Source of the DNA: Microscillaceae bacterium | GTDB lineage: Bacteria > Bacteroidota > Bacteroidia > Cytophagales > Microscillaceae | DNA length: 64,000 nucleotides | Assembly (NCBI GenBank): GCA_025054775.1 | Contig: JANWZA010000051.1 | Span: forward strand, 1-64,000 | Reading direction: 5' to 3' | Part shown: positions 1 through 64,000 of the stretch, piece after piece | Position numbering within the stretch: position 1 is the stretch's first letter | Layout: each line of letters starts with the position of its first letter | Translations under genes and position numbers: made by a program | The notes under the pieces: generated by a model | The model's input: the letters and a program-made list of their open reading frames with translations, nothing else | Told to the model about the DNA's origin: nothing | Databases searched by the model: none

Positions 1-1545
1 GATGGCAACCTATACACTTTTGGAATAAGTTTAGGAAATTATCCTGTAAGCAATGCTAATTACTCTAATCCTAACTCCAAGCAATTTTTGCAAAAAATTC
101 GTGCCGACCTGTCGCAAGGAATTCTTTCTACCGTGATTGGCTCAGGGCGAAATAATGCCGACATCTCACCCACCGCTTTCCTTGTGAACGAATGTGGTAA
201 CATCTACCTCGGCGGATGGGGCGGAAGCATCAATATTCAAACAGGCAGTAATACTACAGGACTGCCTACTACTACTGATGCTTTTCAACGTACTACTGAT
301 GGTAGTGATTTTTATTTTATGGTATTAGAAAAAAATGCTAATTCTTTGATTTACGGCACTTTTTTAGGTTCTAACTCCACGCGAGGCGATCACGTGGATG
401 GTGGTACTTCCAGATTCGATAAAAAAGGAGTTATTTATCACGCTGCTTGTGCCTCCTGTGGCGGTGACAGAACAGGCTTCCCAACCTTGAATCCTTGGTC
501 AAGCACCAACAATAGCGAAAATTGCAACATGGCAGGATTCAAATTTAATTTGGAAAATCTAAAAGCCGATTTTAAGATCTGGAATAATACTAAAACCGAA
601 GAAGTAACCTTCGGCTGTACCCCTTTTAGCCCTACTTTTGAATTTGTTGGATCAGGAGCAAGAAACTTGACGTGGGAATTTATACGCAACGGTAATGTAA
701 TTTCTACTATTAACAATCGTGCTGAATTTACCTTTACTTTCACACAAGCAGGAGTCTATACTATTCGCCTTACAGCTCGTAATGAAGCCACATGTATTAA
801 GCAAGTGGTGGTAACTAAACAACTTACCATTTTTCCTTTTAATCCAGAAGTAAGCCCTGATGTTTTGATTTGTCCAGGAGCTTCTACTCAATTACAAGCC
901 AAAGCAGAACCAGGCTCTACCTTTGAATGGACTCCTACCACAGGGCTAAACAATCCGAATATTCCCAACCCCATAGCTACTCCTGAAAAAACTACGGTTT
1001 ACAAAGTTAAAATTCGCACCCCCGATGGTTGTGAAGCTGAGCTTCCTGTAAAAGTAACTGTTGATAGCCTTACCAAACCTGATATTCGCATTATTCCTAT
1101 TAGTGAGTGTGGTAGAATGACAAGATTAGTCCTAAAAAACAACGTTGAGGCAGATTCTTACCTTTGGGACATGGGTGATGGAACTACTTTTGACACCAAA
1201 GAGCCTCCTGAATATACTTACCAAAAAGTAGGGCGATATGTCGTAAAACTTACTATGACCCTACGCGGTTGCACTTACGTATTTACCAAAGAACTAGTAG
1301 CTGAAGACAATACCTTGCCTATTCCTAATGTAATTACACCGAATAATGACGGAAAGAATGATTCATTTGTTATTCCTTACACAGATAGGCAGGTAAATAT
1401 TTTCACGCGTTGGGGAAGGTTGGTTTACAAAAGTGCAAATTATGATAATTCCTGGGGCAAAGATGCCGAGTCTGGAACATATTTTTACGAAGCTATCTCA
1501 CCCAATGGGGCTATCTGTAAGGGCTGGATACAAGTATTGAAATAA
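1..1545 (+). CDS. T9SS type B sorted surface protein with PKD-like domains (5' truncated)
   Basis: The reading frame is open from the first base of the window, so the start lies upstream; a TTG at 88 is not a credible start. The N-terminal part resembles the SBBP/beta-propeller type of large Bacteroidota adhesins. Two Ig/PKD-like modules follow, including a WDMGDGTTFDTKEP segment typical of PKD domains. The last 80 or so residues, from NVITPNNDGKNDSF to the terminal lysine, match the gliding motility-associated C-terminal domain, which directs export by the type IX secretion system as a type B substrate. The protein is therefore probably secreted and held at the cell surface, perhaps in adhesion. 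No catalytic domain is visible in the part present. The next gene on the same strand begins 40 bases later. Family assignment of the C-terminus is secure; the function of the rest is inferred. Confidence 0.85.
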   Translation, partial: DGNLYTFGISLGNYPVSNANYSNPNSKQFLQKIRADLSQGILSTVIGSGRNNADISPTAFLVNECGNIYLGGWGGSINIQTGSNTTGLPTTTDAFQRTTDGSDFYFMVLEKNANSLIYGTFLGSNSTRGDHVDGGTSRFDKKGVIYHAACASCGGDRTGFPTLNPWSSTNNSENCNMAGFKFNLENLKADFKIWNNTKTEEVTFGCTPFSPTFEFVGSGARNLTWEFIRNGNVISTINNRAEFTFTFTQAGVYTIRLTARNEATCIKQVVVTKQLTIFPFNPEVSPDVLICPGASTQLQAKAEPGSTFEWTPTTGLNNPNIPNPIATPEKTTVYKVKIRTPDGCEAELPVKVTVDSLTKPDIRIIPISECGRMTRLVLKNNVEADSYLWDMGDGTTFDTKEPPEYTYQKVGRYVVKLTMTLRGCTYVFTKELVAEDNTLPIPNVITPNNDGKNDSFVIPYTDRQVNIFTRWGRLVYKSANYDNSWGKDAESGTYFYEAISPNGAICKGWIQVLK

Positions 1546-1585
1546 CTCTCAAATTATTTTAACTTACATCAAACTACATTCAAAA

Positions 1586-2218
1586 ATGCGTCTTTTCAGA
1601 ACTCCTTTTTGGGTAAGATGGCTTTTTTCTCAATATGAGTGGAAGGTGCAAACCCAAGAAAAAGCTATTTTTTTAACCTTTGATGACGGTCCTATTCCTA
1701 ACCTTACTGAATTTGTACTAGAAGAATTAGCTAAATACAATGCTAAAGCCACTTTTTTTTGTGTAGGAGATAACATTCGTAAATATACTTCTATTTTTCA
1801 ACGCATTATTCAGGAAGGACATCAAGTAGGAAATCATACCTATAACCACCTTAACGGCTGGAAAAACGATAACAGTACTTACTGGCAAAACATTGAAAAA
1901 TGTCAATGCCTAATTGCTCAAAATACCCCTCTTTTAATTCAAAAACCTTTATTCAGACCTCCGTATGGCAAAATAACAAAAACACAGGCCCAACAAATTT
2001 TACTTAACTACCGCATTATTATGTGGGATGTGCTTACTTACGATTTTGATACAGCTCTCTCTTCTAACAAGTGTTTACAAAAGGCTATTCAGTACACACA
2101 AAAAGGTAGTATTGTTGTTTTTCACGATAACTTAAAAGCTGAAAAAAATTTGAAATTCGCTTTACCATATTATTTAGAGCATTTTACTGCAAAGGGATTT
2201 CAGTTCAAAGTTTTGTAA
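1586..2218 (+). CDS. Polysaccharide deacetylase (NodB homology domain)
   Basis: A 210-residue carbohydrate esterase family 4 protein consisting of little more than the NodB domain. The metal and catalytic motifs are all readable: TFDDGP at residues 31-36 (catalytic base Asp and metal Asp), HTYNH at 84-88 (metal histidines), RPPYG at 124-128, WDVLTYD near 147-153, and FHDN at 179-182 with the catalytic histidine. Such enzymes remove N- or O-acetyl groups from peptidoglycan, chitin-like or surface polysaccharides. No convincing signal peptide is seen; a short hydrophobic patch lies near residues 8-15, so its location is uncertain. It follows the cargo gene by 40 bases and is convergent with the porE-like gene. 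The substrate cannot be told from sequence. Confidence 0.88.
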   Translation: MRLFRTPFWVRWLFSQYEWKVQTQEKAIFLTFDDGPIPNLTEFVLEELAKYNAKATFFCVGDNIRKYTSIFQRIIQEGHQVGNHTYNHLNGWKNDNSTYWQNIEKCQCLIAQNTPLLIQKPLFRPPYGKITKTQAQQILLNYRIIMWDVLTYDFDTALSSNKCLQKAIQYTQKGSIVVFHDNLKAEKNLKFALPYYLEHFTAKGFQFKVL

Positions 2219-2387
2219 TTGTCAAAATTTTGGATAGTGTTGTAAAATGATAATATCGTAAGGTAGCTATGAAATTATAAATTTGAGTTGCTAATTTTTT
2301 AGATATGAAATTTACAAGTATCCCATATTTTGAACTATTGCCCGCTTTTGTATTTCACTCATGTTTATTAGGTACAAGTATTTATGG

Positions 2388-4475
2388 CTAAAAATCTATA
2401 ATTATACATTCGGTTCTACGGTTAAGTTGCCTGCCTTCAGGGTTATCGCTACCATCTGGATTTTGGTTAGGAGCTATGGGTCTGTGAAAGCCATAGCCTT
2501 TGTAAACTAAACGCTCTTCTTCGATGCCATTGTCAATTAAATAATCCATAACAGCTTTGGCGCGTTGGGTAGAAAGGATAAGGTTTTTTTGGTCTGTACC
2601 AATATTATCGGTATGCCCTGCAATTTCTACTTTAATTTTAGGGTTATTTTTCAGAAAAGCTAAAAAATTCTCCATTTCAGGTTTAGATTCAGGGCGAAGA
2701 GTGGCTTTATCAAAATCAAAAAAGACTTTCAAGTTAGCAATAGCTCCTTTCTTTATTTTCGTAAGTTCAAAATCTGCTCTAAATATTTGGCTTTGCTCTA
2801 CTTTGGGAATACTTACCACTTCGGAGTGGAAAAGGTAACCCTCTTTTTGAACACTAACTAAATAGCTTTGATTAGGTTTTACTACGGTTTCTTCATACTC
2901 ACCAGTTTCCTTATTTGAAATGTGTACGGCTACTTCCTCGTCTGTACTAAGTTCTTTGATTTTCACTTGGGCTTCTAGTGGATTTTTAGTTCCTTTCTCG
3001 GTGATTTTTCCCATTAGAAATACTTCTATGGTATTTTTGGGTGTCTGAACTTCAACTGGTTTTATCTCAATCGGTTTAATTTCGATTGGTTTGGGTTTAG
3101 GAGCTTCTTGGGTTTTTAGGGCAAGGGTGTTGAGTTGAGGTTCAGGCATTTTGATAACGTAAATATCTTTTTCACCAAAACCACCTTCTTTGGGCGAGGC
3201 ATAGTAACCGCGTTTTCCATTAGCAGCAATTACAAAGAATACATCGTCGTCAGCGGTATTGATAGGGTAGCCCAAATTTTCAGGGGTAGTCCATTTCTGT
3301 GTTTTTTCGTCCCACTCACTTTTGAAGATGTCATAACCTCCCATGGTTGTATGCCCACAAGAACTAAAATAAAGCGTTTTACCGTTATTAGTAATGAAGG
3401 GGGAGTCATCGTCATAGGGTGTATTGATAGTAGGACCTAAATTCACGGGTTCAGACCATTTTCCTTTCTCGTTAAGTGTGCACTTATAAATATCTAACCT
3501 TCCATAACCTCCTGGTCTATCGCTGGAAAAATACACGGTTTTACCGTCAGCAGTAATGGTAATGGAGGTTTCATGATACTTGGAATTTACAGCATCAAAT
3601 TCCTTGATAGGTGTCCAAGAGCCATCTGGTTTTTGGGTAGAGTAGTAAATATCTCCTGTTCCTGCTACGTTATCTCTATAAACAAAGAGTTTTTTGCCAT
3701 CAGGGGAGAGAGCAATGCAGGCATCGTGGCGGCTAGTATTGATAGGTTTACCGATGTTTTGGGCAGGTGTCCATTTACCATCTTTGAAATATGAAATGTA
3801 AATATCCTCACAAGGCAGACCATCATTTTCATCTTTACACTCACCCGTTGTGTCCTCTCTGCGAGAGGTAAATACGAGTACACTCTCATCTGCTGAAATA
3901 ACAGGAGCATAGTCAGGGTGAACTGAATTGATTGCGCTTCCAATATTTTCTATTTGAGCATTTACAGGTGAGTTGATATATTTTTCACCATATTCGCACT
4001 CTTTCACAAGTTTATCAAAACGTTTTATTTCCTCTTCTAGTTCTTCAGCGTCTTTTTTATCTTTGGTTTGTTGTTTTAGTTTCTCGAAATCTCGTTTAAA
4101 TTCAAGGTAATATTTACGGGCTTCGCGAAAAAAGTTATTGATTTGATATGCCTCTGCTAAATGGAATTTGAGGTTAGGATTATAAGCAGGATTTTTTTTG
4201 AATAGCTTTTGCAAGAAAGGTAGGGCTTTTTCTCTATGGCGTGATTTGAGATAACATATTCCTGCGCCATATAAAGCCTGTTCATTTTCAGGCTCTTGGA
4301 GAAGGACTTTTTGATAAATGTCAAGTGCTTCGGTAAAGCGAAGTTCTCCTTCTAATTCCCGAGCGTCTTTCAATAGTTTTTTTACTCCTTGGCTATAAGC
4401 TATTTCATTCAAGCATAATAAGCATAGGTACACAAAGATACTTTGCGCAAGATTTTTCTGTATCCTTTTTCTCAT
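2388..4475 (-). CDS. porE: PorE-like OmpA family lipoprotein/TPR/PD40 protein of T9SS
   Basis: A 695-residue protein with this order: signal sequence (1-29, ending AYSQG), TPR repeats (about 31-130), a WD40-like PD40 propeller (about 185-440, with several SxDGKTVYFSSDRPGG-type repeats), a short Pro/Lys/Ile-rich linker (about 458-480), a carboxypeptidase regulatory-like domain (about 483-575), and a C-terminal OmpA domain (about 580-695). The OmpA part keeps the peptidoglycan-binding signature, AGHTDN followed by LSTQRA. TPR-PD40-CRD-OmpA is the architecture of PorE of Porphyromonas gingivalis, a periplasmic T9SS component that anchors to peptidoglycan. Paralogues of this design are common in the phylum, so the name is a family-level call. 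A CAAATTTA sequence at 4516-4523 reads TAAATTTG on the coding strand, a good -7 element. Confidence 0.8.
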   Translation of the reverse strand: MRKRIQKNLAQSIFVYLCLLCLNEIAYSQGVKKLLKDARELEGELRFTEALDIYQKVLLQEPENEQALYGAGICYLKSRHREKALPFLQKLFKKNPAYNPNLKFHLAEAYQINNFFREARKYYLEFKRDFEKLKQQTKDKKDAEELEEEIKRFDKLVKECEYGEKYINSPVNAQIENIGSAINSVHPDYAPVISADESVLVFTSRREDTTGECKDENDGLPCEDIYISYFKDGKWTPAQNIGKPINTSRHDACIALSPDGKKLFVYRDNVAGTGDIYYSTQKPDGSWTPIKEFDAVNSKYHETSITITADGKTVYFSSDRPGGYGRLDIYKCTLNEKGKWSEPVNLGPTINTPYDDDSPFITNNGKTLYFSSCGHTTMGGYDIFKSEWDEKTQKWTTPENLGYPINTADDDVFFVIAANGKRGYYASPKEGGFGEKDIYVIKMPEPQLNTLALKTQEAPKPKPIEIKPIEIKPVEVQTPKNTIEVFLMGKITEKGTKNPLEAQVKIKELSTDEEVAVHISNKETGEYEETVVKPNQSYLVSVQKEGYLFHSEVVSIPKVEQSQIFRADFELTKIKKGAIANLKVFFDFDKATLRPESKPEMENFLAFLKNNPKIKVEIAGHTDNIGTDQKNLILSTQRAKAVMDYLIDNGIEEERLVYKGYGFHRPIAPNQNPDGSDNPEGRQLNRRTECIIIDF

Positions 4476-4515
4476 AGCACGAAATAGATTGGTATATGTT
4501 ATGTTTTTAACAATG

Positions 4516-4523
4516 CAAATTTA
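4516..4523 (-). promoter_or_regulatory. Candidate -7 element of the porE-like gene
   Basis: On the minus strand this reads TAAATTTG, an exact match to the Bacteroidota -7 consensus TAnnTTTG, 41 bases upstream of the start codon. No TTG is seen at 19-21 bases further upstream, so only half the promoter is recognisable. Confidence 0.4.
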
Positions 4524-4557
4524 AACAAAAATAATTATTTTAGGGAAGAAGACGAAA

Positions 4558-6648
4558 TTAAGTTTTAATTTGTAGTCCAATTACCAAAATATCGTCGGTT
4601 TGTCGTTGTTCACCTTGCCAGAGATGTAGGTTTTCTAGGAGTTGGCGTTTTTGGATATTCATAGGTTGAGAGCAAATAGAAAAAAGTTGCTCTTTGAAGC
4701 GTTTGAGTGTATATTTCACATTAGGTTTATCACCAAATTGGTCTGCATAGCCGTCGGAGAAGAGATAAATAACATCTTTGGGCAAAACTTGTATCGTTTC
4801 TTGCAAAAAAGGTTCACTAATTTGTTGAGCGGGCTTATCACCGCCGATAGCTTTTTTATCGCCTTTATAGATGATAAGTTGCTCGTTTCTAAACAAATAA
4901 AGTGGTCTTTTTGCTCCTGCAAAGTGTATTTGATTAGCGTACACTTCCCATTGCATAATAGCTACGTCCATGCCATCGTGTTTATCTCCTAAATTATGAG
5001 TTGTTTTTTGTTGCAAAATAAGGGTAATCTGTTTGTCTAATTCTTTGAGAATAAGTGCGGGCTGTTCTATTTTTCGCTCTTTAATGATATTGTTCAGAAA
5101 CGATTGCCCGAGCAAAGTCATAAAGGCGCCAGGAACCCCATGCCCTGTGCAATCAGCCACAATTAAGAGTAATTTTTCTAATTTTCCTTTTGCATCTTTT
5201 TGAGCATCAAGCCAATAAAAATCTCCTGAAACGATATCTTTGGGCAGATACAAAACGAACATTTCAGGGTAAATTTTGTGTATCTCTTGCTCTGTGAGTA
5301 ACATAGCATCTTGTATTCGCTTGGCATACAAAATGCTGTCAGTGAGTTTTTCGTGATTTTCTGTAATAATAAGGTTTTGTTGTTGAATTTCTTGGGCTTG
5401 CTGTTGCACTTCTTGGGTGCGTAATTGCAAAATGGTAAGGGCTTCTTGTAGTTTTTGTGTGGTTTCTTTGTTGTGTTTGTACCTCCAGTAAATTTGTAGA
5501 CCTAAAAATATGACAAGCAATAACACAATGCTGATAAAAAGCGTAAAATATTGGTTTTGAGCTAATTGCATTTCTTTAAGTTTAGATTTTTGCATACTCA
5601 ATTCTAATTCTTTTTCTTTTTGGGCTAAAGTTTGGGCAATTTGCTCATCGGCTAATCGTTTTTGGATTTCAGTACTTATGAGGCTATCTTGCAAAAGTAC
5701 AAATTGGTGCTCATAGTAGTAGGCTTGTTCAAAATCTTTCTTAGCTGCAAAGGTATTAGCCAGACTTTGGTAAGCGTCTAGAAGCAGTTCTTTATTTTGT
5801 ACTTTTTGAGCAAGTTGAAACCCGCGTTGGTGAAATGCGAGGGCTTTTTCCAAATCATTAAGCAAAAGATAGGTATCCCCGATATTATCTAACACAATTG
5901 CCAAACCTGTAGCAGAGCCGATTTTTTCTTGTACTTTGAGCGTATGTTCAAAGTTGGCTAAGGCTTCGGCATATTTTCCTTGCCGTTTGTAGATAAGTCC
6001 GATATTATTCAATACTTTGGCTACGCCTAATTCATCTTTGAGCATTTTGCGAGTACTAAGGGCATTGTTGTAATATTGCAAAGCAGTTTCGTATTCTCCC
6101 ATAAGATAATAGCAACTTCCGATAAAGTTCTCTGCATCGGCAATAGCTACCTTATCTTTTAGTTGCTCTGCAATTTGTAATGACTGCCGAAAATTTTGAA
6201 TAGCTTTGGTATAATTTTTTTGGGAGCGGTAAAGCAGCCCAATGCTGTTTAACACTTTTTGTTTTTGCTGCTGGTAATTATACTCATCAGCAATTTGAAT
6301 AGCTTTAAGCAAATATTGCGTAGCCTCAGAATATTTACCTATTTGCGAATATAGATTGCCCAAATGCGTGTAAGCCTGAATAGTGCCAAAATGATAGTTG
6401 TATTTTGTAGCTACTTCGAGAGCTTGTTTGCCATAGTCCAAACTTTTAGTAATATCGCGCTCTAAAAAAAATGTAGCTAATTGGTGTAAGGCAAGTACTT
6501 TGGTTTGATAATCAGTAATTTGTGAAAGTAATTTAGCCAAACTATCGGCACTCTGTTGAGTATGTATTTGGCTATAAGCAATGCGAAAAATAATCAAACA
6601 AGATATACAATTACTCAACAAATACCTAAGTTGAAAAAAGATAGCCAT
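4558..6648 (-). CDS. TPR-repeat membrane protein with SpoIIE-type PP2C serine phosphatase domain
   Basis: A 696-residue signalling protein. An N-terminal hydrophobic segment (about 8-27) probably exports the following tetratricopeptide repeats (about 35-310, several with the A..Y..AL pattern of tandem 40-residue units). A single transmembrane helix lies near 353-375, followed by a Gln-rich coiled coil (about 380-440) and a C-terminal SpoIIE/RsbU phosphatase domain (about 460-693). The phosphatase keeps acidic metal-binding positions, as in VADCTGHGVPGAFM and LFSDGYADQFG. The layout suggests an extracytoplasmic TPR sensor controlling a cytoplasmic Ser/Thr phosphatase, probably acting on an anti-sigma-factor antagonist. 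No partner-switch kinase or STAS gene is adjacent. A TACTTTTG -7 element (minus strand) is at 6714-6721. Confidence 0.87.
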   Translation of the reverse strand: MAIFFQLRYLLSNCISCLIIFRIAYSQIHTQQSADSLAKLLSQITDYQTKVLALHQLATFFLERDITKSLDYGKQALEVATKYNYHFGTIQAYTHLGNLYSQIGKYSEATQYLLKAIQIADEYNYQQQKQKVLNSIGLLYRSQKNYTKAIQNFRQSLQIAEQLKDKVAIADAENFIGSCYYLMGEYETALQYYNNALSTRKMLKDELGVAKVLNNIGLIYKRQGKYAEALANFEHTLKVQEKIGSATGLAIVLDNIGDTYLLLNDLEKALAFHQRGFQLAQKVQNKELLLDAYQSLANTFAAKKDFEQAYYYEHQFVLLQDSLISTEIQKRLADEQIAQTLAQKEKELELSMQKSKLKEMQLAQNQYFTLFISIVLLLVIFLGLQIYWRYKHNKETTQKLQEALTILQLRTQEVQQQAQEIQQQNLIITENHEKLTDSILYAKRIQDAMLLTEQEIHKIYPEMFVLYLPKDIVSGDFYWLDAQKDAKGKLEKLLLIVADCTGHGVPGAFMTLLGQSFLNNIIKERKIEQPALILKELDKQITLILQQKTTHNLGDKHDGMDVAIMQWEVYANQIHFAGAKRPLYLFRNEQLIIYKGDKKAIGGDKPAQQISEPFLQETIQVLPKDVIYLFSDGYADQFGDKPNVKYTLKRFKEQLFSICSQPMNIQKRQLLENLHLWQGEQRQTDDILVIGLQIKT

Positions 6649-6744
6649 GCAAAAAAATAAGTGGCAAGCGAAAAATGATTTAATGCGTAGGTTTCATTAC
6701 TCCAAATTTGGTACAAAAGTAGCAACTTTTCTGTAAATACATCT

Positions 6745-8415
<1,671 letters not shown>

Positions 8416-8442
8416 TTACAAACACATTAAAAAAACATTTTG

Positions 8443-8450
8443 CAAATATA
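8443..8450 (-). promoter_or_regulatory. Candidate -7 element of pgi
   Basis: Reads TATATTTG on the minus strand, an exact TAnnTTTG match 46 bases upstream of the pgi ATG. No clear -33 TTG lies at the usual distance, so the call rests on the -7 box and its position. Confidence 0.4.
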
Positions 8451-8575
8451 AATTTTTCTTTATTATTTTTTGAATAATTTTCCTGTTGTGTGTATAACGC
8501 ACAAACAAAACCGCTTTTTTAAGTGTTTTTTTGACAAATCTAACAAACTTAATTTTTCTACTTACGAACTACTTT

Positions 8576-9163
8576 ATGGAACAGAATCTTCTTGCTAAGA
8601 ACAGTAAACTCTACCTTATCCTTGTTGGCATACTTTCAGTGGCTATTCCTGTGGTAGTAGCTTTGCTTTTACTCGTACCACAAACAGGCAAGTTAGGTAA
8701 CCTTGATGTTTCGGCTTTGCCTACTCTAAATGCAATTTTGAATAGCATTACTTTTTGTTGCCTTATCGGAGCGTTTGTAGCTATTCGCAACAAAAATATC
8801 CGTTTGCATAAGAGGCTTATGCTGATTGCTTTTGTACTTTCATCTATTTTTTTAGTTTCATATGTAATTTACCATTTTCAAGCAGAAAGCACCAAGTTTG
8901 GAGATGCTAATGGTAATAAAATTTTAGAGGAAAGCGAAAGATTAGCAATAGGTATGTTACGATATATCTACTATTTTGTGCTAATTTCACATGTTATTTT
9001 AGCGGCAGTAGTTGTACCTTTTGTGCTTTTGGCTTTTTATTATTCACTTTCAGGGCAAATTGCTCAACATAAGCGAGTAGTAAAATATGCATTTCCTATT
9101 TGGGTATACGTGGCTTTTACGGGAGTAGTAGTTTACTTAATGATAAGCCCTTACTACAAATAA
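8576..9163 (+). CDS. DUF420 family membrane protein
   Basis: A 195-residue protein with about five transmembrane helices. I chose the ATG at 8576 because the frame upstream opens only with a TTG. Hydrophobic segments lie near residues 8-30, 45-62, 75-95, 125-150 and 165-188, with histidines placed as in DUF420/YozB proteins (LHKRLM, YHFQAES, ISHVILAA, QHKRVV). In Firmicutes the DUF420 protein CtaM is needed for cytochrome oxidase assembly, and in Bacteroidota the gene often lies near sco or cytochrome oxidase genes. Here no oxidase gene is adjacent, so a role in respiratory enzyme maturation is inferred from the family only. Confidence 0.75.
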   Translation: MEQNLLAKNSKLYLILVGILSVAIPVVVALLLLVPQTGKLGNLDVSALPTLNAILNSITFCCLIGAFVAIRNKNIRLHKRLMLIAFVLSSIFLVSYVIYHFQAESTKFGDANGNKILEESERLAIGMLRYIYYFVLISHVILAAVVVPFVLLAFYYSLSGQIAQHKRVVKYAFPIWVYVAFTGVVVYLMISPYYK

Positions 9164-9184
9164 AGAATGAGCATATGCAGGCTT

Positions 9185-9841
9185 CTAACCATACATATAT
9201 TTGAAGCCCGCATATGCCCCCACAGCAATAGAGATGAGCGTAGCTACAGCAATAGACATATACAAAATAAATTTCACACGAGTAGCCTGACGTTTAGCCT
9301 CTTCATACTTGAGCTCTCCCTCCTCTACGTGGAGCTCAGTCATACGTTTAATAGGTTCAGTAATATCCTTAAACTTCTTGTAGCTTTGCCCTAAAAACAA
9401 CACCAAAGCTTGTTGTTTTTCTCCTCTACGGCTTAAAGAGAGCACAATTTGTTCTAAACTTTGGTATTGTCTTAATGCATTGCGGTAGCGGAGCAGGTTA
9501 TTTTCTTGCGAAGTATTACCATATGTATCAGAGTAGAGCGTCATAAGGGAATCTATTTTGAGGCGATTATCTTTTATTTTTTTCTCAATGCTAGCGTATT
9601 TTGCTTTGCTTACCTCTGTAATATGCTCCTCAATAAATAAGCGGTTTTCAAAAATAGTTTCATTCAGTTCGGCGGTAATTACAGCGGGGATAAGTCTGCG
9701 TTTTGCTCCTTCAGAAGTGTTTATGATTTCATTGACACCTGTGGCACCTGTCATACCTACCCCCACAATAATTCCCATTAAAACAGCATAAATAGCTATT
9801 AAATAATTTCGTCGCTTGATGGTATAAATGAGTTTTGCCAT
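9185..9841 (-). CDS. Two-helix membrane protein with four-helix-bundle sensor-like domain, no output domain
   Basis: A 218-residue protein with one transmembrane helix near residues 13-33, an entirely helical and charged extracytoplasmic stretch (about 35-185), and a second transmembrane helix (about 190-213) that ends the protein. This resembles the ligand-binding half of methyl-accepting chemotaxis proteins of the 4HB_MCP type: an N-terminal TM, a bundle with heptad-like spacing and a closing TM. No HAMP, kinase or methyl-accepting domain follows; only four residues come after TM2. It is convergent with the DUF420 gene (21 bases apart) and downstream of nuoH but beyond a terminator. No domain name can be assigned confidently; MCP-like topology is what the sequence shows. 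Confidence 0.6.
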   Translation of the reverse strand: MAKLIYTIKRRNYLIAIYAVLMGIIVGVGMTGATGVNEIINTSEGAKRRLIPAVITAELNETIFENRLFIEEHITEVSKAKYASIEKKIKDNRLKIDSLMTLYSDTYGNTSQENNLLRYRNALRQYQSLEQIVLSLSRRGEKQQALVLFLGQSYKKFKDITEPIKRMTELHVEEGELKYEEAKRQATRVKFILYMSIAVATLISIAVGAYAGFKYMYG

Positions 9842-9897
9842 AGTGCTGTTTTATCAAAAAATTTAAGATTTGAGAAATTTTTCTTTAATGGCTTTCT

Positions 9898-9933
9898 TCA
9901 AAAAAATAGTTATTTCCGAGATTGAAATAACTT
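9898..9933 (-). terminator. Rho-independent terminator of nuoH
   Basis: A 9-bp perfect stem (AGTTATTTC at 9908-9916 with GAAATAACT at 9924-9932) with a 7-base loop, followed on the minus strand by a run of seven T. It begins about 22 bases after the nuoH stop codon. Confidence 0.75.
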
Positions 9934-9954
9934 TACTCTTTGCAAAAAGTTTGC

Positions 9955-11052
9955 TCAAATACTCCAAAGCCGCCAGAGGCTACACAAAAAAAGTAGTATA
10001 ATAGCAAAAGGAGTAAGTACTTTCCAGCAAAGATACATCAATTGGTCGGCTCTTAATCGTGGATAGGTCCAGCGTACCCACATTTGCATAAATACCCACA
10101 AGAAAGTTTTGCTTAACAGCCAAAACATTCCCCAAAAAAAACCTGTCCACGTATGTAGCTCACCACTTGTATAGTTTGCCAAAGGCAAATAAGGCAAATT
10201 AGGCAAAGGAGTATTCCAACTTCCTAAAAATAAAATTACTCCTAAAAAAGCCACTAAGAGCATCATACTATACTCTGCCAACATCATAAATGCCCACCGT
10301 ATGCCCGAATATTCGGTATGAAAACCTCCAATCAATTCAGACTCTGCCTCTGGAATATCAAACGGAGCACGATTGCACTCTGCTAACGATGCAATAAAAT
10401 AAATTATCAACACCACTGTAAGCAAAGGCATTCGTACAATATTCCAAGTAAGAAAACCACCTATCTGCGTAACATCAACTCGCAAGGAAGCTAATCCAAA
10501 TAAAAAATTCGTTTCTTGCTCATAGCCTCTATAAGATTGATAAAAGATACCTTGCTGATAGCTAATAGCTTGTAAATCAAGACTTTGACAAAAAGTAACT
10601 ACACACAATACGCTCAACCCAATAGGCACTTCATAAGCAATAATTTGAGCCACAGAACGCATCGCCCCAAACAAGGCATATTTGCTATTTGATGCCCAAC
10701 CAGCCATCAAAATCCCTATAACATCAAGCGAAACAATAGCTAATACATAAAATAAAGCAATAGAGATCTCTGCCGCTTGTGTAGAAGCATTGAGTGGAAT
10801 AACGGCAAATCCCGCAAAAACCGAAACAAATACTATAAAAGGGGCGAGGCGAAAAAGCCATTTATCCGCTTTTTGAGGTATAATATCCTCTTTTTGCAGT
10901 AGTTTTAATATATCCGCTACGGTTTGTAGCAAACCATATTTGCCTACCTCCATAGGTCCTAAACGGTCTTGAATAAAAGCTGCTATCTTTCGCTCCGCAT
11001 AGATAGCCCCCAAAGCGAATACGGGAACAAAAACCAAAAAGAATAAGAGCAT
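9955..11052 (-). CDS. nuoH: NADH-quinone oxidoreductase subunit H
   Basis: A 365-residue integral membrane protein with about eight hydrophobic helices: the ND1/NuoH subunit of respiratory complex I, which forms much of the quinone-binding chamber at the membrane-peripheral arm junction. Diagnostic segments are AERKIAAFIQDRLGP near residues 19-33, the KEDIIP loop, and the NRAPFDIPEAESELIGGF segment with conserved acidic residues near the quinone site. It is slightly longer than typical NuoH. Unlike the usual nuoA-N operon, no other nuo gene is next to it: upstream is a divergent ABC ATPase gene and downstream a terminator. TACTTTTG at 11085-11092 (minus strand) is a plausible -7 element. Confidence 0.95.
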   Translation of the reverse strand: MLLFFLVFVPVFALGAIYAERKIAAFIQDRLGPMEVGKYGLLQTVADILKLLQKEDIIPQKADKWLFRLAPFIVFVSVFAGFAVIPLNASTQAAEISIALFYVLAIVSLDVIGILMAGWASNSKYALFGAMRSVAQIIAYEVPIGLSVLCVVTFCQSLDLQAISYQQGIFYQSYRGYEQETNFLFGLASLRVDVTQIGGFLTWNIVRMPLLTVVLIIYFIASLAECNRAPFDIPEAESELIGGFHTEYSGIRWAFMMLAEYSMMLLVAFLGVILFLGSWNTPLPNLPYLPLANYTSGELHTWTGFFWGMFWLLSKTFLWVFMQMWVRWTYPRLRADQLMYLCWKVLTPFAIILLFLCSLWRLWSI

Positions 11053-11084
11053 GATTTATGCCTACACAAAAATGAAAACACAAG

Positions 11085-11092
11085 CAAAAGTA
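11085..11092 (-). promoter_or_regulatory. Candidate -7 element of nuoH
   Basis: Reads TACTTTTG on the minus strand (TAnnTTTG), 33 bases before the nuoH start. It supports nuoH being transcribed alone. No -33 element is obvious. Confidence 0.4.
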
Positions 11093-11153
11093 GTATTTTT
11101 TTTCTAATTTTACACTCCCCTATTGACTTTACAGCCAAACACCTTAGTTTCTA

Positions 11154-11783
11154 ATGGTAGAAATCCGGAATTTGGTACATAGCTACCAGCAAAGAGCAGT
11201 ACTTAACATAGCAAAATTAGACATACTGCCCAACTCCTCGTGGCTTATTTTAGGTAACTCGGGAAGTGGTAAAACCACACTTTTGCACATCATAGCAGGA
11301 TTACTACCTTACCAACAAGGCTCTGTAAAAGTTTTAGATACAGAACTGAATACCTTGACAAGCAGGCAATTAGACAGGTTTAGAGCAAAAAATATAGGTT
11401 TAGTATTTCAAAAATCACATCATATAGGTACGCTTACAGTATTAGAAAATGTGCTTTTGGCACAATATGCTTTAGGCATAAAGCAAAACAAAACCAAATG
11501 CTTGGCATTGTTGGAGCAGTTACAAATTTCGCATCTAGCCAAACAATACCCTGCACAATTAAGCCAAGGTGAAGCCCAACGCCTCTCCATAGCACGGGCT
11601 GTTATTAACGAACCTAAATTAATTTTAGCAGACGAACCTACCGCTAGCCTTGATGATACAAATGCTCAAATCGTAGCTAATTTACTCTTCACCCACGCCC
11701 AAGCACATCAAGCTACCCTTGTAGTAGCTACCCACGACCAACGCTTAAAACCACTATTTGAGCACTTGTGGAAAATAAACTGA
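11154..11783 (+). CDS. ABC transporter ATP-binding protein (LolD/MacB-like)
   Basis: A 209-residue stand-alone nucleotide-binding subunit. Walker A is GNSGSGKTT (about residues 34-42), the Q-loop FQKSHH, the signature LSQGEAQRLSIARA, Walker B LILADEPTASLDD, and the H-loop ATHD is present near the end. The small size and LolD-like motifs place it in the MacB/LolD/FtsE group that works with FtsX-fold permeases, for lipoprotein release or similar export. No permease gene is adjacent; an FtsX-type permease is 10 kb away at 22248-23525 and could be a partner, but that is only a guess. It is divergent from nuoH and convergent with the sigma gene. Confidence 0.88.
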   Translation: MVEIRNLVHSYQQRAVLNIAKLDILPNSSWLILGNSGSGKTTLLHIIAGLLPYQQGSVKVLDTELNTLTSRQLDRFRAKNIGLVFQKSHHIGTLTVLENVLLAQYALGIKQNKTKCLALLEQLQISHLAKQYPAQLSQGEAQRLSIARAVINEPKLILADEPTASLDDTNAQIVANLLFTHAQAHQATLVVATHDQRLKPLFEHLWKIN

Positions 11784-11809
11784 AACATTCCAATTACTTC
11801 TTAACTATT

Positions 11810-12430
11810 CTAAATCAAATCTTTGTTGCCTTTCACCATATCATATAAAAGTTCTTTGGCACGATGAAGTTGTGCTTTTACAGTACCAAGAGGGATATTC
11901 ACTTCCTGAGCAATTTCTTCATAAGAAAGTTCTTGAAAATAACGCAAGTCTACTAATCTTTGATATTTTTCAGGCAGTTTACTTACTATCAATTGCATAA
12001 GTTCTATTTTTTGACTTCTAATTGTTTTTTCCTGAGGGTCAAGGTTATGGTCTTTGATGTCCATACCTACTTCATCGCCACCATCATCTTTGAAGGAAGC
12101 ATTAATACTCATAGTTTCTAATCTCTTTTTTCTAATAAAATCAATGCAATTATTTGTGGCAATTCTAAAAAGCCAGGTGCTAAAAGTGTATTCCTTTTTG
12201 AACTTGTGCAAACCGCGAAAGGCTTTGGCAAAGGCTTCTATAGTTAGGTCTTCGGCATCATCGGCATTTTTTACCATTTTGAGCATCGTATGGTAAAGAG
12301 GCTTGCGATACCTTTCCATGAGTTCGGCAAAGGCTTTTTGGTCTCCTTTATCGCGGGCAAGGTCAATAAGTGCAAAATCTTGTAAGGCTTTTTCAGAAAA
12401 CTGCTTGCTCTCCTCCTCGGTCAATTCCAT
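11810..12430 (-). CDS. RNA polymerase ECF sigma factor (sigma-70 family)
   Basis: A 206-residue ECF sigma factor. Region 2 (about 35-103) includes AEDLTIEAFAKAFRGL and STWLFRIATNNCIDFIRKKR, and region 4 (about 145-195) includes LPEKYQRLVDLRYFQELSYEEIA and IPLGTVKAQLHRAKELL, the helix-turn-helix for the -35/-33 element. The linker is acidic. No anti-sigma gene accompanies it on either side, so how it is regulated is not visible. The minus strand has TATTTTTG at 12480-12487, about 50 bases upstream, as a candidate -7 element, with a TTG 16 bases further up. Confidence 0.93.
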   Translation of the reverse strand: MELTEEESKQFSEKALQDFALIDLARDKGDQKAFAELMERYRKPLYHTMLKMVKNADDAEDLTIEAFAKAFRGLHKFKKEYTFSTWLFRIATNNCIDFIRKKRLETMSINASFKDDGGDEVGMDIKDHNLDPQEKTIRSQKIELMQLIVSKLPEKYQRLVDLRYFQELSYEEIAQEVNIPLGTVKAQLHRAKELLYDMVKGNKDLI

Positions 12431-12479
12431 GTAGTTTATTTATCGTATAATTCGCTAACAACAGGTATAACATTTTATG

Positions 12480-12506
12480 CAAAAATACTCAATAAATTTG
12501 AAGCAA
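12480..12506 (-). promoter_or_regulatory. Candidate promoter of the ECF sigma gene
   Basis: The minus strand has TTG at 12506-12504, 16 bases, then TATTTTTG at 12487-12480. The spacing is shorter than the usual 19-21, so this is a moderate match to the Bacteroidota -33/-7 promoter. Confidence 0.3.
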
Positions 12507-12665
12507 CCTACATAAGTTTGAAAAAAGTACAAAAAATAAAGTTATGGTTCAAATGTATGATAGTCAAAATTCTCTTCAAGGAGTAGGAAACGATTGAGTA
12601 ATAGGGTAAAAACTGTCAAAAACCTAAAAAAAATAAAGTATGCTTTGGAAACTATAGAAGTAAAG

Positions 12666-13148
12666 CTACTGGTTCAACCTTTTCACTGCTAAATCATCGG
12701 CACAATTTTTTAATAAATACTCTTGTGTCTGCTCCAAAACAGGATGCAAGAAGTGAGGCATAATCTCACACAAAGGTACAAGAGTAAACCTACGAAAAGG
12801 AATAGCAGGGTGTGGAATAATCAAATTAGGGGTTTCCAGAACTGTGCCTTCGGCATACAAAATATCAATATCCATACTTCGTGCTGTCCATTTATTTCTT
12901 ATAGTACGTCCTAATTTTTGCTCTATGGCCTGATTTTTTTGTAATACCTCCCAAGGAGAAAGTTCACTTTCTACATTCAATACTTGATTGTAGAAAGTAG
13001 GCTGTTGAGTATAGCCCCAGGGCTCTGTTTCATAAATACTTGATTGCTGAACGATTTTTCCTATTTCTTGGTAGATGTATTGGCACGCAGCTTGTAAGTT
13101 TTGCAATCTATCGCCTAGATTTGTGCCTAAAAGTAAAGTAAAAATCAT
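12666..13148 (-). CDS. folK: 2-amino-4-hydroxy-6-hydroxymethyldihydropteridine diphosphokinase
   Basis: A 160-residue HPPK, the enzyme that transfers pyrophosphate from ATP to 6-hydroxymethyl-dihydropterin in folate synthesis. Typical segments are LLLGTNLGDR near the start, YETEPWGYTQQPTFYNQV, and RTIRNKWTARSMDIDILYAEG, which carries the metal-binding DxD. The start codon overlaps the wecE stop by one base (TGATG), so the two are translationally coupled in one operon, although their pathways are unrelated. Length and motifs are normal. Confidence 0.95.
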   Translation of the reverse strand: MIFTLLLGTNLGDRLQNLQAACQYIYQEIGKIVQQSSIYETEPWGYTQQPTFYNQVLNVESELSPWEVLQKNQAIEQKLGRTIRNKWTARSMDIDILYAEGTVLETPNLIIPHPAIPFRRFTLVPLCEIMPHFLHPVLEQTQEYLLKNCADDLAVKRLNQ

Positions 13149-14302
13149 CAGTTTGATGTAAAGCTAGTGGTGAAAAAAGTCTTAATATGCTGAATAATAT
13201 AATCTAATTCGGTTTCAGTAAGTTCGTAATACATAGGTAATCTTACCAAACTGTCGGCAAAATAATCTGCATTAGTAAGTTCTTTTGTTTTCATTTGTGG
13301 CTGATAAGTAGTATAAAAAGGGCTTTTTTGTAAGTTAAGATAATGAAAAACAGCTTGAATGTGTTGTTTTTTCAAGTACTCTATCAAAGCAGTGCGTTGT
13401 TCTAAATTCTGACAAAGTAAGTAAAAAATATGTGCATTGTTAGTACTAAATTCGGGAATGTATGGGAGTTTACAAAGATTTTTTTGGGCTAATATCTCTA
13501 AATTTTGATAGTAATACTGCCATATCCACTGCCTTTTTTCTTGAATTTGGTCTAATTTTTCTAATTGAGCATACAAAAAAGCAGCAATCAATTCCGAAGG
13601 TAAAAAAGATGAGCCAATATCTACCCAACCGTATTTATCTATTTCTCCTCTAAAAAAAGCGGCACGATTAGTACCTTTTTCCCAAATAATTTCAGCACGT
13701 TTCATAAACCTTTCGTCATTGATAACCAACATTCCTCCCTCACCTGAAATGATATTTTTCGTTTCATGAAACGAAAAACACCCCAAATGTCCAAAACTTC
13801 CCAAAGGTTTACCTTTGTAAAATCCGTTAATAGCTTGAGCGGCATCTTCTACTACAAACAAATTATATTTTTGAGCTAATTCGCTAATTTTATCCATGTC
13901 GCAGGCAATTCCCGCATAATGCACCACCACAATAGCTTTGGTTCGAGGTGTAATGTAAGGTTCAAGGCTATCAGCGTTGAGGTTAGGGTGATGAGGGTAA
14001 GAGTCTGCAAAGATAATTTTAGCCCCGCGCAATACAAAAGCATTTGCTGTAGAAACAAAAGTATAGGCAGGTATAATTACCTCATCGTCAGGTTGAACAT
14101 CTATCAAGATGGCAGCCATTTCTAAGGCATCAGTACAGGAATTGGTCAAAAGTACTTTCTTAAAACCATAGCGTTTTTCAAAAAAATCGTGACAAAGCTG
14201 GGTAAAATATCCGTTGCCTGATATTTTTTCGCGTCTTACAGCTTCTAAAATATAGCTTGTCTCTTTCCCTGTAAAGTATGGTTTATTGAAACCAATAGTC
14301 AT
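13148..14302 (-). CDS. wecE: dTDP-4-amino-4,6-dideoxygalactose transaminase (PLP, DegT/DnrJ family)
   Basis: A 384-residue sugar aminotransferase of the DegT/DnrJ/EryC1 family, closest in look to WecE/RffA, which makes dTDP-4-amino-4,6-dideoxygalactose for surface polysaccharides. The N-terminal GFNKPYFTGKE, the NSCTDALEMAAIL cofactor-phosphate loop, VEDAAQAINGFYKGKPLG with its PLP-binding Asp, and the Schiff-base lysine in CFSFHETKNIISGEGG are all in place. It forms a two-gene operon with folK. Its start lies 49 bases from the divergent FG-GAP protein gene, and the intervening CAAAGATA at 14345-14352 reads TATCTTTG on the minus strand as a -7 element. The exact sugar substrate is inferred. 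Confidence 0.85.
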   Translation of the reverse strand: MTIGFNKPYFTGKETSYILEAVRREKISGNGYFTQLCHDFFEKRYGFKKVLLTNSCTDALEMAAILIDVQPDDEVIIPAYTFVSTANAFVLRGAKIIFADSYPHHPNLNADSLEPYITPRTKAIVVVHYAGIACDMDKISELAQKYNLFVVEDAAQAINGFYKGKPLGSFGHLGCFSFHETKNIISGEGGMLVINDERFMKRAEIIWEKGTNRAAFFRGEIDKYGWVDIGSSFLPSELIAAFLYAQLEKLDQIQEKRQWIWQYYYQNLEILAQKNLCKLPYIPEFSTNNAHIFYLLCQNLEQRTALIEYLKKQHIQAVFHYLNLQKSPFYTTYQPQMKTKELTNADYFADSLVRLPMYYELTETELDYIIQHIKTFFTTSFTSN

Positions 14303-14351
14303 AAAGATAAGTTTTTTAATAAGTGCCTGCTTTCTTGCAAGTTACAAAGAT

Positions 14352-16646
14352 ATGAAAAAACTAAAACAAGCTACATGCTATGCCCATGCTCAAAAAAGAG
14401 GGCTCAAGTTCGCTTATATTTTCTTCGTTAGCTTTTTAGGAATGCTTACCCAAGATTCTCTTGCTCAAAACTTCTTTTTTCAGTTAGATACCTCTTTGGA
14501 AGTATATCTACCTGATAACCAAAAACTTATGAATGCTTGGGCAGGAGGACTGAATAGCCCGCAGTGGTTTGCGATTGATTTGAATAGCGACAACACCCAA
14601 GACTTGGTTATTTTTGAACGTACCAATAGTAAATTTTACTGTTTTTTAGCAAAAAATCAACAATGGATATATGCCCCCGAATATGAGCCTTTTTTTCCTG
14701 AATGTAGAGGTTGGGTAGTATTTTTTGACTATGACCGCGACGGAAAAGTGGATATTTTTACCCATGGTTTTTTAGGAATTAAAGTTTTTCGGAATAATAG
14801 CCCTACCCCTGAGCGTTGGAATTTTGAACTTGTGGCGGATCCGCTTTTTTCACAAGGCTTTTCAGGAAATTTGAATTTGAATATTCCTATTACTGATATT
14901 CCTGTCGTGTTAGATATTGACAATGACTCTGATGCCGATATCTTGGCATTTGACGTTACAGGGACGTACATAGAACTGCACCAAAACCAAAGCATAGAAC
15001 GCTATGGTAATGCCAGTCGGTTGGAATACCGCAAGGTGAGTGGCTGCTGGGGCGGCGTGCAATCTACCACAAATTGCAGTGATTATACTTTTGGGCTTTC
15101 GTGCCAAATTTTAGAACAAATAAAGGAAAACATACACCGAGGCGGTGGCGGTAAGCGTGTGAAACACGCAGGCAATAGTTTGTTACTATTAGATGTGAAC
15201 AATGACCAAAAGTTAGACCTACTCACAGGGCATATCTCTTGCCAAAACTTGTATCTTATGCTCAATACCAACACGAACGAGCAAGCAGTTTTTCAAAATT
15301 TTCAGACTAATTTTCCTGCAAGCCGCCCTGTGGAGATGTTTGTTTATCCTGCCGCTTTTTGGCTTGATGTAGATTTTGATAACCGTAAAGACTTGATTAT
15401 CAGTCCTAATCTTTTTGGTAATGAAGCCGACCGTGTAAATTTTTATCAATCGGCATGGCTATACAAAAATATGGGTACAAACGAAAATCCAAATTTTGTT
15501 TACCAACGTGAAGATTTTTTGCAAAACACTATGATAGATTTGGGGGAAGATGCCTCTCCTCTCTTTGTAGATATTGATGCCGATGGCGATTTGGATTTGC
15601 TTGTGAGCAATCGCGGGAAAGTGCAAGGGAATGAATTTTATGCAACTATAACCTTGTTTGAAAATATAGGTAGCAAAGAAAATCCTACTTTTAAGTTGAA
15701 AAATAGCGATTTTTTGCAACTTTCTGCTCGCAAATTGCAAGGAGTACAACTTTATTTTCAAGATTTTGACCATGACCAAGTGCCTGACTTGGGTTTTACC
15801 TCTACCACCGTTAGCCCACGTACCACACGTTTTTTCTTTTTTAAGAATACGGCACAAGCCAACCAAGCTCCGCAATTTGATACGCAAAATGCCATACCAC
15901 TTAATTTGCCAATTAGTTTCAGAGATAATCCTTGCTTGGTAGATATTGACCAAGACGGAATAATTGATCTGCTTGTCGGTAAAGCCGAAGGAAATTTGGT
16001 GTTTTACAAAAATTTAGGCTCAAATGCAAATCCAAACTATGTGTTACAAACCGAAAGTTTGGGTGGAATAGAAGAAAATTCTTTTCAACGCGACCTCGTG
16101 CCTTTGGTAGTCGATTTGAACAAAGACGGAAAATTAGATTTGATAACAGGTACGAACAATGGTAAAATAAGTATTTATCCTAATTTTCAAGAGAAACTGA
16201 ACCAAATTTGGACACCTGAAACTGAAATTATTGCCAATAATTTTACTCAAAACTTCAAATCCTACAAGTTTGGGGCTAAAATTAGCCCTACTATTGCAGA
16301 CTATAATGCAGATTTTCGCCCTGATATTGCCGTAGGTACAAATACGGGTGGTGTCGTTTTGTTAAAAAATTTAGGAAGCAATATTTTTAGACAAGGCAAT
16401 GCTAATAACCTAATTAGCTACCTTTATCCTAATCCTACCTCACAACTTTTGTACTTTCGCTTAAACGAAACGGCTGATATTCAGCTATTTTCAGTATTAG
16501 GGCAAATGGTACATCAACAAAAACAAGTAAGTGCTGAACAGGAGTACACAGTGAAAGTAGAAAATTTGCCTGCGGGTTTGTATTTGCTTAAAGTGCAAAC
16601 TACTTCAGGGCGACAGGAAGTGCAAAAAATATTGATACAAAGGTAA
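14352..16646 (+). CDS. FG-GAP/VCBS repeat surface protein with T9SS type A sorting domain
   Basis: A 764-residue secreted protein. I chose ATG 14352 because it gives a basic N-terminus plus hydrophobic core ending TQDSLAQN, a normal signal peptide; the frame extends upstream only through a TTG. The body holds many FG-GAP/VCBS-type repeats with Ca-binding-like DxDxDGxxD loops (for example DYDRDGKVD, DIDADGDLDLL, DIDQDGIIDLL, DLNKDGKLDLI), expected to fold as an integrin-like beta-propeller. The last 75 residues, from YLYPNPTSQLLYF to KILIQR, form the T9SS C-terminal type A sorting domain. It is probably exported and anchored on the surface. It ends 2 bases from the convergent acpH gene. Confidence 0.87.
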   Translation: MKKLKQATCYAHAQKRGLKFAYIFFVSFLGMLTQDSLAQNFFFQLDTSLEVYLPDNQKLMNAWAGGLNSPQWFAIDLNSDNTQDLVIFERTNSKFYCFLAKNQQWIYAPEYEPFFPECRGWVVFFDYDRDGKVDIFTHGFLGIKVFRNNSPTPERWNFELVADPLFSQGFSGNLNLNIPITDIPVVLDIDNDSDADILAFDVTGTYIELHQNQSIERYGNASRLEYRKVSGCWGGVQSTTNCSDYTFGLSCQILEQIKENIHRGGGGKRVKHAGNSLLLLDVNNDQKLDLLTGHISCQNLYLMLNTNTNEQAVFQNFQTNFPASRPVEMFVYPAAFWLDVDFDNRKDLIISPNLFGNEADRVNFYQSAWLYKNMGTNENPNFVYQREDFLQNTMIDLGEDASPLFVDIDADGDLDLLVSNRGKVQGNEFYATITLFENIGSKENPTFKLKNSDFLQLSARKLQGVQLYFQDFDHDQVPDLGFTSTTVSPRTTRFFFFKNTAQANQAPQFDTQNAIPLNLPISFRDNPCLVDIDQDGIIDLLVGKAEGNLVFYKNLGSNANPNYVLQTESLGGIEENSFQRDLVPLVVDLNKDGKLDLITGTNNGKISIYPNFQEKLNQIWTPETEIIANNFTQNFKSYKFGAKISPTIADYNADFRPDIAVGTNTGGVVLLKNLGSNIFRQGNANNLISYLYPNPTSQLLYFRLNETADIQLFSVLGQMVHQQKQVSAEQEYTVKVENLPAGLYLLKVQTTSGRQEVQKILIQR

Positions 16647-16648
16647 CT

Positions 16649-17230
16649 CTACTTCGGCATTTCGCTTTCTACATAGGCCTGAATATCAGGAAAAAAAGCT
16701 AAAAAATGGTGTTCTAATTCATGGTAATATTTTTCTAATAAATCAGTAGCTTGGGCAATATTGTTGGCATACTTGGCTCTCTGGGCTAAACGCATTAAAG
16801 CATGACGAATGTTGGCAATATCAGCATAGCCCAAGAACCAATTTTGTTTTTGCATATAAGGCAGTATCCTTTGCGGTTTCTCGGGTAAAATTTCTTTATG
16901 GTTTTCTAAAATTTGATAGGTTTTTTGTGCAAAATCACCTAGATTTTGTGTATTAAATTTTTCCCAATGAACAGCCAAAAAATGGTCATAAAACACATCT
17001 ACTACTACAGAGGCATATTTGCCTAGGTTAGGTTGCAGGAGTTGGCTACTTGCTTTACAATATGGGTGTGTGTCTGCAAACATATCTATTTTACGGTGCA
17101 AATAAATTCCTTGCTTAATGTCGTCTGAATATAGCCCAATTTGCGAACCTCGCACAAAATCGGCAATAAAATTTCCTATCAAAATCTCCTCTTTCTCCCC
17201 TGAGAGGGCAGCATGGGCTAAATAGTTCAT
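16649..17230 (-). CDS. acpH: Acyl carrier protein phosphodiesterase (AcpH/DUF479)
   Basis: A 193-residue protein starting MNYLAHAALS, with GNFIADFVRG and IYLHRKIDMFADTHP, the His/Asp-rich HD-like motifs of the AcpH family that hydrolyses the 4'-phosphopantetheine arm from holo-ACP. A metal-binding YDHFLAVHW segment is also present. Full family length. It is a single gene between the sdhCA terminator and the convergent FG-GAP gene. Function is by family; many Bacteroidota have this gene and its physiological role is not well defined. Confidence 0.88.
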   Translation of the reverse strand: MNYLAHAALSGEKEEILIGNFIADFVRGSQIGLYSDDIKQGIYLHRKIDMFADTHPYCKASSQLLQPNLGKYASVVVDVFYDHFLAVHWEKFNTQNLGDFAQKTYQILENHKEILPEKPQRILPYMQKQNWFLGYADIANIRHALMRLAQRAKYANNIAQATDLLEKYYHELEHHFLAFFPDIQAYVESEMPK

Positions 17231-17251
17231 AATTTTTTTGATAATTTTTAC

Positions 17252-17288
17252 GAAAAAAACCTACCATTAGCAAGCAAATGGTAGGTTC
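17252..17288 (-). terminator. Rho-independent terminator of sdhCA
   Basis: An 11-bp perfect stem (17258-17268 with 17277-17287, arms AACCTACCATT/AATGGTAGGTT as paired) with an 8-base loop, followed on the minus strand by seven T. It starts 38 bases after the sdhA stop codon, so the transcript ends without an sdhB gene. Confidence 0.88.
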
Positions 17289-17325
17289 GTTGTTATTTCA
17301 AATGAGATGTGTAAGAGGTTTTCGT

Positions 17326-19371
17326 TTACTTGTAGCTTCTTTGTGTGAGTTTCACGTTTTCAAAATTTAGTTCCTCTTTATGGAGTATAGGAGGTTTATC
17401 TTTGCCCGTCCATTCCCAAGCGGCTACGTAAGCATATTCGCTATCATTACGCAAAGCCTCTCCGTCTTCAGTTTGGTACTCTTCGCGGAAGTGTCCACCG
17501 CAAGACTCGTTTCGGTGCAGAGCATCAATAACCATAAGTTCGCCTAGTTCTAAAAAGTCAGCCACACGCAAAGCTTTTTCTAAGGATTGGTTAAGCTCCT
17601 CGTTCTTACCTCCTACAATGAGGTTTTGCCAAAATTCGGCTCTAATTTCTTGAATTTTTTGTTGAGCATACTTCAATCCTTTTTCGTTGCGCGACATACC
17701 GCAGTAATCCCACATGATTTTACCAAGTGCTTTGTGGTAGTCGTCTACGGTTTTATCTCCTTTAAGGCTAAGTAAGGTTTTGATTTGATTTTTCACGTTT
17801 TCTTCTGCTTCTTTGAAAGCAGGGTGTGAGGTAGGCACTTTGTCAAAAGGCATAGTAGCTAAGTAATCTCCAATGGTGTAGGGAATAATGAAATAGCCAT
17901 CGGCTAATCCTTGCATCAAGGCACTGGCTCCTAGGCGATTTGCCCCATGGTCAGAGAAATTTGCCTCACCTAATGCATACAAGCCAGGGATAGTAGTCAT
18001 CAGATTGTAATCCACCCAAAGTCCACCCATGGTATAATGTACGGCAGGGTAGATGCGCATGGGGGTTTTATAGGGATTTTCATTAGTAATTTTTTCATAC
18101 ATTTGGAAAAGATTACCATATTTAGCGTCAATTACCTTTTCCCCTTCTATGCGCGAGAGTTCCTTCAATTTCTTTTCATAGGCTTCTGCATTAGAGACGG
18201 TTTCAGGGAAGTTTGAATGGATAAATCTACGTATGCCCTCTTCACCGTTGTAAGTAGTAGAAAGTACCTTCTTGCCTTCACGTAAAATAGCTTCTTCAAA
18301 ATCTAAATAAACAGCTAATTTGGAGGCACCTACACCTCTGCCTTCATCACACACGTATTTGGCATTGCGAGAGGCTACATCTCGTGGCACTAAATTGCCA
18401 AAAGAAGGATATTTTCTTTCCAAAAAGTAGTCTCTTTCCTCTTCTGGAATTTCGTGGGGTGGTCGTGTATCTCCTGCTTTTTTAGGCACCCATACTCGCC
18501 CATCGTTACGTAATGATTCAGACATGAGCGTTAGTTTAGACTGATGGTCGCCTGTTACAGGAATGCAGGTAGGGTGAATTTGCGTGAAGCAAGGATTACC
18601 AAAGAAGGCGCCTTTTTTGTGTGCTCTCCAAATGGCAGTAGCGTTACTTCCCATGGCATTAGTAGAGAGGTAGAATACGTTTCCGTACCCTCCTGTGCAG
18701 AGCAGTACTGCATGGGCAGAGTGGGCTTCAATTTTTCCTGTAATTAAATTTCGTGTAATAATTCCTCTGGCTCTACCATCAATTACGACCAAGTCTAACA
18801 TTTCAGTACGAGTGTGCATTTCTATCTTTCCTGCTGCAATTTGGCGGCTCATTGCACCATAGGCCCCAAGCAGTAGTTGCTGTCCTGTTTGTCCTTTGGC
18901 ATAGAAGGTACGCGAAACTTGCGCGCCACCAAAAGAACGATTATCTAACAAACCGCCATATTCACGTGCAAAAGGCACACCTTGGGCTACACATTGATCA
19001 ATAATATTTACGCTTACTTCTGCCAAGCGATATACATTGGCTTCTCTAGATCTGTAATCTCCTCCTTTAATAGTATCATAAAATAAACGAAACACACTAT
19101 CGCCGTCGTTTTTATAGTTTTTTGCGGCATTGATACCGCCTTGTGCAGCAATGCTATGTGCTCTTCTTGGGCTATCTTGAAAGCAAAAGGCTTTCACATT
19201 ATAGCCTAATTCAGCCAAAGTAGCTGCAGCAGAAGCTCCTGCCAGTCCCGTTCCTACCACAATAATGTCATATTTTCGCTTATTAGCAGGGTTTACTAAT
19301 TTCACTGTGGCTTTATGTCTTGTCCATTTTTCTGCTAATGGACCGCTTGGAATTTTTGAGTCTAATACCAT
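17326..19371 (-). CDS. sdhA: Succinate dehydrogenase/fumarate reductase flavoprotein subunit
   Basis: A 681-residue flavoprotein of complex II that oxidises succinate to fumarate. The dinucleotide fold [10 protein letters not shown] is at 40-49, and the histidine that takes covalent FAD is in [11 protein letters not shown] (H72). Downstream are the capping-domain residues and the second FAD contact [18 protein letters not shown]. The size and sequence type are those of the five-helix cytochrome b558 class used in Bacteroidota and epsilonproteobacteria. It follows sdhC by 65 bases in the same operon. The usual third gene, sdhB (iron-sulfur subunit), does not follow; a strong terminator does. 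Confidence 0.97.
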
Positions 19372-19436
19372 AAATTTCAGTTGGGTTTAATCGTGTTCAA
19401 TAAGATGAATTGCCAAAATTTCTCTAAGGGTAAGAA

Positions 19437-20144
19437 TTAAGATAGCGATTGTATGTACATAATAATCGGAATCATTGCATAAAGTAAAGGGACAACTATA
19501 CAAAATACCTTTCCTACAAACTGAATAACAGGTGTATATTTCACGTGGCGAAGCCCCAGAGTTTGGAATGCACTCTGAAAACCATGAGCCAAATGATAAG
19601 CTAACCCCACCATAGCCAATACATAGAAAGCTACAATAACTGGATTAGCAAAGGCTTCTTTGGTCATGGTGTATAAATCCTTATACTCCACATTATCGTA
19701 AGTAACTTTGGCTACATAGCCAAACTTCATTTGAAACCAAAAATTTTGTAAATGCACTACAATAAAAATCAGTACAATTGTACCTAAAAGCATCATATTG
19801 CGAGCATACCAAGGACTGCTCGCTTGGGGTTGCACGTAAACATACGGCTGAGGGCGTGCCTGAGTGTTTAAGCGTGCAAGAATAATAGCATATACCACGT
19901 GCAAAAGGATAAAGGTAAAATTGACAACAGAAATGGTTTGAATAAGCGGATTATGCCCCATGAAATGAGCATACTTGTTGAAAGTTACACCATTATCCCC
20001 TTTAAGCAATTGTAGATTACCAAGCAAGTGCACCACTAAAAAGGTAATTAGAAATAGCCCTGTAAGAGCCATAATCAATTTTTTACCTATGGTGCTACTA
20101 ATCATCTGAATGAACCAATTAGGTTTTGCAGTAGCGGTACTCAT
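19437..20144 (-). CDS. sdhC: Succinate dehydrogenase cytochrome b558 subunit
   Basis: A 235-residue membrane anchor of complex II with about five transmembrane helices. Histidines in the helices (VVHLLGNL, LLHVVYAI, IVVHLQNFW, YHLAHGFQSAF) fit the di-haem cytochrome b558 family. It binds the flavoprotein and iron-sulfur subunits to the membrane and passes electrons to the quinone. It is the first gene of the sdhCA operon. A strong promoter lies about 114 bases upstream and the leader starts with an inverted repeat. Confidence 0.93.
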   Translation of the reverse strand: MSTATAKPNWFIQMISSTIGKKLIMALTGLFLITFLVVHLLGNLQLLKGDNGVTFNKYAHFMGHNPLIQTISVVNFTFILLHVVYAIILARLNTQARPQPYVYVQPQASSPWYARNMMLLGTIVLIFIVVHLQNFWFQMKFGYVAKVTYDNVEYKDLYTMTKEAFANPVIVAFYVLAMVGLAYHLAHGFQSAFQTLGLRHVKYTPVIQFVGKVFCIVVPLLYAMIPIIMYIQSLS

Positions 20145-20212
20145 ATTTTTGTTATGAAAATAAAACAGATGTATGATTTAACGATAAAATTTGATGTGAA
20201 CAAAAAATGTTT

Positions 20213-20253
20213 GTCTAAAATTTGAAAAATTAAAAATTAGTTAGATTTTAGAC
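20213..20253 (-). repeat. Inverted repeat at the 5' end of the sdhC leader
   Basis: GTCTAAAAT at 20213-20221 and ATTTTAGAC at 20245-20253 are perfect 9-base arms with a 23-base, very AT-rich spacer. The expected transcription start from the promoter at 20258-20289 falls near 20251, so the sdhC mRNA would begin with this hairpin. It could protect the 5' end or be an operator. Confidence 0.5.
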
Positions 20254-20257
20254 TCTC

Positions 20258-20289
20258 CAAATATACTAACTTGAAGTTTGAAAAAACAA
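20258..20289 (-). promoter_or_regulatory. Promoter of sdhCA
   Basis: On the minus strand, TTG (20289-20287), 21 bases, then TATATTTG (20265-20258): an excellent match to the Bacteroidota -33 TTG / -7 TAnnTTTG promoter. It predicts a leader of roughly 107 bases before the sdhC ATG. Confidence 0.7.
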
Positions 20290-20563
20290 TTTTTAGGCTA
20301 ATTTTTAATAATTCTAAACAAAATCGTAAGATAACCTGTATAAGAGAATCCACCAAGGAGTAAATCAAGTTTGCAAGGTTATTGAAAAGTTTATACTATA
20401 CACAAGTAGGTAATATTCTATAAAATTATTTTAATTGATGTTCTGTTTTTCAAATATCTGCTCCTTCTAAAACAGGAAAACCATTCTTCTTAGGCATAAA
20501 ATTTTTTATTTAGTTATACTTGCATATTTAGGTTAGTTTAACCTCTTGGATAATGTTTGATGT
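20290..20563. other. Intergenic region between sdhCA promoter and lptG
   Basis: No credible gene is seen in this AT-rich stretch between divergent genes. Near its end, TATACTTG at 20514-20521 has one mismatch to the -7 consensus on the plus strand and lies 42 bases before the lptG start; it is the likeliest promoter remnant for that gene. Confidence 0.4.
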
Positions 20564-21640
20564 ATGAAAATTCTAGATTGGTACATATTTCGCAAATTTG
20601 CAGTAGCTTTTGTATTTGTAACCATAATACTTATGGCAGTATTGGTAGTGATAGATATCACTGAGAAGATTGAAGATTTTACACGTTCCAAGCAAAGTTT
20701 TTACCGAATAGCTACCGAATATTACCTAAATTTTATTCCCCACTGGGCAAATACATTAAGCCCTATTATTATTTTTATTGCAGCGGTCTTTGTAACGGCA
20801 CGTTTAGCCAGCCATACTGAGATTGTGGCGATGCTTAGTAGTGGAGTAAGTTTGAGTCGCTTGTTAGTGCCTTATATTTTAGTATCATCTCTGATAGCGG
20901 TAATAGTATTTTTTATGGTGGCTTACGTCATTCCTGATGCCAATAAGATTCGTAAAAACTTTGAAAATAATTATTTGCGCAAGGATAAATTCTATTACAG
21001 TGATAGAAACGTACATTTCAAACTCGCTCCAACGCTTTATGTATATTTAGAAAGTTATGATAACTTTTCTAACATAGGTTACAAGTTTACCATAGAACAT
21101 ATAGAAGGTACAGAACTGAAACAAAAATTAGAAGCTAGTAGACTGATTTGGAACGATAGTACAAAAAAATGGAAACTGGAAAATTACAAAATTCGCACTC
21201 TCATGCCCAATGGCGAAAAAATTGAAACAGGTACTATGATTGACTCTACCATTGCCATTAAGCCCAAAGATTTTGAAAGCAAACATGAGTATGAAGAACA
21301 ATTGCGTTTAGATGAATTAGAAGCTTATATAGCAGAACTTAGACTTCGTGGAGCAGATAACGTAATGCATTATGTTACAGAACGTTACGTTCGGTATGCT
21401 TACCCTTTTGCCATTATTATTCTCACCATTATTGGGGTTATCGTTTCAGCACGCAAAACACGTGAAGGGGCAGGTTTTCAAATTGCCTTTGGGTTTATAT
21501 TAGCATTTTTGTATGTTTTGCTTATTCTGCTTAGTAGAGGGTTTGCTACACAAGGCTTACCACCTTTGTTAGCAGCCTGGATACCTAATCTTACCTTTTG
21601 CGTGGTAGGTTTAATAATGTACTGGCGCGTGCCAAAGTAG
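20564..21640 (+). CDS. lptG: LptF/LptG family lipopolysaccharide export permease
   Basis: A 358-residue YjgP/YjgQ permease. Three N-terminal transmembrane helices (about 12-34, 58-80, 100-124), a periplasmic beta-jellyroll-like domain (about 130-270, with VYLESYDNFSN), and three C-terminal helices (about 278-356) match LptF/LptG, which pull lipopolysaccharide out of the inner membrane as partners of the LptB ATPase and pass it to LptC/LptA. Start of the family signature LDWYIFRKF is intact. LptF and LptG cannot be separated reliably in Bacteroidota; no second copy or lptB lies in the window. The gene stands alone, divergent from sdhCA. Confidence 0.88.
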   Translation: MKILDWYIFRKFAVAFVFVTIILMAVLVVIDITEKIEDFTRSKQSFYRIATEYYLNFIPHWANTLSPIIIFIAAVFVTARLASHTEIVAMLSSGVSLSRLLVPYILVSSLIAVIVFFMVAYVIPDANKIRKNFENNYLRKDKFYYSDRNVHFKLAPTLYVYLESYDNFSNIGYKFTIEHIEGTELKQKLEASRLIWNDSTKKWKLENYKIRTLMPNGEKIETGTMIDSTIAIKPKDFESKHEYEEQLRLDELEAYIAELRLRGADNVMHYVTERYVRYAYPFAIIILTIIGVIVSARKTREGAGFQIAFGFILAFLYVLLILLSRGFATQGLPPLLAAWIPNLTFCVVGLIMYWRVPK

Positions 21641-21776
21641 GTACAAACAAAGAGTAAATGGCAAAGTTTAGGAATACAAGATATTTTGAATCGTAGCTTA
21701 AATCAATCTTCAAGATTAATTTTTCGTAAAAAGCTTATACCTACAAGCCTTCTATTAAGAGGCTCTTCAAAAATAC

Positions 21777-21811
21777 ATAAAAAAAAGCCTGAAGAAATGA
21801 ATTTTCAGGCG
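21777..21811 (-). terminator. Rho-independent terminator of the tRNA-Val-Val-Arg unit
   Basis: Arms GCCTGAA (21787-21793) and TTCAGGC (21804-21810), followed on the minus strand by a run of eight T. It lies about 27 bases beyond the 3' end of tRNA-Arg, fitting the end of a tRNA transcript. Confidence 0.75.
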
Positions 21812-21837
21812 CTGTTATTGATTTATGCCGTATTTTG

Positions 21838-21911
21838 TGGTCTCTAAGGGATTCAAACCCCTAACCTTCTGATCCGTAGTCAGATGCTCTATTCAGTTGA
21901 GCTAAGAGACC
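21838..21911 (-). tRNA. tRNA-Arg (anticodon ACG)
   Basis: A 74-base cloverleaf on the minus strand. The acceptor pairs GGTCTCT with AGAGACC, the anticodon stem TCTGA/TCAGA encloses loop CTACGGA with anticodon ACG, and the T-arm carries GGTTTGAATCCC-type sequence. The discriminator is A and CCA is not encoded. A34 is probably modified to inosine to read CGN codons. Confidence 0.95.
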
Positions 21912-21928
21912 TCGCCAAAAATTTGTGG

Positions 21929-22003
21929 TGGATTTTGAGGGATTCGAACCCCCGACCCTCTGCTTGTAAGGCAGATGCTCTGAACCAACTGAGCTAAAAA
22001 TCC
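21929..22003 (-). tRNA. tRNA-Val (anticodon TAC), copy 1
   Basis: A 75-base cloverleaf: acceptor GGATTTT/AAAATCC, anticodon stem TCTGC/GCAGA with loop CTTACAA giving anticodon TAC, and T-loop GTTCGAATC. CCA is not encoded. The mature sequence is identical to the second copy at 22059-22133. Confidence 0.96.
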
Positions 22004-22058
22004 ATAGCTCAATTATTTCTTATTGTTTTTTTAAGTGCTCTCTAGATTTTGATTCTAG

Positions 22059-22133
22059 TGGATTTTGAGGGATTCGAACCCCCGACCCTCTGCTTGTAAG
22101 GCAGATGCTCTGAACCAACTGAGCTAAAAATCC
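22059..22133 (-). tRNA. tRNA-Val (anticodon TAC), copy 2
   Basis: Identical over all 75 bases to the tRNA at 21929-22003, with the same TAC anticodon. It is the first tRNA in the minus-strand unit, and its identity to its neighbour implies recent duplication or gene conversion. Confidence 0.96.
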
Positions 22134-22153
22134 TTTCCCTTTATTATGGACTG

Positions 22154-22186
22154 CAAATATCTATGTTTTTTCTAAATTTAGCAAAA
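22154..22186 (-). promoter_or_regulatory. Probable promoter of the tRNA unit
   Basis: On the minus strand TTTTG (22186-22182), 20 bases, then GATATTTG (22161-22154), one mismatch from TAnnTTTG. It ends about 20 bases before tRNA-Val copy 2, so the expected start lies just ahead of that tRNA. Confidence 0.5.
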
Positions 22187-22247
22187 TATTTGGACTTTTT
22201 TTTATGCTCCGCGCCTGTAAAATATTGATTTTCAAAGAAAAAACAAT

Positions 22248-23525
22248 TTACTTCCCTCTAATAATAGCTATTGGGTCCACCTTGGCGGCTTTGCGTGCAG
22301 GTAAATAGCCTGCTAAAAAAGTAGAAAGGATGCCAAAACAAAAAGCGGCTAAATAGAAATACAAATTGAAATTGATATTTAAGTATTCCAAAGTTACAAA
22401 GCCTTTCGCATTAAAGGGTATACTGCTTGCTATTTTTGAGGCCGTAAATCCCACTACTAACCCTAAAATACTTCCCACAAAACCAATGAAAAGAGCTTCA
22501 ATTAAAAAGATTTTTCTTATGTCGTTGTTAGTATAACCTACGGCTTTAAGTATAGCAATATCAGGCATTTTTTCGTAGATAATCATAGTCAGAATATTGA
22601 AAATACCAAACCCTGAAACAATAAGGATAGAAATAATTACTAAGTAAGTGGTAATATTTTGAATGCGAAAGATAGCAAAAACATTAGCATTAGCTTCTAT
22701 CCAATTTTCAGCACGATAGCCAAATTGCATTTGATACAATTGGGCTTTTTCTACGGCTAAATCAATATTTTTGAGCTTAATGTTGATATCTGTGATAAAA
22801 TTAGACTCTACTTCTAATAATTTTTGAGTAGTACTGATTTTCATAAAAGCACGATTGTCATCTACAGCAGTAATGCCTGTTTTGATTATAGCTACCACTT
22901 TGGCATCAATATTTAGCCCTTTGGGCGAGGTAACGGTTATGTTCTCGTTCAATTTTACATTCATTTTTTCAGCTAAACCACTCCCCAAAATAATGCTATT
23001 AGGTATGGTTTTCAGCTTCAAATACTCTCCTGCAATAATATCTTTGGAAAGATTAAAAAGTAAATTCTCTTTTTCAATATCTACCCCTACCACACGCCCA
23101 CCCACTTGTGTAATTCCTGCTTTGAACAATACTTGTGCTGTAAGTGAAGGCGACACTCCTAATACATCGCTATCTTTTTCAAGAATTTCTACTATTTGAG
23201 CCGCATTCTTTATTTTTATATTCTCCTCTTTTCGTTTCTGCCCATGTACGATTATCCACGTAGGTAATTTATTTGACGATTTAGCATAATAGTTCTCATA
23301 TTGTCTCAAAAGGCTAATAGGTAGGGTTTTCGTATCATTGAAGATATGAATATGGGCTGTAGTGTTAATGGTTTTTTCTACGAAATATCCTTGCAAGCCT
23401 GTAACTAATCCTGCTTGAAAAATAAAGACCGTGATGCCAAAAGTAACTCCAAGAATAGCTACTATGGTTTGGCGTTTTTTAGAAAATAAATGCTTAAAAG
23501 CAATTTGAAAAACAGGACTAAACAT
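22248..23525 (-). CDS. ABC transporter permease (FtsX/LolC-E family)
   Basis: A 425-residue permease with one N-terminal transmembrane helix (about 20-42), a large periplasmic MacB-like domain (about 45-275), and three C-terminal helices (about 290-315, 338-368, 385-408) carrying the FtsX domain. The C-terminal GYLPARKAAKVDPIAIIRG is typical of LolC/LolE and MacB-type permeases that act on lipoproteins or exported substrates. No ATPase gene is adjacent, so the partner could be one of the two stand-alone ATPases in the window (11154-11783 or 51522-52163) or lie elsewhere. A good promoter lies 32 bases upstream. Confidence 0.9.
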   Translation of the reverse strand: MFSPVFQIAFKHLFSKKRQTIVAILGVTFGITVFIFQAGLVTGLQGYFVEKTINTTAHIHIFNDTKTLPISLLRQYENYYAKSSNKLPTWIIVHGQKRKEENIKIKNAAQIVEILEKDSDVLGVSPSLTAQVLFKAGITQVGGRVVGVDIEKENLLFNLSKDIIAGEYLKLKTIPNSIILGSGLAEKMNVKLNENITVTSPKGLNIDAKVVAIIKTGITAVDDNRAFMKISTTQKLLEVESNFITDINIKLKNIDLAVEKAQLYQMQFGYRAENWIEANANVFAIFRIQNITTYLVIISILIVSGFGIFNILTMIIYEKMPDIAILKAVGYTNNDIRKIFLIEALFIGFVGSILGLVVGFTASKIASSIPFNAKGFVTLEYLNINFNLYFYLAAFCFGILSTFLAGYLPARKAAKVDPIAIIRGK

Positions 23526-23556
23526 AACCTTAGAGAAAAAGTGAAATTTGGCAAAG

Positions 23557-23585
23557 CAAATGTAAAAATTTAATTACATTTTCAA
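23557..23585 (-). promoter_or_regulatory. Promoter of the FtsX-type permease gene
   Basis: Minus strand TTG (23585-23583), 18 bases, then TACATTTG (23564-23557), fitting the Bacteroidota consensus. The predicted leader is about 25 bases. Confidence 0.6.
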
Positions 23586-23593
23586 TTATAAAT

Positions 23594-23623
23594 CATGCAT
23601 TAGAATGTCATGCATTAGAATGT
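23594..23623. repeat. Tandem duplication of a 15-base unit
   Basis: CATGCATTAGAATGT occurs twice in direct tandem (23594-23608 and 23609-23623) in the divergent region between the permease gene and nth. There are only two copies with no spacer. It may be a slippage product or a paired binding site. Confidence 0.8.
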
Positions 23624-23788
23624 ATTTCACCAAAAAGCACAAGCTCTTGGATTGACCTAACTGAATGTAGCTAATATTATATTTTCTTTACTAAAAGAGA
23701 AACATGATTGATTGACAAAAAATTATATTTTTACAAATGTTATCCAGCATCTTGTAGCATCAAAATTGTGAGAAGTAAGAAAATAACT

Positions 23789-24451
23789 ATGCAACGCAAA
23801 GAACGTTTTGAAAAATTGATTACTTATTTTGAGACCCAATTTCCAGAGGTAAACACAGAGTTAGCCTATAAAAACCCTTTTGAGTTATTAGTAGCTGTAA
23901 TTTTGAGTGCGCAGTGTACAGATAAGCGTGTAAACATGGTTACGCCTGCTCTTTTTGAGCAATTTCCCACACCTGAACTTTTGGCACAAGCTACTTTTGA
24001 AGAGGTTTTTACTCTAATTAAATCTATCTCTTATCCAAACAACAAAACCAAGCATTTAATAGGCATGGCTAAAATGTTGGTAGAACGGTTCAATAGTCAA
24101 GTACCTAATACAATAGAGGATTTACAAAAGCTACCTGGTGTGGGCAGAAAAACAGCGAATGTAATTCTTTCGGTAGTGTATAACCAACCTGCTATGGCAG
24201 TAGATACTCATGTATTTAGAGTTTCTAGACGTTTAGGGCTGGTAAACTCAAACCTTAAAACCCCACTAGAAGTAGAAAAAGCCTTAGTTAAATACATTCC
24301 CCCAGAAAAAATTGCCAAGGCACACCATTGGCTTATCTTGCATGGTAGGTACACTTGCTTAGCCCGCAAACCTAAGTGTGAAGCATGCGAGTTGAAGCCT
24401 CTTTGCAAATATTACGAACAGCACGGAAGCAGAGCCTCTAACAATCAATAA
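23789..24451 (+). CDS. nth: Endonuclease III
   Basis: A 220-residue DNA glycosylase/AP lyase for oxidised pyrimidines in base excision repair. I chose ATG 23789; 27 upstream codons in frame look non-coding and would extend the protein beyond family length. The catalytic lysine is in LSAQCTDKRVN, the helix-hairpin-helix is LPGVGRKTANVIL, the catalytic aspartate is in AVDTHVFRVSRRLGL, and the 4Fe-4S cluster ligands form C-x6-C-x2-C-x5-C at the C-terminus. All active-site elements are intact. It is a single gene, convergent with the small basic protein gene. Confidence 0.97.
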   Translation: MQRKERFEKLITYFETQFPEVNTELAYKNPFELLVAVILSAQCTDKRVNMVTPALFEQFPTPELLAQATFEEVFTLIKSISYPNNKTKHLIGMAKMLVERFNSQVPNTIEDLQKLPGVGRKTANVILSVVYNQPAMAVDTHVFRVSRRLGLVNSNLKTPLEVEKALVKYIPPEKIAKAHHWLILHGRYTCLARKPKCEACELKPLCKYYEQHGSRASNNQ

Positions 24452-24486
24452 AAAAGAGGCGAAGCCTAAAAAACTTCACCCCTCTG
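24448..24486 (-). terminator. Terminator of the 51-residue protein gene
   Basis: On the minus strand arms AGAGG..GAAG and CTTC.CCTCT (24474-24485 with 24455-24464, one internal bulge) are followed by six T. The T run overlaps the stop codon of nth on the other strand. Confidence 0.55.
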
Positions 24487-24527
24487 ATGTAAAACAGAAA
24501 CGCAAAATCTTGTCGCTTATTTTTAGT

Positions 24528-24683
24528 TTATTGCGATGCTCTTACAGCAAATTCTTTTTTGATAGCCTCAATATCTATTTTTTTAATAGCGGGCTTTCTA
24601 GTCAAAAATTTCAAGACCGCTTTTCTTTTATCTGCATTAGCGGCATTTCTACGGTTTTTTCTTTTCAAACGAGTAATAGCCAT
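24528..24683 (-). CDS. Small basic protein of unknown function (51 aa)
   Basis: A short open frame from ATG (24683) to TAA (24528) encodes 51 residues, beginning MAITRLKRKNRRNAANADKR. The first 35 residues are strongly basic (Arg/Lys-rich, no acidic residue except one Asp); the C-terminal part is amphipathic, IDIEAIKKEFAVRAS. A terminator follows and the codon pattern looks coding. Size and charge suggest an RNA- or ribosome-associated protein; small proteins of similar type occur in Bacteroidota genomes, but I cannot place it in a named family. It is easily missed because it is short. Confidence 0.65.
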   Translation of the reverse strand: MAITRLKRKNRRNAANADKRKAVLKFLTRKPAIKKIDIEAIKKEFAVRASQ

Positions 24684-24881
24684 TTTCTTTTGCTTTTAGT
24701 AAAAATGATGATTTTTTAGAAACGCACACTTGTCAAGTTTTTTGTAATGTAACTTGTGTACCTAAACTAATTGCTTTTGCTGGGTACAAATTTAAGAGAT
24801 TATTCTCTAATCTACAAAAGTTCACGAAGTTTTTTATGCTATTTGAGAAAGGTTTTTTGTATGTGTTTGATATTCAATTTT

Positions 24882-26336
24882 TTACAAAATTGTCTTCTTA
24901 ACCAAATTCAATACTTGGGCTTTGAATTGATTGCCTCTATCTTCATAGTTTTGAAACAAATCAAAACTTGCACAGGCAGGGGAAAGCAGTACAATATCCC
25001 CAGGCTGGACATATTGCTGGGCTATGCTTATACATTGCTCTATGCTCTCGGTATGAATAATTTGAGGCACTTTTTGAGCAAAAAAATCTTTGAGCAGCTG
25101 GTTATCTTTACCCAAAGAAATAAGTAATTTTACCTTCTGAATTACTAAACTTTCTATCTGTGTATAGTCATTTCCCTTATCAATTCCCCCTGCAATCCAA
25201 ATAATATTCGGATAGGTAGTTTTTATGCTATCTAAGGCATAGAACACTGAGTCCACATTAGTGGCTTTGGAGTCATTGATATAAGCTACTCCATTTATTT
25301 CAGCCACTTTTTCTAGGCGGTGAGCAACATTGTCAAAATCCTGTAAGCCTTGTATAAGTATGTCAAAATCAGCACCTACACACAAACTTGCTAGTATGGC
25401 ACAAGCCGTGTTGATAGCATTATGTTTGCCTTTCAAGGTGGTTTGGTTCAAATCAATATAGTAATTTTTACCTTGCCACAAAATTTGTATTTGCGCTTGT
25501 TCAAAATCAATGTAAGCCGTAGTAGATTGAGCGGTACGTAAGCTATCTGCTGAAGTGCTTACAGAGAGTTTTTGAGCTTGGATAGGAAGTTGCTTTTGTT
25601 CTATTTCTACAAAATTAGCTTCGTTACCTTGGTAATAAATGAAGTAATCCCGAGCTGTCTGTTGAGCTACGATTTTGAACTTAGCATTTACATATGCCTG
25701 AAAATCATAGTTATAGCGATCTAAATGGTCAGGAGTAATATTCAAGATTATGCTTACGTGAGGCTGAAAAAAATAGCAATCATCTAACTGAAAGCTACTT
25801 ACTTCTAGTACCCACAAATCATGCTTATCTTGAATAATTTGTTTAGCAAAACTATCTCCAATATTTCCCCCTATCCCTACATTTAGCCCTGCTTTTTTGA
25901 GCAAGTGATAAGTGAGCAGAGTAGTAGTAGTTTTTCCATTACTGCCTGTAATAGCAATAAGTGGTTTTTGGGTAAAATAACTTGCAAACTCTATTTCAGA
26001 AATGATAGGAATGTTTAAGTTTTTGAATTGTTGAATAATAGGGACTTTATGCGGAATACCAGGGCTTTTAATAGCCACAGGCATAGTTCTATTGCCTTGC
26101 CGAATAGCTTGTAACTGCTCACGAACAGGTAAAGGTGAGGGAAGGCAATTAATCAAGAACTGCTCTACCCTTTGATGACCAAATTCTTCAAAATCAATAT
26201 TTTGTATTTCTAAGATTTGCCTATAAGGAGCTTGTATTTGCCCTTTGTCCGATACTAATATTTGCGAAAAACCTTGAGCTTGTGCCAAGAGTGCGGCACC
26301 TGTACCACTTTCGCCTGCTCCTAAAATAAAAACCAT
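24882..26336 (-). CDS. murD: UDP-N-acetylmuramoyl-L-alanine--D-glutamate ligase
   Basis: A 484-residue cytoplasmic Mur ligase that adds D-glutamate to UDP-MurNAc-L-Ala. The N-terminal Rossmann-like domain starts MVFILGAGESGTGAA, the ATP-binding P-loop is ITGSNGKTTTT (near residue 130), HHDH-type NITPDHLDRY is the central motif, and the C-terminal domain has AGGIDKGNDY and LLSPACASFDLF. It is somewhat longer than the E. coli enzyme, as in other Bacteroidota. It is outside a dcw cluster: no other mur or fts gene is next to it. TACCTTTG (minus strand) at 26446-26453 is a likely -7 element, 110 bases upstream. Confidence 0.96.
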   Translation of the reverse strand: MVFILGAGESGTGAALLAQAQGFSQILVSDKGQIQAPYRQILEIQNIDFEEFGHQRVEQFLINCLPSPLPVREQLQAIRQGNRTMPVAIKSPGIPHKVPIIQQFKNLNIPIISEIEFASYFTQKPLIAITGSNGKTTTTLLTYHLLKKAGLNVGIGGNIGDSFAKQIIQDKHDLWVLEVSSFQLDDCYFFQPHVSIILNITPDHLDRYNYDFQAYVNAKFKIVAQQTARDYFIYYQGNEANFVEIEQKQLPIQAQKLSVSTSADSLRTAQSTTAYIDFEQAQIQILWQGKNYYIDLNQTTLKGKHNAINTACAILASLCVGADFDILIQGLQDFDNVAHRLEKVAEINGVAYINDSKATNVDSVFYALDSIKTTYPNIIWIAGGIDKGNDYTQIESLVIQKVKLLISLGKDNQLLKDFFAQKVPQIIHTESIEQCISIAQQYVQPGDIVLLSPACASFDLFQNYEDRGNQFKAQVLNLVKKTIL

Positions 26337-26793
26337 AGTTCTAAAACAATAGAAGAATGATTGTAATGTGAAATGTAAGGTACGGGTTTTTAGCTTTACG
26401 TTAAGGTGAGGTAACTTACAAGTAAACCACCCTTATTGCCTTGCACAAAGGTAGTAAAAAATGATTGTAAAAAGACAGCACGTAAAACTTCTTGTAGAAA
26501 TATTAGCAAACTAAAGTCAAAGCCTTACACTATACAGATGGAAGGCTAAATACTTGCTTAAGAGCAAAGAATAAGACAATTAGCCGAAAAGCCACTTTTT
26601 TCTCTAAAAAAAAATACTTATCAAGATGATTCTATTAAAATTTGTCTCAGCAGGGAATTCACACTATCACATACTTCTATGCTACCATTAATAAAAATAA
26701 AAAAAATTAAAAGAAAATTCTAACTACAAAATTACTTCAGAATTGGGTTGTATGTTTGTGGTGTAAGTTTTCAAACCATATACCCATGAATCC
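26337..26793. other. Intergenic region between divergent murD and TonB receptor genes
   Basis: 457 bases without a gene. It holds two -7 boxes: TACCTTTG on the minus strand (26446-26453), for murD, and TATGTTTG on the plus strand (26751-26758), for the receptor gene starting at 26794. A weak 6-bp inverted repeat AGCCTT/AAGGCT lies at 26521-26547. Neither -7 box has a clear -33 TTG. Confidence 0.5.
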
Positions 26794-29205
26794 ATGAACG
26801 CTTTTTTGAAGTATTTTTTCATCATTTTTGGGCTATGGGCAGGTACTATTAACCTGCTCCTTGCTCAAAATCCAAAAGGCAAATCCAACAAAGGACGTAT
26901 TACAGGAAAGGTTATTGATAAAACCAAAAAGACTCCTGTAGAGTTTGCTACAGTGGTGCTTCGCAAGAGCGAAGATACGCTAATTGTAAGGGCTGTAAAT
27001 ACCGATGAGCAAGGAAATTTCACTTTTCAAGATGTAGAGTTTGGTACCTATAATCTCCGCTTAATGTTAGTAGGTTATCAATCTACCACGGTAAAAGGCA
27101 TAAACCTTAGCCCTGAAAAGCCCGTGTATGCTTTCAAAGAGCTACCAATGGTAGAAGATACGAAACAGCTGCAAGAAGTAGTGATAGAAGGGCAACGTGA
27201 AGTAGTGCAAGCTACAGTAGATGGCTTGGTTATCAATGCTGACGCTCAAATAGCCCAACAAGGGGGGACAGCCGTAGATCTACTAAAAAATGCTCCCTCA
27301 GTAAATGTAGATGCATCAGGCAACGTTTCTTTGCGAGGGGCAGCAGCTAATATCCTTATCAATGGTAGAAATTCAGGCTTCAGCGGATTTGGACGTGGCG
27401 GACAAGGTGGGCTAGACCAAATCCAAGCTGACGAGGTAGAAAGCATTGAAATCTTTACTAATCCCTCTGCCCGTTTTGATGCCGAAGGAGCAGGAGGAGT
27501 AATCAACATAAGACTTCGCAGAGACAGAAATCTGGGGACAAATGCTAACGTAAATCTTGGATACGGCAACCGCAACCGCTTAATGGGCGGGGGACGCATT
27601 AACCACAGAACCGAAAAATGGAATATCTTTCTAGGCGGACAAGGGCGCCTAGACCGCAGACTCGGTGAGGGCAAAATAGAGCGTACCACCTTCGGAAATG
27701 AAACCACCTACCTCACACAAAGGCAACACTCCAACATCAGACCCACATTTGCTAATATCCGATTAGGGGGGGAGTACTACTTTGATGAAAAAACCTCCCT
27801 CCAAGCCGAAGCACGCATAGGACTTCGCCAACGTGATAACCAAGAAATACTAGAAAATTATCTTGATGATGCTACTTTTCAACTTCGCAACGGTACCCGC
27901 AGAACTAATCTAGAAACCAATGATAACAAAATCTTCAATTACGAAATCACCTTTCAAAAAGAATACGCTCGCAAACGCCAAGAACTCAATGTATCTTTCA
28001 ACCAAAGCTATGGATGGCAAACAGGTACAGGACAACTTTGGCTCGACCAATTTGTGAACAACTATACCCCAAACAACACTCGGCTAAACCAACAACAAAC
28101 CAATACTGCAAACTATAATATGCAAGCTGTTTTGCAAGCGGACTATACGCACCCCTTAGCCAAAGACGGACTAATTGAAACAGGCTATAAAGGTACGTAC
28201 CGCGCACTGAATACTAATTTTGTTTTAGATAGATTTAACTTCTTAACTAATACCTATGAAAACGATTTCAATCTAAGTAATCGGTTTAATTTTTACGAGC
28301 AGGTTCACGCTTATTATTTGGCTTACAAAGGAAAATTCAAAAAATTTGAATACAGCCTTGGCGCCAGAACCGAATATGCAAATATGAATGGGCAAGTGAA
28401 TGAAACTATCCACTTCGACAAAACCTTTTTCAATTTCTTCCCCAATGCGCGGCTCATCTATACAATGAAAGATTTAGAATTTATACGATTAAGCTATGCC
28501 AAACGCATTAACCGACCCGAATTTGGAGACCTGAACCCTTTCGTGGATATTTCTAACCCTGTAAACCTACGCACAGGAAACGCCGATTTGAACCCCGAAC
28601 TTATACATTCTTTCGAACTCGGATATAATAAGGTTTGGAGAAAATATACTCTCACACCAAGCCTCTTTTACCGTTACAAAGAAAACATCATCCAACGCCA
28701 AACTACTATTGATGAAGCAGGAGTCGCCCTTACTCAACCTTTGAACGTGGGCTTCTCTCATGCAGGAGGCATAGAACTTTTCGCCACAGCACAATTACAA
28801 GAATGGTGGAACGTGAATGGCAGTTTTTCTTATTTTTATACTATTATCCAAACCAATAACCCCTTACTTAATAGTGAAAACCAAAGCTGGACTACACGCC
28901 TCGTGAATACCTTTAATTTAGGTAACAACTTCCGATTACAAGCCTCTGCTAACTATAACTCACCCGTGGCTATCGCCCAAGGTACACAATTAGAGCGTTT
29001 GTTTACAGATATTGGTTTGGTGAAAAACTTTAATGTAAAAACCGCTATGGGAAAAACCCAAAACGGTACTATCTCGCTTAACATAATGGATATTTTTTAT
29101 ACCTTGCAGTTTGGTGCTACTACCATAGGCACTAATTTCATACAAAAGAGCGTAATTAAACGCGATACAAGAGCCGTAATGCTAAACCTAAGATATAAAT
29201 TTTAG
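26794..29205 (+). CDS. TonB-dependent outer membrane receptor (outer membrane beta-barrel family)
   Basis: An 803-residue outer-membrane protein. A signal peptide (1-24, ending LLLAQN) is followed by a carboxypeptidase regulatory-like domain (about 36-115), a TonB plug domain (about 125-235, with DLLKNAPSVNVDASGNVSLRG) and a long beta-barrel ending in RYKF with the terminal Phe typical of outer-membrane barrels. This is the receptor type without a SusD partner, common in Bacteroidota; the substrate (metal, peptide or sugar) cannot be predicted. It is a single gene; no SusD, sigma or anti-sigma gene is adjacent. The plug domain is Gly/Asn-rich. Confidence 0.92.
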   Translation: MNAFLKYFFIIFGLWAGTINLLLAQNPKGKSNKGRITGKVIDKTKKTPVEFATVVLRKSEDTLIVRAVNTDEQGNFTFQDVEFGTYNLRLMLVGYQSTTVKGINLSPEKPVYAFKELPMVEDTKQLQEVVIEGQREVVQATVDGLVINADAQIAQQGGTAVDLLKNAPSVNVDASGNVSLRGAAANILINGRNSGFSGFGRGGQGGLDQIQADEVESIEIFTNPSARFDAEGAGGVINIRLRRDRNLGTNANVNLGYGNRNRLMGGGRINHRTEKWNIFLGGQGRLDRRLGEGKIERTTFGNETTYLTQRQHSNIRPTFANIRLGGEYYFDEKTSLQAEARIGLRQRDNQEILENYLDDATFQLRNGTRRTNLETNDNKIFNYEITFQKEYARKRQELNVSFNQSYGWQTGTGQLWLDQFVNNYTPNNTRLNQQQTNTANYNMQAVLQADYTHPLAKDGLIETGYKGTYRALNTNFVLDRFNFLTNTYENDFNLSNRFNFYEQVHAYYLAYKGKFKKFEYSLGARTEYANMNGQVNETIHFDKTFFNFFPNARLIYTMKDLEFIRLSYAKRINRPEFGDLNPFVDISNPVNLRTGNADLNPELIHSFELGYNKVWRKYTLTPSLFYRYKENIIQRQTTIDEAGVALTQPLNVGFSHAGGIELFATAQLQEWWNVNGSFSYFYTIIQTNNPLLNSENQSWTTRLVNTFNLGNNFRLQASANYNSPVAIAQGTQLERLFTDIGLVKNFNVKTAMGKTQNGTISLNIMDIFYTLQFGATTIGTNFIQKSVIKRDTRAVMLNLRYKF

Positions 29206-29579
29206 GAAAAATCACCTAATTTGAAAAAAAAAAAATTGTAACTTTTGTGCCGAGTTTAATTTATTGAATTTATTGAGTTTTATTGTTGTAAGCTGCCTTA
29301 GTCTTCTAGACTTCGGGAGCTTTTTTTATTGCCGTAACTCCTCAGAGTTTAGCCCAAGACCCAAATGCTCTTGGCTAATTCCTTACATTTCTGCGCCAGC
29401 TGTTTAGCTCTCAACTCAATTAAACTTTTCTTTGCAACAATCCCCTCTATATTTCCAAATCAATGTAGAATTAGAAGTTTTTAGATAACTTTGCAGGTGT
29501 TTATCACCCATCATACAATTTTTCAAGACTTTATCAAACCCAAAGGTGTGCAATATTCACTTAAAACACCATACTAAAC
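29206..29579. other. Hairpin-rich intergenic region after the TonB receptor
   Basis: 374 bases with no open frame of note. It contains a terminator at 29290-29328 and two further hairpins: AACTC/GAGTT (29336-29340, 29345-29349) with a CTCA loop, and TTAGCC(C)AAGA/TCTTGGCTAA (29349-29359, 29369-29378), a 10-bp stem with one bulged C. Three consecutive stem-loops in 90 bases are more than a simple terminator needs. Confidence 0.5.
29290..29328 (+). terminator. Terminator after the TonB receptor gene
   Basis: A hairpin with outer arms AGCT/AGCT (29291-29294, 29318-29321), inner arms AGTCT/AGACT and a TCT loop, followed by seven T (29321-29327). It is 85 bases past the receptor stop codon. Confidence 0.6.
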
Positions 29580-30104
29580 ATGCGAAAATGCATCTTTTTA
29601 GACCGAGATGGTGTACTTAATTATGACAAGGTAGATTATGTATATCAAGTTGCGGATTTTAGGATTATTGAAGGAGTTATTCCTGCCTTGCATCAGCTTA
29701 AACAAGCAGGGTTTTTGTTGGTTATAGTTACTAACCAATCGGGCATAGCCAAAGGCATCTACAAGCGCCAAGATATGTGGGCTTGTTTTGACTATTTGCA
29801 GCAACAATGCAATGGTATTATTGATGCTCATTATTATGCCCCTTGGCACCCAAGCGTAACTAATTCCCTCATGCGAAAACCTAATTCGCTTATGTTAGAG
29901 AAAGCTATTGCCAAGTTTGGTATTGATGTAACGCAATCCTGGATAGTAGGTGATAGTGAGCGTGATATCTTAGCAGCAAAAAAAGTTGGTGTGAGAGGTA
30001 TTAAAGTAAGCAATAAAGAGCAAGGTAAAACGCAAGCAGTGATATGGCTTAAAGACTTGGCACAAGCTACCGAATTTATACTTCAACACGATTTGCCCAA
30101 TTAA
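29580..30104 (+). CDS. gmhB: HAD phosphatase, D,D-heptose 1,7-bisphosphate phosphatase-like
   Basis: A 174-residue HAD-superfamily phosphatase of GmhB/HisB-N type, with DxD nucleophile motif FLDRDGVLNYD at the start, VTNQSGIAKGIY, RKPNSLMLEKA, and WIVGDSERDILAAKKVG, which holds the metal-binding acidic pair. GmhB removes the C7 phosphate of D-glycero-D-manno-heptose 1,7-bisphosphate in core-sugar synthesis. The zinc-loop cysteines of typical GmhB are absent: the segment reads YYAPWHPSVTNSLMRKP. It is followed by ribF after 31 bases, probably one transcript. Function is at the family level; a different sugar phosphate substrate is possible. Confidence 0.75.
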   Translation: MRKCIFLDRDGVLNYDKVDYVYQVADFRIIEGVIPALHQLKQAGFLLVIVTNQSGIAKGIYKRQDMWACFDYLQQQCNGIIDAHYYAPWHPSVTNSLMRKPNSLMLEKAIAKFGIDVTQSWIVGDSERDILAAKKVGVRGIKVSNKEQGKTQAVIWLKDLAQATEFILQHDLPN

Positions 30105-30135
30105 CATTACCCACTTGTTCATAACAAAAAACACC

Positions 30136-31077
30136 ATGAAAGTATTTTATCAACTTGCAGACTTCCCTCACCTCCCCATGCCTATTGTTACCAGCGGTAC
30201 CTTTGACGGAGTGCATCGGGGACATCAAGCTATTTTGGAACGCATTAAAGAAATAGCTTACAAAGAAAATGGGCAAACCGTGTTAATTACTTATGAACCC
30301 CATCCAAGGTTAGTACTCTCCCCTAACGAAAATTTACAGCTCCTGAATAGCTTGGAAGAAAAAATTGAACTTTTAGCCCAAAATGGAATTGAATATTTGC
30401 TAGTCATTCCATTTACACCTGCCTTTTCACAACTCAGTTCCCGAGAATTTATTCAAAAAATTTTGATTGAGACCGTGCAAACTAAAAAACTAGTAATTGG
30501 TTTTGACCATCGCTTCGGTAAAGGGCGAGAGGGTAGTTTTGAATACTTAAAAGCTCACGAACATGAATATCCGTTTGAAATTCAAGAAATTCCACGTCAA
30601 GATATTGAAAACGAGAAAATTAGTTCTACACGTATTCGCCATGCTCTCTCCGAAGGGCGTATTAGCGAAGCAAACAAATTGTTAGGAAGGTACTATACTT
30701 TGAAAGGGAAAGTTGTCAAGGGAGACCAACTGGGCAGAGCAATCGGCTTTCCTACGGCAAATTTACAAATTAGTTATCCACACAAACTTGTCCCTAAACA
30801 AGGAGTATATGCGGCTTTTGTTTGGGTAAATTCGCAACGTTATGAAGCCATGCTTTATATCGGAAGGCGCCCCGTATTGCAAAATAGTGAATTACGAATT
30901 GAAGCTAATTTGTTGAATTTCAATGGCAATTTATATGACCAATCTCTCACCATAGAAATTGTGGCTTGGGTGCGCGAGGACATGTCTTTTCAAAATTTGG
31001 AAAGCTTACAACACCAAATTCACCTTGATAAGCAACAAATCACTGCTTTACTTCAGCAAGAGGCTGTTCAGAAGTGA
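30136..31077 (+). CDS. ribF: Bifunctional riboflavin kinase/FAD synthetase
   Basis: A 313-residue enzyme that makes FMN and FAD from riboflavin. I chose ATG 30136; the only upstream in-frame start is a TTG 21 bases earlier. The N-terminal nucleotidyltransferase domain has GTFDGVHRGHQAIL (HxGH class), a RIRHALSEGRI segment with SSTRIR, and the flavokinase domain has GRAIGFPTANL and an EANLLNFNGNLY segment. All expected motifs are intact. It lies 31 bases after gmhB. Confidence 0.96.
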   Translation: MKVFYQLADFPHLPMPIVTSGTFDGVHRGHQAILERIKEIAYKENGQTVLITYEPHPRLVLSPNENLQLLNSLEEKIELLAQNGIEYLLVIPFTPAFSQLSSREFIQKILIETVQTKKLVIGFDHRFGKGREGSFEYLKAHEHEYPFEIQEIPRQDIENEKISSTRIRHALSEGRISEANKLLGRYYTLKGKVVKGDQLGRAIGFPTANLQISYPHKLVPKQGVYAAFVWVNSQRYEAMLYIGRRPVLQNSELRIEANLLNFNGNLYDQSLTIEIVAWVREDMSFQNLESLQHQIHLDKQQITALLQQEAVQK

Positions 31078-31187
31078 ATACAATGCTACCAAGTCTGATG
31101 CTAAAATAAAATACTTGCTGAGCCAAGCAAAAGTAACATTAACTTATCTTTTATAGTTTCTTTTCATAAAATAAGTTTTCACACTCT

Positions 31188-33515
31188 ATGAAATCTTTGT
31201 ACGTTTGCTGTTTTAGGCTTGCAGTGGCAATACATCTTTGGGACTTTACGCTTTGCTCGGCACAAAAAATTACGTTGAGTGGTTATGTAAAAGATGCCCA
31301 AACACGAGAGGATCTGGTAGGTGCGGCTATCTTTTGGGCAGAGAAAAATATTGGCACAAATAGCAATGCGTATGGCTTTTATTCGCTTGCTTTGCCTATT
31401 ACCTCTGATACTATTTACTTGAAAATCAGTTTATTAGGTTATGAAAATCAAAAAATAGCTATTCCCGTTAATGCAAGTAATATTACCCAAAATATTTACC
31501 TTGTGCCACTCAAAACTACTTTGGAAGAGGTAATTATTTCGGCAAATAGCTTAGAGGAGAAAACCAACCGAACCCAAATGAGTTTGGAGACCCTCTCGGC
31601 AAAAGAACTTAAAACCATACCTGCTATTTTTGGAGAATTAGACCCGCTCAAAGCCTTACAACTGAAACCGGGTATCAAGTCAGGTGGCGAAGGATTTTCA
31701 GGGCTGTATGTGCGAGGCGGAGGACCTGACCAAAATTTGGTACTTTTAGACGAAACTTTGGTGTATAATCCCGTACATTTGTTCGGTTTTTTCAGTATTT
31801 TCAACCCTGATGCCGTAAAAAATGTAGAACTTTACAAAGGTGATTTTCCCGCTCAATTTGGCGGAAGGCTCTCCTCTGTGGTAGATGTAAAAATGAACGA
31901 AGGCAACAAACAAAAGCCCGCTGCCACAGGCGGCATTGGACTAATCTCCTCGCGTCTTACGTTGGAAGCCCCTATCCAAAAGGGCAAAGGCTCAGTGTTG
32001 CTTTCAGGCAGACGTACCTATGCCGATATTTTTACACGTATGCTCAACCGTGCCAACGAAGGCGTGAAAAACTACACGCCTATTCCTGACTATTATTTTT
32101 ATGACGCTAACTTCAAAGCTAATTACGAAATAAACGAAAAAAATCGGATTTTTCTAAGTGCTTACTATGGGCGCGACATCTTTAAGTTTCAGCGAACAAG
32201 TACAAATATTCGCTTTAATTGGGGCAATACTGCTCTCTCTTTGCGCTGGAATATGGTAATTTCTCCTAAAATTTTTGCTAATTTTTCGGCTACCTTTTCA
32301 GACTATAACTATCAAATCACTAACCAATTCAATGACCTCCGCTTTGAGGCAGGCTCAGGCATAAGAGATTATAGCTTGAAAGCCGATTTTGACTTTACGC
32401 TCAACCCTAAACACACTATTCGGTGGGGCTATCAGCATACTTTTCATACTTTTCTTATCAATCGGATAAGTGCTAATTCCCAAGAGCGAGGTATCAATTT
32501 TAATACAAGAAATGAATTGTACGGACAAGAGTTAGGTGTGTACGTGCAAGAAGACCCACAAATTAACAAAAATCTACGGCTAAGTGCAGGGCTTCGGGCT
32601 TCGGGCTTTCTTTACAAAGAGCAATTTTATGCAGGTATAGAGCCACGTGTTGCTTTGCGTTACAAATTAGATGAAAAAAATACGCTCAAAAGTAGTTTTG
32701 CCCGAATGTACCAATATGTGCATTTGGTTTCTAACTCTGGGGCTTCGCTTCCTACCGATATTTGGTATCCTGCCACAAATTTTGTTCAGCCACAACTTTC
32801 TGACCAAGTTGCCGTAGGATATAGCCGTTTGCTTTTTGATGGAAAAATCCTATTTACAAATGAATATTACTACAAAAATATGCAAAACCAAATAGACCTA
32901 CGCGACGGAGCGCGGCTTTTTGGGAATGATAATTTGGAAGAGGAATTGGTCTTTGGGAGAGGTTGGAGCTATGGAACAGAATTTTATTTGGAAAAAAAGG
33001 AAGGCAAAACCACAGGTTGGATTGGCTACGCGCTCTCGTGGGTATATCGGCAATTTCCTGATATTGATAACGGTAAGCCTTTTTTCCCGCGTTATGACCG
33101 CAGGCACGATGTAGCGTGTGTAGTTATGCATGAAGTTAGCCCGCGCATTTTGCTTTCTGGGGCTTGGGTGTATGGTACGGGAAATGCTTTTTCATTGCCT
33201 ACGGGTAGGTTTTTGTTGCAGAACATACCAGGGGCGAATCCGATTATAGTGCCTGAATTTTTGCAACGCAATGGCTTTCGGTTGCCTGCCACTCACCGTT
33301 TGGATATTTCTTTGATTTGGAAACTCAAACCCAAACGCTTGCGTGAAGCTGATTTTACGTTTAGCCTTTACAATGCCTACAACCGACGAAATGCTTTTTT
33401 TATCTATTTTGAGGAGCTAAAAGATGAGCAAACTAACCAAACCATAGGTTTTAGAGCAAGACAGGTTACGCTTTTTCCAATTATCCCATCAATTACCTAT
33501 AATTTCAAGTTTTGA
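31188..33515 (+). CDS. TonB-dependent outer membrane receptor with carboxypeptidase-like domain
   Basis: A 775-residue outer-membrane receptor. It has a signal sequence (about 1-25, ending LCSAQ), a carboxypeptidase regulatory-like domain (about 28-112), a TonB plug (about 125-240, with GGEGFSGLYVRGGGPDQNLV and LLDETLVYNP), and a beta-barrel that ends IPSITYNFKF. The plug motifs are strongly conserved. It resembles the receptor type without SusD, not the first receptor in detail. It follows ribF after 110 bases and is convergent with the PAS gene (8 bases apart). The transported ligand is unknown. Confidence 0.92.
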   Translation: MKSLYVCCFRLAVAIHLWDFTLCSAQKITLSGYVKDAQTREDLVGAAIFWAEKNIGTNSNAYGFYSLALPITSDTIYLKISLLGYENQKIAIPVNASNITQNIYLVPLKTTLEEVIISANSLEEKTNRTQMSLETLSAKELKTIPAIFGELDPLKALQLKPGIKSGGEGFSGLYVRGGGPDQNLVLLDETLVYNPVHLFGFFSIFNPDAVKNVELYKGDFPAQFGGRLSSVVDVKMNEGNKQKPAATGGIGLISSRLTLEAPIQKGKGSVLLSGRRTYADIFTRMLNRANEGVKNYTPIPDYYFYDANFKANYEINEKNRIFLSAYYGRDIFKFQRTSTNIRFNWGNTALSLRWNMVISPKIFANFSATFSDYNYQITNQFNDLRFEAGSGIRDYSLKADFDFTLNPKHTIRWGYQHTFHTFLINRISANSQERGINFNTRNELYGQELGVYVQEDPQINKNLRLSAGLRASGFLYKEQFYAGIEPRVALRYKLDEKNTLKSSFARMYQYVHLVSNSGASLPTDIWYPATNFVQPQLSDQVAVGYSRLLFDGKILFTNEYYYKNMQNQIDLRDGARLFGNDNLEEELVFGRGWSYGTEFYLEKKEGKTTGWIGYALSWVYRQFPDIDNGKPFFPRYDRRHDVACVVMHEVSPRILLSGAWVYGTGNAFSLPTGRFLLQNIPGANPIIVPEFLQRNGFRLPATHRLDISLIWKLKPKRLREADFTFSLYNAYNRRNAFFIYFEELKDEQTNQTIGFRARQVTLFPIIPSITYNFKF

Positions 33516-33523
33516 GGTATATT

Positions 33524-34645
33524 TTAGCCTATTTTCTCCTCTTGTTCTAGTCCTAGCATCTCTTCTAATTCGTTTATTCTTTCGGTTATAGTAGATACTA
33601 CCTCGTCAGTCTCACGAGCAGCTTTTTCTAATAAATCCAAATAGGTGTAAAACATTTCTTTGCCAAAGTTATCTTTTTCCATTTTGAGCAAATTGATTAG
33701 CCCAAGAATATTTGCCACAGGGCGGCGAATAATATGCGACTGCACAAAAGCAATTTCCTGCAAAAGCTTGTTTTGGGCTTTAATTTTCTCTTCGGCTTCT
33801 TTGCGTTCAGTAATTAGAAAACGTATAGAAAAAAACTGAACAATATTACCTTCAGTATCAAAAATGGGATTATTGACAGAGTGAACCCAATAATAAGAAC
33901 CGTCTTTTGCTTTATTCTTTACTTCTCCCTGCCATACTTTGCCTTGGGTAATGGTTTTCCACATATTTGCCCAAAATTCTTTGGAGTGGTAGCCTGAATT
34001 TATAATTCGGTGGTCTTGCCCAAGCAATTCGCTGAGGGTATATTTGGAAATTTCGCAAAATTGTTTGTTTGCTTTAATAATACGCCCCTTTCGGTCAGTA
34101 ATAGAAAGGATAGTACTATTTTCCAGAGCGTTCATTAAATTAGCAAGTTGTTGGTTTTGTTGCTTTATTTGTTCTTGCGAAGCCATTAACTCCTCTACAT
34201 TCTGCCTCAACTCTTCCTCTGAGGCTAATAACTCTTCATGTTGTTGTTTGATTAAAATTTCGTTTTCCTTTTGTTGGTTAATATTTATGCCTGTTAATAA
34301 AACACCTAAAAGTTTAGGTATGTAGTCATTACTACTTGGCTCATAGGTAGGTGAGTAACGAAGTAGATAATAATTTCTTTTACCTTTGATATTAACACTC
34401 ACCTCAGTAGCTACCTCTGTACCTGCCAGTGCTTTAGCAAAATGAATGGTAAAATCAACTAAAAAGTCTTCTTTGATATAATTCCAAATATTAGTCCCGA
34501 CCTCAATTTTTGGCAAATCTAATAAGTTAAAAAAATTTTGTGCGGCACGGTTATAATACAAAACCTCAAACTCACGGCTAACTAGTATCATGATTTCACT
34601 ACTGCTGTGAGCAATAGCCGAGAGTATAACTTGGTGAGAGGTCAT
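33524..34645 (-). CDS. PAS-domain protein with DHp-like C-terminus, no kinase ATPase domain
   Basis: A 373-residue cytoplasmic signalling protein. I chose ATG 34645 (MTSHQ); the longer frame starts with TTG. A first PAS domain (about 5-110) is followed by a coiled coil (about 115-170), a second PAS domain (about 172-290, with KDGSYYWVHSV typical of PAS with a following PAC segment), and a helical end including IAFVQSHIIRRPVANILGLI, the DHp dimerisation/phosphoacceptor helix of Bacteroidota histidine kinases. The HATPase domain that should follow is absent and the gene ends normally. It may be a sensor scaffold or phosphoacceptor used by another kinase. No response regulator is adjacent. Confidence 0.78.
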   Translation of the reverse strand: MTSHQVILSAIAHSSSEIMILVSREFEVLYYNRAAQNFFNLLDLPKIEVGTNIWNYIKEDFLVDFTIHFAKALAGTEVATEVSVNIKGKRNYYLLRYSPTYEPSSNDYIPKLLGVLLTGININQQKENEILIKQQHEELLASEEELRQNVEELMASQEQIKQQNQQLANLMNALENSTILSITDRKGRIIKANKQFCEISKYTLSELLGQDHRIINSGYHSKEFWANMWKTITQGKVWQGEVKNKAKDGSYYWVHSVNNPIFDTEGNIVQFFSIRFLITERKEAEEKIKAQNKLLQEIAFVQSHIIRRPVANILGLINLLKMEKDNFGKEMFYTYLDLLEKAARETDEVVSTITERINELEEMLGLEQEEKIG

Positions 34646-34832
34646 GATTGCATTTAAGTTTGAAAAAAATTTAATCAATGCGTTTCAGTTATAGTACTGA
34701 ATAGTTAAAAATTTTGCAAAAATACGAAATTACTTACATAAAAATTAACAAAGAAGTTGAATTTTAATCAGTTGGTAATTGTTGGAAAAGCTATAAATCT
34801 ATTTTTTTGTCTTCACTTATATTATTCTTTTT

Positions 34833-36617
34833 TTACATTCGTTCAGGCACTTCAATTCCTAACAAAGCTAAGGCTTGTTGAATTACATGTCCTACTTGGT
34901 TTGCCAAACTTAACCGAAATTGTATTTGTGCTTCGGTCTCTGCCTTGAAGATAGAACATTCGCTATAAAACTGATTAAAGGCACGCGTCAAATCGTAAGC
35001 ATAGTTAGCAATTTCGGCAGGTGAGTACCCTTCGGCAGCTTTTTGAATAACTGCGGGAAATTGATATAACATAAAAATTACTTTCTGTTCGGTAGGATGC
35101 AAAGGCAGATCGGTAGTGGCAGGTAATGTGGTAAAATTTATGCCCAACTCTTCAGCTTTGCGTTTGAGGGAATGAACGCGTGCAAAGGTATATTGAATAA
35201 AAGAGGCGGTATTTCCTTGAAAATCAATACTTTCTTCTGGATTGAAGAGCATACGCTTTTTGGGTTCTACTTTAAGTAAAAAATATTTCAACGCTCCCAC
35301 TCCTAAAATTTGGTATAATTTTTCTTTTTCTATCTCCGAAAGCTCACTTACTTTACCTAATTCTTGGGTACGCTTTTTAGCAGTTTGTTTCATTTCAGCT
35401 ATCAGGTCATCGGCATCTACTACTGTACCTTCGCGGGATTTCATTTTACCTGAGGGCAAATCTACCATACCATAACTCAAATGATAAAGCCCTTGGGCAT
35501 AGTTTCGCCCTAATTTTTGCAAAATGGCAAACAATACTTTGAAATGATAATCCTGTTCGTTGCCCACGACATAAATAGACTTATCTATCTGAAAATCATT
35601 ATATTTGAGGTCAGCAGTCCCTAAATCTTGGGTAATATAGACCGAAGTTCCATCAGCACGGAGAACGAGTTTATGGTCTAGTTTCTCTTCGGTGAGGTCA
35701 ATCCAAACTGAGCCATCAGGTTTTTTATAGAAAATACCTTTTTGCAATCCTTCCTCTACAATATCTTTGCCCAAAAGATAGGTATCGGACTCGTAGTATA
35801 TTTTATCAAAAGAAACATTTATTTCACGAAAAGTAGCCTCAAAACCGTCATATACCCATTGGTTCATAGTTTTCCAAAGTTGTATTGTTTCGGGGTGGTT
35901 TTCTTCCCATTTTCGCAAAAGTTCTTGAGCTTCCAGCAGAGCAGGGGCTTGTCTTTCGGCTTGTTCTTGGGTTAGCCCTTGCTCAATAAGTTGTTGTATT
36001 TCTCGTTTATAAATTTGTTCAAAGGCTACATAAAATTTACCTACTAATTTATCTCCTTTTATTCCTGTGGTTTGTGGAGTTTGCCCTTCTCCCATTTTTT
36101 GGTAAGCGAGCATAGATTTGCAAATATGTATGCCTCTGTCATTGATAAGATTTGCCTTAATAACCTGGTAACCATACATTTGCAAAATGCGGCTAATGGC
36201 ATCGCCCAAAAAAATATTTCGTAAATGCCCTAAGTGCAGGGGCTTGTTAGTATTAGGTGAGGCAAATTCTACCATAATACGTTGATTTTTAGGCTCAAAT
36301 TGCCCAAAGTTAGGGGTTTGTTGTATGGAATTTAGCGTTTCAATCCAAACTTTATCTGCAATTTTTAGGTTCAAAAAACCTTTGATAACATTAAATTTTG
36401 CAATTAACGTAGTATTTTTTTCTAAATAATCGCCCAGGAGTTGTGCAGTTTGTTCAGGAGATTTTTTGGCTAATTTCACAATAGGAAAAACCACGAATGT
36501 AAAATCGCCTTCAAACTCTTCTCTGGTTTTTTCTAATACAATAGTTTGGTTTTCAATACCAAATATGACTTTTAGAGCATCAGCAAGAGCATTTTGTAGT
36601 TGGGTATGTATGTTCAT
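34833..36617 (-). CDS. argS: Arginyl-tRNA synthetase
   Basis: A 594-residue class I synthetase charging tRNA-Arg. The N-terminal additional domain starts MNIHTQLQNALADALK; an upstream hydrophobic in-frame extension is not part of the family and starts with another codon, so I chose the ATG at 36617 (an ATG at 36620 is the alternative). The HIGH-type motif is HLGHLRN, the KMSKS region appears as GKMKSREGTVV, and the DALR anticodon-binding domain closes the protein. TATCTTTG (minus strand) at 36658-36665 is a -7 element. It is a single gene. Confidence 0.96.
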   Translation of the reverse strand: MNIHTQLQNALADALKVIFGIENQTIVLEKTREEFEGDFTFVVFPIVKLAKKSPEQTAQLLGDYLEKNTTLIAKFNVIKGFLNLKIADKVWIETLNSIQQTPNFGQFEPKNQRIMVEFASPNTNKPLHLGHLRNIFLGDAISRILQMYGYQVIKANLINDRGIHICKSMLAYQKMGEGQTPQTTGIKGDKLVGKFYVAFEQIYKREIQQLIEQGLTQEQAERQAPALLEAQELLRKWEENHPETIQLWKTMNQWVYDGFEATFREINVSFDKIYYESDTYLLGKDIVEEGLQKGIFYKKPDGSVWIDLTEEKLDHKLVLRADGTSVYITQDLGTADLKYNDFQIDKSIYVVGNEQDYHFKVLFAILQKLGRNYAQGLYHLSYGMVDLPSGKMKSREGTVVDADDLIAEMKQTAKKRTQELGKVSELSEIEKEKLYQILGVGALKYFLLKVEPKKRMLFNPEESIDFQGNTASFIQYTFARVHSLKRKAEELGINFTTLPATTDLPLHPTEQKVIFMLYQFPAVIQKAAEGYSPAEIANYAYDLTRAFNQFYSECSIFKAETEAQIQFRLSLANQVGHVIQQALALLGIEVPERM

Positions 36618-36657
36618 CATTGGAAAGTAAGCAATAAAAACAAAAAATTTTGCTCTG

Positions 36658-36665
36658 CAAAGATA
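36658..36665 (-). promoter_or_regulatory. Candidate -7 element of argS
   Basis: TATCTTTG on the minus strand, 41 bases upstream of the argS start; no clear -33 TTG accompanies it. Confidence 0.4.
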
Positions 36666-36745
36666 GAATTTTGCTTGTAAAAAGATGAAAAAGATTAATT
36701 GCAGAGCAAAACAGATTTTATAGTGCTTCAAATTTGAGGTGATTT

Positions 36746-37948
36746 TTATACTCGTGCCAAATCTTGTTTAGAAGGTAAGCTATCATAAACAGGTTTGAAA
36801 TCCACTCTATCAATAATTACTTTGGAAATAATTTCTCGCATGATTTCAGAGGTACCGCCTGCAATGGTTCCTACACGTGCGTCGCGGTAGGCTCGGCAGA
36901 TGGGATAGTCTTCCATATAGCCATACCCACCGAAATATTGCAGACATTTATCTACTACTTTGTTAGCAAGTTCAGAGGCATACAACTTTGCCATAGAACA
37001 TTCCTTTACCACAACTTCTCCTTGAGAAAAAGCCCAACACGTATTGTAAACAAGGTTTCGCGCAGCTTCAATTTCAGTGGCTAAGTCGGAGAGCGTGTGC
37101 CGAATAACTTGATAACGGGCAAGTTTCTTTCCAAAAGTTTCGCGTTCGTGTAAGTACTGGATGGTCATATCTAAAATAGCTTGTGCTGAGGGAACAGCCA
37201 TAATGGCAGCAACTAATCGCTCTAATTGCAAACTTTCCATGAGGTAGTAAAAGCCCATGTTTTCTTTACCGATTAAATTTTGAGTAGGAACTTTCACGTT
37301 ATCAAAGCTAATTTCGGCAGTATCAGAGCTATGCCATCCCATCTTGTTAAGTTTTGTACGTGTAATGCCTTCGCTCTGCAAGTCTACTACAATCAGGCTA
37401 ATACCACCTGCCCCTGCTGAAGGATTAGTTTTACAGGCTAATGTGATAAAATCGCCGTAAGTACCATTGCTAATAAAGGTTTTTGCTCCGTTGATGATAT
37501 AAAAATCTCCTTGTTTTTCGGCTTTGGTGCTTATATTAGCTACGTCAGAGCCAGCAACAGGTTCGGTAATGCCTAAGGCTGCTACTTTTTGCCCCTGAAT
37601 AGCAGGCACGAGGTACCGTTGCTTCAAATCTTCGCTTCCTGCTCTAAAAATATGGTTAATTGCCATGTATTGGTGAACGCTCACCATAGTAGAAAAGCCT
37701 GCCAAATTGATACGCCCTAACTCTTCTAAAAACACCACACTGTACCAAAAATCTGCTCCAATGCCACCGTACTGCTCGGGAAAGTTTAGTCCTAAATAGC
37801 CTTGCTCACCCATTTTTTGCATAATACTTTTAGGGATACGCCTTTCTGCTTCCCAAGTATTGATATGAGGTACAACTTCTTTTTCAAAAAATTGTCTAAC
37901 ACTTTGCCTAAAAAGTTCGTGCTCTTCTTTGAAATAGATATATTTCAT
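36746..37948 (-). CDS. Acyl-CoA dehydrogenase
   Basis: A 400-residue FAD-dependent acyl-CoA dehydrogenase of beta-oxidation or branched amino acid breakdown. The ALGITEPVAGSDVANI signature (FAD-binding), YIINGAKTFISNGTYGDF, and the C-terminal YRDARVGTIAGGTSEIMREII segment are in place; the second holds the glutamate in GGTSEI that is the catalytic base in the short- to long-chain group. Substrate chain length is not clear. No etf or other fatty acid gene is adjacent. It precedes gldG on the minus strand with about 110 bases between them. Confidence 0.92.
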   Translation of the reverse strand: MKYIYFKEEHELFRQSVRQFFEKEVVPHINTWEAERRIPKSIMQKMGEQGYLGLNFPEQYGGIGADFWYSVVFLEELGRINLAGFSTMVSVHQYMAINHIFRAGSEDLKQRYLVPAIQGQKVAALGITEPVAGSDVANISTKAEKQGDFYIINGAKTFISNGTYGDFITLACKTNPSAGAGGISLIVVDLQSEGITRTKLNKMGWHSSDTAEISFDNVKVPTQNLIGKENMGFYYLMESLQLERLVAAIMAVPSAQAILDMTIQYLHERETFGKKLARYQVIRHTLSDLATEIEAARNLVYNTCWAFSQGEVVVKECSMAKLYASELANKVVDKCLQYFGGYGYMEDYPICRAYRDARVGTIAGGTSEIMREIISKVIIDRVDFKPVYDSLPSKQDLARV

Positions 37949-38059
37949 AGTATGATTGATGTTATGTTTTATGTATGTAAAGGAAGTTTACTATGCCTGC
38001 TAAACTTAAAAACGAACTTTTTTGTTATAGGCAGTTTGCAAAAATTTGGGGAAACAATT

Positions 38060-39745
38060 TTATTTTTTTCCGAATTTGGCTTTTCGCCATGCGAACCAAA
38101 CTATACCAAAAAGTACAATTAGGCATGTAGGTAGTACCAAATTAAAGATTTGCCAAAAGGAGCGTTCTTCAATGATACGTAGTTTGTCCAAAGGGCGTAA
38201 AATAACTTCTTTATTTTTGGCAAGGATAATGCCTTTGTCATCTAACATATAATCTAACGCATTGATAATGAAGTCTTTATTAGAGAAATTAGTTTGAAGA
38301 ATCGGATCTAGCCCAAGGGGGATGGGCTTTTGGGTTTTAGGGTGAATATCGTTTTTTATCAAATCCCCATCTCCAAAAATCAAGATTTTAGAAGGTTGCC
38401 CTTCAGGTATAAAATCTTTGAAACGCTTATCGGCATCGGTTAAGCGGTTTTTGAACACGGAAGTAAATTTTCCTTCTAAGAGCCACGCAACAGGGGTCAT
38501 GCCTTTTTTGAAGGTTTGGGGATTAGGTTGTTTACGGGCTTCATTAAAGGTTACGAAAGTAGGAGTACCGACTTTTTTGGTGTATTTGGAAGTAAAAACA
38601 AGAGGGGTTTTGCGGATACCTTTGGCTTTTACGGTATCTACACTGCTAATAAATTTGGTATGCAAGGCTCCTAAGTTTTTTACGATAGGGTGCTTGCTAA
38701 AATTATTAAGCAATGGGTGATATACCCAAGGAATAAGGCGAACTTGCGGCTGGGTGCCCATATTGCCTACCACTAAGGGAATTACTCCTGCATTCAAATC
38801 TTGCAACAAATCGGTATTAACACGCACTCCATACCGAAAAAGCATATCCCCTAATTTGTGTGAATATGGAAACGTAAAGGAGCCTTTGTCTTTTAGTACG
38901 CTATCCATATACACACCTACGGCATCTAAAAAGAATAATGCTTTTCCCCCTCGCATGATAAATTGGTCAATCTTAAATATATCATTTTCGCTAAATGCTG
39001 AGTCTGGTTTAGCTATGATAATAGCATCCAGTCCTTCAATTACTTCACTTTGAGGTAAATTCACACGGTACACATCGTAAGTTTCTTGTAAAGTGTTCTG
39101 AATGTCAGCAATTTCTTTGCCTTGCAATTCTCCGTGCCCTTCTATGAAGCCAATACGTTTACGTTCTGTTTGGGTAATTTTTTTGATGGCAGAAATCAAA
39201 TTATACTCTACATTCTCTACCGATTGATTGAGAATTTGCTCGGGGGAAGGGGCACCTTGGATGCGTTGGTCAATAGTTTTAAATAACATTAGGGGCATTT
39301 CATACTTATCGTAATATACTAAGGCTCCTGGAAAAATAATTCGCTCTACTCTCTGTCCGTTTTCTTTGTCAAAAATATTTGTAGGCACGATGCCTTTGTC
39401 AATAATTTCTTTGTAAAGTTTATTTCGTTTTTGTATATTTTTTTCCTCGTTTAGGTCAATAAAGCGGTATTTGAGGTTTTTGCCTGCATAGGTTTGAAAC
39501 TCGTCAAGTGTTTCTTGGATGGTATTCTTAAGCCTTCGGAAGCCTGCAGGTAATTGCCCTGTGAGATAAATTTTGAAATAAACTTCTCCTTTCAGCTCGC
39601 GCAAAATCTTTTTAGTTGGCTCGGTAATGGTGTATCTTCGCTCTTCGGTAAGGTCAAGGCGAACAAAATAAAAGGCAGCTATTACGTTCAAAATAATCAC
39701 TCCAAGGATATTAACAGTCAATTTTACCCAAGTTTGCTGAAACAT
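38060..39745 (-). CDS. gldG: Gliding motility-associated ABC transporter substrate-binding protein GldG
   Basis: A 561-residue protein of the GldG/ABC_transp_aux family. An N-terminal transmembrane helix (about 8-28), a large periplasmic domain (with a YTITEPTKKILRELKGEVYF start and the RIGFIEGHGEL segment), and a C-terminal helix (about 537-556) match GldG. With GldF and GldA it forms an ABC-type complex required for gliding in Flavobacterium johnsoniae. In most genomes gldF lies immediately upstream of gldG; here it does not, the upstream gene being cca. A TATCTTTG element (minus) at 39798-39805 supports independent transcription. Confidence 0.85.
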   Translation of the reverse strand: MFQQTWVKLTVNILGVIILNVIAAFYFVRLDLTEERRYTITEPTKKILRELKGEVYFKIYLTGQLPAGFRRLKNTIQETLDEFQTYAGKNLKYRFIDLNEEKNIQKRNKLYKEIIDKGIVPTNIFDKENGQRVERIIFPGALVYYDKYEMPLMLFKTIDQRIQGAPSPEQILNQSVENVEYNLISAIKKITQTERKRIGFIEGHGELQGKEIADIQNTLQETYDVYRVNLPQSEVIEGLDAIIIAKPDSAFSENDIFKIDQFIMRGGKALFFLDAVGVYMDSVLKDKGSFTFPYSHKLGDMLFRYGVRVNTDLLQDLNAGVIPLVVGNMGTQPQVRLIPWVYHPLLNNFSKHPIVKNLGALHTKFISSVDTVKAKGIRKTPLVFTSKYTKKVGTPTFVTFNEARKQPNPQTFKKGMTPVAWLLEGKFTSVFKNRLTDADKRFKDFIPEGQPSKILIFGDGDLIKNDIHPKTQKPIPLGLDPILQTNFSNKDFIINALDYMLDDKGIILAKNKEVILRPLDKLRIIEERSFWQIFNLVLPTCLIVLFGIVWFAWRKAKFGKK

Positions 39746-39797
39746 AGCTTTTATCTTTTTCCTACAAAAAGCAGCTCGCTAATCTTAAAAATTGTTG

Positions 39798-39805
39798 CAA
39801 AGATA
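39798..39805 (-). promoter_or_regulatory. Candidate -7 element of gldG
   Basis: TATCTTTG on the minus strand, 53 bases upstream of gldG. Its presence fits gldG being expressed from its own promoter without gldF. Confidence 0.4.
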
Positions 39806-39953
39806 GTATTTTTGACTAAATTACAGCTCTAATATTTATTTGCTATTCTATGAAAACCCTTGGGAGAATTTGTGAACTTTATATTCCTTACTTAAATTTA
39901 CTCAATAAATGTTCAGGCACAGGTACTTTTGTTAGCAAAATTTTGAGAAAACT

Positions 39954-41381
39954 TTATACTTTTGCAATAAGTCCCATTTCTTTTGCTTTTTTGAGCATGT
40001 AGTTGTATGCCTCGTTATATTCATTCCTGATTTCTCCCTCTAAAATAGCTTCACGAATGTGGTTTTTGAGTACACCTACCTCACGGCAGGGTTTAAGGTT
40101 AAAGGTTTGCATAATAATTTCCCCTGTAATAACAGGTTGAAAATTACGTAAGCGGTCTTTCTCCTCAATTTCGCGTAGTTTCTTTTCTACTTTGTCAAAA
40201 TTTTGAATATGTTTTTGCACTTTATCGTGGTTTTTAGAGGTAATATCGGCACGGCAAAGCATCATTAAAGCCTCTAAATCGTTACCTGCTTCGAAAAGGA
40301 GTCTTCGGAGTGCTGAGTCAGTAACATCATCTTTTACTAGGGCAATAGGGCGTAAGTGTAGGCGAACTAACTTTTGGACGAAACGCATTTTTTCATTTAG
40401 GGGTAATTTGAGTTTTCGGAATATATGAGGTACCATTTTTGCTCCTTTGTCTTCGTGTCCGTGGAAGGTCCAGCCTATTTTTTTATCAAAGCGTTTGGTA
40501 AGGGGTTTAGCGATATCGTGTAAGATTGCTGCCCACCGCAACCAAAGGTCATCAGTCATTTTAGCTAGTTTGTCTAAAACTTGCAAAGTATGAAAAAAAT
40601 TATCCTTATGCCCTTTGCCCTCTTGCATTTCTACGCCGTGTAGGGCAGCCATTTCAGGAAAAATAATATGCAATAACTCACTGAAAAACAATAACTTAAA
40701 GCCATAGGAAGGTACAGGGGAGAGAATTATTTTGTTCAATTCTTCGGTAATTCGCTCCTGTGATACAATTTCAATACGATAGCGGTTTTGTTTAATAGCT
40801 TCGAAAGTATCGGCATCAATATCAAAATTGAGTTGTGAAGCAAAGCGAATAGCCCGCATCATGCGAAGTGGGTCGTCAGAAAAAGTAATGTTTGGTTCTA
40901 AGGGAGTGCGAATAATCTTTTTTTGCAAATCTTGCAAGCCATTGAAGGGGTCAAGCAAATTGCCCAGAGTTTCTTTTTGCAAACTAATTGCAAGGGCATT
41001 GATGGTAAAATCTCTACGGTTTTGGTCATCTTGTAGTGTGCCATTCTCTACGATTGGTTTGCGTGATTCACGACGATAGGACTCTTTTCTTGCTCCTACG
41101 AATTCCAGCTTAAAGTCCTGAATTTTGAGCATAGCTGTTCCGAAGTTCTTGAAGATAGTTATGTATGGATTATGCTCATAAGCTATTTGGGCAATACGTT
41201 GAGCAAGCTCAATTCCTTTGCCCTCGCCAAGGCACACAATATCAATATCCTTGCAGGGGCGGTTAAGCAATAAATCTCTCACAAAACCTCCTATGAGGTA
41301 GGCTTCTATTTGGGCATCTTGGGCAGTAGAGGCAATAAGTTGTAAAATAGGTTGCTGTTCAAAAATTGTGGCAAAGTTCAT
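39954..41381 (-). CDS. cca: CCA-adding tRNA nucleotidyltransferase (with HD domain)
   Basis: A 475-residue enzyme of the poly(A) polymerase/CCA-adding class II family. I chose ATG 41381 (MNFATIF) because the longer frame begins 32 codons upstream in a different-looking sequence. The nucleotidyltransferase motif LIGGFVRDLLL with CKDIDIV, the RRDFTINALAI segment, and the C-terminal HD domain with ILHDIAKP and HGHEDKGA are visible. None of the tRNA genes in this window encodes CCA, so this activity is needed. TATT-type promoter elements are not clear. Confidence 0.93.
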   Translation of the reverse strand: MNFATIFEQQPILQLIASTAQDAQIEAYLIGGFVRDLLLNRPCKDIDIVCLGEGKGIELAQRIAQIAYEHNPYITIFKNFGTAMLKIQDFKLEFVGARKESYRRESRKPIVENGTLQDDQNRRDFTINALAISLQKETLGNLLDPFNGLQDLQKKIIRTPLEPNITFSDDPLRMMRAIRFASQLNFDIDADTFEAIKQNRYRIEIVSQERITEELNKIILSPVPSYGFKLLFFSELLHIIFPEMAALHGVEMQEGKGHKDNFFHTLQVLDKLAKMTDDLWLRWAAILHDIAKPLTKRFDKKIGWTFHGHEDKGAKMVPHIFRKLKLPLNEKMRFVQKLVRLHLRPIALVKDDVTDSALRRLLFEAGNDLEALMMLCRADITSKNHDKVQKHIQNFDKVEKKLREIEEKDRLRNFQPVITGEIIMQTFNLKPCREVGVLKNHIREAILEGEIRNEYNEAYNYMLKKAKEMGLIAKV

Positions 41382-41650
41382 ATTAGGTTTTAGGTGTGGG
41401 GCTTTAACTTCGTTGTTCGTTACTTGCTTTGCTACGAAGGCACAAGTAAGCCTATTTCGCATATCAGGCAAATGCACTTTGCAATTGAGAAAATTCTGTG
41501 GTCAAACAAAGCCTTGCCTAAATTTTTCTGCAAAAATACAAAAAAATGTACATACTTATGCGTAAGTTCAAAGCAAGCCACGTCCTGATAATTGAACGAA
41601 ATTTTCTTACTTTTGCTAGTCAATTTGGCACTTTTAGCATTCTCCAAGCT

Positions 41651-42532
41651 ATGCATATTCCAATTGCCACTCCTGTTTTTTGGAAAGAATATGAGTTGAT
41701 TGACTGTGGAAATTTTGAAAAATTAGAACGCTTTGGTAAAAATATTACCCTCCGCCCTGAACCACAAGCTCTATGGGAGAGGTCGCTCTCTGCCAAAGCT
41801 TGGCAGGAATTAGCTCATGCAACCTTTCGTAGAGAAAAGAACAATCCCGAGAAAGGGATTTGGGAAACTAAAAAAAGTTTTACTTCAAAGTGGATTTTAC
41901 CCTATCAATCACCTCAACTTAATCTAATTTTTAAACTCTCGCTCTCATCGTTCAAGCATGTGGGTATATTTCCTGAGCAAGCCTACAATTGGGAGTTTAT
42001 TGCCGAACAGGTAAAAAATTTACCACCCAAGCCCAAAGTCTTAAATATGTTTGCTTATACAGGAGGAGCCTCTTTGGCAGCAAAACAAGCAGGAGCAGAA
42101 GTTACACATTTGGACTCAGTAAAGCAAGTAAACCTTTGGGCAAGAGAAAATATGGAACTGAGCCATTTAGCAAATATCCGGTGGATTACCGAAGATGCTT
42201 TGAGCTTCGCTAAACGAGAACTACGGCGAGGCAACCAATACCAAGCCATTATTTTAGACCCCCCTGCTTATGGCAGAGGAACGAATGGCGAAAAGTGGAT
42301 TTTAGAGGATAACTTGCTTGAACTGCTAAAAATTTGCCAACAACTTCTAGCCCCTAGGCAAAGTTTTCTGGTTATCAATCTGTATTCTTTGGGCTTTTCG
42401 GTATTGATTCTAGAAAATTTGCTTAAAGCTATTTTCCCAATAGCTAAAACTTTAGAATTAGCCGAGTTGTACATCCTTGACCGACACCAAAAGAAATTGC
42501 CGTTGGGTATTTCAGGAAGAGTAATTCTGTGA
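41651..42532 (+). CDS. Class I SAM-dependent methyltransferase (rRNA methyltransferase RlmI-like)
   Basis: A 293-residue methyltransferase. I chose ATG 41651 (MHIPIATP) as the first normal-looking start; the frame upstream extends 35 codons with non-family sequence. The Rossmann motifs are LNMFAYTGGASLAAKQAGA (SAM-binding), an acidic LDSVKQ loop, and LDPPAYGRG (motif IV of the rRNA cytosine methyltransferase type). The overall design resembles the C-terminal half of RlmI/RlmL. No PUA domain is evident at the N-terminus. It is convergent with nadE, and the gap of 335 bases holds a candidate small RNA and terminator. Confidence 0.8.
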   Translation: MHIPIATPVFWKEYELIDCGNFEKLERFGKNITLRPEPQALWERSLSAKAWQELAHATFRREKNNPEKGIWETKKSFTSKWILPYQSPQLNLIFKLSLSSFKHVGIFPEQAYNWEFIAEQVKNLPPKPKVLNMFAYTGGASLAAKQAGAEVTHLDSVKQVNLWARENMELSHLANIRWITEDALSFAKRELRRGNQYQAIILDPPAYGRGTNGEKWILEDNLLELLKICQQLLAPRQSFLVINLYSLGFSVLILENLLKAIFPIAKTLELAELYILDRHQKKLPLGISGRVIL

Positions 42533-42568
42533 GCAATTAAAGATTACTGAAAATCAAATAACATATGA

Positions 42569-42597
42569 TTTGCAATTTGATAATTTTGCTATCTTTG
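42569..42597 (+). promoter_or_regulatory. Orphan promoter in the methyltransferase-nadE gap
   Basis: TTTG at 42569-42572, 17 bases, TATCTTTG at 42590-42597 on the plus strand. It is followed by no open frame but, 150 bases further, by a strong hairpin. Its -7 sequence is identical to that of the tRNA-Gly promoter. Confidence 0.55.
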
Positions 42598-42602
42598 AAA
42601 GA

Positions 42603-42798
42603 ATAGCAATAAAAAACTTTGCACAGCCAAGTCCTTATTGCCCTATATTTTCGTAGATAGCCCATATTGGAAAAAGAATTGATGGAATAAGGATTTGAAT
42701 ATCTGATTTTCAATTACTCAAAAAGCTAAACTCTGCATAGAAAATTTTTTGAGGTACTTGTAACTTGCATACTTACAAGAAAAGTACCTCAAAATTTT
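42603..42798 (+). ncRNA. Candidate small non-coding RNA (about 190 nt)
   Basis: The segment between an orphan promoter (42569-42597) and a strong terminator-like stem (42747-42794) has no credible open frame. An internal inverted repeat TCCTTATT/AATAAGGA pairs 42634-42641 or so with 42685-42693, giving a stem that would close a central loop. Promoter, structure and terminator in the right order suggest a stable transcript of about 190 bases. I cannot assign an RNA family. It could instead be only the 3' end of the methyltransferase gene region plus a chance promoter. Confidence 0.35.
42747..42798. terminator. Strong bidirectional hairpin between convergent methyltransferase and nadE genes
   Basis: Outer arms TTTTGAGGTA (42747-42756) and TACCTCAAAA (42785-42794), and inner arms CTTGTAA (42757-42763) and TTACAAG (42773-42779), make about 17 bp with a 5-base bulge on the right side. 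It is flanked by A and T runs on both strands, so it may end transcripts from either side. Confidence 0.8.
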
Positions 42799-42867
42799 CA
42801 GAAATGCAAATCATTAAATGAACATGCGTTAATTTGCAAATTTTATTTACTCTCCCTTATATTCGCC

Positions 42868-44868
42868 TTACTCTGCATAATTACGCAAGGCTTCTAACTC
42901 TTCCTCAAACCCTCCTGAAAGGATAGGGAAACGGCACCAAGTTTTAGGGTCTAAATTCTTATCATCTACATGAAACGAGGGGGCATATCGCTCTCGTTTC
43001 CACTGATTACGGCACCAAAGTTTGAAAAAGCGTTCTGTCCAAAGTTTAAGTTGTGAGTCGCTATATTGACTGTATTTGGCTTTCAGGAATTGATAACATT
43101 GAATGGGCGTTTTTTTATCTCTAATTGCTTGTTCTTCAATATCATCTAATATGTGGTAAGGCATAAGGTCGTCCTCATCAGTTTGTTTACTTTCTTGGGG
43201 TCGTAATTCTGCGGTAGGGGCTTGTTTGGTAACGAGGCTAAGTTCGGGTAAAGTAAGTATGCCTTCTACTCCCTCTTTCTCTAGCCATACAAGCCATTGA
43301 CGCAGGAAGTGCTTATCAATACCTGCAATAGGGCTTAGTCCACCGCTTGTATCTCCGTCCATGGTGGCATAACCTACGGCTGCTTCTGAGCGGTTGCTAG
43401 TAGAAAGAAGTAGTGCATTTTTCAAGTTAGCAATTAGCCAGATACTTGGAGAGCGGACACGTGCCTGTATATTTTGCAAGGCAATATCATCATAATCCCA
43501 GCTTAGCTTCCGTCCTATTTGATTAGAAATGAGTATTTTGTACTCTTCCACAATATTATCAATATCTAAATTCATAAAGGTAGCTTGCAGCCAGTTTGCT
43601 ATGGTTTGAGCGGCATGGAACGTAGTTTGCGAACTATTTTTGGTAGCTTGATAAGCACAGGTAAGCAAGCGGTTAGTTAGTTGGGCTACTGTTTGAAATC
43701 CGCGAATATCAGGAATATAATCTAACTTTCTTATGAAGGCTTCGTAGCCAATATCAGCTATACCTAACTCTATGGCTAAATAACACAGACAAGCTACTGC
43801 TGTGGAATCTGCCCCACCACTTAAAGATACGACAAAACCTTGTGCGCGGCTTTTGCGAAGATAATCATACAAAGCCAAGCTAATAGCTCTTGTAAACTCT
43901 TCTTCTTTGAGAAAAGGGCTTTTTTCCCATGCCTCTTGCTTCATTTCAATAGGTTTTTCGGGTTTAAGTGGAGGGAAGTAAAAATCTACATTGATGCAAG
44001 CTTCTGCTTGTTCTACTTTGACAAATGGTGCACGGCTTTGCCCTTGTGCCATGCGGGTAAGCTCTACATCAATAGTAGCCGTAGTAATTTCAAAATCTTT
44101 GAACGAGAAGCGGCTTCCAATATTAAGCATTACTCCGTTAGAAGCTATCATTGCTCCGCCGTCATAAATGGCTCGCCCTGCTTCGTTACCTAATAAATTA
44201 GCATATAAATAACTTACGGCAAAAGCTCGTGAACCTTCTAATACAAAGCGTTTGCGAATTTCTAGTTTACCAAAAGCGAAATGGCTTGCACTTGGGTTGA
44301 GAATGATATCAATGCCATAGGTAGCTAAATCACGCCCTGGACGATTAGCTACCCAAGCATCTTCACAAATTTCAAAGCCAATCTTAATACCACCGCAGTT
44401 GAAAAAGTAATCCCCTACGGGATAGCTATATACTTTTTCGTTAATTTCAACTTCTATGGTAGCTTTTTCGCCTGCACGCCAAGGCATAAACCAACGAGGC
44501 TCGTAGTGTATGCCTTCTCCTGCTAAAAATTTTTTAGCTACAAAGCCTGCAATTTTGCCATTCACTAATAGACAAGCAGCATTGAAAATTTTGTTTTGTA
44601 CTGTAATCGGAAGCCCTACCGAGACAATCATATTTCTAGTTTCAGGGGCAATTTCGTGCAAAATTTCCATTGCCTTTCGGTGTACGCTAGGGGCATAAAA
44701 CATGTCCTCACAGCCATAGCCTGTAATACACAACTCAGGCAGGCATAAAATACTCACCTTTTTTTTGCGGGCTTCCTCTATGCTTTGTAATATATTTTGT
44801 TTATTATTTTTCCAGTCTAACGGGGTTTGATTTAGCACACCTGCGGCTACTTTGATTAGTTTGCTCAT
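42868..44868 (-). CDS. nadE: Glutamine-dependent NAD+ synthetase
   Basis: A 666-residue two-domain enzyme for the last step of NAD synthesis. The N-terminal nitrilase-fold glutaminase has its catalytic triad Glu45 (LCLPELCITG), Lys112 or Lys113 (FVAKKFLAGEG) and Cys168 (GFEICEDAW). The C-terminal ATP-pyrophosphatase domain has the P-loop LSGGADS (349-355), which adenylates nicotinic acid adenine dinucleotide. Length and layout fit the eukaryote-like long NadE of Bacteroidota. It is a single gene; a weak upstream region is AT-rich and unmarked. Confidence 0.96.
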   Translation of the reverse strand: MSKLIKVAAGVLNQTPLDWKNNKQNILQSIEEARKKKVSILCLPELCITGYGCEDMFYAPSVHRKAMEILHEIAPETRNMIVSVGLPITVQNKIFNAACLLVNGKIAGFVAKKFLAGEGIHYEPRWFMPWRAGEKATIEVEINEKVYSYPVGDYFFNCGGIKIGFEICEDAWVANRPGRDLATYGIDIILNPSASHFAFGKLEIRKRFVLEGSRAFAVSYLYANLLGNEAGRAIYDGGAMIASNGVMLNIGSRFSFKDFEITTATIDVELTRMAQGQSRAPFVKVEQAEACINVDFYFPPLKPEKPIEMKQEAWEKSPFLKEEEFTRAISLALYDYLRKSRAQGFVVSLSGGADSTAVACLCYLAIELGIADIGYEAFIRKLDYIPDIRGFQTVAQLTNRLLTCAYQATKNSSQTTFHAAQTIANWLQATFMNLDIDNIVEEYKILISNQIGRKLSWDYDDIALQNIQARVRSPSIWLIANLKNALLLSTSNRSEAAVGYATMDGDTSGGLSPIAGIDKHFLRQWLVWLEKEGVEGILTLPELSLVTKQAPTAELRPQESKQTDEDDLMPYHILDDIEEQAIRDKKTPIQCYQFLKAKYSQYSDSQLKLWTERFFKLWCRNQWKRERYAPSFHVDDKNLDPKTWCRFPILSGGFEEELEALRNYAE

Positions 44869-45045
44869 TTTTGATTCGCTTGCTCGTTAGAATTAGAAAT
44901 TAAAATCTTAATAGAAAAAAATCTTAGTTAGTTGTGGTAGGTTAATTATAGCGAGCAAAGATAAGTAATTTTCTTATGTCCTCAAATTTACAATTTGAAG
45001 CGTGTTTTTTTTTGCTTGTAAAGAGTTTCAAAAGAATGGTATTAC

Positions 45046-46191
45046 TTATTCCTTTTCACTTTGCAAAAGTTGAGCGTGCAAATAATAAGCACCTTTTTTT
45101 ACAAATTGAGGATTTTCAGGCAATTCTTCTAAGGGAATAATTTGCACAAACCCCTTTTCTTTGTTTTGCAATTTTACTCCTATCTTTTGAAATGTGTACG
45201 GTTTTACTTGTACGAAAACATAGTACAAATCGCCTTCGCTTACAATAGCCTCTTCGGGCAAGCCATTTACCTCGTGGGCTTCTGTCCAAATATTCGCATT
45301 TACGAACATGCCTTCCATAAATTTCTCTTCTTTTTCTTTATCAAAGTGTGCATGAATGCCGATGGTTTTGCTTTGTGGATTAAAAGATTTTTCAATCAAA
45401 TACACTTCTCCTTCGTATTCTTGGTTTCCTAAGGAAGGAACTTGGAAGGTAACCTTCTGCTTGGGTTTAATTTGTAGCACGTCTTTTTCAAATACTTGCA
45501 ATTCAAGATGTTTGTGGTCGGTATTTATAATTTCAAATAAAGGTGTATTAGGGAGAACATTTTTACCCAAATTGATATGCACCGCTTTCACGTATCCAGC
45601 AATAGGCGAAGTAATATTGATTACCGTTTTTAGGTTTTGAGGGGAAACTTGTGTAGGCTCGATACCTAAGAGTTGGAGTTGTCGTTCTAAACTTGCTTTT
45701 TTAGCTTTTATGATTTCAAATTCACTCTGAATTTTTTGTAAATTTTTCACTGCGTTTACATTTTCTTGGGCTAAAAGCCGTTGGCGTTCGAGGTCTTGTT
45801 CTAAAAATTGATATTCGCTTTTAGTGATTAAGTAATTTTCTTGTAACTTTACAAATTGAAAATGCTCTAATTGTGTGAGGAGTTGCCCTTTTTGCACGAA
45901 TTCTCCATTCAAAATATCCAAATATTTTACAAAACCCTCTACTTGCGAAGAGACGATAGCTTTGGCATTAGGCGGCACGTCTATCACCCCATTAGCTTTG
46001 ATACTTTTACCAATATAATGCTTTTCCCAAGTGCCAATTTCTAATCCAATGGCTTTTTGTTGGGCTTCTGTCAAGGTAATGATTTTTTCGTCTTTTACTA
46101 ATTTAGTTTTTTCATCAATAGAGTCTGTCAATTTTTGACAAGCGGTAGTAGCTATAAAGAGTAAAAATGCTGTTTTGCAGTGTATTGTCAT
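45046..46191 (-). CDS. RND efflux periplasmic adaptor (CusB/HlyD family)
   Basis: A 381-residue adaptor (membrane fusion) protein with an N-terminal signal (TTACQ; Cys near residue 18 may be lipidated), a barrel-sandwich hybrid (about 70-100 and 190-220, with SSQVEGFVKYLDILNGEFV), a short helical hairpin (about 105-180), and a beta-barrel plus membrane-proximal domain. It is of the CusB-type, usually joining an RND pump (CusA) to a TolC-like channel for metal or drug export. Neither pump nor channel gene is next to it; upstream is the divergent sigma gene, downstream nadE. Substrate is unknown. Confidence 0.85.
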   Translation of the reverse strand: MTIHCKTAFLLFIATTACQKLTDSIDEKTKLVKDEKIITLTEAQQKAIGLEIGTWEKHYIGKSIKANGVIDVPPNAKAIVSSQVEGFVKYLDILNGEFVQKGQLLTQLEHFQFVKLQENYLITKSEYQFLEQDLERQRLLAQENVNAVKNLQKIQSEFEIIKAKKASLERQLQLLGIEPTQVSPQNLKTVINITSPIAGYVKAVHINLGKNVLPNTPLFEIINTDHKHLELQVFEKDVLQIKPKQKVTFQVPSLGNQEYEGEVYLIEKSFNPQSKTIGIHAHFDKEKEEKFMEGMFVNANIWTEAHEVNGLPEEAIVSEGDLYYVFVQVKPYTFQKIGVKLQNKEKGFVQIIPLEELPENPQFVKKGAYYLHAQLLQSEKE

Positions 46192-46547
46192 AAATTTTTA
46201 TTTGGTTTATAGCTGATTGTCTATTATAAAACAACCGGCAATATTACTATAATTTCGCTAAATTCTATGAATAGAGCCGCTGTTGCTTTGCCCAAAGTGT
46301 ATTTTCCTCTTTGGTGAAAACCAATTTAGAAGAGAAATTTTAAGTATTTTTTGCAATTTTTAGTCTTTTTGATAATACTATTTCAGGAAAAAATGCTAAC
46401 TTTACCAGAGGAAAAATAAGCAGAAAATGTTACCTCTTCCTTGTGTAAAGGAAAAAAACAGGTAAAAATACTTACCAAAAATACATTTTTGGCAAAAAAA
46501 TTACATCGCTTAGAAAATAAACAACCTTAATATCATAAAATTACGTA
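46192..46547. other. Divergent intergenic region with overlapping palindromes
   Basis: 356 bases between the adaptor gene and the sigma gene. No gene is seen. It contains GGTAAAAATACTTACC (46461-46476, 5-bp arms) overlapping CCAAAAATACATTTTTGG (46475-46492, 8-base arms around AC), about 55 bases upstream of the sigma ATG. A smaller TTCCTT/AAGGAA dyad lies just upstream near 46437-46453. These look like operator or promoter elements but no complete -33/-7 pair is clear. Confidence 0.5.
46461..46492. promoter_or_regulatory. Two overlapping palindromes upstream of the ECF sigma gene
   Basis: The first dyad is GGTAA-6-TTACC (46461-46476); the second, CCAAAAAT-AC-ATTTTTGG (46475-46492), shares its first two bases with the end of the first. 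Their place just upstream of the sigma/barrel operon suggests a regulator-binding site or the sigma factor's own promoter control. Confidence 0.45.
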
Positions 46548-47159
46548 ATGAAAGAAACAAAAGCACTAAAAGATGATTTATTAGATATAGACTCTCCTCA
46601 TGCTTGGCAAACTATTATAGAGCAAAGCATAGAGGGTAATCCTTCGGCACAAAAGAAAATATATCAAAGTTTTTACACGTATTCTATGAGCATATGTTTA
46701 CGCTATGCTACCAGCAAAGCAGAAGCCCAAGAGATAATGAACGACGGCTTTCTTAAAGTTTTTCGTAATTTACATACTTACGACCATAGTAAGCCGTTTA
46801 AGATGTGGATACGGAGAATAATGATAAATACTGCCATAGATTATTTCAGAAAACGTAAAGAAGATATATTTTCGCTAGATGTGCAAGAGGTTCGCTATGT
46901 CCATAGTCATGAAGCTACAGGTCTTGACAATATCTCTGCCGAAGAGATATTAGAAATGGTGCAAAACCTTACACCTGCGTGCAGGATTGTCTTTAATTTG
47001 TATGTAATAGAAGGATATAATCACAAAGAAATTGCTGAAAAATTAGGCATCTCAGAAGGAACTTCCAAATCTAATTTAGCCAAAGCACGGCAAAAATTAC
47101 AAGCTATGCTTGCTAAAGCAGCTAATGGACAAAACTATAAGCGTATAAGCGATGAATAA
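46548..47159 (+). CDS. RNA polymerase ECF sigma factor
   Basis: A 203-residue sigma-70 family ECF factor. Region 2 (about 45-105) includes AEAQEIMNDGFLKVFRNL and MWIRRIMINTAIDYFRKRK, and region 4 (about 140-190) includes LTPACRIVFNLYVIEGYNHKEIA and ISEGTSKSNLAKARQKL, the recognition helix-turn-helix. Its last 8 bases overlap the start of the next gene (47152-47159), so the two are coupled. This strongly suggests that the neighbouring protein controls it. Targets are unknown. It differs clearly in sequence from the other ECF factor in the window (11810-12430). Confidence 0.93.
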   Translation: MKETKALKDDLLDIDSPHAWQTIIEQSIEGNPSAQKKIYQSFYTYSMSICLRYATSKAEAQEIMNDGFLKVFRNLHTYDHSKPFKMWIRRIMINTAIDYFRKRKEDIFSLDVQEVRYVHSHEATGLDNISAEEILEMVQNLTPACRIVFNLYVIEGYNHKEIAEKLGISEGTSKSNLAKARQKLQAMLAKAANGQNYKRISDE

Positions 47160-48834
47160 AGAAGAGTACCACATATTGACATTTGAACAAGTTATTCAAG
47201 ATAAATTAAGCCAAATTCAGCCACCTTTTGAGCCTGAAGCCTGGGGCGCTCTAGAAGCCAAATTGTTTGCTTTAGCCCAAGAGATAGAAAATGCTCAAAA
47301 AGGGATTGATAATCTATTTGCAGAGAAATTAGCTCAGCTTTCCCCTGAATACGAGCCTTCGGCTTGGGAGGCTTTTGAGCAGAAGCTTGCCCTTGAAAAT
47401 GCTGAACTTGATGCATTCTTTGCAGAGAAACTAGCTCAGCTCGCCCCCGAGTACGAGCCTTCAGCATGGCAGGCATTAGAAGCAAAATTATTTGAGACAA
47501 CCACTGAAAAGCCTATCTTCTCAACAATCATTCCTCTATGGCGTTGGGCAGCAGCAGCTTGCTTACTCTTAGTGGGAAGTTGGCTATTAGCTAATTTGGC
47601 AAATTGGCTACCTAAAACAGCTAACAACTATGCCCAAACAAACCAACAAAAAAACACTATTCAACTTAATAAGCAATATCAACAAAAACAAGCAATTATA
47701 CCGCCTTTGCCACAAGAAACACTAGCCAATCAGAAAAAGCCAAAGGCTAATGACAAGATAAAAGCAAACATATCACTTATTGAAGAAAGTGATTTACAAG
47801 TGGTTAGTCAAACCTCTGATAACAACTCAAAGGGCAGAGCAACCATACCTACAAATATAAAAATAACAGAAAAAAACGACTTCATAATTAATAATTCTAC
47901 GGATATTGCACTTACAAAGTATAATCAAGAGGTGCAAAATTCTCAAATAGCTCAAAATAATCTATTAACATCGTTCGGACAAGCCTTACAACAACATTCA
48001 GATAAAAATAAAACAGATGAGAGTAATCAGCAGACTCACATTACTCTCAATCCTATGGCAGAAAGGTATATCTTAGAAACTTTGCAAATGCAGGGAAGCA
48101 TAGGAAATACAAACAAGAGCCAAGCTATGCATTATACCGAACATTTACCACACATACAAAAACCAGAACCATTAAGACGTAGATTTGCACCTTCGTTCAA
48201 AGTAGGGCTTTTAGGAGCCTGGGAAGCTAATCTTATTAAAAATAAAGACTACAAATATGTTCACTACGTAGCAGGAGGGCTAATGCCCGAGGTAAGAATT
48301 CTGCCCAAAATAGCTATTGCTACAGGTGCTATATTCAAATATATTGACTACAAACTATCAGAATTAACAAGTTTGGAAAAGATAAAAAATAAAATCGAAG
48401 AACCATATTCAGAAGCATTACGCATCAACTACATAACACAACCCGATGCCCCTGAAATTTTACTCTATAACCACGTGAATACCTTTGCTATAGATATTCC
48501 ATTGGAAATCAAATACGTTTCAAGGCAAAACAAAAAAACAGAGTGGTTTGTTTCAGCAGGTACGGTGGCTTCAGTATATATATACCAAACATTCTCCAAA
48601 GACTTACGCAAAGCTAATACTCACACGCGTCTCTTTTTGGACGTGAAAGATGCCGAGAAGCCTAATTTCTATTGGGGAGGCTTCCAAGTTTCGGCAGGAA
48701 TAGAACATCAGCTCTCTAAAAATCTATATTTAACCGTGAACCCTTACTTACGCATTCCATACACACGTATGGGTATAGAAGACGTATACAGTTATACACT
48801 CGGCTTGCGTACTTTCTTTTCAATAGGGTGGTAA
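47152..48834 (+). CDS. Putative anti-sigma-like repeat protein fused to an outer-membrane beta-barrel
   Basis: A 560-residue protein of no named family that I can assign. Residues 11-113 hold three copies of a helical motif F..EKLAQL.PEYEPSAW.ALE.KL (Trp at 31, 72, 106). A single hydrophobic helix follows (about 129-150), then a Gln/Asn/Lys-rich periplasm-like linker (about 155-340), and a C-terminal beta-barrel-like region (about 345-560, ending RTFFSIGW) like PorT/OMP barrel proteins. The gene overlaps the ECF sigma gene by 8 bases, so the N-terminus is probably a cytoplasmic anti-sigma region and the protein spans inner membrane to outer membrane. Copies 2 and 3 of the repeat are almost identical in DNA. 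This is an inference from layout. Confidence 0.6.
   Translation: MNKEEYHILTFEQVIQDKLSQIQPPFEPEAWGALEAKLFALAQEIENAQKGIDNLFAEKLAQLSPEYEPSAWEAFEQKLALENAELDAFFAEKLAQLAPEYEPSAWQALEAKLFETTTEKPIFSTIIPLWRWAAAACLLLVGSWLLANLANWLPKTANNYAQTNQQKNTIQLNKQYQQKQAIIPPLPQETLANQKKPKANDKIKANISLIEESDLQVVSQTSDNNSKGRATIPTNIKITEKNDFIINNSTDIALTKYNQEVQNSQIAQNNLLTSFGQALQQHSDKNKTDESNQQTHITLNPMAERYILETLQMQGSIGNTNKSQAMHYTEHLPHIQKPEPLRRRFAPSFKVGLLGAWEANLIKNKDYKYVHYVAGGLMPEVRILPKIAIATGAIFKYIDYKLSELTSLEKIKNKIEEPYSEALRINYITQPDAPEILLYNHVNTFAIDIPLEIKYVSRQNKKTEWFVSAGTVASVYIYQTFSKDLRKANTHTRLFLDVKDAEKPNFYWGGFQVSAGIEHQLSKNLYLTVNPYLRIPYTRMGIEDVYSYTLGLRTFFSIGW
47317..47500 (+). repeat. In-frame tandem repeat of 102 bases in the barrel-fusion gene
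   Basis: The 75-base core beginning TTTGCAGAGAAA occurs at 47317 and again, at 102 bases, at 47419, differing at a few positions, mostly synonymous. A third, more diverged unit lies upstream (47182-47268). It shows recent duplication within the putative anti-sigma region. Confidence 0.8.
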
Positions 48835-48835
48835 T

Positions 48836-49450
48836 TTATTCTTTGCAGTATTTCTCTACATAATTTTGCATTTGCGTATAACCTAAGATTTGGGCATTTT
48901 TCCAATCTTGGCAGGCGCCTTCTCGGTCAATCATTTTAAGTTTTACGTATCCACGGTATGCATATGCTTCAGCATATTGAGCATCAAGTGAAAGGGCTTT
49001 GTTGAAGTCAGCTACTGCTCCTTGCATATCGCGCATTTTAAGTTTGGCACGTCCACGTAAATAATAGAGTTCGGCTTTGTCAGGGGCAAAGCGTGTGGCT
49101 TTGGTAAAGTCAAAGGTAGCTTCTAGGTGCTTTTTTAAGCTATCTTTAACGATGCCTTTATATTGAAGATACAACGCTGATTGTGGGTTAAGTTTAGAGG
49201 CTTGGTTAAAATCGGAAAGGGCTTTGGTATATTTTTTTTGCAATAGCCGATAAATACCTCGCTTAGCTAACAATTCAGGATTTTTCTTATCCATTTCAAT
49301 AGCTTTTTTGATAGCTTTTTCTGCTTCTTTGTAGTTTCGGATTTGAAATTTTTGTTCGGCAATTTCTACCCAATTTTGAGATTTTACCTTAAAACTTTGG
49401 CACAAAGCCGAGCCTAATATAAAGCAAATAAATAGTCTATGTTTCTTCAT
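48836..49450 (-). CDS. Tetratricopeptide repeat protein (secreted or periplasmic)
   Basis: A 204-residue protein with an N-terminal signal-like stretch (about 1-24) followed by about four 34-residue TPR units from residue 28 to 185, ending in a short cysteine-containing tail (CQDWKNAQILG and CKE). TPR motifs mediate protein-protein contacts; no catalytic domain is visible. It is a single gene, convergent by one base with the barrel-fusion gene. Its partner and role are unknown. Confidence 0.75.
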   Translation of the reverse strand: MKKHRLFICFILGSALCQSFKVKSQNWVEIAEQKFQIRNYKEAEKAIKKAIEMDKKNPELLAKRGIYRLLQKKYTKALSDFNQASKLNPQSALYLQYKGIVKDSLKKHLEATFDFTKATRFAPDKAELYYLRGRAKLKMRDMQGAVADFNKALSLDAQYAEAYAYRGYVKLKMIDREGACQDWKNAQILGYTQMQNYVEKYCKE

Positions 49451-49607
49451 GGCTTAATGCAACTTTGACTTTTCCTTACAAAAGTATAAAAAATAGTTAA
49501 AAAACTAATAGCTACTTACCTGCACGCAACTATTTAGCTACACTCTCATAAGTAAAGGCAAATTTGCAATCGTATTTACATCAATAAACCTTCCATAAAC
49601 AGGAGTT

Positions 49608-50540
49608 TTATTTTTGGCTTGCTCTAAAAAGTTTTTGCTTTTCTTCTTTGGTGAGGCTTTCATAACCAGAGGCGGAGATTTTGTCTAAAATAGCATCTAT
49701 TTCAGCTTGTGTAGGCATACCCCCATTAGTAGTAGTGGTGTTTTTAGCTTTATTAGGATTGGATGCTGGATTAGAATTAACAGCAATTTTGGTCTTAGAA
49801 TAACTTACTTTCATTTTAGGACGTGTGCGGAAGGTAGGAGCGGCTAACCAGTCAGTTATTTTATTTATCCAGGTTCCTAAATCATTTCCTTTACGCAATT
49901 GGCTTATAAAAATATATCCTACCAAAATACCTGCTAAATGGGCAATATTTCCACCTGCATTAGGAGAAGGCAAGCCTACAAAGGAGACAAAAAAGACAAA
50001 AGCGGCGATATATTTAATACGAACAGCACCAATGAAAAGCATATAAAAAGTGTAATCAGGCAATAGAGTAGCCGCTGCCATAATGACGGCACAAACCGCC
50101 CCTGAGGCACCTACCATTTCAGAAGTGAATATACGCGTTTGGTAATAGGGTACAAGATTATAGATTAAAATATAGGATAAACTACCTGCCAAGGCCCCTA
50201 GTACGTATAGGCTAACTACACGTCGGCTGCCAACATACTCAGCTATTAACTTTCCAAACCAGTACAAGTTGAGCATATTAAAAAAAATGTGGAGTAGCCC
50301 TGCATGCATAAAAGCATAAGTAAGAAGGGTCCAAGGGCGGTAAATAAGGTGATTAACATAGGCAGGAACGGAGAATTGAAGTTGCAAAAGATTGTACCAA
50401 TAGCCTAGCGTCAGAAATTCGGAGAATACCCAAAAAATGTTAATCACTACGTATACTGCTACATTTAAGACAATAAGTTTAACTACTGCATTGTCTTTAC
50501 GTTGGAAGGTTTGTTTCAAGTCATCAAAAATGCTGCTCAT
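49608..50540 (-). CDS. Rhomboid family intramembrane serine protease (with cytoplasmic tail)
   Basis: A 310-residue rhomboid protease. The six transmembrane core (about 20-215) has the catalytic serine in GASGAV (about residue 145) and the catalytic histidine in NIAHLAG (about residue 200), plus a HAGLLHIFFNM segment of the family. A hydrophilic tail (about 225-310) ends with a conserved-looking module EIDAILDKISASGYESLT. It precedes nothing related, but follows the second rhomboid gene by 29 bases on the same strand. It cleaves membrane proteins within or near the membrane; substrates are unknown. Confidence 0.9.
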   Translation of the reverse strand: MSSIFDDLKQTFQRKDNAVVKLIVLNVAVYVVINIFWVFSEFLTLGYWYNLLQLQFSVPAYVNHLIYRPWTLLTYAFMHAGLLHIFFNMLNLYWFGKLIAEYVGSRRVVSLYVLGALAGSLSYILIYNLVPYYQTRIFTSEMVGASGAVCAVIMAAATLLPDYTFYMLFIGAVRIKYIAAFVFFVSFVGLPSPNAGGNIAHLAGILVGYIFISQLRKGNDLGTWINKITDWLAAPTFRTRPKMKVSYSKTKIAVNSNPASNPNKAKNTTTTNGGMPTQAEIDAILDKISASGYESLTKEEKQKLFRASQK

Positions 50541-50568
50541 ATTTTTTGCAAGTTTGAAAATTCAAGTT

Positions 50569-51375
50569 CTATCCGAAGTTATCATATCCACGTAGGCCCC
50601 AAAGTTTCACTAAAAGGAAGCCAATTAGAGCTCCGCTTAGGTGTGCAAAATGGGCTACGTTGCTATATGGAGAAGGGTTTAACCCTGCGTAAAGTTCATA
50701 TAAGATATACAAAGTTACTAAAATTTTGGCTCTAATAGGCACAGGAATAGGAAATAAAATTAAGGTTACATTCGGAAATATTAACCCAAATGCTATTAAG
50801 ATGCCAAAAACTGCTCCTGATGCCCCTACGGTAGAATGATTAAGTAATCTCTTTTGATATAACTCCGTAGTTACCTTTTTACTAGTTTCAATATAATTTT
50901 TATCTTTTTCGTGGTAGCTAAATTCTTGTCCAAATCTTTTTACTTCTTCTGCATTTTCATACACGCGTGGTTCGTATTTGCTCATATAATACACGAAGGC
51001 ATCAGGGTTGGGGTTGGCTAAATAGCTTTCTAAGGCTGCTCTTTGGGTTTGGTTTTCATACAAATTAACTAAACCGTACAAAATACCTGCTCCAATACCC
51101 GTAACCATGTAATAGGTAAGAAACCGCTGTGAGCCCATAACCTGCTCTAACCAAGGTCCGAAGAAGTAAAGGGCTAACATATTACCGAAGAGATGTACGA
51201 AATTGAAATGTAAAAACATATAAGTAAGTACTTGATAAGCAGCAAAATTTGGCGAGTCAAAGTTATAAAGTGAGAAATATTGCAAAAGATCTTGGCGTAA
51301 GAAATAACTACTTATAAATACTAGTATGTTGATAATCAATAAATTACGTACAACAGGGGTGATTGGCTGGAACAT
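50569..51375 (-). CDS. Rhomboid family intramembrane serine protease
   Basis: A 268-residue rhomboid. It has the catalytic GASGAVFGI (about residue 188) and AHFAHLSGALIGF (catalytic His), the FLHFNFVHLFGNMLALYFFG segment of helix 2, and an unusual insert of about 60 residues (about 115-180) between helices, rich in charged residues. It is the upstream member of a tandem pair with the rhomboid at 49608-50540. They differ in sequence and insert, so they are not a simple recent duplication. Confidence 0.9.
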   Translation of the reverse strand: MFQPITPVVRNLLIINILVFISSYFLRQDLLQYFSLYNFDSPNFAAYQVLTYMFLHFNFVHLFGNMLALYFFGPWLEQVMGSQRFLTYYMVTGIGAGILYGLVNLYENQTQRAALESYLANPNPDAFVYYMSKYEPRVYENAEEVKRFGQEFSYHEKDKNYIETSKKVTTELYQKRLLNHSTVGASGAVFGILIAFGLIFPNVTLILFPIPVPIRAKILVTLYILYELYAGLNPSPYSNVAHFAHLSGALIGFLLVKLWGLRGYDNFG

Positions 51376-51521
51376 GTTTTTAGGGCTTGAAATGAAAAAA
51401 TTGTTTTAGCAATAAAACGTTTTTTCTTCTATAATGTTTATGTACTAAAAAGTAACCAAAAAACTTTACAGAAAATACTAAAAGCTACATCAAGCGTAGT
51501 AAGAGGCGAGTCATTTGAGGA

Positions 51522-52163
51522 TTATAGGTTTAGTCTTTCATCAAAGGTTAAGTAGTAAGGATAGCCCAAAGACGTCATGATCAGCCCTGCATTGTTCTCT
51601 TTGCATTTTTGCGTGATAAGTTCGCAGGCGATTTGAATGTTCACCTCATCTAAGTGGCTAAACGGTTCGTCTAAAAGTAGAAGTTCAAAAGGTTGAATTA
51701 AGGCGCGAATAATAGCGAAGCGTTGGCGTTCTCCGTAAGAAAGCGTAGCCACTTTCTTGTCGAGCAGATGCTCTACTCCTAAAGCAAGTATCATTTCACG
51801 AATTTGTTTTTCGTCTTGGCGTGGCAGGAGAAGTTGTTTTACTTGTAAGTTTTGCCAAGCTGTAAGTTCAGGTAAAAGCCTAAGGGACTGAAATACGATA
51901 CTTATTTTACTTTGCCGTAATTTTGCCCATTGAGCGCGCTGAATAGTGCGCACCTCTTGCTGATTGATATAAAGTTTGCCTGTAAAATCTTGCCGTAGTC
52001 CATAGACAATATGAATAAAAGTAGATTTACCTCTCCCCGAAGGTGCATTAAGTTGATATTTTTTGGGCATCTCAAAGCGTACACTCTGTTTCCAAATTTG
52101 GGTATTAGGGTCTGTTATACCTGCCAAAGGTTCAGGTAGAAGGTGATATAGCTCAATGAGCAT
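51522..52163 (-). CDS. ABC transporter ATP-binding protein lacking the H-loop histidine
   Basis: A 213-residue nucleotide-binding subunit of the LolD/FtsE size. I chose ATG 52163. Walker A is APSGRGKST, the Q-loop VFQSLRLLPE, the signature LSYGERQRFAII, and Walker B LLLLDEPFSHLDE, so most of the machinery is present. The region where the H-loop histidine should be reads LIMTSLGYP, with no histidine, and the first 30 residues are unusual for the family. No permease is adjacent; it lies downstream of the DUF4836-like lipoprotein gene by 24 bases and may share its transcript. Function is unknown. Confidence 0.75.
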   Translation of the reverse strand: MLIELYHLLPEPLAGITDPNTQIWKQSVRFEMPKKYQLNAPSGRGKSTFIHIVYGLRQDFTGKLYINQQEVRTIQRAQWAKLRQSKISIVFQSLRLLPELTAWQNLQVKQLLLPRQDEKQIREMILALGVEHLLDKKVATLSYGERQRFAIIRALIQPFELLLLDEPFSHLDEVNIQIACELITQKCKENNAGLIMTSLGYPYYLTFDERLNL

Positions 52164-52187
52164 AGGCAAAGAAAAGGTGATAAGTTT

Positions 52188-53810
52188 TTATTGTAATACT
52201 TTTGGCTTCTTATCGGTTTTGGATAAAGTTTTAGAAAATTCTAACAAAGTACGAAGTGAGTTTTGACTTTTATTTTTGAGGGTTAGCGTACCTTCGAAGG
52301 CAATTATGTTGTTTTTCAGCGGTTTAGAAATTAAGCCTATGCTTTCTATTGGGTTGGTTTGAGGTATGCCATACTCATCTAAAAGTTCATTAGGTACTTT
52401 ATTTTGTTCTTGCATATCTATCCACCAAGCAAAATAGCTATTTTTAGCTAATGCGGCTATTTTTGTATCTATTCGCTCTTTTTTATCGTCTTTTTGAATA
52501 CTATTTTTTATACTCTCTTCGTTAGTTAGATACACTACCTTATCTTTTGAGATTACATATAAGTTCTGATTAGCTGATATAGGTGTAACATAAACACCTT
52601 CTCTTTTTTGAAACAATCGCATGTCGCCTTGTGAAAGTTCTTTAAGTATTTTTTCAATATTTTTGCTATTCCTTACCCCTAAGGCTAGTACTATGTTCAT
52701 TGTGGGCTTTTTGACAGTGTAGCCATCCATTTCGCCTGTCTCTGGGTTGATAGTACTTACAGTTTCTTCTCCCATTTTAATTTCTTTACCTGCTAAAGCA
52801 ATTTCACCTGTAAAAATATCTAACACTTGTGCCAAAGATAACCCTAACATAGTATTAGCTTGCTTGTCTATCATGTTGTCAAATCCTGTACTTTTTAGAC
52901 CTTCCTTAATATACTTCATATCTAACCCAGCACTTACCCAAAATAGAGGTTTAGCAACGGGTAAATTTTCTATCAAAGTAGCACTCATGTCTTTTTTGAA
53001 CAATTTTTCCATCTCTTGGTATATTTCAGCAGGGCAGTGGTATTGAGTTCGGGCAATAACTTTACCTTTTTCAAAATTGAGGGTACTGGTGATGTAGCTG
53101 TTATTCATGTTCAAATCAAATATTCCTAAGGCAGGTACTTCACGGCTTCCTTCTTTAAGTAGTTTATTAAAGTCGCTCAAATTAAGCCAAAAACTAATAT
53201 CATAGCTTTCTTTTTGCAAATCGGCAAATTGTTTATTTTGATTTACAAGGCTATTTTTCTCCTCTGTATTGCGTAAAGCTTTGAGCAAAGCCACTGATTG
53301 TTCTTCGTTAAATTTTTTCAGATTAGACAAAATAATAGCTGTTTTATCTTTCCATGAAGCAACTATTTCTTTGGAAATAGCATATTTTACGCCTTCGTTA
53401 GTTTCTATGCGGAAAGAGTTTTTGTTATCCAAATTTTTAGCGAATTGCTCAAATTTCGCCTCGTCGCTCAATTGAAAAAGTACAGCCACATAATTTTTAC
53501 TTTTATCGCTCATATTAGCATTTCCAAATAAATAAGCCGTTTGCAAAAAATCAATGCCTGCGTCTTTTACTTTGCTACTTTTATCTTTAGCTTCTCCGTT
53601 GCCGAAACCTTTGAATAAATCACTATTAAATAAATCTGTCCATGAAACTACTTTGGTAGCTATGTTAGTTGTGTTAATAGCTATTACAAAAGAGGCATCA
53701 GCAGGAATAAGTTTGAGGTAACGAGGGCTTTTGCCACAAGAAATGTATAAAAACGCAAAAATTAAGCACAATAAAAAACCAAAGGCTTGCAATATATTTC
53801 TTTTTTTCAT
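52188..53810 (-). CDS. DUF4836-like lipoprotein
   Basis: A 540-residue lipoprotein with an N-terminal hydrophobic stretch and a lipobox at FLYISCGKS (Cys about residue 24 of the shorter form). An ATG at 53822 also fits; I used 53810, giving a conventional signal. The start after the Cys, RYLKLIPADASFVIAINTTN, matches DUF4836, a Bacteroidota family of unknown function. It contains a repeated beta-rich architecture with several Asn/Lys-rich segments and no catalytic motif. It precedes an ABC ATPase gene by 24 bases. Assignment to DUF4836 is from sequence style. Confidence 0.72.
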   Translation of the reverse strand: MKKRNILQAFGFLLCLIFAFLYISCGKSPRYLKLIPADASFVIAINTTNIATKVVSWTDLFNSDLFKGFGNGEAKDKSSKVKDAGIDFLQTAYLFGNANMSDKSKNYVAVLFQLSDEAKFEQFAKNLDNKNSFRIETNEGVKYAISKEIVASWKDKTAIILSNLKKFNEEQSVALLKALRNTEEKNSLVNQNKQFADLQKESYDISFWLNLSDFNKLLKEGSREVPALGIFDLNMNNSYITSTLNFEKGKVIARTQYHCPAEIYQEMEKLFKKDMSATLIENLPVAKPLFWVSAGLDMKYIKEGLKSTGFDNMIDKQANTMLGLSLAQVLDIFTGEIALAGKEIKMGEETVSTINPETGEMDGYTVKKPTMNIVLALGVRNSKNIEKILKELSQGDMRLFQKREGVYVTPISANQNLYVISKDKVVYLTNEESIKNSIQKDDKKERIDTKIAALAKNSYFAWWIDMQEQNKVPNELLDEYGIPQTNPIESIGLISKPLKNNIIAFEGTLTLKNKSQNSLRTLLEFSKTLSKTDKKPKVLQ

Positions 53811-53985
53811 GACTTTGAGCATATTGAATTCAAACTGGGATAGCTAATAACTTTCTTTTATTTACCTTTGATAGGGCATGCAATATTAAGGATATTTGTG
53901 TAAAATACGAAAAAAATTATGGTTAATTTTACGTAAAATGCTTAATTTAGAATCTTTGGTGATAATGACTCCTTGAGAGAGGATA

Positions 53986-54594
53986 TTATTCTAACTCTGC
54001 CTCTTGTAAAATGTAAAACAATCTTTCGGGATCCTTTTCATTAAGTTGTAACCTGCCTTTTAAGGAAATACGTTTGAGGTAAAGTTTAATTGGTTTTTTC
54101 ATTCGTACCTCTACTACTGACTCAGGTCCTGCCGCACCACAGAAGAAACAACTGCTTACAGGATAATAAGACAGTACAAAAACTCTGTGGGTTTCGCTTT
54201 CTTCTAAAGCATACATAAAACCTTTAAGTTCAATAATTTGGTTATGCAATTTTCGCTGTTCTTCTTCAAATTTGGGAATGAAAGTTCCACCCCAATTTCG
54301 GTATTTTACACTCATGAGGGTTTGCCAGGGTTCTTCTTTTCGGGTGTAAGGGCTAAAAAGTGTATCACTGGCAATAGAGTCGAGCTGGCTATTATACTTA
54401 GCATGAATGGTGTGGAGTTGTTTATTTCTTTCTTGTTCAATAATGTTTTTTTTGCGTGTTTCAGTAAGCCAAAGCGTATCTTCTAAGTTTACAGAAAGAT
54501 TAGGATTTTGCGGTTCATTTGCTGTAAATGCTCTCAAAATGAGCAAAGTAAATATTGCTAATATAGTCAAAGCTAATGACCATTTAGTTTTCAT
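53986..54594 (-). CDS. Secreted or periplasmic CxxC protein (DUF3299-like)
   Basis: A 202-residue protein with an N-terminal signal-anchor (about 3-25). I chose ATG 54594; the longer frame starts with TTG and would overlap uvrA. The distal half has ELKGFMYALEES and the motif YYPVSSCFFCGAAGPESVVEV, with two cysteines as CFFC, which resembles DUF3299-type proteins that bind small molecules or metals. A charged helical part precedes it. The start codon lies one base after the uvrA stop. Function is unknown. Confidence 0.55.
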   Translation of the reverse strand: MKTKWSLALTILAIFTLLILRAFTANEPQNPNLSVNLEDTLWLTETRKKNIIEQERNKQLHTIHAKYNSQLDSIASDTLFSPYTRKEEPWQTLMSVKYRNWGGTFIPKFEEEQRKLHNQIIELKGFMYALEESETHRVFVLSYYPVSSCFFCGAAGPESVVEVRMKKPIKLYLKRISLKGRLQLNEKDPERLFYILQEAELE

Positions 54595-54595
54595 T

Positions 54596-57442
54596 TTACA
54601 TTTCAAATTTAGTTTTAAGATATTTTGCTGTAAAATTATTTTCTTGTTTAATTAGGTTTTCGGGTGTGCCTGCAAAGGTAATGTAACCGCCTTTGTCGCC
54701 GCTATCAGGTCCAAGGTCAATAATCCAGTCGGCACATTTAATGATTTCCAAGTTATGTTCAATTACAATAACTGAATTGCCTTTTTCTACCAGAGTCTGC
54801 AAAGCATAAAGGAGTTTTTGGATATCGTAGAAATGTAGCCCTGTAGTAGGCTCATCAAAAATGAAAAGCAGTTGGTTTTGGGTATATTTTTTATCTAAAA
54901 ATGAGGCTAACTTGAGCCTTTGAGCCTCTCCTCCACTTAGGGTACTGGTAGATTGTCCTAATCGGATATAGCCTAGCCCTACCTCAGCGAGTGGCTTTAT
55001 TGCCTCTACTATGCGAGGTTTATCTTTGAAAAAAGTAAGAGCCTCATCAATAGTAAGGTTTAGTATTTCGGTAATGTTTTTGTCTTGGTAGGTTACCTCT
55101 AAAATCTCTTTTTTGAATCGTTTGCCTTGGCAGGCTTCACAGGTAAGTTGTACATCGGCTAGAAACTGCATTTCTATGTGAATAATGCCTTCTCCTTGGC
55201 AGGCTTCGCACCTTCCTTTGCCCGAGTTAAAGGAGAAATGCCCTGCTTCATAGCCTCGTTGCTTTGCCAAAGCTTGTTCGGCGAATATGGTCCGAATAAT
55301 ATCATAGACTTTGGTATAGGTAGCAGGGTTGCTACGTGAAGATTTACCAATAGGGTTTTGGTCAATTAGTTCTACTCCTTTTACCAAGTGAATATCCCCT
55401 GTAAGACCTTGATGTTTAGGATGCGTTTCAGCTTGAATGTGTAATTTATGTAACAAAGCAGGATACAATACATCTTTAATTAAGGTAGATTTGCCTGAAC
55501 CACTTACCCCTGTAACCACACAAAACACGCCCAAGGGGATTTCTACATCAATATTTTTTAGGTTATTAGCCCGTACTTGTGCTAGGCGAAGGCTTTTTGT
55601 CCATTGTCGGCGGCGTGTGGGAATAGGAATTTGTATTTTTTTGGTCAAGAAATCAATTGTATAGCTTTGAAAATTAGGATTTTGATTTGTTTCGGAGGGT
55701 TGTCCATTAGGGCTAATTTTTCCTTGAAAAACTACGTTTCCCCCTAGGGCGCCGGCCCCAAGCCCAATATCAATAATTTGGTCTGCAGCTCGCATAACCT
55801 CTTCCTCGTGTTCTACCACGATAACAGTATTGCCCAAATCACGTAAATCTTTTAACACACTAACCAAGCGTGCTGTATCGCGTGGGTGTAGCCCGATGCT
55901 TGGCTCATCTAACACGTACATAGAACCTACCAACGCACTGCCCAAAGCCGTAGCTAACTTAATCCGCTGATATTCACCACCTGAAAGCGTAGAAACTAAA
56001 CGGTTTAGTGTGAGGTAGCCTAATCCTACCTTATTCAAATAGCTTAATCGGGAGTGAATTTCAACCAAAATGCGCTTGGCAATAGTTTGGTCATAGTCTG
56101 AAAGAGTAAGGTTTTCAAAAAAGGTGAGCAGCTCGTCTATCGGCATGAGCACCAAGTCAATAATAGATTTTTGGTTGATTTTTACATAGCCTGCATCTTT
56201 TCTCAGGCGTGTGCCTTTACATTCAGGGCAAGTGATACGTCCTTTGTAGCGAGCTAACATAACGCGGTACTGAATTTTATGCAGTTGGCTTTCTACATAT
56301 CTAAAAAAAGCATTTATGCCCTCAAAATAGGGAGTACCGTTCCAAACCCATGATTTTTCCTCCTCAGTCAAATCTTTGTAAGGGCGATGAATAGGCAAAG
56401 GGTGGGGCATTTTTTTACTATTTTGAAGCATTTGTTTTTTCCACTCTTGCATTTTTTCAGTTTCCCAAGCCACGATAGCCCCTTCGTACAAAGAAAGGTT
56501 TGGGTTAGGAATGACCAAATTCTCATCTATGTCTGTAACGTTGCCCAGCCCACCGCACCGCTTACAAGCACCGTAAGGGTTGTTAAAACTGAAAAATGCC
56601 ACTGATGGTTCTTCAAACGTTATGCCGTCAAGTTCAAATTTATCAGAAAAAATACGTTTTTCTTTGCCTACTATCTCCACAATACACGTGCCGTAGCCTT
56701 CATAAAAAGCAGTTTGCACTGAGTCGGCTATACGAAATTGATTGTCTTCCTCTTGGTGGTTAATAACCCCTCTATCTATCAATATAAAAACCTGACTATC
56801 AGGATTTAATGTTAGTTTTTGGTCTAAAAACTCCTCAATAAAAACGGTTTGCTCGTTGTAAATAATGCGTGTAAATCCTTTTTGAAACAAGATTTTTAGC
56901 TCGTCTGCCAAAGTACGTCCTTGCTGTACGATAAGCGGGGCAAGTACCAAAAAACGCGTTCCATTTTCAAAAGTCTGAATATAATTTACCACATCGGTAA
57001 CGCTATCTTTTTTTACGATATTGCCTGAAATAGGTGAATAGGTTTTGCCAATACGTGCAAAAAGTAGTTTCAAGTAGTCATACACTTCGGTAGTAGTGCC
57101 AACAGTAGCGCGCGGGTTTTTGCTATTGCCTTTTTGCTCTACAGCAATAGCAGGTGAAATTCCTTTAATGTATTCTACGTCGGGCCTTTCAATTCTACCT
57201 ACAAATTGACGAGCATACGAACTCAAACTTTCTACATACATGCGTTGCCCTTCAGCAAAAATAGTATCAAATGCCAAAGACGATTTTCCTGAACCTGATA
57301 AACCTGTGATAACTACTAACTTATTACGCGGAATAGCAACATCTATATTCTTCAAATTATTCACTCTTGCCCCTTTGACAATAATGTAGTGGCGGGCATC
57401 TAAGTTTTCAACCTGCTCGGGCTGTTCAGAAATGATGTACAT
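54596..57442 (-). CDS. uvrA: Excinuclease ABC subunit A
   Basis: A 948-residue DNA damage recognition ATPase of nucleotide excision repair. Two ABC halves are visible: [14 protein letters not shown] and [14 protein letters not shown] as Walker A motifs, [12 protein letters not shown] and [12 protein letters not shown] as signatures, and zinc fingers with CxxC pairs around [18 protein letters not shown] and CEACQGEGI. The length and order are normal. It is followed, after one base, by the CxxC protein gene. TATCTTTG (minus) at 57484-57491 is a -7 element. It is a single gene with no uvrB/C nearby. Confidence 0.97.
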
Positions 57443-57762
57443 AGTGGCGGGTTTAATTGTATGTAGCTAAATAAAATAACATGCAAAGATACGTTTTTGG
57501 TTAATTCTAGTAGTATGGCAGAGGTAATAGGTAATGAAAAGCTCAGACTCTAATGCCAAAAAACTTACCAAAAGTTCCAAACTTTTATTAAGAACTTATT
57601 GGTAAGTTAGTTTTTGTTACGCTGTGCAAGCTAATATTTGGAATAGAAAAAGATATTTGATTGAATTTTTGTTAAATTTTTGGGTATTTGATGATTATTA
57701 GGAGTTAGGAGCAGGTTATTTGATAAATTAAAACTTGTTTTCTAGGGCTAACGTGAGTTGTT
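57443..57762. other. Intergenic region upstream of uvrA
   Basis: 320 bases with no gene. It has a TATCTTTG -7 box on the minus strand (57484-57491) for uvrA and a 10-bp stem AACTTACCAA/TTGGTAAGTT (57562-57571, 57599-57608) about 155 bases beyond the stop of the oxidoreductase gene, which may end the argD operon transcript. Nothing else is recognised. Confidence 0.5.
57562..57608 (-). terminator. Probable terminator of the argD-oxidoreductase operon
   Basis: A 10-bp stem with a 27-base loop that can fold further (AAGTT/AACTT). On the minus strand it is followed by TTTTTT near 57556-57561. It lies far (about 155 bases) from the stop codon. Confidence 0.45.
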
Positions 57763-58788
57763 TTATTTATTAATCATGCTTATCACTAATTTTCCAAATT
57801 GTTCGGCACGGTGCATGCGGTCGAAAGCAGAAATGGCTTCTCGCAGAGGTCTCACACTATCAATAATAGGTACAATGCTATGTTTATTTACAAAGTCAAG
57901 CATTTGCTCAAATTCCTCGTCTGTTCCCATGGTTGTCCCTTTAATATTTGACTGCGAAAAAAATAGGCGAGGCAGATGGATAGGAGAGGGAGTACCTGCT
58001 GTGCCTCCATAGACTACTAAATTAGCCCCAAAACCGAGCATTTTGGCTAGTGTGCCAAAATTTTCACCGCCTGTACCATCAATAATAGCATCAAAACCCA
58101 TAAAAACTTGTTTTTGTAGTATTTTTTCCCACCCTTTTTCTTTATAGTTTACACCCATTTTAGCGCCCAATTCCACTGCTCTTTGAATTTTATCTTCACT
58201 TCCTGATGTAACAAAAACATTTGCTCCTACTGCCACTGAAAACAACAAAGCAAATTGTGCCACCCCCCCACCAATTCCTGTAATAAGGACATTCTTGCCT
58301 TTGCTTATTTCTCCCTTAGTAAATACAGCACGCCATGCAGTGAGGGCGGCAAGAGGGAGAGCAGCTGCTTCAAAAGCGGTAAGATGGGCAGGCTTTTCGT
58401 GCAAGCGGTGAGCGGGAATAATTAAATATTCTGCTAAAGTGCCGTCAGTAGGCATGCCTAAAATTGTGTAGTTTAAGGATTGGTAATTTGGGTTATCTCC
58501 CCAATTTACATTCGGATTAAAAATGACTTCTTTGCCTATCCAAGATTTATCTTTATCATCAAAAACCTCAATTACCTCACCACAACCATCAGAGCCCAAA
58601 ATGGAAGGATATTTCATATTAGGATACATAGCTAACCTACACCACTGGTCGCGGTGATTAAGCGAAGCAGCTTTCATTTTTACTAAAACCTCTCCCTGTT
58701 TAAGAGAACGGATAGGAACTTCGGCAATGCTTATTCGGTCAGGTTGTTGGTCTTGTAACAAGACACACAACATTTTTTCTGGTTTCAT
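57763..58788 (-). CDS. Zinc-type alcohol dehydrogenase-like oxidoreductase (MDR superfamily)
   Basis: A 341-residue medium-chain dehydrogenase/reductase. The N-terminal GroES-like domain (LKQGEVLVKMKAASLNHRD, GSDGCGEVIEVF) and the Rossmann NAD(P)-binding ITGIGGGVAQFALLFSV are typical of quinone-oxidoreductase-like MDR enzymes; the structural zinc cysteines are absent. The gene overlaps argD by four bases (ATGA), so they share an operon. A substrate is not identifiable, and a link to arginine synthesis is not evident. Confidence 0.82.
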   Translation of the reverse strand: MKPEKMLCVLLQDQQPDRISIAEVPIRSLKQGEVLVKMKAASLNHRDQWCRLAMYPNMKYPSILGSDGCGEVIEVFDDKDKSWIGKEVIFNPNVNWGDNPNYQSLNYTILGMPTDGTLAEYLIIPAHRLHEKPAHLTAFEAAALPLAALTAWRAVFTKGEISKGKNVLITGIGGGVAQFALLFSVAVGANVFVTSGSEDKIQRAVELGAKMGVNYKEKGWEKILQKQVFMGFDAIIDGTGGENFGTLAKMLGFGANLVVYGGTAGTPSPIHLPRLFFSQSNIKGTTMGTDEEFEQMLDFVNKHSIVPIIDSVRPLREAISAFDRMHRAEQFGKLVISMINK

Positions 58789-59924
58789 GAGATTTGTGAA
58801 TTATGGTTTAGAACTTGAAAAAGAGCATTTACAAATATATCTAATTCATATGGTTGAATAGTAAGCGGTGGCAATAAGCGGAGCGTGTGCTTTCCTGAAA
58901 CACCCGTAAAAATATGATGCTTAAATAATAATTCTTGGCGTATCGGTTCTACGGGTTGCTCAAATTCTATACCAAGCATCAAGCCCTTACCACGAACCTC
59001 TTTACAAGGCAAATTTCGTAATTTACTCAACAAATATTCTCCTGTTTGATAAGCATTATCTATAAGGTTTTCACTCTGAATCACCTCTAAAACTGCTAAT
59101 GCAGCAGCACAAGCCAAATGATTTCCACCGAAGGTAGTACCTAATAAGCCTTTTTTTGCCTCAAATTGTGGAGCAAGCAGCATGCCCGCCACAGGAAAGC
59201 CATTCCCCATACCTTTGGCTATGGTAATAATATCAGGTTGAATATCAGCCCATTGGTGAGCAAAGAATTTACCTGTTCTGCCATAGCCTGACTGAATTTC
59301 GTCTAAAATCAATACCGTTTGATACTTTTTACACAAACTTGCGACGGTTTTCAGAAAACCTGTACTAGGTGGGTGTATCCCTCCCACTCCTTGTATACCC
59401 TCAATAATAACGGCACAGACATCACCCTTTTGCAATTCAGTAGCTAATTGGTAGGTATCATTCCAAGCAATTTTAGTAACTTGATGCTGAGCGTTAAGCG
59501 GAGCAATAATTGCGGGGTTATCCGTGATAGCTACCGTAGCTGAGGTACGTCCATGGAAAGCACGTTCAAAAAAGAGCACGCGGCTTTTTTGAGTGTGAAA
59601 AGATGCCATTTTTAAAGCATTTTCGTTGGCTTCTGCCCCAGAATTGCATAAGAATAGTTGATAATCAGGATATTTAGATAATTCACCTAATAGTTGGGCT
59701 AATTCAGTTTGTAGGCTAATTTGTACGGAATTAGAGTAGAAGCCAATCTTTTGTAGTTGTGAGGTAAGTCTTTTTACGTAGTGTGGATGTGTATGCCCTA
59801 TGGAAATAACAGCATGCCCGCCGTATAAATCTAAATATTTTTGTCCTTGTGTATCCCAAAGCCATACCCCCTGGGCGCAGGTGAGTTCAATATCATAAAT
59901 CGGATAAACGTCAAAGAGTTGCAT
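58785..59924 (-). CDS. argD: Acetylornithine/succinylornithine aminotransferase
   Basis: A 379-residue class III aminotransferase. I chose ATG 59924 (MQLFDVYPIYDI); the frame upstream starts with TTG. DLYGGHAVISIGHTHPHYV, CNSGAEANENALK, EGIQGVGGI, LDEIQSGYGRTGKFFAHQ, and the PLP lysine in ITIAKGMGNGFPVAGM are in place. The protein is close to the ArgD of other Cytophagales-type genomes, which use N-acetyl or N-succinyl intermediates for arginine. Other arg genes are not adjacent. It overlaps the oxidoreductase gene by four bases. Confidence 0.88.
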   Translation of the reverse strand: MQLFDVYPIYDIELTCAQGVWLWDTQGQKYLDLYGGHAVISIGHTHPHYVKRLTSQLQKIGFYSNSVQISLQTELAQLLGELSKYPDYQLFLCNSGAEANENALKMASFHTQKSRVLFFERAFHGRTSATVAITDNPAIIAPLNAQHQVTKIAWNDTYQLATELQKGDVCAVIIEGIQGVGGIHPPSTGFLKTVASLCKKYQTVLILDEIQSGYGRTGKFFAHQWADIQPDIITIAKGMGNGFPVAGMLLAPQFEAKKGLLGTTFGGNHLACAAALAVLEVIQSENLIDNAYQTGEYLLSKLRNLPCKEVRGKGLMLGIEFEQPVEPIRQELLFKHHIFTGVSGKHTLRLLPPLTIQPYELDIFVNALFQVLNHNSQIS

Positions 59925-60127
59925 AAATAGATTAGCTGAATGATTATTTTCAAGGTAAATATACACATTCAAATCAGATTATTTGTAGGTTGTTTTTTTG
60001 TATATCCCGTGGCATAACTATTTCTTCAAAAATATGTATTACACTGAAATTTTGAGAAAATGTATTTTGTGTTTTGTAGTTTTTGTAGCTATTTAGCAAT
60101 ATATTTATGCAACGGCGAATATTCAAA

Positions 60128-60170
60128 AATAAAAAAACTTTCCAAAAGTTTAGAACTTTTAGAAAGTTTC
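60128..60170 (-). terminator. Rho-independent terminator of mtnD
   Basis: Long stem AAACTTTC.AAAAGTT/AACTTTT.GAAAGTTT (60135-60149 with 60154-60169, one mismatch, loop of about 3-5 bases), followed on the minus strand by seven T. It starts 20 bases after the mtnD stop. Confidence 0.8.
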
Positions 60171-60189
60171 GCTCTTAAAAGCTAATTTT

Positions 60190-60717
60190 CTAGGCAGGAT
60201 TATATTTTGCATCAATCCCTGACTCGGTGTAGTGGGGTACCCAGCCTGAGGTATCAGAAAAAATACGAATGGCTTTTACGTGGGGATTTTCCTTACCTGC
60301 ATCAAACCAATGCTTGGTGTTAGCAGGTACAGAAATTAAATCTCCTGCTTGGCAAAGCACATTGAATACAGGGCTACCTTCCAAATTAAACCAAAAGTAC
60401 CCTTGCCCTTCTACAAAAAAGCGAACCTCGTCTTCAGTATGGCGATGCTCGCTCAAAAACTTATTTCGTATTGCCTCATAGTTAGGGGTATTTGCATTGA
60501 TATTGATAACATCTGCCGTTTTATATCCATTTTTTTCCATGTAGGGGTACAGTACATGGGCATAGGCTTGCAAAATGGTCTCTTGGTCGGCATCAGAGGC
60601 GAAAGGTACAGAGGCTTCCCATTTTTCTAATAATATCCCACGCTCACTCAAAAAAGCTTTTATTTCCTGAAAATCAGTAATTTGTACATTTTGGTCAGGA
60701 ATATTTAGTACAGCCAT
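60190..60717 (-). CDS. mtnD: Acireductone dioxygenase
   Basis: A 175-residue cupin that acts in methionine salvage, oxidising acireductone; with Fe it forms 2-keto-4-methylthiobutyrate and formate, with Ni a CO-producing off-pathway reaction. The metal ligands are in HRHTEDEVRFF (His, His, Glu) and TKHWFDAG (third His). I chose ATG 60717 because upstream codons in frame are AT-rich and unlike the family. The gene stands alone; no other mtn genes are near. Confidence 0.95.
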   Translation of the reverse strand: MAVLNIPDQNVQITDFQEIKAFLSERGILLEKWEASVPFASDADQETILQAYAHVLYPYMEKNGYKTADVININANTPNYEAIRNKFLSEHRHTEDEVRFFVEGQGYFWFNLEGSPVFNVLCQAGDLISVPANTKHWFDAGKENPHVKAIRIFSDTSGWVPHYTESGIDAKYNPA

Positions 60718-60906
60718 TTGGATAGAGTAAAGGAGTGTTAAACCATTAGATTTGTTGAAATTGTGCAAAATTAGCAAAAAAATAATTAGTCTATTGATTA
60801 AATAGATTTTTATGTTTTCTTTAATATTTTTTAAAAAATTTGAAAAAAAAAGTTGCTGATTTTCAGTGCTTTTTTCAAAGCAATGAAATTTTTTTTTGAA
60901 AAAAAC

Positions 60907-60937
60907 TTGACTTTTGTTCTTATACAAATTATCTTTG
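60907..60937 (+). promoter_or_regulatory. Promoter of tRNA-Gly (and tRNA-Leu)
   Basis: TTG at 60907-60909, 20 bases, then TATCTTTG at 60930-60937, a full Bacteroidota -33/-7 match. The expected start is about 30 bases before tRNA-Gly. Confidence 0.7.
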
Positions 60938-60973
60938 TACCCCAAACTACAACATACCAGAAGTAAAAAATAA

Positions 60974-61046
60974 GCGAAAGTAGCTCAGTTGGTAGAGCGC
61001 AACCTTGCCAAGGTTGAGGTCGCGAGTTCGAGACTCGTCTTTCGCT
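60974..61046 (+). tRNA. tRNA-Gly (anticodon GCC)
   Basis: A 73-base cloverleaf: acceptor GCGAAAG/CTTTCGC, anticodon stem CAACC/GGTTG with loop TTGCCAA giving GCC, T-loop GTTCGAGAC-type, discriminator T. CCA is not encoded. A T-rich stretch follows, and tRNA-Leu begins 38 bases downstream. Confidence 0.96.
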
Positions 61047-61084
61047 CTTTTTTTATTCTCTAATGCTTAAACTATGCAAAATAA

Positions 61085-61171
61085 GCCGGGGTGGCGGAAC
61101 TGGTAGACGCGCAGGACTTAAAATCCTGTGAGCTGAAAAAGCTCGTATGGGTTCGATTCCCATCTCTGGTA
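61085..61171 (+). tRNA. tRNA-Leu (anticodon TAA)
   Basis: An 87-base type II tRNA with a long variable arm (GAGCTGAAAAAGCTC). The anticodon stem CAGGA/TCCTG holds loop CTTAAAA with anticodon TAA. The acceptor GCCGGGG/CTCTGGT contains three G-U pairs, so it is weaker than usual but fully paired. Discriminator A; CCA is not encoded. Confidence 0.95.
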
Positions 61172-61660
61172 CTAAATAATGTTTGTGAGACTTAACTTTG
61201 CAAACTTTTTGCGTTAGGTAAGTTTACTCTCTCTTCATAAAATACCTCGCTTACTATTTTCTTGAAATATATCGCCCGCTGTTTGAAATAATTAAGCAAA
61301 TTTTGATATTGCAAATTTTCGAGTAAGATGGAAGGTAAGTGTTATTATAATATTGTGAACTAGCCAAAAATAAGAAATTAAACCTCCGATTGTATTTTTG
61401 GACAAAAATTTACACTTATCGTACACTGTAGGCTGCTCTAAGGATATATTCGTGAGGTTACTATTACTATTAAAATTCTCTTTCAGCAAATAAATAGCAC
61501 TATCAAACCCCAAACCACTAACAACTAACTTAACAGCTTGTAAGCTAACAAAACATACATACTAATTGGCATAAGGTTGGAATTTTTTGTACAAGATAGA
61601 TTTTTGTAATCAAAAAATTCTACCTTTGTAGCCGATTTTCGCTTTATTCCATTTTTTGCT
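61172..61660. other. Intergenic region between tRNA-Leu and comA
   Basis: 489 AT-rich bases. A 73-codon open frame on the minus strand (61292-61513) has no family resemblance and no promoter. TACCTTTG at 61621-61628 is a good -7 element for comA, 33 bases before its ATG; a TTG 14 bases upstream is closer than usual. Nothing else is recognised. Confidence 0.5.
61621..61628 (+). promoter_or_regulatory. Candidate -7 element of comA
   Basis: TACCTTTG, exact TAnnTTTG, 32 bases before the comA ATG. A TTG at 61604-61606 lies only 14 bases upstream. Confidence 0.45.
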
Positions 61661-62446
61661 ATGAAAGTTAATTATGCACTCAAATACATACCGCAACGTA
61701 CTGAAAAACCTCGCGAGCATGGACTAACGATGGTAATGGACAAGGGCTTGAGCAGTCAAGAAGTAAGTAACTTATTAGAAGTAGCTAGCGATTATATCGA
61801 CATTGTGAAATTAGGTTGGGCAACCTCATTTGTAACTAACAATCTCAAAAAGAAATTAGCCCTTTACAAGGAAGCTCAAATTCCTGTCTATTTCGGAGGT
61901 ACCTTGTTTGAGGCTTTTTTGGTTCGTAACCAATTAGAGGATTTTCTACGGCTACTAGATGAATACGAAATGACTTATTGCGAAGTATCTGATGGTTCAA
62001 TAGAAATACCTCATGAGGAGAAATGCGAAATTATAGCACGTTTATCCAAAAATTTACGGGTATTGTCTGAGGTAGGCTCCAAAGATGCTGAAAAAATTCT
62101 AGCTCCTTACCAGTGGATAGAGCTAATGCAAGCCGAATTGCAAGCGGGAGCATGGAAAGTGATTGGAGAGGCGCGTGAAAGTGGTAATGTGGGATTATTC
62201 CGCGACTCAGGAGAGGTAAGGCAAGGGTTAGTAAAGGAGATCATACATACTATTCCTGCAGAAAAGGTTATTTGGGAGGCTCCTCAGAAGTCTCAGCAGG
62301 TATGGTTTATCAAACTAATAGGAGCAAATGTGAATTTGGGCAATATCGCCCCTCATGAGGTCATTCCTTTGGAAACCATACGTTTAGGGCTACGCGGCGA
62401 TACGTTTATGCACTTCTTAGACAAAAATGAAATTAAATATAAGTGA
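61661..62446 (+). CDS. comA: Phosphosulfolactate synthase (ComA family)
   Basis: A 261-residue TIM-barrel protein of the ComA family, which adds sulfite to phosphoenolpyruvate to give phosphosulfolactate. Family segments include GLTMVMDKGLS near residues 22-32, VKLGWATSF, PVYFGGTLFEAFL, EVSDGSIEIP and VIGEARESGNVGLF. In archaea it leads to coenzyme M; in Bacteroidota the same sulfonate chemistry could supply cysteate for sulfonolipids (capnine). That use is inferred. It is 6 bases upstream of the DedA gene, probably one transcript. Confidence 0.88.
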   Translation: MKVNYALKYIPQRTEKPREHGLTMVMDKGLSSQEVSNLLEVASDYIDIVKLGWATSFVTNNLKKKLALYKEAQIPVYFGGTLFEAFLVRNQLEDFLRLLDEYEMTYCEVSDGSIEIPHEEKCEIIARLSKNLRVLSEVGSKDAEKILAPYQWIELMQAELQAGAWKVIGEARESGNVGLFRDSGEVRQGLVKEIIHTIPAEKVIWEAPQKSQQVWFIKLIGANVNLGNIAPHEVIPLETIRLGLRGDTFMHFLDKNEIKYK

Positions 62447-62452
62447 AAAGTA

Positions 62453-63088
62453 ATGGAATTTTTGAGCAGTTTTATTGATTTTTTTCTGCATCTAGATAAG
62501 CATATTGGTTGGATAATCCAAAACTATGGTACGCTTACCTATTTAATTCTTTTTCTAATTATCTTCGCTGAAACAGGGTTGGTGGTTACTCCTTTCTTGC
62601 CCGGTGATTCACTTCTGTTTGTTATTGGGGCCTTCGCTGCCAAAGGAGATTTGAATTTAGCACTTGTAATGATTTTGCTCTTTACAGCGGCTGTATTAGG
62701 AGATACGGTGAATTACTGGATAGGCAATTACATCGGTCCCAAAGTTTTTGAGCAAAATTACAAGCTACTCAAAAAGGAATACTTGGAACGTACTCAAATT
62801 TTTTACGAAAAACACGGAGGAAAAACTATCATTTTTGCTCGCTTTATTCCTATTATTCGTACTTTTGCCCCTTTTGTAGCAGGGGTAGGAACAATGAATT
62901 ATCCAAGATTTATCTTCTATAATGTAATTGGGGGAGCAGTTTGGATAGTAAGTTTTATACTCTTGGGCTACTTTTTTGCCGAAATTCCCATGGTAAAAAA
63001 GAATTTTACTTTGGTAATTTTTGCTATCATTCTTATCTCAGTATTACCTGCTGTATTTGAGTATTTGAAAAATAGGAAAAAAACATAA
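62453..63088 (+). CDS. DedA family membrane protein
   Basis: A 211-residue SNARE-associated (DedA/VTT) membrane protein. It has helices near residues 28-75, 135-165 and 170-203. Family motifs [19 protein letters not shown] and [19 protein letters not shown] are intact; the second holds the conserved Arg pair. DedA proteins are thought to move lipid carriers or lipids across the membrane. It lies 6 bases after comA and 320 bases before the sugar transporter region. Confidence 0.92.
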
Positions 63089-63110
63089 ACAATTTCTTGA
63101 TACATAAACC

Positions 63111-63205
63111 GTGTAATGATTTAGCAAAATAGGCAATGAGTTTTGTATCTAATGGTTTGATCTAAAATGTATAATGACTATCTAGCGAAATAGACAACGA
63201 GTTTT
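63111..63205 (+). repeat. Imperfect direct repeat, possible IS end
   Basis: Two related stretches of about 35 bases: 63111-63144 (GTGTAATGAT, then TTAGCAAAATAGGCAATGAG) and 63169-63205 (GTATAATGACTATC, then TAGCGAAATAGACAACGAG), spaced about 58 bases apart. The second precedes the IS1-like remnant. The common TAATGA start resembles the GGTAATGACT terminal sequence of IS1, so this may be a duplicated IS end. Confidence 0.55.
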
Positions 63206-63220
63206 TGCTTTTGCGTTACG

Positions 63221-63329
63221 TGTCAAGCAATGACAAAAGTAAGTTGCTCTCATCGCCTTGGAACAGAGTAAAAAGGATGAAACTCAAAACTTTTTGTGTA
63301 GAAATTGTGGTAAGCAATTTCAGAGCTAA
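63221..63329 (+). pseudogene. IS1-family transposase (InsA-like) remnant
   Basis: Two short frames cover the fragment. In one, 63221 onward reads CQAMTKVSCSHRLGT then stops. In the next frame, 63264-63329 reads QSKKDETQNFLCRNCGKQFQS and stops. The CRNCGKQF zinc-finger end is the hallmark of the N-terminal InsA protein of IS1-type elements. A frameshift near 63260 separates the halves, and the rest of the element is missing, so it is an inactive relic. Confidence 0.5.
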
Positions 63330-63407
63330 TACACGTACCTAAGAGCTAATCTAAAAAAGTCTAAACAACTTCAATATTATTAGCAAACGCTAACAGAGTA
63401 AGACTGC

Positions 63408-64000
63408 TTATTTCTTTATTTTATATCCTTCTTTGGCAAAAAAAGCAATATAAGCATAGCACAAAATAGGTAAAACGAAAGCCCACCGTAAGCCAACATT
63501 ATCAGCTAAAACTCCTTGCAAAGCAGGTACTACGGCACCACCAACAATAGCTGTGCACAAAATACCCGAGCCTTGGGTGGTAAATTCTTTTAATTCAGCT
63601 ACGGCAAGCGTGAAAATAGTAGAAAACATAAGCGAATTGAACAACCCAACAGCTAAAAGCGAGTACATCGCTAATTCTCCTGTATTGCTAATCCCTATGA
63701 TTATCAAGCTAATAGCAACACAAGCATTAAAAAATAAAACCTTCGGTGGTGCGAATTTTTGCAATACCCACGCCCCAATAAATCGGCCTACCATCGCCCC
63801 ACCCCAGTAAAAAGTGAGGTATTTCCCTGCTATCTCTTCATTTAGCCCTGCCACACTTTTTTCGCCCATAAAGCTAATCAAAAAACTACCGATAGCTACC
63901 TCTGCTCCTACATAACAAAAAATACCTATCGTTCCAAGAATTAAATGCCTAAATTGCCAAATACTTGCCCTCTTATGAGTACCTTTATAGGTTTTTTCAA
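63408..64000 (-). CDS. Sugar MFS transporter of the FHS (fucose/glucose-galactose) family (5' truncated)
   Basis: The frame runs from the stop at 63408 to the window edge without a stop, so the N-terminal half is missing; a TTG at 63881 is only an internal codon. The visible 197 residues hold about six transmembrane helices with the family hallmark GIFCYVGAEVAIGSFLI near the start of the visible part, then AGKYLTFYWGGAMVGRFIGAWVL, and GSGILCTAIVGGAVVPALQG. This fits FucP/GluP-type sugar/proton symporters. The exact sugar cannot be told. It is preceded by an IS1-like remnant on its downstream side. Confidence 0.85.
   Translation of the reverse strand, partial: EKTYKGTHKRASIWQFRHLILGTIGIFCYVGAEVAIGSFLISFMGEKSVAGLNEEIAGKYLTFYWGGAMVGRFIGAWVLQKFAPPKVLFFNACVAISLIIIGISNTGELAMYSLLAVGLFNSLMFSTIFTLAVAELKEFTTQGSGILCTAIVGGAVVPALQGVLADNVGLRWAFVLPILCYAYIAFFAKEGYKIKK

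Follow-up and report, generated by a model that had tools for sequence, protein, structure and literature searches.

Putative Dma-type anti-sigma protein with three tandem copies of its N-terminal motif, encoded beside an ECF sigma factor gene in a Microscillaceae bacterium

The window analyzed here is a 64,000-nucleotide stretch of a Microscillaceae bacterium genome (GenBank assembly GCA_025054775.1, contig JANWZA010000051.1, positions 1 to 64,000, forward strand). It carries an ECF-type sigma factor gene followed by a gene for a putative anti-sigma protein (Table 1), and the pair stands alone between a divergent and a convergent neighbor. The sigma factor was matched by Sigma70_r2 (2e-14) and Sigma70_r4_2 (1.5e-16) and was 40 to 52% identical to the sigma factors of relatives whose genes adjoin similar anti-sigma genes; with the Sig70_bacteroi1 model it scored 91.6 bits (cut-off, 126.4 bits), which leaves its group (ECF21 or other) undecided. 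As claimed in a preliminary description of this DNA, the last 8 bases of the sigma open reading frame, ATGAATAA, overlap the next gene, and an overlap with the sigma gene was likewise found in 72 of 83 long complete relatives.

Table 1. Features of the sigma/anti-sigma locus and its neighbors (positions within the window)
Feature	Position	Strand	Basis
Efflux adaptor precursor-like gene, divergent, upstream of the pair	45046-46191	-	Named by eye
ECF-type sigma factor, 203 aa, Das-like	46548-47159	+	Pfam Sigma70_r2 and Sigma70_r4_2 above cut-off
Sigma/anti-sigma gene overlap, 8 bases, ATGAATAA	47152-47159	+	Direct reading
Putative anti-sigma protein, 560 aa	47152-48834	+	Domain order and adjacency to sigma gene
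Motif copy 1, residues 11-39, Trp31	47182-47268	+	HMM, 26.1 bits
Motif copy 2, residues 52-80, Trp72	47305-47391	+	HMM, 31.7 bits
Motif copy 3, residues 86-114, Trp106	47407-47493	+	HMM, 30.6 bits
Predicted inner-membrane helix, residues about 122-152	47515-47607	+	Hydropathy and AlphaFold2 helix 122-152
Predicted disordered Q/N/K-rich tether, residues about 153-343	47608-48180	+	pLDDT and composition
Predicted 8-stranded outer-membrane barrel, residues 348-560	48193-48831	+	AlphaFold2 strands 348-559; structure comparison
TPR-like gene, convergent, ends directly after anti-sigma open reading frame	48836-49450	-	Named by eye

The preliminary description had proposed that a single chain joins three short helical repeats with a conserved Trp, one transmembrane helix, a long Gln/Asn/Lys-rich linker, and a C-terminal barrel of 8 to 12 strands beside the sigma gene, and each of these parts was recovered. 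The AlphaFold2 model (alignment of 40 rows) contained N-terminal helices, a membrane helix, a linker, and eight main strands, most of them above 90 pLDDT, and the membrane helix was the single hydrophobic helix by hydropathy. The tether of about 190 residues was 34% Q/N/K (whole protein, 22%), with pLDDT mostly below 50. In structure comparison, the barrel resembled OprF (4rlc; Z, 16.7; root mean square deviation, 2.0 Å over 132 residues), OmpA (9fzc; Z, 16.7), and OmpW (2f1v; Z, 16.5), and it is predicted to lie in the outer membrane. The Pfam family OMP_b-brl_2 matched the C terminus weakly (5e-4, below cut-off) and matched 29 of the 40 aligned proteins; a Pfam search for a FecR domain in the window protein found none.

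Nine genes with sigma-70 region 2 were found in the genome of the window. One of them (locus L030, contig C34) is a related second sigma factor, paired with a motif-bearing anti-sigma of its own, and there the arrangement is split over consecutive genes: the sigma gene, a single-motif membrane protein of 283 residues, and a separate OMP_b-brl_2 barrel protein of 308 residues. On contig C59 (L035:2259-3062, with a sigma gene upstream at L035:1684-2244) lies an unrelated membrane protein with three short tandem repeats followed by a membrane helix; its repeat pattern, read by eye, is VP..YF..L...I..RI, and Pfam and NCBIfam searches returned no match.

Homologues beside ECF genes were sought across Bacteroidota, as the preliminary description had suggested, and the same layout was found in many families. 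When related genomes were searched with the protein and a profile, it was recovered in other families of the order; within the class, the profile matched 72 of 395 genomes at an E value of 1e-10, matches that were inspected in part, and dozens of Bacteroidota genomes combined a barrel with overlapping sigma and anti-sigma genes, as in the window. Against the profile of its relatives, which includes the window protein itself as a row, the window protein gave an E value of 3.5e-140. A chance open reading frame at 47152-48834 was ruled out, because homologues across Bacteroidota keep the identical order of parts.

The Trp motif, about 30 residues long, is a shared N-terminal element that precedes the membrane helix and is conserved in proteins encoded next to sigma genes. 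With about 100 proteins searched, the three copies in the window gave E values of 3e-8 to 5e-10, and all three kept the core positions D/E, I/F, L, F/Y, W, L/F, and L. The closest relative of copy 2 is copy 3 and vice versa, whereas copy 1 is equally close to copy 3 and to the single copy of another locus (L002). Although copies 2 and 3 are 72% identical in amino acids, they are only 70% identical in DNA, and because of this low DNA identity an assembly duplication is unlikely. Between these two copies dN was 0.21 and dS was 2.5 (near saturation; Nei-Gojobori), and when their 26 base differences were placed randomly, none of 5,000 trials gave as few amino acid changes. Most differences between copies 2 and 3 thus fall at silent sites, which places both under purifying selection. 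Motif column 8 holds a basic residue in 80 of 91 single-copy relatives, whereas the window copies have Q, A, and A; with the basic residue absent from all three, sigma binding may therefore differ.

Copy number was compared across 104 distinct proteins encoded directly downstream of a sigma gene (80 loci found via sigma alignment plus earlier loci), a set that includes a few proteins other than anti-sigma factors (e.g., L082). With a threshold of 10 bits, one motif copy was found in 91 of these, none in 8, two in 2, and three in 3, the multi-copy proteins being that of the window and four from Saprospirales (L106, L124, L138, and L144); L124 had one more, at 9.0 bits. L131 and L141 (Saprospiraceae) had weaker second copies, and weak ones were seen by eye, with low HMM scores, in five Chitinophagaceae proteins (L116, L118, L120, L132, and L146); L118, a smaller protein and the only one of the five tested, had no Pfam barrel match. 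Judged by the motif search, three copies are the exception, and nearly all relatives have one. The tripled N terminus was also searched against 390 genomes of the order, where no close multi-copy relative was found; matches in two genomes (G271 and G337) spanned two copies, at loci without a sigma/anti-sigma pair. Tandem sigma-binding motifs in proteins of the Dma kind were not found described in the open-licence literature.

The sigma factors were placed in a maximum-likelihood tree, where the window sequence was sister to the single-copy locus L068 (support, 97/92). The six Saprospirales and Saprospiraceae multi-copy loci grouped as a clade (100/100), and a further clade (100/99) comprised the five Chitinophagaceae loci. 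Because the tree splits the multi-copy lineages into three, with single-copy lineages standing between them, it points to three separate origins of the multi-copy state, although loss elsewhere is possible and the copies in Chitinophagaceae have low scores.

Several observations bear on the motif as the probable sigma-binding part, as which we infer it from conservation and modeling. Two Cognataquiflexum loci, L076 and L078 (4493-5353), have a sigma gene followed by a protein with a motif-like N terminus (25 to 27 bits) that lacks the Trp. In L076, whose sigma gene was recovered in the same search, Pfam places FecR/FecR_C at the C terminus instead of a barrel, which suggests an exchange of the output domain with retention of the N terminus. 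A fusion model was built from the sigma factor and N terminus of a relative (L088) by reading through the natural stop between the adjacent genes, as a computational tether only; its alignment combined fused rows from adjacent in-frame genes with sigma rows, and the N-terminal part was covered by six fused rows. The Trp helix reached pLDDT 94 to 97, the connecting stretch was at about 50 or below, and pTM was 0.59. When the window protein was folded without sigma, its N-terminal helices had pLDDT of about 63 to 88. The apparently better order of the Trp helix in the presence of sigma is suggestive only, because sequence and alignment both differ between the models. Across 91 sigma-motif pairs (Neff, 74), the coevolution signal exceeded that of shuffled pairings, an excess that shared ancestry can also produce. 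The strongest coupling was between an R/K of sigma region 4, located in its last helix, and a D/E in motif column 4 (R-D in 66 and K-E in 12 of the 91 pairs), and column 4 is acidic in all three window copies.

A Dma protein, as the family is defined, carries a sigma-binding domain at its N terminus, then a transmembrane helix, a long disordered tether, and finally a barrel at its C terminus, and its gene lies beside an ECF21 sigma gene (PMC13088901, which cites Pardue 2024 PNAS as the founding paper). The window protein has this domain order and adjoins a sigma gene. Because domain order, barrel fold, and adjacency to the sigma gene match the published definition part by part, we regard it as very probable that 47152-48834 and the sigma gene form a Dma-type sigma/anti-sigma pair, the likeness being to that published description, and the pair likely works like Dma. 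At the inner membrane, the cytoplasmic N-terminal part of the anti-sigma protein would hold the ECF sigma factor, with the one helix as anchor, and the disordered tether would cross the periplasm to the barrel in the outer membrane. With a chain spanning from sigma to the outer membrane, damage to that membrane or failed assembly would free the sigma factor. The presumed sigma-holding motif was copied in tandem to three, and selection retained the copies; if each copy binds sigma, each envelope-spanning molecule may be able to hold more sigma or keep it off more tightly.

Multi-site holding of sigma, taken alone, is a tentative proposal, and we are similarly guarded about its wider form, in which at least three Bacteroidota lineages would have independently multiplied a sigma-binding motif of 30 residues, with each tethered sensor then holding several sigma factors and letting them go jointly. 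A single copy might instead bind sigma, probably the membrane-proximal copy 3, with copies 1 and 2 as a non-binding spacer or stalk. The one copy of the relatives aligns with copy 3, and AlphaFold2 joins the copies by long helices, yet the core positions are kept in all three copies and selection on copies 2 and 3 purifies their sequence, not length alone; we consider this arrangement possible but doubtful. Joint wrapping of one sigma factor by the three copies in a single tight complex (e.g., one on region 2 and one on region 4) is an idea we would entertain with some reserve. It fits the shortness of the copies and the dual interface by which class I anti-sigma factors bind ECF sigma factors according to the title of PMC7406223, but single-copy relatives seem complete with one motif, and near-equivalence of the copies is what one would expect if all recognized one and the same site.

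Binding of different sigma factors by different copies, with resulting cross-talk, appears improbable. The genome does encode the related C34 sigma factor and, for it, a separate motif-bearing anti-sigma, but that sigma factor branches far from the window sequence in the tree, and no window copy stands apart from the others in likeness to the C34 anti-sigma motif, the best six matches of each copy being the other window copies and copies from other species. It is more improbable still, to the point that we give it hardly any weight, that the product of 47152-48834 is no anti-sigma factor and adjoins the sigma gene for some other cause: although no curated anti-sigma model matched it above cut-off, adjacency and overlap are conserved across many families, and the same layout has been studied experimentally in Dma and in a Phocaeicola vulgatus pair. 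If multi-site holding is true, the array would set the threshold and the sharpness of the response. Proteins with one, two, or three motif copies offer a natural series for testing how the number of presumed sigma-binding sites on an envelope sensor shapes that response.

With RseA, the anti-sigma factor of sigma E, the window protein would share one membrane helix and a cytoplasmic sigma-binding part; RseA has a small periplasmic domain and is without an outer-membrane part, unlike what is predicted for the window protein. The Fec system (FecA/FecR/FecI) similarly conveys an outer-membrane event to an ECF sigma factor via an inner-membrane anti-sigma factor, but its receptor, anti-sigma, and sigma are separate proteins, whereas the predicted barrel and putative anti-sigma part of the window protein are one chain. 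Among the relatives of the window motif, L076 has a FecR C terminus in place of a barrel.

The preliminary description knew of no characterized system with this arrangement, a view that has to be given up, since Dma1 and Dma2 of Bacteroides thetaiotaomicron have this domain order (PMC13088901) and an equivalent layout was described in 2022 for the P. vulgatus sigma/anti-sigma pair M0N98_03761/03760 (PMC9308784). The suspected novelty of the envelope-spanning design falls with these descriptions. Deletion of dma2 increases vesicle numbers in a sigma-dependent manner (PMC13088901). An antibacterial protein that damages the envelope turns on the P. vulgatus pair, with sigma transcription up 33-fold, and the regulon becomes active when the anti-sigma gene of the pair is disrupted (PMC9308784). 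The same paper cites a similar pair of ECF sigma and anti-sigma factors, from Bacteroides fragilis, as responsive to oxidative stress. By description, the P. vulgatus pair is like that of the window in its large anti-sigma factor, encoded downstream of sigma, which is predicted to cross the periplasm and to have a barrel in the outer membrane; it differs in belonging to Bacteroidales, and repeat number is not described there. With Dma the window pair shares the probable sigma-binding N terminus, one membrane helix, the long tether, the barrel, and the adjoining ECF sigma gene, but it comes from a lineage distant from Bacteroides and has three N-terminal motif copies, repeats being unmentioned for Dma in the consulted text of PMC13088901. 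As a one-protein link from outer membrane to sigma factor is established, the value of the window pair is that of a new, distant example showing the spread of the layout. The new point is a probable sigma-binding part in one, two, or three tandem copies, apparently of separate origins: against these known systems, the tripled motif is the new aspect, and the envelope-spanning anti-sigma design is already known.
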